Positions 1 through 27,711 of a DNA stretch of 27,711 bases are shown one piece after another. The notes below the pieces were generated by a model, which made no database searches, was not told where the DNA came from, and saw only the letters and a program-made list of their open reading frames with translations. The position numbers and the translations under genes are program-made. Positions within the stretch are counted from its first letter, which is position 1. Every line of letters begins with the position of its first letter. This stretch comes from a virus: positions 1-27,711 of IMG/VR virus record IMGVR_UViG_3300032304_000831; one strand, written 5' to 3'.

Positions 1-471
1 AAAGGTTCTGAGATGTCAGAATCTACTATTAAACTTTGGTTCTTCGCTTTCGCAGCAGCAATGGGTCTTAGTTTAAGTTTATTATTCTATGCATATACTA
101 GTGCAAGTATCGTTACTGCTTTACTTGGAACAACTGTTTCTTTCGGTGCATTGGCTGGATGGGGTTATTTCACTAAACGTGACATCTCAGGATGGGGTCC
201 ATTTTTGTTTGCTGGTGTAATCGGTTTAATCGTTGTTGGCATCATAAACATTTTTGTAGCATCAACAGCATTACAGATGACATTAAATGTATTAGCAATT
301 CTCATTTTCTTAGGTCTTACTGCATATGACATGAATCGTATTCGTGATATGTTTTGGGATGCTTCGCAAGATGAAATCGCACGTATGCAATGGTTTGGTG
401 CGTTAAGTCTTTACATAAACTTCATCAACATTTTCATCAGCATATTACAACTGTTTGGAAACAAGGAATAA
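1..471 (+). CDS. Bax inhibitor-1 (YbhL/YetJ-type) membrane protein, 5' partial
   Basis: This is the C-terminal two thirds of a BI-1 family integral membrane protein. The frame is open to the left edge, and the first ATG inside the window (base 13) corresponds to a position inside the family's usual ~220-230 residues, so the real start probably lies upstream. About five hydrophobic helices are visible. Family landmarks are the AMGLSLS segment, a GYFTKRD loop, NIF before a hydrophobic helix, TAYDMNRI, and the closing LYINFINIF helix. Bacterial members are inner-membrane proteins; E. coli YccA restrains the FtsH protease and B. subtilis YetJ is a pH-dependent calcium leak channel. The Asp in TAYD is kept, but the second acidic position of the last helix (usually LYLDFINLF in YbhL-type members) is Asn here, which may alter ion handling. 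The family is a confident call; its role in the phage is not known. Confidence 0.85.
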   Translation, partial: KGSEMSESTIKLWFFAFAAAMGLSLSLLFYAYTSASIVTALLGTTVSFGALAGWGYFTKRDISGWGPFLFAGVIGLIVVGIINIFVASTALQMTLNVLAILIFLGLTAYDMNRIRDMFWDASQDEIARMQWFGALSLYINFINIFISILQLFGNKE

Positions 472-1118
472 TGGCGCATATAGTAGCAAATTTACCACCA
501 GTAAAATGTTATGTGCGAAGAGAATTCCTTTATGATTTTGAAAAGGGACATGGTGAATTAGAACCATGCTGGTGGATAAGTATAAAGTCACTAAGAGGAC
601 AAGCATTTCGTATTGAATCGTATCTTAATCATTATGGTGCATTATATGATAAGTTGCCACTGCATGCTTATTGTTGGAAACCAATTGATGGAGAACCACT
701 CCCATTAGATTATTTACAGTTATGGGACTGTCTTTCTTATGATATAACAGTTATCAAGAAAGCACAGTTGCAGTCAATGAAGTGTAAATTTAAACTTAAA
801 GATGGGAAATGGATGTATGGAACTTATCTATTCACTGTTGATTCTGCTTCTCCTGACTTTAATATTCTTGATACTGGATTTGCTGAAGATACCGAAGATC
901 ACAAATCTTACAATTTTATTATGTGTGATAATGGGCAGTTCGCTGCTCAACCAAACAATCGTCTTATTATCCTCGAGCCTTCGTCTAATCCTCGGGAATT
1001 GAAAATGCCTGATTTTAAAGTAGCAACAAAACGCTGGTCTGTCGAAAATGAATCCAAGTGGGCACTTGGTGATACAGACACAGTTATGTACGAGAAACGA
1101 GATGAAAACATATCGTAG
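471..1118 (+). CDS. Conserved phage protein of unknown function
   Basis: A 215-residue soluble protein. I chose the ATG at 471 because it overlaps the stop of the preceding gene (TAATG) and gives an N-terminus of the form MAHIVANLPPVKCYVR; the frame is open further upstream, but only over the BI-1 gene. It resembles hypothetical proteins that recur in T4-like aquatic phages, which share a cysteine/tryptophan-rich first half and conserved C-terminal blocks like those here (QPNNR, PDFKVATKRW, SKWALGD). No catalytic motif, signal peptide or membrane segment is evident. It overlaps the next gene by 17 bases, so the two are probably co-translated. No function is proposed. Confidence 0.75.
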   Translation: MAHIVANLPPVKCYVRREFLYDFEKGHGELEPCWWISIKSLRGQAFRIESYLNHYGALYDKLPLHAYCWKPIDGEPLPLDYLQLWDCLSYDITVIKKAQLQSMKCKFKLKDGKWMYGTYLFTVDSASPDFNILDTGFAEDTEDHKSYNFIMCDNGQFAAQPNNRLIILEPSSNPRELKMPDFKVATKRWSVENESKWALGDTDTVMYEKRDENIS

Positions 1119-1896
1119 CATTTTTATTTCTGATGTGCATTTAGGAACTCGTGACTGTCAAGCAGATAAATTAAATAATTTTCTTAAGCATAATACTTGC
1201 GACACACTTTATCTTGTTGGTGATATAATTGATGCGTGGAAGATACAACAGAATAAATGGCGATGGAAACAAAGCCACACTAATGTTGTAAGAAGAATTC
1301 TTGGTCATGCTAAAAGAGGAACAAGAGTTATTTACGTAGCAGGAAATCATGATGAGTTTTTAAGACCAATGATTCCATATGGTTTTTCTTTTGGTTTAAT
1401 CGAAATTAAAAATCAAACAGAGCATGTTGGTGCAGATGGAAAACACTATCTCATAACTCATGGTGATCTATTTGACGGTATTACTCGTCTTGCCCCTTGG
1501 CTTGCGTTTCTTGGCGATAAATTATATGATCTAGTTCTTGATTGGAATTCAAGATTTAATTGGATTCGACATAAACTTGGATTTGGTTATTGGTCGCTAT
1601 CAAAATATTTGAAACATAAAGTAAAAAAAGCATCTGATTTTATGTTTCAATTTGAAAAAAACTTAGCAGCCTATTGCAAGAAACGTGGATATGATGGTGT
1701 TATTTGTGGGCACATACATCACGCTGAAATTAAAGAGATTGATGGAGTGATATATATGAATGATGGTGACTGGGTTGAATCATGTACTGCTCTCGTTGAA
1801 TACTATGATGGTAAATGGGAAATAGTAACATGGACCAAGGAGAATGACAATGTGGTTAATGATGTTAATAGCAGTACACATAAACAACCCGAATGA
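1102..1896 (+). CDS. LpxH-like UDP-2,3-diacylglucosamine diphosphatase (metallophosphoesterase)
   Basis: A 264-residue calcineurin-like phosphoesterase of the LpxH family. LpxH cleaves UDP-2,3-diacylglucosamine to lipid X and UMP in lipid A synthesis at the inner membrane. Metal-binding motifs appear in order: SDVHLG (10-15), GDIID (40-44), GNHDE (81-85), THGD (about 119-122) and GHIHHAEI (about 206-213), followed by NDGDWVESCTA, typical of the proteobacterial ~270-residue form. The ATG at 1102 gives the expected N-terminus immediately before the first motif; a longer reading would only cover the previous gene. It sits directly upstream of a glycosyltransferase and a fatty acid desaturase, supporting a glycolipid or lipid A role. 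In bacteria this subgroup also appears beside glycolipid genes, so the substrate may not be exactly that of LpxH. The family is firm; the substrate is inferred. Confidence 0.82.
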   Translation: MKTYRSIFISDVHLGTRDCQADKLNNFLKHNTCDTLYLVGDIIDAWKIQQNKWRWKQSHTNVVRRILGHAKRGTRVIYVAGNHDEFLRPMIPYGFSFGLIEIKNQTEHVGADGKHYLITHGDLFDGITRLAPWLAFLGDKLYDLVLDWNSRFNWIRHKLGFGYWSLSKYLKHKVKKASDFMFQFEKNLAAYCKKRGYDGVICGHIHHAEIKEIDGVIYMNDGDWVESCTALVEYYDGKWEIVTWTKENDNVVNDVNSSTHKQPE

Positions 1897-2023
1897 CATT
1901 CCAGGAAGAATATCATTACAGTTTCAAACTCAACAACAATGTGAACAAACTCTACAAACAATGACGTATTGGTTAAAGTTTGATCAATTTAAGGTTGAAG
2001 GTAAATGTCAAAAGATAAGTTAG
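1850..2023 (+). CDS. Small two-cysteine protein with N-terminal hydrophobic segment
   Basis: A 57-residue ORF overlapping the end of the LpxH-like gene by 47 bases and the start of the glycosyltransferase by 19, filling what would otherwise be a 108-base gap. It starts MWLMMLIAVHI, a short hydrophobic N-terminus, and continues with a polar, glutamine-rich part holding two cysteines exactly 22 residues apart. The 70-residue protein at 9711-9923 has the same plan: MW plus a hydrophobic start, then QC, then Cys 22 residues later. This makes a real gene family likely. I know of similar tiny proteins in marine T4-like phages without assigned function. The hydrophobic start may be a signal or anchor and the cysteines may pair outside the cytoplasm (inference). 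Confidence 0.6.
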   Translation: MWLMMLIAVHINNPNDIPGRISLQFQTQQQCEQTLQTMTYWLKFDQFKVEGKCQKIS

Positions 2024-2730
2024 AAGAAAAAATTACAATAGTTGTTCCTTGTAAAAATGAGGAAAACTACATTGCGCATTTGTTGATGAATCTGTGTCAG
2101 CAAGAGATAGGTAACACCAGAATTATTATTGCTGACTGCTCTACAGATAATACAAGAGAAGTAATTCAAACAATGAAAGGCGAACTAAATGTTGAAGTCA
2201 TTGAAGGTGGACCAGTTTCTATTGCTAAGAACAATGGAGCAAAACTAGTAACAACCCCATACATTCTATTCATTGATGCTGATGTTCGTTTCTTCAGTAA
2301 TACAGTTATCCGTGATACTGTTTATGAATTAGAAAATAATAATCTAGATCTTATTGGATTGTATGCTAAATGCTATGATAATGATGTTGTTGCTCAAGTT
2401 GGTTTTATGATATTTAATGGTATTAACAACATAATGAAACATTGGGTGCCATTTGCTGTTGGTGCTTATATGTTAACGAGAAAAAGTAAGTTTGAAGAGC
2501 TTGGTGGATTCCCTGCTAAATACGAAACCAGCGAAGATTTTTTTCTCTCTAAAATGTACGATCCGAAAAAATTTAAATTAGTTAAACACCATTTCGGTCA
2601 AGATAGCAGAAGATTTAAAAAGATGGGATATTTTGGAATGGCTTGGTATTTAATTAAAAACTTCTGCAATCGAAATAACGAAAGGTATTGGGATAATATA
2701 GATTATTCCAAATATTGGAATAATAAATGA
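2005..2730 (+). CDS. Glycosyltransferase family 2 (GT-A fold)
   Basis: A 241-residue GT2 enzyme that would transfer a sugar from a nucleotide-sugar donor. The N-terminal Rossmann-like half shows TIVVPCKNEE (11-20), an ADCSTDNT strand/turn (43-50), the SIAKNNGAK segment (72-80) that precedes the donor site in this family, and the metal-binding DAD at 91-93. The acidic TSEDFFLSK segment (about 166-174) fits the catalytic-base region. A moderately hydrophobic region (about 125-155) could associate with the membrane, but no clear C-terminal anchor is seen. Because it lies between an LpxH-like phosphatase and a lipid desaturase, a lipid acceptor such as lipid A or a glycerolipid is plausible; DNA-base glucosylation is less likely given the neighbours. 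It overlaps the desaturase start by four bases (ATGA). Confidence 0.85.
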   Translation: MSKDKLEEKITIVVPCKNEENYIAHLLMNLCQQEIGNTRIIIADCSTDNTREVIQTMKGELNVEVIEGGPVSIAKNNGAKLVTTPYILFIDADVRFFSNTVIRDTVYELENNNLDLIGLYAKCYDNDVVAQVGFMIFNGINNIMKHWVPFAVGAYMLTRKSKFEELGGFPAKYETSEDFFLSKMYDPKKFKLVKHHFGQDSRRFKKMGYFGMAWYLIKNFCNRNNERYWDNIDYSKYWNNK

Positions 2731-3431
2731 TTGAATTTTTATACGTACTGATAATGACACACATAACAATTGTGTGCGTGACTTTATATCTACATAGAGG
2801 ACAAACACATAGAGGATTAGAATTTCATCCAGCATTAAGTCACTTTATGCGTTTCTGGTTGTGGCTTACCACTGGAATGATTACCAAACAATGGGTAGCA
2901 ATACATCGTAAACATCATCAGATGTGCGAGAAACCTGGAGATCCACATTCACCACATGTCTATGGTATATGGCATGTTTTATTCGGAGGAGCATTGTTGT
3001 ATCATGAAGCATCAAAAGATAAAAATATGGTTGATACATATGGTGTTGGTACTCCTGATGATTGGTTGGAGCACAACTTATACAGTCCTCACTCCAGACT
3101 TGGCATTGGCATTCTCCTTGTGCTCAACATAATTGTATTTGGTTGGATTGGTATATTGATGTGGATTGTTCAAATGATTTGGATTCCATTCTGGGCAGCA
3201 GGTGTTATAAATGGTTTGGGGCACTGGTGGGGATATAGAAACACTGACACTAAAGATCGTTCTAGGAATATTTCTATCTTTGGAATAATTATTGGTGGTG
3301 AAGAATTTCACAACAATCATCATGCTGAACCAGCCAATCCTAAATTGAGTAGGAAGTGGTGGGAATTTGATATCGGATGGATGTGGTTTAGAGTATTAGA
3401 AAAATTAAAATTAGCAAGGATAAAACAATAA
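2727..3431 (+). CDS. Membrane fatty acid desaturase (acyl-lipid/acyl-CoA delta-9 type)
   Basis: A 234-residue di-iron membrane desaturase, which would insert a double bond into a fatty acyl chain using O2 and an electron donor. All three histidine boxes are present: HRGQTH (23-28), HRKHH (60-64) and HNNHH (195-199), with the EEFHNNHHAEP context typical of the DesC/OLE1-like class. Hydrophobic stretches flank the boxes (about 5-22, 40-53, 105-140). At 234 residues it is shorter than the usual ~270-300 but complete in all catalytic boxes. It starts inside the ATGA overlap with the glycosyltransferase, so it should be translationally coupled. No partner ferredoxin or cytochrome b5 domain is encoded here, so host electron carriers would be needed. 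Confidence 0.9.
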   Translation: MIEFLYVLIMTHITIVCVTLYLHRGQTHRGLEFHPALSHFMRFWLWLTTGMITKQWVAIHRKHHQMCEKPGDPHSPHVYGIWHVLFGGALLYHEASKDKNMVDTYGVGTPDDWLEHNLYSPHSRLGIGILLVLNIIVFGWIGILMWIVQMIWIPFWAAGVINGLGHWWGYRNTDTKDRSRNISIFGIIIGGEEFHNNHHAEPANPKLSRKWWEFDIGWMWFRVLEKLKLARIKQ

Positions 3432-3432
3432 T

Positions 3433-3582
3433 ATGGCAACAAAGCATTTTGATTGCGAAAATTGTGGAGCACACGGAAAGATAACATTCAAAGAAGGCGA
3501 CTATCAAACAAGTGATGTCGTCTATTGTCCATTCTGTGGCGCAGATATATATGAAGAAGAAGAGCTGGAGGATGAAGAATGA
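3433..3582 (+). CDS. Zinc-ribbon microprotein
   Basis: A 49-residue ORF reading ATG to TGA, with its stop overlapping the next start (ATGA). It has two CxxC pairs (DCENCG near residue 8 and YCPFCG near residue 33), a classic zinc-ribbon arrangement, and a strongly acidic C-terminus (EEEELEDEE). The acidic tail is what would be expected if the protein touches a basic partner or mimics nucleic acid. It sits as the first gene of the tandem partner/PP-loop cassettes. No function can be assigned. Confidence 0.72.
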   Translation: MATKHFDCENCGAHGKITFKEGDYQTSDVVYCPFCGADIYEEEELEDEE

Positions 3583-4232
3583 AAGGAATTTGTTTAGTAG
3601 TTGATTATAATACAAATGCAATTCTTGCTCGCACACAATCTGCTAGTTGCGCAGCGCACGTATCTCTTGGTTTGGTCAACACATATTCAACAAACATAGC
3701 AACTGATCTCCCTTGGATTAACAATGCTGTTGCGGAATATGATTTCAATAAAGATCATTTGCGAATGAATTATAGTCGTGATAAAAATGGAAAAGTTCAC
3801 TATGTAATTCCACTTGCAGAAAAATTAAAAACTCCAGAATATTATGAAAGAAAAAGAATAGCAACCATCAGAACAAAGTACATTTATGCGCAAGAAGCGC
3901 ATTATAGGTTATTTTTAAATAGAGTTACTTGTGTTCCTGAACAAATGATGGGTCTATATTCATCGTTGAGTTATGAACTGTTGATTTCTAATGATGATAA
4001 TGGAATATACTCCATAGGAATTTTAGAGTATGCGGAAGTTAGAAATATTACACCAAAAGAAGCATATCATGAATTAAAAATTATGACAGAATCGACAAAT
4101 ACTGCAAACATGAAGTATCTTGGTTGGTACAAAACATTGGTGGAAAATATCAATAAGATGTATGATGAAGATGAAATAAACAATTACGTAAAAAGCGTTT
4201 GGGCAAAATTACATGAGGCATCAGCATTATGA
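3579..4232 (+). CDS. Partner protein of PP-loop cassette 1
   Basis: A 217-residue soluble protein without a recognisable enzymatic motif. It begins with a short beta-like stretch (CLVVDYNTNAIL), then a helical part with many charged residues (TPEYYERKRIATIRTKYIY), and ends with a second conserved block (IGILEYAEVRNITPKEAYHEL, with a following helix). The protein at 5341-5967 matches all three parts (VVD...AIL; TPEYLTRRKLANLRATYIF; VVEYANIQNIDPKTAYQEI), so the two are paralogues. It overlaps the next gene by four bases, implying co-translation with the PP-loop enzyme. The N-terminus lacks the Met-Cys-Gly of AsnB glutaminase domains, so it is not a split glutaminase. An accessory or substrate-presenting role is a guess. 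Confidence 0.7.
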   Translation: MKGICLVVDYNTNAILARTQSASCAAHVSLGLVNTYSTNIATDLPWINNAVAEYDFNKDHLRMNYSRDKNGKVHYVIPLAEKLKTPEYYERKRIATIRTKYIYAQEAHYRLFLNRVTCVPEQMMGLYSSLSYELLISNDDNGIYSIGILEYAEVRNITPKEAYHELKIMTESTNTANMKYLGWYKTLVENINKMYDEDEINNYVKSVWAKLHEASAL

Positions 4233-5341
4233 CTAAACAATTACTTATGGCAAGCACAAGAAGTTTGCAACAATACGATTCGCCAGATGTAAAAACGTGG
4301 TCTTCTATGCATAAAATAGTTCCAGCGAGCGTTTTACTTACTGATAGAACAGGATTCGTCAAACCACCATTCAATATTAAATTATACGATAAATTCAAAA
4401 TGCCGACAGATTTTAGTGAAGAGCTTTCATATGAGCAATGTTGTGAGCGCAGAGCTGTTGAACTTTATGAATTATCTAAAAGAATAAACAAACCATTGCT
4501 CGTCTTTTACTCTGGTGGTATCGATTCAACATTAATGCTAATTACGTTTTTGAAAGTTATTCCAGAAAATGATAGAGAAAGACTTATTGTTGCTATGGAT
4601 TGGGACAGTATAAAAGAGTATCCACTGTTTTTCGAAAAACACATTCGTGGCAAATTAAAAACATTGCACAGTGCTGCATTTGATTTGTATTTTACAAAAG
4701 AATATATTATTCTTGGTGGTGAGTTTAATGATCAATTGATGGGCACTGATGTTGTTGTAAAAATACAAAATATTTTTTCTTTTGATTTAATTAAAGAAAG
4801 ATATACCAGACAAAACATTACTGATTTTTATGTCGCAATGGGAATGGAAAGATCACGAGCAAATCACTGGTTTGATTTAATTGATGGCTGTTGCAAAAAC
4901 GCACCAATTCCTATTGTTACTGTATTTGATTATTTGTGGTGGTTTAATTTTAATTTCAAGTGGCAATCTGTATTTTTTAGAATGCTAATGCGTTGTCGTT
5001 CTAATATGCAACATACAATCAATCAAGAGTTTGTCGATACATACTACCAACATTTTTATGGAGAAGACTATTTTCAAATATGGAGTATGAAAAACCAGCA
5101 TTTAAAGATAAGAGATGAGTGGCAAACTTATAAGTTTCATGCTAAAGACCTAATTTTAGACTATACAAAAGATAATGATTATTACCAATCAAAAGTTAAA
5201 GTTGGAAGTCTTTATAAATTATTTACATTAAGAAGAACACCAAGAGCATTGACAACTGACTACGAATTTATTTATGATTTGAACGCAGAAGATTTTTATG
5301 TATCAGAAAATGATTATTGGCCATTACCATCAAGTGAATAA
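4229..5341 (+). CDS. Asparagine-synthetase-like PP-loop ATPase, cassette 1
   Basis: A 370-residue enzyme carrying the N-type ATP pyrophosphatase signature SGGIDS at 95-100 after a hydrophobic strand (LLVFY) and before STLMLITFLKV, as in the synthetase domain of class B asparagine synthetases, beta-lactam synthetases and lasso-peptide cyclases. A second block, GGEFNDQLMGTD (about 162-173), corresponds to the acidic motif after the nucleotide site in that superfamily. The N-terminal ~90 residues are not a glutaminase domain. Such enzymes adenylate a carboxylate and couple it to an amine. The C-terminal half (WWFNFNFKW, INQEFVDTYY, FQIWSMKN, KFHAKD) is shared with the paralogues at 5975 and 20733. 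Substrate unknown; tRNA or nucleotide modification by a PP-loop enzyme is an alternative. Confidence 0.75.
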   Translation: MTKQLLMASTRSLQQYDSPDVKTWSSMHKIVPASVLLTDRTGFVKPPFNIKLYDKFKMPTDFSEELSYEQCCERRAVELYELSKRINKPLLVFYSGGIDSTLMLITFLKVIPENDRERLIVAMDWDSIKEYPLFFEKHIRGKLKTLHSAAFDLYFTKEYIILGGEFNDQLMGTDVVVKIQNIFSFDLIKERYTRQNITDFYVAMGMERSRANHWFDLIDGCCKNAPIPIVTVFDYLWWFNFNFKWQSVFFRMLMRCRSNMQHTINQEFVDTYYQHFYGEDYFQIWSMKNQHLKIRDEWQTYKFHAKDLILDYTKDNDYYQSKVKVGSLYKLFTLRRTPRALTTDYEFIYDLNAEDFYVSENDYWPLPSSE

Positions 5342-5967
5342 TGAAAAATTTAAATTGTGTTGTAGATATATCATCAAGAGCAATATTAACATTTACCAAA
5401 TCATATAGTTCTGCTGTAGCTGTATCGCAAGGATTAATTAACACTGAACCACTAATTATTCCTACTGCTTTACCAAAAGTGACAACTAAGGCAAAACAGT
5501 TTGATTTGATAAACGATCATTTGGCATCTACGCCAGATGATTGGTTGACTTCTCTACCAAAAAAACTAATCACACCAGAATATCTAACACGAAGAAAGTT
5601 AGCAAATCTTCGTGCGACTTATATTTTTTCACTAGAAACTCATTTAGAATCTGTTACTCAAAGAGGTAATATAAACTTTGATGATTCTGTAATGATGCAT
5701 CTCATTCGAGCACACTCTATTTGTAGACCAGAAGAAAACTTTTATTCCTATGGTGTTGTCGAATATGCGAACATTCAAAACATTGACCCAAAAACAGCAT
5801 ACCAAGAAATTGGTTTAATGATTGAGTCATGTGGTTTAATTAAAATACGTTCTTTTGCATGGATGCAAACTTGTATTAATAAAATAAATGCTGTTACTAA
5901 TGTAAACGATTTTGGTCCAGTATGGAAAGAATGCTGGGAAGTAGTAAAGCGTTCTGCTTACACTTGA
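5341..5967 (+). CDS. Partner protein of PP-loop cassette 2
   Basis: A 208-residue paralogue of the protein at 3579-4232: same N-terminal VVD...AIL strand, same middle helix (TPEYLTRRKLANLRATY) and same late block (YGVVEYANIQNIDPKTAYQE). The first A of its ATG is the last base of the preceding stop (TAATG). It again precedes a PP-loop enzyme (seven bases to the next ATG, with AGGA in between). No membrane segment, cysteine cluster or catalytic triad is seen. The conserved order partner-then-enzyme in three places suggests that the two products work together. Function unknown. Confidence 0.7.
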   Translation: MKNLNCVVDISSRAILTFTKSYSSAVAVSQGLINTEPLIIPTALPKVTTKAKQFDLINDHLASTPDDWLTSLPKKLITPEYLTRRKLANLRATYIFSLETHLESVTQRGNINFDDSVMMHLIRAHSICRPEENFYSYGVVEYANIQNIDPKTAYQEIGLMIESCGLIKIRSFAWMQTCINKINAVTNVNDFGPVWKECWEVVKRSAYT

Positions 5968-5974
5968 GGATAAT

Positions 5975-7072
5975 ATGACAGAGTTATATCTTGCTAATGC
6001 GCAGAAATTGAAAAATGAATCTAATGCTGGCGCAGCAGAATGGCTAGACATACACAATTTTATTAATGTAAATGTCTGCCTTGTTGATCGTTCACAAAAT
6101 TTAAAATTACCATATAAATTTAAATTATATGGTAAATTTAAAATGCCAACCGACATATCTTCTCCATTAACATATGAAGAATGTTGTGAACGCAGAGCAT
6201 TAGAATTGTATAAAAAATCTAAACTACTTAATTTACCATTGTATGTGTTTTATTCTGGTGGTATTGACTCAACACTTGTTTTAATTTCTCTACTGAAAGT
6301 GATACCTGAACATGATTGGATGAGAATCGTTGTTGTTATGTCTTTGGATAGCATCCGAGAATTTCCAGAGTTTTATTACAATCACATTCGTGGTAAACTA
6401 GAAATAGTTTCTAGCGAAAACATGTCTGCGTTTTTCAATAAACAATGTTTAATTGTTGGTGGTGAGCATAATGATCAGTTATTTGGCACAGATGTAATCT
6501 CAAATCTGCAAAGCAAAATACCATTCGAAACTGTGTTCAAGAAATATGACAAAGATACTATCATGAAGTATTTTATTGAACACAAAATGACAGAAAAGAG
6601 TTCAGAAATTTGGTATGACATTGTTCATGATAATGCATCAAAAGCACCATGCGAAATACAAACAGTTCATGATTTCTTTTGGTGGTTGAATTTTAATTTT
6701 AAATGGCAAGCTGTTTTCTTTAGGATGTTATTGCGTGTTGACAAACAGTATCGCCATTTAATCAATCAAGAGTTTGTTGATACATATTTTCATCATTTCT
6801 ACAGCGAAGATTATTTTCAAGTTTGGGCAATGACAAATAAACATTTGAAAATAAAAGACAGCTGGGACTCTTATAAGTTTCACGCAAAAGAACTCATATA
6901 CAATTACACTGGTCATAAAGAATATCGTGACCATAAACAAAAAGCAAACAGTTTACATAAACTGTTCATCGCTAAAGACACTCCTGTTGCATTGACCTCT
7001 GACTACAAATACCTATATAAAGTTGATACGAACGAATTATATGTTCCTGACAATGACTTTATAAGGGATTAG
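5975..7072 (+). CDS. Asparagine-synthetase-like PP-loop ATPase, cassette 2
   Basis: A 365-residue close paralogue of the enzyme at 4229-5341. SGGIDS lies at 94-99, GGEHNDQLFGTD at about 161-172, and shared blocks include YEECCERRALELY, NHIRGKL, WWLNFNFKWQAVFFRML, INQEFVDTYFHHFY and FHAKEL. Retention of the ATP-binding and acidic motifs in both tandem copies argues that both are active rather than one being a decaying duplicate. The two probably differ in substrate, since the sequence just after the PP-loop differs. A perfect 11-base inverted repeat lies inside the gene at 6107-6135. Reaction type (adenylation followed by amide bond formation) is inferred from the superfamily. Confidence 0.75.
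   Translation: MTELYLANAQKLKNESNAGAAEWLDIHNFINVNVCLVDRSQNLKLPYKFKLYGKFKMPTDISSPLTYEECCERRALELYKKSKLLNLPLYVFYSGGIDSTLVLISLLKVIPEHDWMRIVVVMSLDSIREFPEFYYNHIRGKLEIVSSENMSAFFNKQCLIVGGEHNDQLFGTDVISNLQSKIPFETVFKKYDKDTIMKYFIEHKMTEKSSEIWYDIVHDNASKAPCEIQTVHDFFWWLNFNFKWQAVFFRMLLRVDKQYRHLINQEFVDTYFHHFYSEDYFQVWAMTNKHLKIKDSWDSYKFHAKELIYNYTGHKEYRDHKQKANSLHKLFIAKDTPVALTSDYKYLYKVDTNELYVPDNDFIRD
6107..6135. repeat. Perfect 11-bp inverted repeat with 7-base loop
   Basis: TTACCATATAA (6107-6117) is followed by ATTTAAA and then its exact reverse complement TTATATGGTAA (6125-6135). It lies about 130 bases into the second PP-loop gene, in codons for a PYKFKLYGK stretch. The matching stretch of the first paralogue does not form it. 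It could fold as an mRNA hairpin, but it may also be a by-product of AT-rich coding sequence. Confidence 0.6.
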
Positions 7073-7073
7073 G

Positions 7074-7463
7074 ATGTGGATCCACAAAAATAAAGAATTT
7101 ACGGATCCCGAAAATTGGTATGGTTTTATCTACGAAATTACGAACAATGTAACAGGTAAAAAATACATTGGTCGTAAATACTTTACTCAATCTAAAACAA
7201 GACAAGTAAAGGGAAAGAAAAAACGATCAAGAGTAGAGAGCGACTGGCGTGACTACTGGGGTTCCAATAAATCTCTACTTGCCGATATTGATAAATATGG
7301 TAAGGAAAACTTCACACGCAAAATTTTATTGTTGTGTGAGTCTAGAGGAAACACGAATTATTGGGAAGCCAAATTCCAATTTGACAATAATGTTCTTTTA
7401 GACGATAATTATTATAATGATTGGATTATGATTAAAACTCACAGGAAACACATAAAAAAATGA
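7074..7463 (+). CDS. GIY-YIG nuclease-family protein
   Basis: A 129-residue protein with an N-terminal GIY-YIG-like core: YGFIYEITNNVTGKKYIGRKYF-type spacing (GFIY at about 17-20, KYIG near 30) with the expected Arg right after YIG, and a Glu in NYWEAKFQ (about residue 97) in the place of the metal-binding Glu. Between them is the phage-typical DYWGSNKSLLADI...YGKENF block. GIY-YIG proteins are endonucleases, often homing enzymes that spread phage segments, but this short form without a DNA-binding tail is also a resident gene in many T4-like phages. It sits directly after the tandem PP-loop pair and overlaps the next gene by four bases. Confidence 0.75.
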   Translation: MWIHKNKEFTDPENWYGFIYEITNNVTGKKYIGRKYFTQSKTRQVKGKKKRSRVESDWRDYWGSNKSLLADIDKYGKENFTRKILLLCESRGNTNYWEAKFQFDNNVLLDDNYYNDWIMIKTHRKHIKK

Positions 7464-8653
7464 CATACCTACTATTTTCATGCGGACTTGTATTGTCTGC
7501 AGTAGCAGCGTATTATTCTGTGATGGGTCTTATCGCTATTTTCTCTACTGCAGTAATCCCCATCGCCATTATGGGTTCTGTTCTCGAAGCCAGTAAACTT
7601 GTAGCAGCATCTTGGTTATATCGAAACTGGAAAACAGCCCCAAGTCTGCTAAAGTATTATTTTACAACAGCAGTAATCGTACTTATGTTTTTAACAAGCA
7701 TGGGTATTTTTGGTTACTTGTCAAAAGCACACCTAGACCAAGCAGTTCCAACAGGAGATGTTGCTGCCAAGGTCTCCATCATTGATGAAAAAATAAAAAC
7801 ACAAAAGGAGAACATCGATGCAGCTCGTAAAGCAATTACTCAACTGGATGCGCAAGTTGATCAAACCCTCGCAAGAAGTAGTGACGAAAGAGGAGCAGCC
7901 AACGCAGTCGCCATCCGTCAGCGTCAAGCCAAGGAAAGAGCAAATCTCATCGACCAAATCAGTAGGTCGCAAACCGAGATCGCAAAACTCAACGAAGAAC
8001 GTGCGCCAATCGCAAGTGAACTCCGCAAAGTCGAAGCCGAAGTCGGTCCGATAAAATATATTGCAGCATTAATTTATGGAGATGTGCTTGACGATACATT
8101 GCTAGAAAAGGCAGTTCGTATTGTCATCTTGATGATTGTTTTTGTATTTGATCCACTAGCAGTTCTCCTTTTAATTGCAGCGAATAGAGAATTGATGAAG
8201 AAAGATGAAGATGATTCTGGTGTAAAACAATTTTTTGAAAGAGCAAGAGAAACTGCGATAAAACTTGATGAAGAACGTGACGAACAAGAAAAACTAAAAT
8301 GGAAAAGTATAATTTCTTCTTTAACAAAAAATGATAAGGCAGAGACAGAATCTTCTAATTTAAATTATGATCCATACACTGGCATGACTGTTGAGATGAT
8401 AAAAGAAAAACCTGAAGAAACTAAATGGGAAATTCCTGAACCACCAGCTGAACCACCAGAAGAATTTAAAAAAGTAGTCAAAGATTATTTTCATCCAGAA
8501 AACAAAACTAATGAGACAATGCTTTATGTTAACGAAGAGCCAGAACCAAAATTTATTTTGAATCCTGACTTTGATGAAAAGGATGCATTCGCAGAAAAGA
8601 AAAAACTCATTCCAGTTCGTCCAAACTCTCGAAGAGTTCCTCCAAAAGAATAA
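7460..8653 (+). CDS. Phage membrane protein with central coiled coil
   Basis: A 397-residue protein with two or three N-terminal hydrophobic helices (about 3-30, 35-50 and 65-87), then a long charged coiled coil (about 100-200, rich in Q, E, K, A, with repeated KIKTQKENIDAARK-type heptads), a hydrophobic helix pair around 217-242 (IVILMIVFVFDPLAVLLLIA) and a polar, proline/glutamate-rich C-terminus (EPPAEPPEEF). This plan resembles coil-containing membrane proteins of T4-like marine phages whose function is unknown. The gene ends just before an intrinsic terminator, so it closes the upstream transcription unit. A host-envelope or lysis-timing role is possible, but nothing in the sequence decides it. 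Confidence 0.72.
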   Translation: MTYLLFSCGLVLSAVAAYYSVMGLIAIFSTAVIPIAIMGSVLEASKLVAASWLYRNWKTAPSLLKYYFTTAVIVLMFLTSMGIFGYLSKAHLDQAVPTGDVAAKVSIIDEKIKTQKENIDAARKAITQLDAQVDQTLARSSDERGAANAVAIRQRQAKERANLIDQISRSQTEIAKLNEERAPIASELRKVEAEVGPIKYIAALIYGDVLDDTLLEKAVRIVILMIVFVFDPLAVLLLIAANRELMKKDEDDSGVKQFFERARETAIKLDEERDEQEKLKWKSIISSLTKNDKAETESSNLNYDPYTGMTVEMIKEKPEETKWEIPEPPAEPPEEFKKVVKDYFHPENKTNETMLYVNEEPEPKFILNPDFDEKDAFAEKKKLIPVRPNSRRVPPKE

Positions 8654-8688
8654 CCCTAGCAACAAACCCCAGTAAAATAAGGATTTGC

Positions 8689-8720
8689 ATACCCCTACCA
8701 GCAGTAGGGGTATTTTTATT
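8689..8720 (+). terminator. Rho-independent terminator
   Basis: A perfect 10-bp stem, ATACCCCTAC / GTAGGGGTAT (8689-8698 and 8704-8713), with a 5-base loop (CAGCA) is followed by TTTTATT. It lies 36 bases after the stop of the coiled-coil protein and directly before a strong promoter, so it separates two transcription units. Confidence 0.92.
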
Positions 8721-8727
8721 GGGGGTA

Positions 8728-8756
8728 TTGACATTTATTCGGTTTTAATGTATAAT
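8728..8756 (+). promoter_or_regulatory. Consensus sigma-70 promoter (TTGACA-17-TATAAT)
   Basis: TTGACA at 8728-8733 and TATAAT at 8751-8756 with a 17-base spacer match the housekeeping consensus exactly. The predicted start near 8763 gives a ~23-base leader with AAAGGAA before the ATG at 8786. It shares TTGACATTTATTC with the promoter at 14165. A consensus host promoter right after a terminator suggests early, host-polymerase transcription of the downstream block. Confidence 0.9.
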
Positions 8757-8785
8757 TACTCTATGATAATTGAAAAGGAAATCGA

Positions 8786-9022
8786 ATGAAAGTCTTATAT
8801 ACCAGCCCTGTCTTCAAAGATGCCGATGGCTCTGCTCGTCAAGTGTTGATTCCTCTGCATGCTGTCGAAACCTATGCCAAACGTGATGCTGCTCTTTTGG
8901 CTATGATTGCTCTTGGTGGTATCAATGCTGATCCCACTCCCGAGTTTATGACTTTTCGCAAAACGATGATGTCTGCGAAACGCAAGATTGAACGCAATGG
9001 TTGGTACTCTCGCGAAGTTTGA
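8786..9022 (+). CDS. Small phage protein of unknown function
   Basis: A 78-residue protein, the first gene after a consensus promoter, with AAAAGGAAATCGA before the ATG. It is soluble, mixed alpha/beta in appearance, and ends in a basic segment (SAKRKIERNGWYSREV). No motif is recognised. Its codons are clearly richer in G and C than those of the PP-loop cassettes, as are those of the next gene, suggesting that these two share a history or are selected for high expression. Expression early in infection is inferred from the promoter. Confidence 0.7.
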   Translation: MKVLYTSPVFKDADGSARQVLIPLHAVETYAKRDAALLAMIALGGINADPTPEFMTFRKTMMSAKRKIERNGWYSREV

Positions 9023-9031
9023 GGTGATAAC

Positions 9032-9709
9032 ATGAAACTACTTTCAACTGGTAATCCAAAACTTCTCAAAGGCGAAAAGAAAGGCTACATGTCTTTCGTC
9101 CTTCACCTGTCACCTGCGAATGTGTCTGGCTATGAAACCTGCCCCAAACGCACTGCTGGTTGCACTGCTGCTTGTCTGAACACAGCTGGTCGTGGTGGTA
9201 TGTTCAAGAAAGGGGAAACTACTAACATGATTCAGGAAGCACGCAAGCGTAAGACACGCATGTTCTTTGAATCTCGCGAACAGTTTCTAGTCGATCTTGA
9301 AGCAGATATCCGTCTCGGTATCAAGCAAGCTGAGAAGAAAGGATTGATTCCTTGTTTCCGTCTGAATGGCACCAGCGACATCGCTTGGGAAAAGTATGAT
9401 ATCATCGAGAAATTTCCGAAAGTCCAGTTCTATGACTACACGAAGATGCGCAATCGTAAGGTTTCTCACCTGAAGAACTACCACCTGACTTTCTCTAAGG
9501 CAGATGGTAACGACATGGACGTGCGTCTTGCTGCTCAAGCAGGCATGAATGTTGCAGCTGTTTTTAAGTCTATGCCTGAGACTTATATCGGTCGTCCTGT
9601 GATCGATGGTGATGAAACGGATCTTCGTTTTCTAGATCCGAAAGGTGTTATCGTTGGTCTCAAAGCCAAAGGTAAAGCCAAGAAAGATACAACTGGATTC
9701 GTGGTGTAA
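9032..9709 (+). CDS. GP88-family phage protein
   Basis: A 225-residue protein that matches the phage GP88 family throughout: LSTGNPKLLKGEKKGY at the N-terminus, CPKRTAGCTAACLNTAGRGG with a conserved cysteine cluster (C at about 36, 42, 46), FRLNGTSDIAWEK (about 108-120), VQFYDYTKM, YHLTFSKADGND, GRPVIDGDE and a closing GLKAKGKAKKDTTGFVV. The family is widespread in phages and mobile elements, and its biochemical role is not established as far as I know; the cysteines suggest a metal or iron-sulfur site. SD sequence GAGGTGA precedes the ATG. Second gene of the unit driven from 8728. Confidence 0.88.
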   Translation: MKLLSTGNPKLLKGEKKGYMSFVLHLSPANVSGYETCPKRTAGCTAACLNTAGRGGMFKKGETTNMIQEARKRKTRMFFESREQFLVDLEADIRLGIKQAEKKGLIPCFRLNGTSDIAWEKYDIIEKFPKVQFYDYTKMRNRKVSHLKNYHLTFSKADGNDMDVRLAAQAGMNVAAVFKSMPETYIGRPVIDGDETDLRFLDPKGVIVGLKAKGKAKKDTTGFVV

Positions 9710-9710
9710 T

Positions 9711-9923
9711 ATGTGGGCACTTCTCTTTATCGTAGCAGCACCATCTGATTACACAATACATTCAACTTATGCTACTCACGAACAGTGCTTCAAATCCGAA
9801 CAAAGATATGTTAGCATATTCGAACAAACTGGTTCAAAATTGAAAACTAGATGCGTGCTAAAGAGTCGTGTTCCGCCAAACAAAGAGTCGACGCTAGTAA
9901 TTAAAAAATACGTGCTACGCTGA
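9711..9923 (+). CDS. Small two-cysteine protein with N-terminal hydrophobic segment
   Basis: A 70-residue protein. I placed the start at the ATG one base after the GP88 stop, because a longer reading would only extend into that gene. It opens with MWALLFIVAAP, a short hydrophobic stretch that could be a signal or anchor, followed by a polar part with two cysteines 22 residues apart (EQC...TRC). The same start and the same cysteine spacing occur in the 57-residue protein at 1850-2023, so they look like members of one family. The C-terminus is basic (VIKKYVLR). Function unknown; a periplasm-facing microprotein is my inference. Confidence 0.7.
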   Translation: MWALLFIVAAPSDYTIHSTYATHEQCFKSEQRYVSIFEQTGSKLKTRCVLKSRVPPNKESTLVIKKYVLR

Positions 9924-9924
9924 C

Positions 9925-9953
9925 TTGACATTTAATCATAACTGAGGTAAAAT
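9925..9953 (+). promoter_or_regulatory. Sigma-70-like promoter with GAGG before -10
   Basis: TTGACA at 9925-9930 and TAAAAT at 9948-9953 with a 17-base spacer that ends in GAGG. The next ATG (9960) is exactly six bases after the -10, where transcription would normally start, so the message may be leaderless. Confidence 0.82.
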
Positions 9954-9959
9954 ATTCTT

Positions 9960-10340
9960 ATGGGATTAATGCCATCATTTTTTACAACAACGAATACGAA
10001 AAAGCGAAAGCAGAAATTTAAATCTGCTGAAGAAAAGCGTAAGCACATTCAACTCGAACAATCTTGGAATGAATTGAAAAGGAGACATCATGTTGAACCA
10101 AGTAAAAAATCTATCTCAAATGACACTCTTTCAGGTTACAAACTTACAAATCCTCCTGGGAGAGAATCTGTCAACTATCCTAGTCTCGATACTGGGCATG
10201 GTAATGCTACTAAACCAATAGAAGGTAAGCGTTACACTGGTGATAAAGTAATCGGCATCGGTACATTGCATAAATCCAATGCCGTTCCTATCTTTTCCGA
10301 TCAGGAAGCGAAGGATATTTCAAAAATGCGTAGAGGTTAA
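9960..10340 (+). CDS. Conserved phage protein of unknown function
   Basis: A 126-residue hydrophilic protein with a lysine/arginine-rich first third (TKKRKQKFKSAEEKRKH) and a glycine-containing second half (TKPIEGKRYTGDKVIGIGTLHKSNAVPIFS) that ends in a SKMRRG tail. I recall similar proteins in many tailed phages, where the middle and the MRRG-like ending are conserved, but none has an assigned function. The start is placed at the ATG six bases after a promoter -10, with no normal ribosome binding site between. The basic composition fits nucleic-acid contact (inference). Confidence 0.75.
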   Translation: MGLMPSFFTTTNTKKRKQKFKSAEEKRKHIQLEQSWNELKRRHHVEPSKKSISNDTLSGYKLTNPPGRESVNYPSLDTGHGNATKPIEGKRYTGDKVIGIGTLHKSNAVPIFSDQEAKDISKMRRG

Positions 10341-10344
10341 AAAA

Positions 10345-11205
10345 ATGAAAGTTGCTGTATGCTCCGATCTTCATTTAGAGTTCGGAGATTTATTCTTAAC
10401 GAATGATCAGAATATAGATGTTCTGATTTTGTCTGGTGATATTATGGTCACTGCAGATCTTGGTCGCCCAGATCCACATGGTTTTATGGAAGGTGCGAAG
10501 AGCACTCGCATCATTGACTTTTTCAAGAGATGTTCATTCCAGTTTCCCCATGTAATTTACATTATGGGCAATCATGAGCACTATCATGGTGATGTGGTTG
10601 ATAGTCCTATTAAAATTCGTGCAATGTTGTCTGAATATAAACTAGACAATGTTCACTTCCTTGATAAGCAAACCATTGACATTGATGGGATTCGTTTTAT
10701 CGGTGGCACACTCTGGACTGACTTTAATGGTGAAGATGAGATGACTATGAATCATGTTACTCGTCGTATGAATGATTTTCAAATCTGCCAGAACAGTGCT
10801 GAGATGGTCAACTACAGAACATTTGATAATGATAAAGCAAAGTTTCATAAGAGACCCGCAACATGGTCACCAAGACATGCTCTTGAAGACCACAAAGCAA
10901 TGCTGAAGTTTATTGAAGAGTCTTACGATCCAAGTAAGGTCAATGTCGTTTGCACTCATCATGCCCCAAGCAAGGGTTCTGAGCATCCTCGTTACAAGCA
11001 CGACAAACTAATGAATGGTGCATACAACTCACAGTTGGATAGTTTTATTATGGAACGACCAATGATTAAATTGTGGACTCATGGTCATACTCACGAAGAC
11101 TTTGACTACATGATTGTGAGCACTCGTGTTGTTTGTAATCCTCGTGGTTATATCAACTACGAAGATCGAGCAGATCGTTTTGAATTAAAGGTAATGGAGA
11201 TATAA
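10345..11205 (+). CDS. Calcineurin-like metallophosphoesterase
   Basis: A 286-residue phosphoesterase. Metal-binding motifs appear in order: SDLHLEF (about 8-14), SGDI (32-35), MGNHEHY (about 73-79), CTHHAPS (about 206-212) and THGHTHEDF (about 248-256), followed by NPRGY. This is the arrangement of the small phage and bacterial phosphoesterases that hydrolyse phosphodiesters or phosphomonoesters with two metals. The ATG at 10345 gives MKVAVCSDLHLE, the usual start for the fold. It differs from the LpxH-like protein at 1102 in overall sequence and in lacking the LpxH-type C-terminus, so it is not a duplicate. Substrate unknown; nucleic acid or nucleotide is most likely in a phage. Confidence 0.88.
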   Translation: MKVAVCSDLHLEFGDLFLTNDQNIDVLILSGDIMVTADLGRPDPHGFMEGAKSTRIIDFFKRCSFQFPHVIYIMGNHEHYHGDVVDSPIKIRAMLSEYKLDNVHFLDKQTIDIDGIRFIGGTLWTDFNGEDEMTMNHVTRRMNDFQICQNSAEMVNYRTFDNDKAKFHKRPATWSPRHALEDHKAMLKFIEESYDPSKVNVVCTHHAPSKGSEHPRYKHDKLMNGAYNSQLDSFIMERPMIKLWTHGHTHEDFDYMIVSTRVVCNPRGYINYEDRADRFELKVMEI

Positions 11206-11206
11206 A

Positions 11207-11542
11207 ATGAGTGATTACCATCCTGACAAATGGGTTGTTGTTAAAATCACTGGAAAAGATTATCCACCTTTGTATAAAGTCTTTGCTTGCTGGTATGGTG
11301 GATGGGCTGGGGCTGACTCTTGGAAATTAAACAGTGGAATTACGAGAGTCATTTCTTCTGACAATCATTATGAGTTTGAGGGCAGTTCTGGATCTGTGTA
11401 TTTCTGCAGCAAAACTGAATATGGCACAAACCATTATGGTCGAGGCATACTAAATAACCTGATAGATAAAATAGAAAAATCTGGCGGAACATGTGTTGTT
11501 CTACCAGAGGAAACAAATTTTTTAGAAATTGAATATGATTGA
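11207..11542 (+). CDS. Conserved small phage protein
   Basis: A 111-residue soluble protein rich in aromatic residues (YKVFACWYGGWAGADSWKLNSG) with a likely beta-rich fold and a SSGSVYFCSKTEYG segment. Similar proteins occur in aquatic T4-like phages with no known role. The ATG follows the previous stop by one base, with GGAGATATAAA as ribosome binding site. Its last eight bases overlap the start of the next gene. The two cysteines (about 28 and 67) are not in a metal-site pattern. Confidence 0.7.
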   Translation: MSDYHPDKWVVVKITGKDYPPLYKVFACWYGGWAGADSWKLNSGITRVISSDNHYEFEGSSGSVYFCSKTEYGTNHYGRGILNNLIDKIEKSGGTCVVLPEETNFLEIEYD

Positions 11543-11819
11543 TATTTTTCGACCTGCATTTGAATGGATTCGTGATGACTGGAGTTCTAATAAGTTTCGC
11601 TTTATTGTTGAGTTGCTTGCTTGGGCTATTAGCATTGGGTGCAGTGTTACAATGGCACTTACAGTTCCCAATCCTCCCTTACTTATTCTATATCCTATCT
11701 GGATTGCTGGTTGTGCTATGTATGCTTGGGCTTCTTATACTCGGAAATCGTTTGGCATGCTTGCTAACTATCTGCTATTAGTAACGATTGATATGATCGG
11801 TTTGTTTAGAATGATTTAA
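11535..11819 (+). CDS. Small conserved phage membrane protein
   Basis: A 94-residue integral membrane protein. I chose the ATG at 11535, which overlaps the previous stop; a TTG two codons earlier is possible. After a charged N-terminus (FEWIRDDWSSNKFR) come three hydrophobic segments (about 22-42, 47-65 and 73-92) with the recognisable SIGCSVTMALTVPNPPLL region. Near-identical small proteins are common in T4-like marine phages. The location is probably the inner membrane; function is unknown. Confidence 0.75.
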   Translation: MIDIFRPAFEWIRDDWSSNKFRFIVELLAWAISIGCSVTMALTVPNPPLLILYPIWIAGCAMYAWASYTRKSFGMLANYLLLVTIDMIGLFRMI

Positions 11820-11828
11820 GGAGAAATT

Positions 11829-12068
11829 ATGGCAAAACAAAAACAGAAACAAAAAAAAGAAGTAGTAATAGACTACATTCCATTTCAATTAAAACCAGAT
11901 AAAAATTTTAAAATGCATAAGCAAACTAAGCGTATATTAGCACTTAGTAATTTTGAAACTGAAGAAGATCGAAATGCTTGGAAACGTGCAATGATTAATG
12001 CACAACTTCATGAAGAATCTGCTAAGCGAAGTTCGTTAAAGAGGGAAAAAGAAGATGTATCCTCATGA
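11829..12068 (+). CDS. Small basic phage protein
   Basis: A 79-residue, strongly charged protein that starts with a lysine/glutamine run (KQKQKQKKE), followed by IDYIPFQLKPDKNFKMHKQTKRILAL-type helical sequence (positions about 15-40) and a helical, charged C-terminus. No motif identified. AAGGAGAAATT precedes the ATG. It overlaps the next gene by 14 bases. Basic charge suggests nucleic-acid or ribosome contact, but that is a guess. Confidence 0.68.
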   Translation: MAKQKQKQKKEVVIDYIPFQLKPDKNFKMHKQTKRILALSNFETEEDRNAWKRAMINAQLHEESAKRSSLKREKEDVSS

Positions 12069-12240
12069 AATCGAACATGCAACTTCTAAAATTCTGCAAA
12101 TATTAGATATTGACATTAATTCACTTTCCGAGGTAAAATATAAAGAGTTGGGAGAGTTCGTAACAGCTCTCTCAGCTGTTCATTATTCAAAAGGACATGA
12201 TGATGGTTACACGTTATGCGCTGGTTATTCAAGAAAGTAA
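12055..12240 (+). CDS. Small phage protein of unknown function
   Basis: A 61-residue acidic helical protein (EHATSKILQILDIDIN, then a KELGEFVTAL helix and an HYSKGHDDGY segment). It overlaps the gene before by 14 bases and the microprotein after by 44. A promoter-like element (12110-12139) and a short hairpin lie inside it. The composition looks like a real phage gene rather than random reading frame, but there is no recognised domain. Confidence 0.6.
   Translation: MYPHEIEHATSKILQILDIDINSLSEVKYKELGEFVTALSAVHYSKGHDDGYTLCAGYSRK
12110..12139 (+). promoter_or_regulatory. Probable intragenic promoter of the GAGG family
   Basis: TTGACA at 12110-12115 and TAAAAT at 12134-12139 with an 18-base spacer. 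Beyond the two boxes it repeats the promoter at 14165 (TTGACATT-ATTC, then CGAGGTA-AATATA), which is hard to explain by codon choice alone. It would drive the microprotein at 12197 and the genes after it, with a leader of about 50 bases holding the hairpin AACAGCT-ctctc-AGCTGTT (12162-12180). Confidence 0.6.
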
Positions 12241-12355
12241 GCCAAGAAATTGGATTGCTAAAGATCTTCGCACACCAAAATATCGTCAGCGTGTAGAATT
12301 AAGTAAAAAGAAATATACTCGTAAGGAGAAACATCGTGGTAATGAACCGATTTGA
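12197..12355 (+). CDS. Conserved basic phage microprotein (DUF7230-like)
   Basis: A 52-residue ORF filling the gap before the 12336 gene, in a different frame from both neighbours. It reads MMMVTRYALVIQ and then the recognisable phage microprotein core PRNWIAKDLRTPKYRQR, followed by a lysine-rich YTRKEKHRG tail. Very short proteins with this RNxxAKxLRTPxxRxR...YxRKxKH pattern are found in many tailed phages. AAAGGAC lies just upstream of three consecutive ATG codons, so the exact start is uncertain by one or two codons. It overlaps the next gene by 20 bases. The net charge is strongly positive; function unknown. Confidence 0.75.
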   Translation: MMMVTRYALVIQESKPRNWIAKDLRTPKYRQRVELSKKKYTRKEKHRGNEPI

Positions 12356-13019
12356 TATATCTATGGATGAGGAAATACATAAACACCTAGAAATCGATAA
12401 AGGTGATACTACACTTACTTTCAGTGTTTTCGATACTCCATCTACTGGAGATATTGAGATTGATATTTGTCGCAATGATAAACAAGAAAAGTTGAAGTTC
12501 AACTCTTGCAAAATGTTTTTAACGGAAGAGCAATTTAAAGAACTCTCTTATTTCTTCGATGAAATTCAACGCAAAATTTCTATTCGCAACAGTCATAATA
12601 TTGTTGAAGATATAAGAATAGATTTTATGACAGAAAAAGAAAAACAAATTGACTTCGTTGAAGTTGACGATGACCATGTTAATCTAAACACACCAAATCT
12701 TTTTCGTGATGTGATTGACAGTCAGAATATTAAAACCAAAATGCGTGCAAGTAAAGATTATTGTAAGCGTTTCTATGCTGCTATGTGTAATACTGACTTG
12801 TATAAAGTTGGCTCTGCTGGCGAGTATGGTTTCAGCTGGAGATCTGCTGGTGGATTGGTTGCCGACATCCTCGGAGAAGGCGATTATCTAAACTGGTATT
12901 GTTCTGGTAATGAGGGTTTCGTTGATGATGAAATTGCTGATGACTTGAACGCTATCGGCTGGGTTGCTGTGCCGATGGAGGTTGATATAACAGAGAAGAA
13001 CCAAAGGAATTTGTTATAA
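12336..13019 (+). CDS. Conserved phage protein of unknown function
   Basis: A 227-residue protein, GTG start preferred because AAGGAG lies eight bases upstream (an ATG two codons later is 14 bases away). The N-terminal half is acidic and beta-rich (GDTTLTFSVFDTPSTGDIEID). The C-terminal half holds a block conserved in aquatic T4-like phages: DYCKRFYAAMCN, then FSWRSAGGLVADI, DYLNWYCSGNEG and DDLNAIGW. The last part is rich in Trp and Cys but has no known catalytic motif. It may be a fusion of two small domains that are separate proteins in other phages (inference). Confidence 0.72.
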   Translation: MVMNRFDISMDEEIHKHLEIDKGDTTLTFSVFDTPSTGDIEIDICRNDKQEKLKFNSCKMFLTEEQFKELSYFFDEIQRKISIRNSHNIVEDIRIDFMTEKEKQIDFVEVDDDHVNLNTPNLFRDVIDSQNIKTKMRASKDYCKRFYAAMCNTDLYKVGSAGEYGFSWRSAGGLVADILGEGDYLNWYCSGNEGFVDDEIADDLNAIGWVAVPMEVDITEKNQRNLL

Positions 13020-13348
13020 TGTTTGATTTAGTTTTGCTCATTTTGGGTTGCTATTTAATTTTTAATGTTTGGCATGCTTTGACTCTTATAAGAAAGAGAG
13101 AAGAATACAAAGAAGAAGTTGGTGATTTGATTGCGAAAGCACAAGAAGAATTGAAGAAAATTCTTGTTGTCCGTGTCGAGAAACATGGAGAAATGATGTA
13201 TTTGTATAATCAAACAAATAATGAGTTTATTTGCCAAGGTAAAGATTTAGAAGAAGTAAGAAAAGCATATTTACTTCGTTACCCTAATAAACGTGCTTTG
13301 GTTGATGATGGTAAAGAATTGTTGTTTAAGGAGAAAGTCAATGTCTAA
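13019..13348 (+). CDS. Single-pass membrane phage protein
   Basis: A 109-residue protein with one N-terminal transmembrane helix (about 3-24) followed by a charged helical region (KREEYKEEVGDLIAKAQEELKK) and a small soluble domain containing YLYNQTNNEFICQG and a YPNKRALV segment. The ATG overlaps the previous stop by one base. Topology by positive-inside suggests the C-terminal domain is cytoplasmic (LIRKREE after the helix). Function unknown. Confidence 0.7.
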   Translation: MFDLVLLILGCYLIFNVWHALTLIRKREEYKEEVGDLIAKAQEELKKILVVRVEKHGEMMYLYNQTNNEFICQGKDLEEVRKAYLLRYPNKRALVDDGKELLFKEKVNV

Positions 13349-13760
13349 TGATATTATTGATGTAGAAGTTAATGAAGTTCCAGATGAGGAACAAGTTAAA
13401 AAAGAGTTGAACCATCCAAACTTTAAAAACTGGTTTGCTGGTTTGTTGAAAGAGACTGAAGTAAATCTTAAATTTGTAAAAGCCAATGGCGAAATGAGGG
13501 AGATGAGGTGTTCATTAAATGAAGATTTTATTCCAGAAGATAAAAGACCAAAAGATTCTGGCAGAAAACAGCCAGAAGATTCTATTGCTGTTTTCGACAT
13601 TGAGAAACAAGATTGGCGTTCTTTTAGATATGATTCTATCAAAGAATTCGATTGGGAATTACCTAGCGATTCTGAGTATCCATCTGCGCCAATGCCTGTT
13701 TTCTTTGACGAAAACGGAAACGAAATCAATGAAGAGGAGGAAACCGATGGACAACAGTAA
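13341..13760 (+). CDS. SH3 beta-barrel (DUF2693/WYL_2-like) phage protein
   Basis: A 139-residue acidic protein. I placed the start at the ATG at 13341, which has AAGGAG upstream and overlaps the previous stop; a longer reading only extends over the previous gene. The middle section (about 45-105) matches the small SH3-like barrel domain common in T4-like phages: VNLKFVKANGEMREMRCSL, DFIP and later VFDIEKQDWRSFRYDSI. Both ends are strongly acidic (EEEETDGQQ at the C-terminus). The family has no clear function; a nucleic-acid or protein-contact role is presumed from the fold. Confidence 0.8.
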   Translation: MSNDIIDVEVNEVPDEEQVKKELNHPNFKNWFAGLLKETEVNLKFVKANGEMREMRCSLNEDFIPEDKRPKDSGRKQPEDSIAVFDIEKQDWRSFRYDSIKEFDWELPSDSEYPSAPMPVFFDENGNEINEEEETDGQQ

Positions 13761-13977
13761 TGTATTTGTGTCAGCAGCAGCAATTGTTATTATTGCTGTT
13801 TCTGGTTGTATTACATATTCAAATATTGTTGATAGCAACAACAATAAAGAGATTGTATCACGTGCGATTGAGAGAGGTATGGATCCAGTTCAAGCATCAT
13901 GTGCTGCAAATATCTCAACCAATAGTAGAGATATTCGTTCTACTTGTGAAAAAATGGCAATCATAAAAGGTAAGTAA
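13747..13977 (+). CDS. Small membrane-anchored cysteine-containing protein
   Basis: A 76-residue protein with GAGGAGG before its ATG. A hydrophobic segment (about 6-24) ends in VSGC, which resembles a lipobox, but the N-terminus (MDNSN) lacks the basic residues of a normal signal peptide, so lipoprotein processing is doubtful. The soluble part has RGMDPVQASCAANIS and a second Cys 15 residues later in STCEKM. Paired cysteines after a membrane segment recur in several small proteins of this window. It overlaps the previous gene by 14 bases. Function unknown. Confidence 0.68.
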   Translation: MDNSNVFVSAAAIVIIAVSGCITYSNIVDSNNNKEIVSRAIERGMDPVQASCAANISTNSRDIRSTCEKMAIIKGK

Positions 13978-13978
13978 T

Positions 13979-14161
13979 ATGAAAGTTTTTCTGTTGATTC
14001 TGTTGGTTGTCGCTATATTCATTGGTGCACCGATTGCGACACTTTGGTCTATCAATACCCTATTTCCTGTTGTGGGGATCCCATACACGCTGGAAACTTG
14101 GTTGGCAGCGTTTATCCTCTTTGCAGGGGTCACTGGACTTGGGTTTTCGAACAGAAAATAA
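13979..14161 (+). CDS. Small two-helix membrane protein
   Basis: A 60-residue, almost entirely hydrophobic protein with two membrane helices (about 2-24 and 36-55), a SINTLFPVVGIPYTLETW connecting loop and a short basic tail (SNRK). Very similar peptides occur in marine T4-like phages. It starts one base after the previous stop with AAAGGTAAGT upstream. Function unknown; a holin-like function is conceivable from size and helices, but no lysis neighbour supports it. Confidence 0.7.
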   Translation: MKVFLLILLVVAIFIGAPIATLWSINTLFPVVGIPYTLETWLAAFILFAGVTGLGFSNRK

Positions 14162-14164
14162 TGC

Positions 14165-14193
14165 TTGACATTTATTCCTTTTCGAGGTATAAT
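14165..14193 (+). promoter_or_regulatory. Consensus sigma-70 promoter with GAGG before -10
   Basis: TTGACA at 14165-14170 and TATAAT at 14188-14193, 17-base spacer ending in CGAGG. The predicted start near 14200 leaves a short leader with AAAGGAG (14203-14209) before the GTG at 14217. Shares TTGACATTTATTC with 8728 and the GAGG with 9925, 12110 and 18965. Confidence 0.9.
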
Positions 14194-14216
14194 ATATACT
14201 TGAAAGGAGTCAAAAA

Positions 14217-15326
14217 GTGACTAAAACAAACGAAGCAAAAGCACGTAAGCGTCAAGAACTCATTGATCGTGTTTCTGGTAAATCTGATGAACCAGTGATC
14301 GGTCTTAATCCAGACAAATCATATGAGATTGAACTTAATACTGCGTTGAATTGGTTTGCCAATAATGCCGATTCAAAACAGCGTAAGTCATGGGTCTTGT
14401 CTTATTACAAAAAACTTAAGAACAATGACTATGTAGAACATTTTTCTGAGTTGCCTGATTTTGATTTTCATTCACTCGGTGCGTTGCTGCGAATGAAGAG
14501 TCGTGGTTCATTCCTTGCTGAGAAAGAAGAACAGTTTATTGCTGAGAAAGTTTCCGAACTGTTACAGAAACAGGTTGCTAAGAAAATGGTAGTCACATCT
14601 AAACCAACCACAGCTGTTGTTATCAATATTCAAGATCGAATCTTAGAGAAAGCCAAAGAAGTTGCTGGCGAACTAGATGGTCAACTTGATGACTTTATGC
14701 TTGCTGGTAAACCTGCTGGTTTCAAACTAAACTTCACAAATCTAAATTCTGCCATCGCGAAGCAAGTTGCTCCGATGTATAAGACACAACTCGCAGAAAT
14801 TGAAGAAGCAATTGAAGGCGAAGATGAACAGCTGGTTGAGGGTTACTCAAACTTTACAAAGCCACAGCTGAAACGATATCGTGATTTGCTACAGTCAATC
14901 ATTGACCAGTGCGAACAAGCGAAGAAGATCGTGCGTAAGCCACGCATTCGTAAAGCAAAACCTGCTGGTGATGTTGTCAAGCGTCTTAAGTTTAAGAAAG
15001 AAGATACTGAACTTGGTCTTAAGTCTGTTTCTGCTCCGACCATTGTTGGTGCTACAGAGTTGTGGGTGTATAATACAAAGTATCGTAAACTTCAAGTATA
15101 TCGTGCCATTGAGAACAGTTCTTTGACTGTTAAGGGGACATCTATCTTGAATTATGACACTAGCACTTCTGGTTCTAAGACTTTGCGTAAACCAAAAGAA
15201 CAACTGACAGCTATGTTGTCAATGACAAAACGACCACTGGGTGCTGCGTATAAAGCCATCAAAGGCAAAGAAGCAACACCAAATGGTCGTATTAATGAAG
15301 AATGTATCCTGTTGAAAGTATTTTAA
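14217..15326 (+). CDS. Large conserved phage protein of unknown function
   Basis: A 369-residue basic protein, GTG start chosen because AAAGGAG lies seven bases upstream and it is the first codon after the promoter. It is mostly helical: residues ~20-80 include LNTALNWFANNADSKQRKSW and a LPDFDFHSLGALLRM segment; about 150-230 are charged helices with EEAIEGEDEQLVEG; the last third (WVYNTKYRKLQVY, LKVKG-like beta strands, PKEQL, RINEECILLKVF) looks like a small beta domain. I recall homologues in T4-like marine phages, usually immediately upstream of RNase H as here, but none has an assigned function. The composition (K/R-rich centre) fits a nucleic-acid-binding protein, which is inference. 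Confidence 0.78.
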   Translation: MTKTNEAKARKRQELIDRVSGKSDEPVIGLNPDKSYEIELNTALNWFANNADSKQRKSWVLSYYKKLKNNDYVEHFSELPDFDFHSLGALLRMKSRGSFLAEKEEQFIAEKVSELLQKQVAKKMVVTSKPTTAVVINIQDRILEKAKEVAGELDGQLDDFMLAGKPAGFKLNFTNLNSAIAKQVAPMYKTQLAEIEEAIEGEDEQLVEGYSNFTKPQLKRYRDLLQSIIDQCEQAKKIVRKPRIRKAKPAGDVVKRLKFKKEDTELGLKSVSAPTIVGATELWVYNTKYRKLQVYRAIENSSLTVKGTSILNYDTSTSGSKTLRKPKEQLTAMLSMTKRPLGAAYKAIKGKEATPNGRINEECILLKVF

Positions 15327-15327
15327 A

Positions 15328-16221
15328 ATGATTCTAATTGATTATTCGCAAGTAGCACTTGCATCTATCCTAACTTTCCAGGCAGACTTGAAGAGTGGCG
15401 ACCCAGAAAAGGTTATCAATCTGATTCGTCATGTGACATTGTCATCGATCAAGTCATTCAAGAAGAAATATGGAAAAGAATATGGCGAGATTGTTCTTTG
15501 TTGTGATGGTCGTAAGTACTGGCGTCGTGATGTGTTCCCACACTATAAAGCCAATAGAAAAAAGGCAAGAGATGCCAGCGATCTACCTTGGACACTAATC
15601 TTTGATACACTCAATCAGATGCGCCAAGATGTTGCTGAACATTTCCCATATCGTGTTCTTCATATTGATGAAGCAGAAGCTGATGATATAATTGCTGTTC
15701 TTTCCAAATATACACAAGAGAACGAACTTCTTGACATTGGTTTGGTTTCTGAGCCACAGAAAGTTTTAATTCTTTCTTCTGACCATGACTTCATTCAACT
15801 TCAGAAATATGATAATGTAACACAGTGGTCGCCGAATACTAAAAAATTTGTGAAAGCAACTCAAAGAGATATTCATGAAAAGCGTATTACACATATCGTA
15901 AAAGCAGGTGACGATGGTATTCCAAACATCTTCAGCAAAGACGATGTGTTTGTTAATAACGAACGCCAAAAACCTGTCAGCGCAAAACGTCTTCAGGAAT
16001 TTATTGAGAATGGTTTCATCGCATGTAAGAATGATGAAGAACGTCGCAACTGGCAACGCAATATTCAGTTGGTAGATTTCGATTTTATTCCTGATCAAAT
16101 TTCTAATAAAATCATTGATGCGTATCTAAATAATAAACCAAAAGGCGATAAGATGACTGCCATGAAATATTTGATGGAACATCGTTGTCGATTACTACTT
16201 GAAGAAATTGAGGAGTTTTAA
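15328..16221 (+). CDS. rnh: T4-type RNase H (5'-3' exonuclease, FEN-1 family)
   Basis: A 297-residue nuclease close in size to T4 RNase H (305). It removes RNA primers and flap DNA from lagging-strand fragments. Acidic metal-binding residues appear in the family order: LIDYSQ (3-8), CCDGRKYWRR (about 58-67), DEAEADDIIA (about 112-121), SSDHDFIQL (about 149-157) and KAGDDGIPNI (about 191-200, the helix-hairpin region). It starts one base after the preceding stop. In T4 the gene neighbours dsbA and late genes; here it sits between a conserved hypothetical and a DUF6433-like protein, as in aquatic T4-like phages. Confidence 0.92.
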   Translation: MILIDYSQVALASILTFQADLKSGDPEKVINLIRHVTLSSIKSFKKKYGKEYGEIVLCCDGRKYWRRDVFPHYKANRKKARDASDLPWTLIFDTLNQMRQDVAEHFPYRVLHIDEAEADDIIAVLSKYTQENELLDIGLVSEPQKVLILSSDHDFIQLQKYDNVTQWSPNTKKFVKATQRDIHEKRITHIVKAGDDGIPNIFSKDDVFVNNERQKPVSAKRLQEFIENGFIACKNDEERRNWQRNIQLVDFDFIPDQISNKIIDAYLNNKPKGDKMTAMKYLMEHRCRLLLEEIEEF

Positions 16222-16701
16222 ATGAGTAAACAAACTAAGTATATCCCAGAAGTTTTTGAAGAAATTACTAAAGATCCAAAGAAGGCAGTTGAATATAAAG
16301 ATGACTTCGCATTCAAAACAATTTTGAAATGCGCATTTGATGCAGATTATAAATTCAATCTTCCTAATGGTGATCCTCCATTCAAACCTGCTCCACAACC
16401 AATAGGAATGACAAATTCGAATTTCCGTCAGGAAATGCGTAGAATGTATATCTTCACTAAGTTTAGTGATGTTACATCAAAGATGCGTCGTGAACAATTA
16501 TATGTTCAGTTGCTAGAAACAATCCATCCTTCTGAAGCAAAAATTTTAAATGCGATGAAAGATCAGAAATTAGATGCTCTCTATCCAAAAATTACGGCAG
16601 AGTTTGTTAAGAAAAACTTTCCTGATGTTCTGCCAGAAGGAGTGGTGGTAGCAGAACCAGCAAAAAAATTGAAAGTGAAAAGTGCAGAAAAAGTGGATTG
16701 A
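16222..16701 (+). CDS. DUF6433-family phage protein
   Basis: A 159-residue helical protein whose C-terminal half carries the conserved phage block LYVQLLETIHPSEAKILNAMKD followed by LDALYPKIT and an F-P-D-V-L-P segment. The N-terminus (KYIPEVFEEITKDPKK) is also typical. This family is common in T4-like phages of aquatic bacteria and has no known role. It begins directly after the RNase H stop and overlaps the dCMP deaminase gene by 20 bases, so it belongs to the replication and nucleotide metabolism unit. The lysine-rich tail may contact nucleic acid. Confidence 0.82.
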   Translation: MSKQTKYIPEVFEEITKDPKKAVEYKDDFAFKTILKCAFDADYKFNLPNGDPPFKPAPQPIGMTNSNFRQEMRRMYIFTKFSDVTSKMRREQLYVQLLETIHPSEAKILNAMKDQKLDALYPKITAEFVKKNFPDVLPEGVVVAEPAKKLKVKSAEKVD

Positions 16702-17113
16702 TGCGTATCTTGACATGGCTGAAAGGTTCGCCGAACTCAGCCACGCAAAACGTCTCAGAGTTGGAGCAATTGTGGTCAAAGACAATAGAGTCATATCCAT
16801 CGGTTATAATGGAACGCCAGCAGGATGGGATAATGTCTGCGAAGAAGTTGTCGAAACGCATGAAGATGGTGGTGTGGTTACGAAAACTAAGGATGAAGTA
16901 ATCCATGCAGAAGCAAACGCAATTAGTAAACTCGCTAGAGATGGTGAAGCAGGTTTGGGTTCATCTATGTTTTTAACCCACGCACCTTGTGTTCAATGTG
17001 CGAAAATGATTTATGGAGCAGGTATTAACACTGTTTATTACAGAAACAGTTATCGAGATGAAGCTGGTATTGATTTTTTGAAGAAATGTAACTTGGAGGT
17101 TATTAAATCATGA
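16682..17113 (+). CDS. dCMP deaminase-family protein
   Basis: A 143-residue zinc-dependent deaminase. In T4-like phages dCMP deaminase makes dUMP for thymidylate synthesis. The catalytic zinc site is HAE at 75-77 and PCVQC at 102-106 (Cys 103 and 106), with SIGYNGTPAGWDN (39-51) as the substrate loop. The GTG at 16682 gives MQKKWIDAYLDMAERFA, which fits homologues better than the later ATG at 16715 that would remove the first helix. It overlaps the preceding gene by 20 bases. It lacks a separate allosteric insertion, so dCTP control as in T4 cannot be assumed. Confidence 0.9.
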   Translation: MQKKWIDAYLDMAERFAELSHAKRLRVGAIVVKDNRVISIGYNGTPAGWDNVCEEVVETHEDGGVVTKTKDEVIHAEANAISKLARDGEAGLGSSMFLTHAPCVQCAKMIYGAGINTVYYRNSYRDEAGIDFLKKCNLEVIKS

Positions 17114-17358
17114 TTCTTGAAACATTGATTCGACAGAAAAGATATTTCAATGAGAAATCTAAAAAAGATATAGATGTTGCTAGAACTTTTTTTGCCAGAC
17201 ATAGTTGGGGTTCTGAAGGATGTCCATTTATTTTGGAGTATCCATATATAACAATTCCAGATATGATTAAAGACAAGATGATTCATAGATCTCTTGGGAT
17301 TGAATTCGATAGGAGACATCATTTTCTTGGGATGATAGAGGAGAATAATTGTGGATGA
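17110..17358 (+). CDS. Small conserved phage protein
   Basis: An 82-residue protein overlapping the deaminase stop by four bases (ATGA). It contains a charged N-terminal helix (LIRQKRYFNEKSKKD) and the conserved WGSEGCPFILEYPYITIPDMIKDK-type block (about residues 33-56), which I recognise from T4-like marine phages. No catalytic motif. It is translationally coupled to both neighbours. Function unknown. Confidence 0.72.
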   Translation: MILETLIRQKRYFNEKSKKDIDVARTFFARHSWGSEGCPFILEYPYITIPDMIKDKMIHRSLGIEFDRRHHFLGMIEENNCG

Positions 17359-17563
17359 ACAACAGTTTAACGAATTATATACAAGAATTCGTAAAGAATA
17401 TGATTCAATGGTATATAAAGAAGGCACATCGCCAATGAGTGTGTTCGGTGTTTACCTTGGAATTATTGCTCAAGAATTTAAAGAAAACTCTAGCAAAGAA
17501 GAATTTGAAAGATTCCTCAATCAAATGATGCAAGTTGAATGGGCAGAAAAGGTTGTAAATTGA
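17351..17563 (+). CDS. Small acidic phage protein
   Basis: A 70-residue, mainly helical acidic protein. It starts with GTG at 17351, eight bases overlapping the previous gene, with GAGGAGAAT upstream. There is one hydrophobic stretch (SVFGVYLGIIAQ, about 30-41), too short and polar at its edges to be a confident membrane helix. No motif recognised. Confidence 0.65.
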   Translation: MDEQQFNELYTRIRKEYDSMVYKEGTSPMSVFGVYLGIIAQEFKENSSKEEFERFLNQMMQVEWAEKVVN

Positions 17564-17564
17564 T

Positions 17565-18005
17565 ATGAATACTTGGACAATGCATGTTGAAGAAGACGAA
17601 TACGGCAATCTTGTTCTTCCACTCAATCAAGATATTCTTGACTTGACAAAATGGAAAGAAGGAGATATAATTGAATGGGTAGACAATAAAGATGGGAGTT
17701 GGACTTTGAAAAAGAAAGAAGAAACAGAATGGGTGCTTGTTGAGACTGTTCAACAATTTCGTCATCGCTACATGGTAGAAGTTCCTGTTGGTAAAAAAGA
17801 TTGGGCACTTGATACTGTAACACTTGATGAAGCGAAAGAGTTCTCTCAACTACATCTTGGAGAAACAATCGTTTCGCATCGTGTTGTTACAGAAGAGGAA
17901 GCACTGAGAATTTGCGATGAGGACAATGACTATTGTAAAACTTGGAATGATGAACATAAGATAAATGTTTTCTTTACAAAAGAGGGTGAGAAACGTGAGG
18001 ACTAG
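17565..18005 (+). CDS. AbrB-like (swapped-hairpin) phage protein
   Basis: A 146-residue protein. The first ~50 residues (VEEDEYGNLVLPLNQDIL, KWKEGDIIEWVDNKDGSWTLKK) fit a SpoVT/AbrB-like DNA-binding hairpin as seen in antitoxins and transition-state regulators. The rest (QFRHRYMVEVPVGKKDWALDTV, HLGETIVSHRVVTEEEAL, CDEDNDYCKTW) is a domain common in T4-like phages that often follows the AbrB-like part. A regulatory, DNA-binding role is inferred from the fold only. The start ATG is one base past the preceding stop. The last 11 bases overlap the next gene. Confidence 0.78.
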   Translation: MNTWTMHVEEDEYGNLVLPLNQDILDLTKWKEGDIIEWVDNKDGSWTLKKKEETEWVLVETVQQFRHRYMVEVPVGKKDWALDTVTLDEAKEFSQLHLGETIVSHRVVTEEEALRICDEDNDYCKTWNDEHKINVFFTKEGEKRED

Positions 18006-18204
18006 AGAAACAGAAAAGACTTCTGTTTGGATATATGTTTCTGCTATGTTGTTGTCAATATGTTGTTTGCTTGTAATCTTAATGTTCGCAGATAAAATTG
18101 ATGGAATACATAAAGTAGTTTATAATTGTGAACTAGCAGAGATTAGTCCAGATTATCCAATAGAAGTTAAAAATCAATGCAGAAAACTTAGGAGCAATAA
18201 ATGA
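17995..18204 (+). CDS. Small single-pass membrane protein with cysteine pair
   Basis: A 69-residue protein. The GTG at 17995 (AGAGGG eight bases upstream) gives a basic N-terminus MRTRETEK and one membrane helix (about 11-33); the longer reading would start inside the previous gene. After the helix comes YNCELAEISPDYPIEVKNQCRKLR, where the two cysteines are 17 residues apart. This tail is conserved in small proteins of marine T4-like phages. The positive-inside rule puts the cysteine part outside the cytoplasm. It overlaps the next gene by four bases. Function unknown. Confidence 0.7.
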   Translation: MRTRETEKTSVWIYVSAMLLSICCLLVILMFADKIDGIHKVVYNCELAEISPDYPIEVKNQCRKLRSNK

Positions 18205-18596
18205 AATTTATTTTTAAATCAAAGTTTCAAGGATTTGGTAGTCCAGAAACAACAATGGAATTTGAGGCAGATGATCTAAATGATGTCTTGATGTATTTTA
18301 CAGACTTCCTTCGTGGAGCAGGATACACATTTGATGGTGTTGTTGATATTGTTGATTCAAATTATGAAGATGATTATTCAGATCCTGTTGATGAAGATTG
18401 TGAATCGCATCAAGAAGCATCTTCAGCAACTTGGCCATTCCCACTTGGCAGACCAAAAGAAAACACTACAGAAGATGAACTACCATTTCCAAATTATGGT
18501 GGGGAAAGATGTTCAGTTTGTGGCATAACACGACAAGAGATGGGTCAAAATATTTGTTATGATGCACGTTGCGGTTTGGGGTTGAATCGTGTCTAA
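18201..18596 (+). CDS. Phage protein with C-terminal cysteine cluster
   Basis: A 131-residue acidic protein. The N-terminal ~55 residues look like a small alpha/beta domain (MKFIFKSKFQGFG, EADDLNDVLMYFTDFLRGAGYTF). A low-complexity acidic linker rich in D, E and S follows (DDYSDPVDEDCESHQEASS), and the C-terminus has CSVCG (near 107-111) and then C...C in NICYDARCG, a possible zinc site. Similar proteins occur in aquatic T4-like phages. The ATG lies in a four-base overlap with the preceding gene. Function unknown. Confidence 0.68.
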   Translation: MKFIFKSKFQGFGSPETTMEFEADDLNDVLMYFTDFLRGAGYTFDGVVDIVDSNYEDDYSDPVDEDCESHQEASSATWPFPLGRPKENTTEDELPFPNYGGERCSVCGITRQEMGQNICYDARCGLGLNRV

Positions 18597-18963
18597 AGTA
18601 TTTACAGACGTAGAAGTTTTTTTGCGTGCGGTTGGTCAAACACCCCCACCATTCAACGCAAACCCATCTGCTCAATCTAACTTATATTTCGAACTTATTA
18701 AAGAAGAGTATCGTGAATTGATGGACGCCAATCTTGATAAAAATGATACGGAAATTTGCGATGCTTGTTTTGATTTGATTTGGGTGATTGTTGGATATAT
18801 GAGATCACGTGGATGGGACTGCGAACGAATTTGGGATGAGGGTGCTAAGTCAAATCTTTCTAAAATTGATCCAGTAACTGGATTAGTTCGTCGTCGTGAA
18901 GATGGTAAAATTTTAAAACCAGAAGGTTGGCAGCCACCGAATTTTCAAAAGTTTATCAAATGA
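18589..18963 (+). CDS. MazG-like nucleotide pyrophosphohydrolase
   Basis: A 124-residue all-alpha NTP pyrophosphatase. The metal-binding pattern ExxE...ExxD is present as E40-x-x-E43 and E55-x-x-D58. Such enzymes hydrolyse (d)NTPs to monophosphates and pyrophosphate. The C-terminal block (GAKSNLSKI, VRRREDGKILKPEGWQPPNF) is typical of the phage form. The GTG at 18589 overlaps the previous stop by eight bases; a longer form is not available because the frame closes upstream. Phage MazG proteins have been proposed to adjust nucleotide pools or alarmones; which substrate applies here is not visible. Confidence 0.85.
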   Translation: MSKVFTDVEVFLRAVGQTPPPFNANPSAQSNLYFELIKEEYRELMDANLDKNDTEICDACFDLIWVIVGYMRSRGWDCERIWDEGAKSNLSKIDPVTGLVRRREDGKILKPEGWQPPNFQKFIK

Positions 18964-18964
18964 T

Positions 18965-18993
18965 TTGACAAAAATAAAAAATTGAGGTATACT
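18965..18993 (+). promoter_or_regulatory. Sigma-70-like promoter with GAGG before -10
   Basis: TTGACA at 18965-18970 and TATACT at 18988-18993, with a 17-base AT-rich spacer ending in TTGAGG. The ATG at 19000 is exactly six bases after the -10, the same geometry as at 9948/9960, so the message may be leaderless. Confidence 0.85.
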
Positions 18994-18999
18994 ATTGAT

Positions 19000-19500
19000 A
19001 TGATTACTCTATATCTTGACATGGATGGTGTTGTTGCGAATTTTGATAAAGCGTATCGTGAATACGATCCGTTAAAAGAAGATCGTAAGAAATTTAAAAG
19101 CGCAGTTATGACTGGTAAAATTTTTGAAGATCTAGAACCAATGCCAAATGCTAATGTTCTGCTTTCGCATGTATCAAATCTTCGTGATGTTAAAATTGAA
19201 ATGTTGACATCCATGGGAACATATGATGTTTCTCAAGGAGCAGAAGCCAAGAGACAAAAACTTTTTTGGTTACGTAAACATAATATTAAATACAAAGCAA
19301 ATTTTGTTAGAAGTAAACAAGAAAAAGCAAATTATGCAACACAAGAATCAATCTTAATTGATGATTCAGTTGGTTGTGTTGAACCATTCACTCGTGCTGG
19401 TGGGCATGGTATTTTACATAATGATTCCATAATTCGTCATACTCTCATGACACTTGATACTATTATTTTGCAACTTCGTGCAATTAAAGCATTAAGATAA
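19000..19500 (+). CDS. HAD-family 5'(3')-deoxyribonucleotidase-like protein
   Basis: A 166-residue HAD-superfamily protein. The DxD nucleophile motif LDMDGV (6-11) opens the protein, and ILIDDSVG (about 113-120) supplies the C-terminal acidic motif, as in the NT5C group of deoxyribonucleotidases. MLTSMGTY fits motif II (Thr/Ser) and KANFVRSKQEKANYA the Lys motif. The likely reaction is removal of phosphate from (d)NMPs. I chose the ATG at 19000 because earlier codons fall inside the promoter. Some homologous phage proteins are annotated simply as nucleotidases. Stop and next start overlap (TAATG). Confidence 0.85.
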   Translation: MITLYLDMDGVVANFDKAYREYDPLKEDRKKFKSAVMTGKIFEDLEPMPNANVLLSHVSNLRDVKIEMLTSMGTYDVSQGAEAKRQKLFWLRKHNIKYKANFVRSKQEKANYATQESILIDDSVGCVEPFTRAGGHGILHNDSIIRHTLMTLDTIILQLRAIKALR

Positions 19501-20057
19501 TGAATATTTTCTTTCTAGACACATGCACCAAAAGTTGCGCTGAACAACATGTAGATAAGCATGTTGTTAAAATGATATTGGAGTATGCGCAACTTCTATC
19601 AACAGCACATCGAATTCTAGATGGTTCAGAGTATCTAGATAAAACTGCTAATGGTAGAAATATTAAACGCTGGAAATTACAAGATTCTAAATTAGATTCA
19701 ATTCTATTTAAAGCATCTCATATAAATCATCCTTCTGCTAAATGGGTCCGTGAAAGTAGATCTAATTATCGTTGGCTTGCCTTGTTGTTAGAAAATCTTT
19801 GTGCAGAATACACACATCGATATGGTAAGGTTCACTCTGTTCAGCGTAGTGGTCTTGCTTCTTTACTGAGAAATAGTTTTCCTAAAAATTTTCCAGATAG
19901 TGATATTATTACAAGAACTGACCCACCACCTGCTATGCCAGATGAATGTAAAGTTCCAGGCAATTCTGTTCAGTCATATCACAATTACTATATAATGAAG
20001 AAGAATCACTTTGCGAAGTGGACTAAACGTGATGTTCCTGAATGGTATACTGTATGA
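19500..20057 (+). CDS. Conserved phage protein of unknown function
   Basis: A 185-residue protein with an N-terminal beta strand (MNIFFLD) and then VDKHVVKMILEYAQLLSTAHR (about 18-38, conserved across T4-like phages), a NHPSAKWVRESRSNYRWL block (about 75-92), LCAEYTHRYGK and PPAMPDECK towards the C-terminus. The many invariant His, Lys, Arg and Trp residues suggest an enzyme or nucleic-acid contact, but I do not recognise a named activity. It ends in a four-base overlap with the third partner gene. Confidence 0.75.
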   Translation: MNIFFLDTCTKSCAEQHVDKHVVKMILEYAQLLSTAHRILDGSEYLDKTANGRNIKRWKLQDSKLDSILFKASHINHPSAKWVRESRSNYRWLALLLENLCAEYTHRYGKVHSVQRSGLASLLRNSFPKNFPDSDIITRTDPPPAMPDECKVPGNSVQSYHNYYIMKKNHFAKWTKRDVPEWYTV

Positions 20058-20746
20058 GCGATAACGATGAAATAAATTTACTTGATGATTATCGTGTAAT
20101 ATTTAATTTAATTTCTCTAAAAGCAAAGAATCTTCATGCTGTTTTGTGTAAAGAAACAGGTAGGATTGTTTGTTTTACTAATTGGTTCCAGACTGCGAAA
20201 GAAATAGAATGTGATCCATCATTAAGAGCTTGGTATTTTATCAATCATACCAAACTTATTCCAAGCAACGTAAATCTAAACACACCATATGAAGTTGTCT
20301 TTGATAACATCACTGGCGCATTCTTTGTCAAAGAAATAACTCAGGAAGAAGTAAATAGATTTATTGTCATAAGCGAAAAGGCTGCAGTTTTAGATACTAT
20401 TCACAGAACAATAAGTGAAGAACATGATTATATTCGTTCAGATCTTTCGTTACAAGAGCATGTTTATCAAAAGAAATATGAAGAAGCGTTAGAGGTGATT
20501 AGTGGTGGGTTTGATAGAGAGAAACACATCTACATTTGTTTTGAATCGAACGAAAAAAATATCAATCCAGTAAAATTAGCAAGAGCAATCATTGATAAAA
20601 GAAACTTCGCAGAATCTAAATTGTTTCATATGGAACAGCTTCGTGTAAAATACACAAATATGTTGAAACAATGTAATAATTTACTTAAAGTAAATGAGAT
20701 TTTAGACGAGTTTAATAGAGAGTCAAGTATATATGGCAGATTCTAA
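20054..20746 (+). CDS. Partner protein of PP-loop cassette 3 (diverged)
   Basis: A 230-residue acidic, mostly helical protein. I start it at the ATG in the ATGA overlap (20054) rather than the ATG four codons earlier. It occupies the same position (just before a PP-loop gene) and has similar size and order of secondary structure to the partners at 3579 and 5341. Faint matches are HAVLCKETGRIV at the start and HIYICFESNEKNINPVKLARAI, which lines up with the YSIGILEYAEVRNITPKEAYHEL block. Sequence identity is low, so homology is plausible but not proven. It overlaps the PP-loop gene by 14 bases. Confidence 0.62.
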   Translation: MSDNDEINLLDDYRVIFNLISLKAKNLHAVLCKETGRIVCFTNWFQTAKEIECDPSLRAWYFINHTKLIPSNVNLNTPYEVVFDNITGAFFVKEITQEEVNRFIVISEKAAVLDTIHRTISEEHDYIRSDLSLQEHVYQKKYEEALEVISGGFDREKHIYICFESNEKNINPVKLARAIIDKRNFAESKLFHMEQLRVKYTNMLKQCNNLLKVNEILDEFNRESSIYGRF

Positions 20747-21893
20747 ATTCATCTATGTCAACACAAGTAAATTGTTTGTTGCCAAAACACACAAAGAGAT
20801 TCCGTCTTTTAAACCATTGAAAAGAACCAGATTGCTCAGTGATGAGAGATATAATGAAATTCCAGGAATTGATTTATACAAGAAGTTCTCATATTATTTT
20901 GGGAATAATATTGTTTCCATTGATAGAACAAACACAATCATAACTCCATTTAAAACAACATTAGCAACTTTCCTTTCCATGCCAGAATATGAAAAGCAAG
21001 ATCTTTCTTATTCTGAATGCTGCGATAACAGAGCAAAGGAACTGTTGTCATTCGATAAGACATTGTATGTTATGTATAGTGGTGGCATTGACAGCACCAC
21101 AATGCTTTCGGCACTACTGAACAATTCAACAAAGAATCAACAAAAGAAAATAAATGTTTTATTGTCTAACGAAAGCATAATCAATAATCAGAAATTTTAT
21201 GATGACATTATATGTGGAAATTTGAAAACAATTCCTTCTTATGATTTTGTCAAATATATTGGGTTCGATCAAGAAAGTATTTTTGTAACAGCAGAAAACA
21301 ATGATGAAATATTTGGCACAAATCTAGTATCTTCTTTTATACATAGATATGACTTTGACATTCTATTTGAAGAACCAACAGTTTCCAATTTGTTTAAGGT
21401 TTTAGAAAAGAGAACGATTATTTCTTCAGAAGAAGAAAAAAGAGATATGAGAAAATGTATTGATCTTATGTTGTTAGTAGCAGAAAAATCTCCAGTAATT
21501 CTAGATACAATTTACAAATTATTTTGGTGGTTAAATTTTAGTTTAATGTGGAATGTTTCTTACACAAGATTACTTGGATTTGTTAAATACAAAACATATC
21601 CAGAGTGTAACTTTCATTCTTTCTTCTCAACAAAAGAATTTCAATTATGGTCAATGAATAATGTTGATAATCTAATTGGAGATAATTGGAAGTCAGCAAA
21701 ACAACATGCAAAAGACTATATAAATGACTATCACAAAAATGAACACTACAGAGTTTCCGCTGTGCCAGGAAGCAATCTTAGTAATATTTGTTATAACAAA
21801 CCTGCACCATTTGCCATTGGAACTGATATGATCAAGTGGAACATTGAAGATAGCATTGACCATTTTATTGAGCCAAACAATTCATTCCTATGA
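20733..21893 (+). CDS. Asparagine-synthetase-like PP-loop ATPase, cassette 3
   Basis: A 386-residue diverged paralogue of the enzymes at 4229 and 5975. YSGGIDSTTM (near residue 115-124) is the ATP pyrophosphatase loop and ENNDEIFGTN (near 189-198) the second acidic motif; other shared pieces are YSECCDNRAKEL, WWLNFSLMW, FQLWSMNN and AKDYINDY. Like the others it has no glutaminase domain. Its start lies inside the partner gene and its stop overlaps the cupin gene (ATGA), so partner, enzyme and cupin should be co-translated. The N-terminal ~95 residues differ most between copies and may set specificity. Substrate unknown. Confidence 0.74.
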   Translation: MADSKFIYVNTSKLFVAKTHKEIPSFKPLKRTRLLSDERYNEIPGIDLYKKFSYYFGNNIVSIDRTNTIITPFKTTLATFLSMPEYEKQDLSYSECCDNRAKELLSFDKTLYVMYSGGIDSTTMLSALLNNSTKNQQKKINVLLSNESIINNQKFYDDIICGNLKTIPSYDFVKYIGFDQESIFVTAENNDEIFGTNLVSSFIHRYDFDILFEEPTVSNLFKVLEKRTIISSEEEKRDMRKCIDLMLLVAEKSPVILDTIYKLFWWLNFSLMWNVSYTRLLGFVKYKTYPECNFHSFFSTKEFQLWSMNNVDNLIGDNWKSAKQHAKDYINDYHKNEHYRVSAVPGSNLSNICYNKPAPFAIGTDMIKWNIEDSIDHFIEPNNSFL

Positions 21894-22528
21894 TTAAAAG
21901 TAAATTCTTAATAGACAAGATGGAAACAATGTATCCATCACTCGCACACTACGCAGACGTAAATGAGTTAGGAGATCTTGGGTATTTGTATACGCAAGCA
22001 CTTTCTACAACTTATGGTTATGTGTTAGAGGGCGAGGCAAATTTCGAAGGCGAAGAATCAATCACAGCTGGTAAGTATTTCTGCAGATGGACAAAGGAAC
22101 AAACAAGAATAAACTATACAGGAAAACTTGTTTTGTTCATTAGAGTTGGATTTAAAGGACAAAATTTAATTGGTGGACCAGTTGAAGAAAGTGGTAGACT
22201 TTCGTATATTGATGGTAGTTCAGATACAATTTTAGTATATCCTCCAAGAATTGGTGATCCAATATTCAGTGTTGTGTATTTTCCAAAAAATACTGAACAA
22301 ACATTTCAAATGCATTCTTCTGTTAGAATGGGCGCAATAATCTCTGGTGGAGGATATATTTGTTTTGATGAGGCTGAAGAAAACAATGTTTCTCTTACTT
22401 TAGGTGATATGATTTGTTTTGAACAAAACGAGAGACACAGAATTAAAACAACTGGAAATATATTGCAAATGATAGTATACAACCCCCAAGGAAATTGGGG
22501 TCCACAAGATCACAATAAACTTGTTTAG
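21890..22528 (+). CDS. Cupin-fold protein (probable bicupin)
   Basis: A 212-residue protein with two cupin-like halves. The N-terminal half has the GYVLEGEANFEG...ITAGKYFC pattern (about 43-65). The C-terminal half has FQMHSSVRMGAIISGGG (about 139-155) with His 142, and GDMICFEQNERHRI (about 172-185) with His 183, matching the two cupin motifs that usually hold a metal. Cupins include dioxygenases, isomerases and sugar- or amino-acid-binding sensors, so no reaction can be named. It overlaps the third PP-loop gene by four bases and is followed by a transporter; a role in making or sensing the transported or coupled compound is an inference. Confidence 0.7.
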   Translation: MIKSKFLIDKMETMYPSLAHYADVNELGDLGYLYTQALSTTYGYVLEGEANFEGEESITAGKYFCRWTKEQTRINYTGKLVLFIRVGFKGQNLIGGPVEESGRLSYIDGSSDTILVYPPRIGDPIFSVVYFPKNTEQTFQMHSSVRMGAIISGGGYICFDEAEENNVSLTLGDMICFEQNERHRIKTTGNILQMIVYNPQGNWGPQDHNKLV

Positions 22529-22542
22529 TAATAGAGGAAATT

Positions 22543-23901
22543 ATGTTTGAATCAATTTTAATCTCAGCTTTTGCGCTTCTTGCTGTATTCCTAATACCAA
22601 CTTTTGTTTTTGGTAAAACATGGGGTAATAGTATTTCAAATCTATTATATGCGAATAGATCATTAAAATTATTTTCTACAGCACTAGCAATTAACAGTCA
22701 TTGGTTTTGGGCAATTGCAATCTTCATTAGTCCTGCTGTTGCATATAATTGGGGAATAATTGGATTATTGTGGTTTGTTATCCCCAATGCAATAAGTTTA
22801 CTTGTAGTTGGTTATTTGACAAATAAATTTAGAGACAATAATCCAGATTCTTTTTCTTTAACAGAGTTTATTAAAGAAAAGTATGGAAAATCAATTGTTG
22901 TTCTTTTGTACATTATGTATATCTGTATCGCATTCGCAGGAATTTTGTTGGGGTTCACTGCCATATTTAAATTTTTTACATTCTTAGGCATTTCAAGTTT
23001 AATCCAACCAATCTACATTGTTTTGATGTTTGGTCTTGCTACTTTGGCATTCACTCTAAAGGGAGGAATAAGAACAAGCATTTTTACTGGCTCAACACAA
23101 ACTATCCTTTGGCTTTTGTTTTTATCTTTCTGTTTTGGAACTATTATGTTTTCCGATTATGGATTGATTACATTTGGTAAAAATGGTTTAGAAACAATTT
23201 TTCACTCTGGATTTTTGACTAACTTTGCTGTTTCGTTTTTGATCTCAATATTGGTTGGAGCGACAAGTCATGGAATGATGTGGCAAAAATCTTTCTCTAT
23301 TGATAAACAAAATATATTACCAAGTTATACGATCGCATCCATTATATTTGCAATCATGGTTTTTATGATGGGATCGTTGGGACTATTTGCTTTTGCTAAT
23401 GGAATACAAATTACGTCACCAGATACCTCACAATTATCTTCTGTTGCAATGCTATTTGGTAATTTTGGAATTATTATATTCGGAACACTTTTAATTGGAC
23501 AAACATGTACAGTAATTGATTCATGTTTAAATTATTTCTCAAGTGTGAATACGATAGAGTGGTTTAAAAAAGATAGTGTAACTGTAGCAAGATTTTCTAT
23601 GTTGTTATTCTTTGCATTGGCTTGGGTTTTAACATGGGCTAATTTAGAAGTATGGACTATCTTTATGTTAATGTCAGTGTTGCGTATTTCTTTGTTTACA
23701 CCCATAGTTTCTATGGTACACAATATCAACTACAATGTAAAATTTGCTGTGCCATTATTGATTTTCGGAATAGTAGGTTCTTTCTTACTTTCTTTATACG
23801 CCAGAATGAACAAAATGCCAATCTTTGATATGTATTCAGCGTTATTTGCTTTTATAGTTTCTATAATTGCGATCGTTTTTGCCTACAAGTTCAATAAATA
23901 A
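22543..23901 (+). CDS. Sodium:solute symporter (SSS) family transporter
   Basis: A 452-residue polytopic membrane protein with about 12-13 hydrophobic helices across its whole length. SSS-family landmarks: TEFIKEKYGKS (about 107-117), the GGIRTSIFTGSTQTILW segment (about 180-196) corresponding to the family's GGxRAVxxTDxxQ, the WQKSF region (about 247-251) resembling urea/Dur3-type members, and CTVIDSCLNYFSSV (about 323-336) corresponding to the substrate-domain STADS-type motif. These carriers couple uptake of urea, amino acids, sugars or similar solutes to Na+ or H+. The length is slightly shorter than the usual 480-550. GAGGAAATT precedes the ATG. A phage-encoded carrier of this class is unusual. 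The substrate cannot be read from the sequence. Confidence 0.78.
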   Translation: MFESILISAFALLAVFLIPTFVFGKTWGNSISNLLYANRSLKLFSTALAINSHWFWAIAIFISPAVAYNWGIIGLLWFVIPNAISLLVVGYLTNKFRDNNPDSFSLTEFIKEKYGKSIVVLLYIMYICIAFAGILLGFTAIFKFFTFLGISSLIQPIYIVLMFGLATLAFTLKGGIRTSIFTGSTQTILWLLFLSFCFGTIMFSDYGLITFGKNGLETIFHSGFLTNFAVSFLISILVGATSHGMMWQKSFSIDKQNILPSYTIASIIFAIMVFMMGSLGLFAFANGIQITSPDTSQLSSVAMLFGNFGIIIFGTLLIGQTCTVIDSCLNYFSSVNTIEWFKKDSVTVARFSMLLFFALAWVLTWANLEVWTIFMLMSVLRISLFTPIVSMVHNINYNVKFAVPLLIFGIVGSFLLSLYARMNKMPIFDMYSALFAFIVSIIAIVFAYKFNK

Positions 23902-23905
23902 AAAT

Positions 23906-24148
23906 ATGCCTACATACACTTTTAAAAATAAAGAAACAGGGGAAGTCTTTGAGAAATTTATGGGTATCTCTGCTCGTGAAGAATATCTCAAAGAAAATCC
24001 AAATTTAGAAACAGTTATCAATGGTGCTCCGACTCTTGGCGACCCAGTTCGTCTTGGAATTCGTAAAGTGCCAGATGGATTCAGGGAGGTGTTAAACAAA
24101 GTACACGAGAGGATGCCAGGAAGTACGTTAAAAGATAACATTAGATAA
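23906..24148 (+). CDS. Small conserved phage protein (FmdB-like N-terminus)
   Basis: An 80-residue protein: MPTYTFKNKETGEVFE resembles the start of FmdB/zinc-ribbon regulators, but it has no cysteines, so no zinc site. The rest (FMGISAREEYLKENPN, APTLGDPVRLGIRK, DGFREVL) is a conserved phage arrangement seen in T4-like marine phages. The start is at the ATG five bases after the transporter stop; no good SD is visible, so reinitiation after the transporter is likely. A longer reading would start inside the previous gene. Confidence 0.78.
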   Translation: MPTYTFKNKETGEVFEKFMGISAREEYLKENPNLETVINGAPTLGDPVRLGIRKVPDGFREVLNKVHERMPGSTLKDNIR

Positions 24149-24163
24149 AAGGAAAGATCCCCA

Positions 24164-24931
24164 ATGGCAAAAAGAGCAGCTGTAGTAAAGATTGATAATG
24201 CTGTGAGTGAAACTAAAACGCCAAATGCGAGACAAACAAATTCGTTAAAGATTAGGATTGATGAACTAAAAACATTTCAACCATTAACACAAAATCAAAA
24301 ATTATTTTACGATGCGTATAAGAGAGGGGATTATTTTGTTGCACTACATGGTGTAGCAGGTACAGGAAAATCATTCATCGCTGTATATAAAGCACTAGAA
24401 GAAGTACTAGATAAAGGAAACCCATTCGATAAGATTGTTATTGTTAGATCAGCAGTTCAGTCTAGAGAGATTGGGCATCTTCCAGGAGATATTGATGAGA
24501 AGATGGAAATTTATCAGCAACCATACAGACAAATATGTGAAACTCTGTTTGGTCGTAAAGATGCTTACCAAAGATTGTGTGAGCAAGGACATATAGAATT
24601 TGTTTCTACTTCGTTTATTCGAGGTATGAGTTTTGATGATTGTATTATTATCGTTGATGAAATGCAGAACATGTCATTTGAGGAACTTGATACAGTTATG
24701 ACACGTGTTGGTCATCGTTCGAAAATTATTTTCTGCGGTGATTATCGTCAGACTGATCTTAAGAAAGGTAATGACAAATCTGGTTTGTTCAAATTCTTTG
24801 ACATCGCTCATCATATGGGCGCATTTACAAGAATTGAATTTACTCCAGATGATATTGTTCGTAGTTCACTAGTTAAAGATTACATCCTCGCAAAAATAAA
24901 ATACGAGGATAACATAGAAAAAGGAAATTAA
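24164..24931 (+). CDS. phoH: PhoH-like ATPase
   Basis: A 255-residue P-loop NTPase of the PhoH family: Walker A GVAGTGKS at 63-70, the IVRSAVQSREIGHLPGD block (about 93-109), Walker B IIIVDEMQN (about 159-167) and a sensor-like GDYRQTD (about 190-196). PhoH is one of the most common genes of marine phages; it is phosphate-regulated in E. coli, and an RNA helicase/nuclease-linked role has been proposed, but its phage function is unsettled. AAAGGAAAG precedes the ATG. The N-terminal ~35 residues are a polar extension. The gene abuts the lysin gene. Confidence 0.92.
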   Translation: MAKRAAVVKIDNAVSETKTPNARQTNSLKIRIDELKTFQPLTQNQKLFYDAYKRGDYFVALHGVAGTGKSFIAVYKALEEVLDKGNPFDKIVIVRSAVQSREIGHLPGDIDEKMEIYQQPYRQICETLFGRKDAYQRLCEQGHIEFVSTSFIRGMSFDDCIIIVDEMQNMSFEELDTVMTRVGHRSKIIFCGDYRQTDLKKGNDKSGLFKFFDIAHHMGAFTRIEFTPDDIVRSSLVKDYILAKIKYEDNIEKGN

Positions 24932-25561
24932 ATGGCACATGTAACATTAGAACTATTGCAAAGAATTGCTCCACAAACCAAAGTTGAAAAACTTGAGGGA
25001 TTCGTAGAGGGGTTGCAAACTGCTTGCGAGAAATTTGAAATTAACACAGTATCTCGTATGGCTTGTTTCTTGGCTCAAGTTGGTCACGAATCTGGTGGTT
25101 TCAATGCTGTTAAAGAAAATCTAAACTATGGCGCAAAGGGTTTACGTGGGACATTCCCAAAGTATTTCCCAACAGATGAACTTGCGCTTGACTATGAAAG
25201 ACAACCAGAAAAAATTGCCAACAGAGTTTACGCCAATCGCATGGGCAATGGCGACGAAGCATCAGGAGATGGTTTCAAATATCGTGGTCGTGGTTTGATT
25301 CAGTTGACAGGATGTAATAACTATACATCATTTGCAAATGACATTGGTCTTTCAATGGATGAAACAATTGAATACTTAGAAACATATGAAGGTGCTGCTA
25401 TGTCAGCTGGTTGGTTCTGGTGGAAAAACAATTTAAATTTTTTAGCAGATGCTGAAGACATGTTGAATTTGACAAAGAAAATTAATGGTGGAACAATTGG
25501 TTTACAAGATCGTATTCATCACTTTGAGATGGCAAAGGGAGCTTTAGAGACGCAAATTTAA
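24932..25561 (+). CDS. GH19-family endolysin
   Basis: A 209-residue glycoside hydrolase family 19 (chitinase/lysozyme-like) protein without signal peptide, as expected for a phage endolysin that waits for a holin. GHESGGF (51-57) has the catalytic Glu 53; KYRGRGLIQLTG (about 111-122) is the other hallmark, followed by NYTSFANDIG and a WFWW segment. It would cut peptidoglycan glycan strands between MurNAc and GlcNAc at lysis. No cell-wall binding domain is present, normal for Gram-negative phages. No holin gene is obvious next to it. AAAAGGAAATTAA provides the SD. Confidence 0.92.
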   Translation: MAHVTLELLQRIAPQTKVEKLEGFVEGLQTACEKFEINTVSRMACFLAQVGHESGGFNAVKENLNYGAKGLRGTFPKYFPTDELALDYERQPEKIANRVYANRMGNGDEASGDGFKYRGRGLIQLTGCNNYTSFANDIGLSMDETIEYLETYEGAAMSAGWFWWKNNLNFLADAEDMLNLTKKINGGTIGLQDRIHHFEMAKGALETQI

Positions 25562-25564
25562 TTT

Positions 25565-26218
25565 ATGATTACACATATACATCATGATTTACAGCGATTA
25601 CAACGTGTTACAACAGAGGAGGGTAGGTTCTATCAAACGCCAAGTGGTAGAGCCTATCCTTCAGTCACAACCATTACAGGATTGCTTAACAAACAGGCAA
25701 TCATCGAATGGAGAAAGAGAGTTGGAGAAGAAGAAGCCAACCGAATCTCAACAAGAGCAGCCAATCGAGGAACCAAAATTCACTCCCTCTGTGAATCATA
25801 TCTCAATAATGTCGATGTTGAACCAGATATCTTTCACAAAGATATGTGGGATTCATTACTACCAGAACTTAGAAAAATAAACAATGTTCATTGTTTAGAA
25901 TCACCATTGTATTCTGATCATTTAGAAGTTGCAGGAACTGTTGATTGTATTGCTGAGTATGATGGTAAACTTTCTGTTGTTGATTTTAAAACATCAAAAC
26001 GAATAAAAGACAAAGAGGACATATCAAATTACTTTATGCAGTGTTCGGCATATGCTGTAGCGTTCGAAGAACGAACAGGAATTCCTGTTAGTCGTTTAGT
26101 GATTATTATGGGAGTGGATGATGAACAGTATCCACTCGTCTTCAAAGAAAAGCGTGATGATTGGATTGGCAAGTTTATTGATTTGAGGAGAGAATATCGT
26201 TATTTAAAAAATCACTAA
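25565..26218 (+). CDS. RecB/MGME1-like PD-(D/E)XK exonuclease
   Basis: A 217-residue single-domain nuclease. RGTKIHSLCE (about 69-78) supplies the His of the family; GTVDCIAEYDG has Asp 127; VVDFKTSK has Asp 140 and Lys 142, together the PD-(D/E)XK core; FMQCSAYAVA is the following Q-x-x-x-Y helix typical of RecB-type nucleases. T4-like aquatic phages carry this type as a DNA exonuclease probably acting in recombination or replication. The N-terminal YPSVTTITGLL segment is also characteristic. It is preceded by a very short 3-base gap after the lysin stop. A 115-base non-coding region follows. Confidence 0.85.
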   Translation: MITHIHHDLQRLQRVTTEEGRFYQTPSGRAYPSVTTITGLLNKQAIIEWRKRVGEEEANRISTRAANRGTKIHSLCESYLNNVDVEPDIFHKDMWDSLLPELRKINNVHCLESPLYSDHLEVAGTVDCIAEYDGKLSVVDFKTSKRIKDKEDISNYFMQCSAYAVAFEERTGIPVSRLVIIMGVDDEQYPLVFKEKRDDWIGKFIDLRREYRYLKNH

Positions 26219-26248
26219 TTGTCATTAAAAAATTAAATGAAAAAAAAC

Positions 26249-26277
26249 TTGCTAATTAAAGATTTTTATTATAAAAT
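26249..26277 (+). promoter_or_regulatory. Possible promoter upstream of ahpC
   Basis: The 115-base gap at 26219-26333 is very AT-rich and has no ORF. TTGCTA (26249-26254) and TAAAAT (26272-26277), 17 apart, would be a moderate sigma-70 promoter. Further down, AAAGAG-AC-CTCTTT (26293-26306) followed by TATTTTTT could form a weak hairpin in the leader. GGAG lies at 26324-26327 before the ahpC ATG. It lacks the GAGG of the other promoters. Confidence 0.45.
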
Positions 26278-26333
26278 ATATACGTGGGGTTGAAAGAGAC
26301 CTCTTTATTTTTTACAATTTATTGGAGATATAA

Positions 26334-26909
26334 ATGAAAACTGTTGGAGAAAAACTTGAGCCATTCGTGGTAACTGGTGTTAAGCCAGGAGCATTGACAC
26401 CTGATGATGCTTTTGAATCAATTAATGAGGGTTCTTTTGGTGGTAAATGGAAAGTAATTGTATTTTATCCTAAAGATTTCACTTTCGTGTGTCCAACTGA
26501 AATTGTTGCGTATGATAAGTTGAATCAGGATTTCGCTGATCGTGATGCTGTTCTTTTGATTGGTAGTACAGATAACGAATTCTGTAAATTAGCATGGCGT
26601 GCTGCACATGAAGATCTAAAGAAAACAAACAGCTGGATGTTTGCTGATACCATTCGTGATGGTCTGTGGGATGAACATAATGACAAGTATCGTAGTGGTC
26701 TTGCTGAACAACTTGGTGTTTTCTACGAACCAGCAGGTGCTGCTTTGCGTGCAACATTTATTGTTGACCCAGCTAATGAGATTCAACATGTGACTGTGAA
26801 CAACTTGAATGTTGGTCGCAATCCAGAAGAAACTCTACGTATTCTTGATGCTCTTCAGACTGGAGAACTCTGCGCATGTAATCGTAAAGTTGGTGGAGAA
26901 ACACTATAA
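26334..26909 (+). CDS. ahpC: AhpC-type peroxiredoxin
   Basis: A 191-residue 2-Cys peroxiredoxin that reduces hydrogen peroxide, organic peroxides and peroxynitrite. The PxxxTxxC motif is P46-K-D-F-T50-F-V-C53, the peroxidatic cysteine. The conserved Arg lies in ALRATFIVDP (about 134-143). The C-terminus is GELCACNRK, with cysteines at 180 and 182, the pattern of actinobacterial-type AhpC (three cysteines) that works with AhpD rather than AhpF. Length is full for the family. The next gene, starting at its stop (TAATG), encodes AhpD, which supports the pairing. All catalytic residues are intact, so an active enzyme is expected. Peroxiredoxins are rare in phages. Confidence 0.95.
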   Translation: MKTVGEKLEPFVVTGVKPGALTPDDAFESINEGSFGGKWKVIVFYPKDFTFVCPTEIVAYDKLNQDFADRDAVLLIGSTDNEFCKLAWRAAHEDLKKTNSWMFADTIRDGLWDEHNDKYRSGLAEQLGVFYEPAGAALRATFIVDPANEIQHVTVNNLNVGRNPEETLRILDALQTGELCACNRKVGGETL

Positions 26910-27415
26910 TGGCATTCATTGACACAGTCAAAGAAGCATTGCCAGACTATGCAAAAGACACCAAGTTAAATCTTGATGCTGTCCTTTTGCGTAGTACATT
27001 ACCTGTTGATGAAGCGATGGGTTGTGCTGTCGCTGCATTAGCTGCAACTGGCAATGGTAAATTACTAGCTGTATTACTTGCTGACGCACCTGCTGATGCA
27101 TCTGCTGCAATGACTGCTGCAAGTTTAATGGCACAGAACAATGTATGGTATCCATATGTTGAGATGGCTGATGATGAATCACTCAAAGGACTACCTGCAC
27201 AATTGCGTATGAATGCGATTGCGACACATGGTGGAACTACGAAAGAGAGATTCGAATCGTATTCTCTTGCTGCAAGTATTGTTGGTAAGTGTCACTTCTG
27301 CGTAAAGGCACACTACGATGGGTTGAAGAAAATGGGTTACTCTGTAGAACAACTTCGTGATATTGGTCGTATTGCTTCAGTGATGAATGCATGTGCAAAA
27401 GTGCTAAATAGTTAG
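26909..27415 (+). CDS. ahpD: AhpD alkylhydroperoxidase/reductase
   Basis: A 168-residue all-alpha AhpD protein. Family landmarks: ALPDYAKDTKLNL at the N-terminus, NNVWYPYVEM, LRMNAIATHGG, and the active site GKCHFCVKAH with Cys 128 and 131 and His 135; Glu 116 (RFESYS) also aligns with the proton-relay Glu of the M. tuberculosis enzyme. AhpD reduces oxidised AhpC using electrons from lipoyl proteins and dihydrolipoamide dehydrogenase, which the phage would have to borrow from the host. It begins on the last base of the ahpC stop. The alanine-rich stretch (LAVLLADAPADASAAM) is normal for the family. Confidence 0.93.
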   Translation: MAFIDTVKEALPDYAKDTKLNLDAVLLRSTLPVDEAMGCAVAALAATGNGKLLAVLLADAPADASAAMTAASLMAQNNVWYPYVEMADDESLKGLPAQLRMNAIATHGGTTKERFESYSLAASIVGKCHFCVKAHYDGLKKMGYSVEQLRDIGRIASVMNACAKVLNS

Positions 27416-27519
27416 TATGGATGAAACAGAATTAAAACTTAGAGAAATGTATATACAGACTGCGAAGTTTATTGTTGCGTTTATACGAGCAAGACACTTC
27501 GGACACTGTTAATATTGTT

Positions 27520-27711
27520 GTAATCCCTTCAAAGAGAAGGTGTTCTGGACGGGAGTTCGATTCTCCCCACCTCCACCATAAGGAAATTATTTGAGTGAAA
27601 GTATTCCGTTGTTCAAAGTTTCTTTATGATGGGGGTGTACTTGGTTTCGACAGGGCAAGATATCGGAGACGGCAACATGGTAGGCGACTACTGGTTTGGG
27701 TGTAGACCGAA
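27520..27711 (+). ncRNA. ssrA: Circularly permuted (two-piece) tmRNA, 3' partial
   Basis: The tRNA-like end of a tmRNA comes first. T-stem GGGAG/CTCCC (27551-27555 and 27563-27567) encloses a TTCGATT loop; CACCTCC (27568-27574) is the 3' acceptor strand, followed by an encoded ACCA (27575-27578). The 5' end of the mature RNA lies downstream: GGGGGTG (27631-27637) pairs with CACCTCC over seven base pairs, including a third-position G-U pair, the alanine identity element. It is followed by TACTTGGTTTCGACAGGG, the degenerate D-arm sequence of tmRNAs. CAGGGCA (27651-27657) can pair with TGTTCTG (27541-27547), as helix P2 requires. A small hairpin CCTTC/GAAGG sits at 27526-27540. The tag-coding part and the end of the coding piece lie beyond the window; the 5' boundary of the acceptor piece is approximate. 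Confidence 0.9.
27579..27630 (+). other. Intervening segment of permuted tmRNA precursor
   Basis: The 52 bases between the encoded CCA end of the acceptor piece and the 5' G of the coding piece. In permuted tmRNA genes this linker is removed by processing, leaving two RNAs held by base pairing. It is AT-rich with no long helix that I can see. Confidence 0.75.

Follow-up and report, generated by a model that had tools for sequence, protein, structure and literature searches.

A circularly permuted tmRNA gene at the end of a phage contig, and probable small protein genes in the spacers of its relatives

The viral stretch analysed here (IMG/VR record IMGVR_UViG_3300032304_000831, positions 1 to 27,711; hereafter the window, which is the whole 27,711-nt record) ends in a segment in which the acceptor part of a tRNA-like domain precedes its 5' part, and raises the questions of whether this is a permuted tmRNA gene, what its spacer (the intervening segment) represents, and whether the arrangement identifies the host. 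The covariance-model search proposed in a preliminary description of the sequence (cmscan) matched two Rfam families above their gathering scores: RF01850 (beta_tmRNA; 27477-27711, 99.0 bits, gathering score 84, E 3.2e-29, 3' end truncated) and RF04321 (tmRNA_permuted; 27516-27693, 98.2 bits, gathering score 47, E 3e-18); at a lax threshold these two were again the only families found near the tmRNA. RNAfold of positions 27516-27700 formed the T-arm, acceptor stem, P2 and outer helix together; the 3' (T-arm/CCA) piece comes first, followed by the 5' piece, and the acceptor strands pair 7/7 across the 52-nt spacer (Table 1). In positions 27516-27711, this freshwater-type phage carries the tRNA-like part of a tmRNA gene of the betaproteobacterial type that is circularly permuted (two-piece) and runs off the contig end. 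The preliminary description had claimed such a phage-encoded gene, with a 52-base linker, a 7-bp acceptor stem with G3-U70, CCA, T-arm and P2 pairing, and all of these features were recovered. Only 81 nt of the 5' piece are present before the record ends, and the tag and pseudoknots fall beyond position 27711; ARAGORN called no tmRNA in the window, presumably a result of this truncation.

Table 1. Features of the permuted tmRNA gene and its upstream neighbors in the window.
Feature	Positions	Strand	Basis or remark
AhpC/peroxiredoxin gene	26334..26909	+	
AhpD-like (CMD family) gene, directly upstream of tmRNA	26909..27415	+	
31-aa ORF MDETELKLREMYIQTAKFIVAFIRARHFGHC between AhpD and tmRNA	27417..27512	+	also aligned in L043
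3' piece of permuted tmRNA	27516..27578	+	RF01850, RF04321, helix pairing, RNAfold
Outer helix strand TGTTG	27516-27520	+	
P2 strand of 3' piece, TGTTCTG	27541-27547	+	
T-arm	27551-27567	+	T-stem 5/5
Acceptor 3' strand CACCTCC	27568-27574	+	
Discriminator A (A73)	27575	+	
Encoded CCA	27576-27578	+	
Spacer of tmRNA precursor, 52 nt	27579..27630	+	RNAfold, alignment to L043
Shine-Dalgarno-like AAGGA, directly after CCA, inside closing stem	27580..27584	+	same position precedes ATG in L043
12-codon TTG ORF (SESIPLFKVSL*), C-terminal remnant	27591..27629	+	alignment to L043 64-aa spacer protein
5' piece of permuted tmRNA, to start of mRNA-like part	27631..27711	+	cmscan; cut at 3' by contig end before tag
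Acceptor 5' strand GGGGGTG	27631-27637	+	7/7 pairs, G3-U70
D-loop-like GGTTTCGA	within 27631..27711	+	
P2 strand of 5' piece, CAGGGCA	27651-27657	+	7/7 pairs

The order AhpC-AhpD-tmRNA is common to the window and three relatives, L043, L025 and L026. In these relatives the tmRNAs are complete and have the tags ANDEVYALAA and ANDELFAIAA, with an Ala resume codon and a hydrophobic end in AA; L043 and the window share about 90% DNA identity over long stretches. In the alignment, the L043 spacer equals the window spacer plus 156 nt (52 codons), 208 nt in all, and is laid out as TAAGGAAATTTA-ATG...TGA-T, with a Shine-Dalgarno sequence right after CCA and a 64-codon ORF whose stop codon lies 1 nt before GGGGGTG. 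The window retains both spacer ends and the last 12 codons (LSESIPLFKVSL*), with one synonymous difference in the shared part, and its TGA (27627-27629) also lies 1 nt ahead of the acceptor 5' strand. Judged from this alignment, the 12-codon ORF is the C-terminal remnant of a 64-aa spacer protein of the L043 type. Since LSE(S/G)IPLFK is also found in free-standing homologs of this protein, the window shows loss of the gene and not its gain. Two marks of the spacer-gene class, a Shine-Dalgarno sequence after CCA and a stop codon at the spacer end, are present in the window; the third, an ATG ORF of at least 18 aa that fills the spacer, is replaced by 12 codons without any ATG, and the window spacer is for this reason assigned to the class as a remnant, not as an intact member.

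The P2 strands read UGUUCUG/CAGGGCA in the window versus CAUGUUG/CAGCGUG in L043 and L025, with 7/7 positions paired in both versions, a compensatory change across the spacer. The 3' pieces of L043 and L025 are identical at 62 of 63 bases and their AhpC-AhpD neighbors are the same; their spacer proteins are unrelated, a 64-aa soluble protein in L043 and a 23-aa membrane peptide in L025.

The spacer ORFs of viral permuted tmRNAs were surveyed by a structural search over all fetched loci (7-bp acceptor, T-stem and GGTTTCGAC-like motif), which yielded 242 viral permuted tmRNAs with 174 distinct spacers; false hits of the relaxed spacer finder in tRNA arrays were removed prior to the statistics. 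A nested ORF was defined as one of 18 aa or more with its ATG no more than 20 nt from CCA and its end no more than 20 nt from the spacer end. Such ORFs occupied 43 of the 174 distinct spacers versus a mean of 7.3 in shuffled interiors, a count that is not to be read as a frequency, since two locus scans had selected AAGGAG/AAGGAA after CCA and one had sought the 64-aa protein. In U-rich DNA, chance alone can produce short hydrophobic ORFs, about 7 of the 43 at the 18-aa cut-off; with a minimum length of 30 aa, 23 ORFs were observed versus 0.9 expected from the shuffles of the 174 spacers, and with a minimum of 45 aa, 15 versus 0.05. Within the subset of loci not chosen by spacer sequence, 23 of 138 spacers were coding, and a Shine-Dalgarno-like motif was present in 14 of these 23 versus 7 of the 115 non-coding spacers (p = 1e-8). 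Most nested ORFs (36 of 43) stop exactly at a TGA followed by T, 1 nt before the acceptor strand; as a caveat, a TGA ahead of the acceptor strand was found in non-coding spacers too, so that the stop position alone proves nothing. A permissive clustering, which may have merged some short ORFs, gives about 20 families, among them single-pass membrane peptides of about 22-27 aa (e.g., MNDNLGSLAIGVVVVLVVFALVLL), a Cys-rich type of 30 aa, and soluble proteins of 40-80 aa; pN/pS in the membrane-peptide families, with the last four codons excluded, was mostly 0.1-0.6.

Several further features were observed among these loci. In L141 and L200, the frame of a Cys-rich spacer ORF (CPTCF...KHKC) continues beyond the spacer end into the 5' piece of the tmRNA, and processing would therefore leave this ORF without a stop codon. 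In L087, a tRNA-Arg(ccg) was called inside the permuted-tmRNA spacer (2721-2795) within an 11-bp closing stem (CTAAGTATTTT/AAAATACTTAG), a tRNA cargo in the same slot. Finally, the phage permuted tmRNAs of L098, L067, L051, L029 and L085 have very long predicted tags (27-31 aa, e.g., ANADTFDFSAMSFTGNTVSGKSKVALAA), one of which ends in EALAV and not in AA.

The 64-aa protein is the best documented spacer-borne family. It occurs in the spacers of tmRNAs with four different acceptors (GGGGGTG, GGGCCTG, GGGTCGG and GGGGGCG), and its pN/pS of 0.09-0.33, again with the last four codons excluded, indicates that the spacer-borne family is under purifying selection. Homologs with different C-termini stand free, outside any tmRNA, in L362-L366, where they adjoin genes for a clamp-loader-like AAA ATPase (L363) and an SbcD-like phosphoesterase (L362). 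Searches of Pfam and PHROG with the 64-aa protein returned no family at significance; its AlphaFold model, of moderate confidence (pLDDT 77), had no match in the PDB at E<=0.001, and its best viral match was an uncharacterised protein (E 7.6e-5). Neither the 64-aa protein nor a 62-aa spacer protein was found among isolate phages.

The two ends of the window spacer form a closing stem of -7.6 kcal/mol (TAAGGAAATT/AGTTTCTTTA). In coding spacers the ends pair at -7.7 kcal/mol versus -3.1 in shuffled ends, and in non-coding spacers the ends pair more strongly still. The spacer DNA end GTTTC(C/T)TTATGAT pairs with TAAGGAA at the spacer start, and in the folds of the window, L043 and L052 the Shine-Dalgarno sequence lies inside this stem. 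The need for GTTTCYTTATGAT to pair with TAAGGAA gives unrelated spacer proteins a common C-terminus, V-S-L; the conserved stem and the TGAT end are probably older features of the RNA that the genes have exploited.

The preliminary description had also taken the permuted form to point to the host lineage, and this part did not hold. Permuted tmRNAs are present in phages isolated on Stenotrophomonas (Moby, DLP6 and QDWS359), Xanthomonas (Rb1, X1 and XacN1) and Pseudomonas (SM1), all of them Gammaproteobacteria with an ordinary one-piece tmRNA; permuted tmRNAs were also parsed or called in phages isolated on Achromobacter and Alcaligenes. Within the order Burkholderiales, the RF01850 cut-off was passed in 4 of 150 sampled genomes. 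Inference of the host from the permuted form was rejected on account of the gammaproteobacterial isolate phages and the low Burkholderiales count. The tmRNA of Melnitz, a phage of OM43, is of the alphaproteobacterial type (PMC9004378). Among 31 parsed bacterial loci with permuted tmRNAs of the alpha and beta types, none had a nested ORF; the spacers were 22-88 nt long and non-coding. The count of 31 includes some overlapping loci twice, and in two loci the spacer is one that also occurs in phages. An origin from a bacterial tmRNA was sought by exact T-arm match and likewise rejected: 11 bacterial loci matched, and those that could be parsed had hairpin spacers unrelated to that of the window. 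In one of them, L119, the spacer hairpin also occurs in phages. Loci L121-L127, on contigs of metagenome-assembled genomes of Kaiserbacteria, Paceibacterota, Cloacimonadota and other Patescibacteria, have the exact 33-nt T-arm/acceptor sequence in common; they were not parsed as permuted, and are possibly one-piece tmRNAs or phage contigs.

Other genes of the window deserve mention in their own right. The AhpC-AhpD pair (26334-27415) sits in a phage; at least 592 relatives of the AhpD protein were found among viral contigs, but the isolate-phage collection gave none. The 31-aa ORF that follows AhpD is conserved in L043 and is partly covered by the leader in the RF01850 alignment. Three paralogous proteins of 365-386 aa (4229-5341, 5975-7072 and 20733-21893) have a PP-loop-like motif, YSGGIDST, and an upstream partner ORF of about 210-235 aa each; in Pfam they gave no match or a very weak one (PF01171). 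Positions 1-3431 hold envelope and lipid genes in a phage: a Bax1-I family protein, an LpxH-like phosphoesterase, a family 2 glycosyltransferase and a fatty acid desaturase.

Taken together, the window ends in a phage permuted tmRNA gene whose spacer is very probably a gene-carrying slot in its relatives, the gene having been lost in the window itself. The precursor would be transcribed together with the AhpC-AhpD operon and fold into the tRNA-like domain; by analogy with the family, tRNA-processing enzymes of the host would release the spacer by cleaving behind CCA and ahead of the acceptor 5' strand, and the resulting two-piece tmRNA would act with host SmpB in ribosome rescue. It is plausible that the phage in this way keeps ribosome rescue going during infection. 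The removed spacer would serve in many relatives as a slot for a small protein gene whose Shine-Dalgarno sequence sits beside CCA and whose stop codon sits at the opposite end; pairing of the two spacer ends would form a stem that joins the tRNA halves and conceals the ribosome site. The ORF is likely translated from the nascent or the excised precursor. In the window, a deletion of 156 nt has removed the gene and kept the stem and the last 12 codons.

Two other readings were considered. The gene could be an ordinary permuted tmRNA with a plain non-coding hairpin spacer kept for its stem, the ORFs of the relatives being chance readings; by the same test 131 of the 174 distinct viral spacers and all 31 bacterial ones are non-coding, and non-coding spacers also have the TGAT end and the closing stem. 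This reading is nevertheless very improbable, given 15 ORFs of at least 45 aa where 0.05 are expected, and is already contradicted by the pN/pS of the 64-aa family and by its homologs outside any tmRNA. That the window tmRNA is a decaying pseudogene, its spacer gene broken and more damage lying behind the contig break, would fit the truncated ORF and a 3' part located beyond the record; yet the visible tRNA-like helices are intact (acceptor 7/7, T-stem 5/5, P2 7/7), the P2 changes relative to L043 preserve pairing and the closing stem has outlived the deletion, all of which makes decay hardly likely.

A further reading goes beyond the preferred one, a gene-carrying slot emptied in the window, and joins spacer ORF and tmRNA into one regulatory unit, in which the peptide would be made only if tmRNA maturation or function lags, as a backup of the ArfA type. 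ArfA is encoded by a truncated message under tmRNA control, and the spacer genes resemble it in being short ORFs whose message would end at or near the stop codon after RNase cleavage. The stem would hide the Shine-Dalgarno sequence, and RNase P cleavage would end the message at or before the stop codon; the position of the Shine-Dalgarno sequence in the three folds, the stop codon 1 nt from the cleavage site in 36 of 43 ORFs and the L141/L200 type of frame that overruns this site are consistent with it. However, the sole role of the pairing may be to join the halves, no sequence likeness to ArfA was seen in the spacer proteins and most of their families are unrelated to one another, so that a regulatory unit of this kind is rather unlikely. 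The coupling of translation to tmRNA maturation, suggested by a Shine-Dalgarno sequence inside the stem and cleavage at the stop codon, is speculative; an exchangeable protein-gene cassette coupled in this manner, whose cleaved message would be a client of the same tmRNA and whose peptide would report on or back up ribosome rescue, is a doubtful extension of the same idea.

Permuted tmRNAs in phages are already published: a count over 18,146 phage genomes gave 53 two-piece forms, of which 50 came from marine or aquatic phages (PMC9004378), and a 2025 database lists 97,179 tmRNAs, of which 11,946 are permuted and 79 come from phages (PMC11915505). The window agrees with RF01850 and RF04321 in piece order and helices, and with the virulent aquatic OM43 methylophage Melnitz in carrying a permuted ssrA in a phage; Melnitz differs in the glutamine riboswitch that accompanies its alphaproteobacterial-type tmRNA, and no spacer protein gene was found in the passages on its tmRNA (PMC9004378). 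No Rfam match to a glutamine riboswitch was obtained near the window tmRNA, even at the lax threshold. Unlike the short, non-coding spacers of the parsed bacterial loci, phage spacers reach 273 nt and may hold genes. A comparable case is the tmRNA interrupted by a group I intron, some of which carry homing-endonuclease genes: there, too, a protein gene can reside in a part of the tmRNA gene that is later removed, but the intron is self-splicing and lies in the T-loop of a one-piece gene (PMC11915505), whereas the phage segment is a permuted-gene spacer that would be released by tRNA-processing cuts and holds small non-endonuclease ORFs. A published nesting is that of a tRNA-Ala, described as unique, within the spacer of a single permuted tmRNA, GCA-2688965; it occupies the same slot but is a tRNA gene, a nesting similar to that of the tRNA-Arg(ccg) of L087, and on intervening sequences the database paper, in the passages retrieved, mentions this tRNA-Ala and one repeat (PMC11915505). 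Protein genes in the permuted-tmRNA spacer of many related phages appear to be new, and no report of them was found in the open-licence PMC literature.

The window tmRNA itself is a known kind of phage gene, and its permuted form is unusable for host inference. Its relatives indicate that the removed spacer of a structural RNA gene is a home for protein genes across many phages, and that an RNA stem dictates the last residues (V-S-L) of the spacer proteins and encloses their ribosome site. The location within an RNA gene may well cause gene callers to overlook about 20 small protein families. Ribosome rescue and the small proteins of phages, two separate fields, are thereby linked, and the question is raised whether the permuted tmRNA precursor may also be a messenger RNA.
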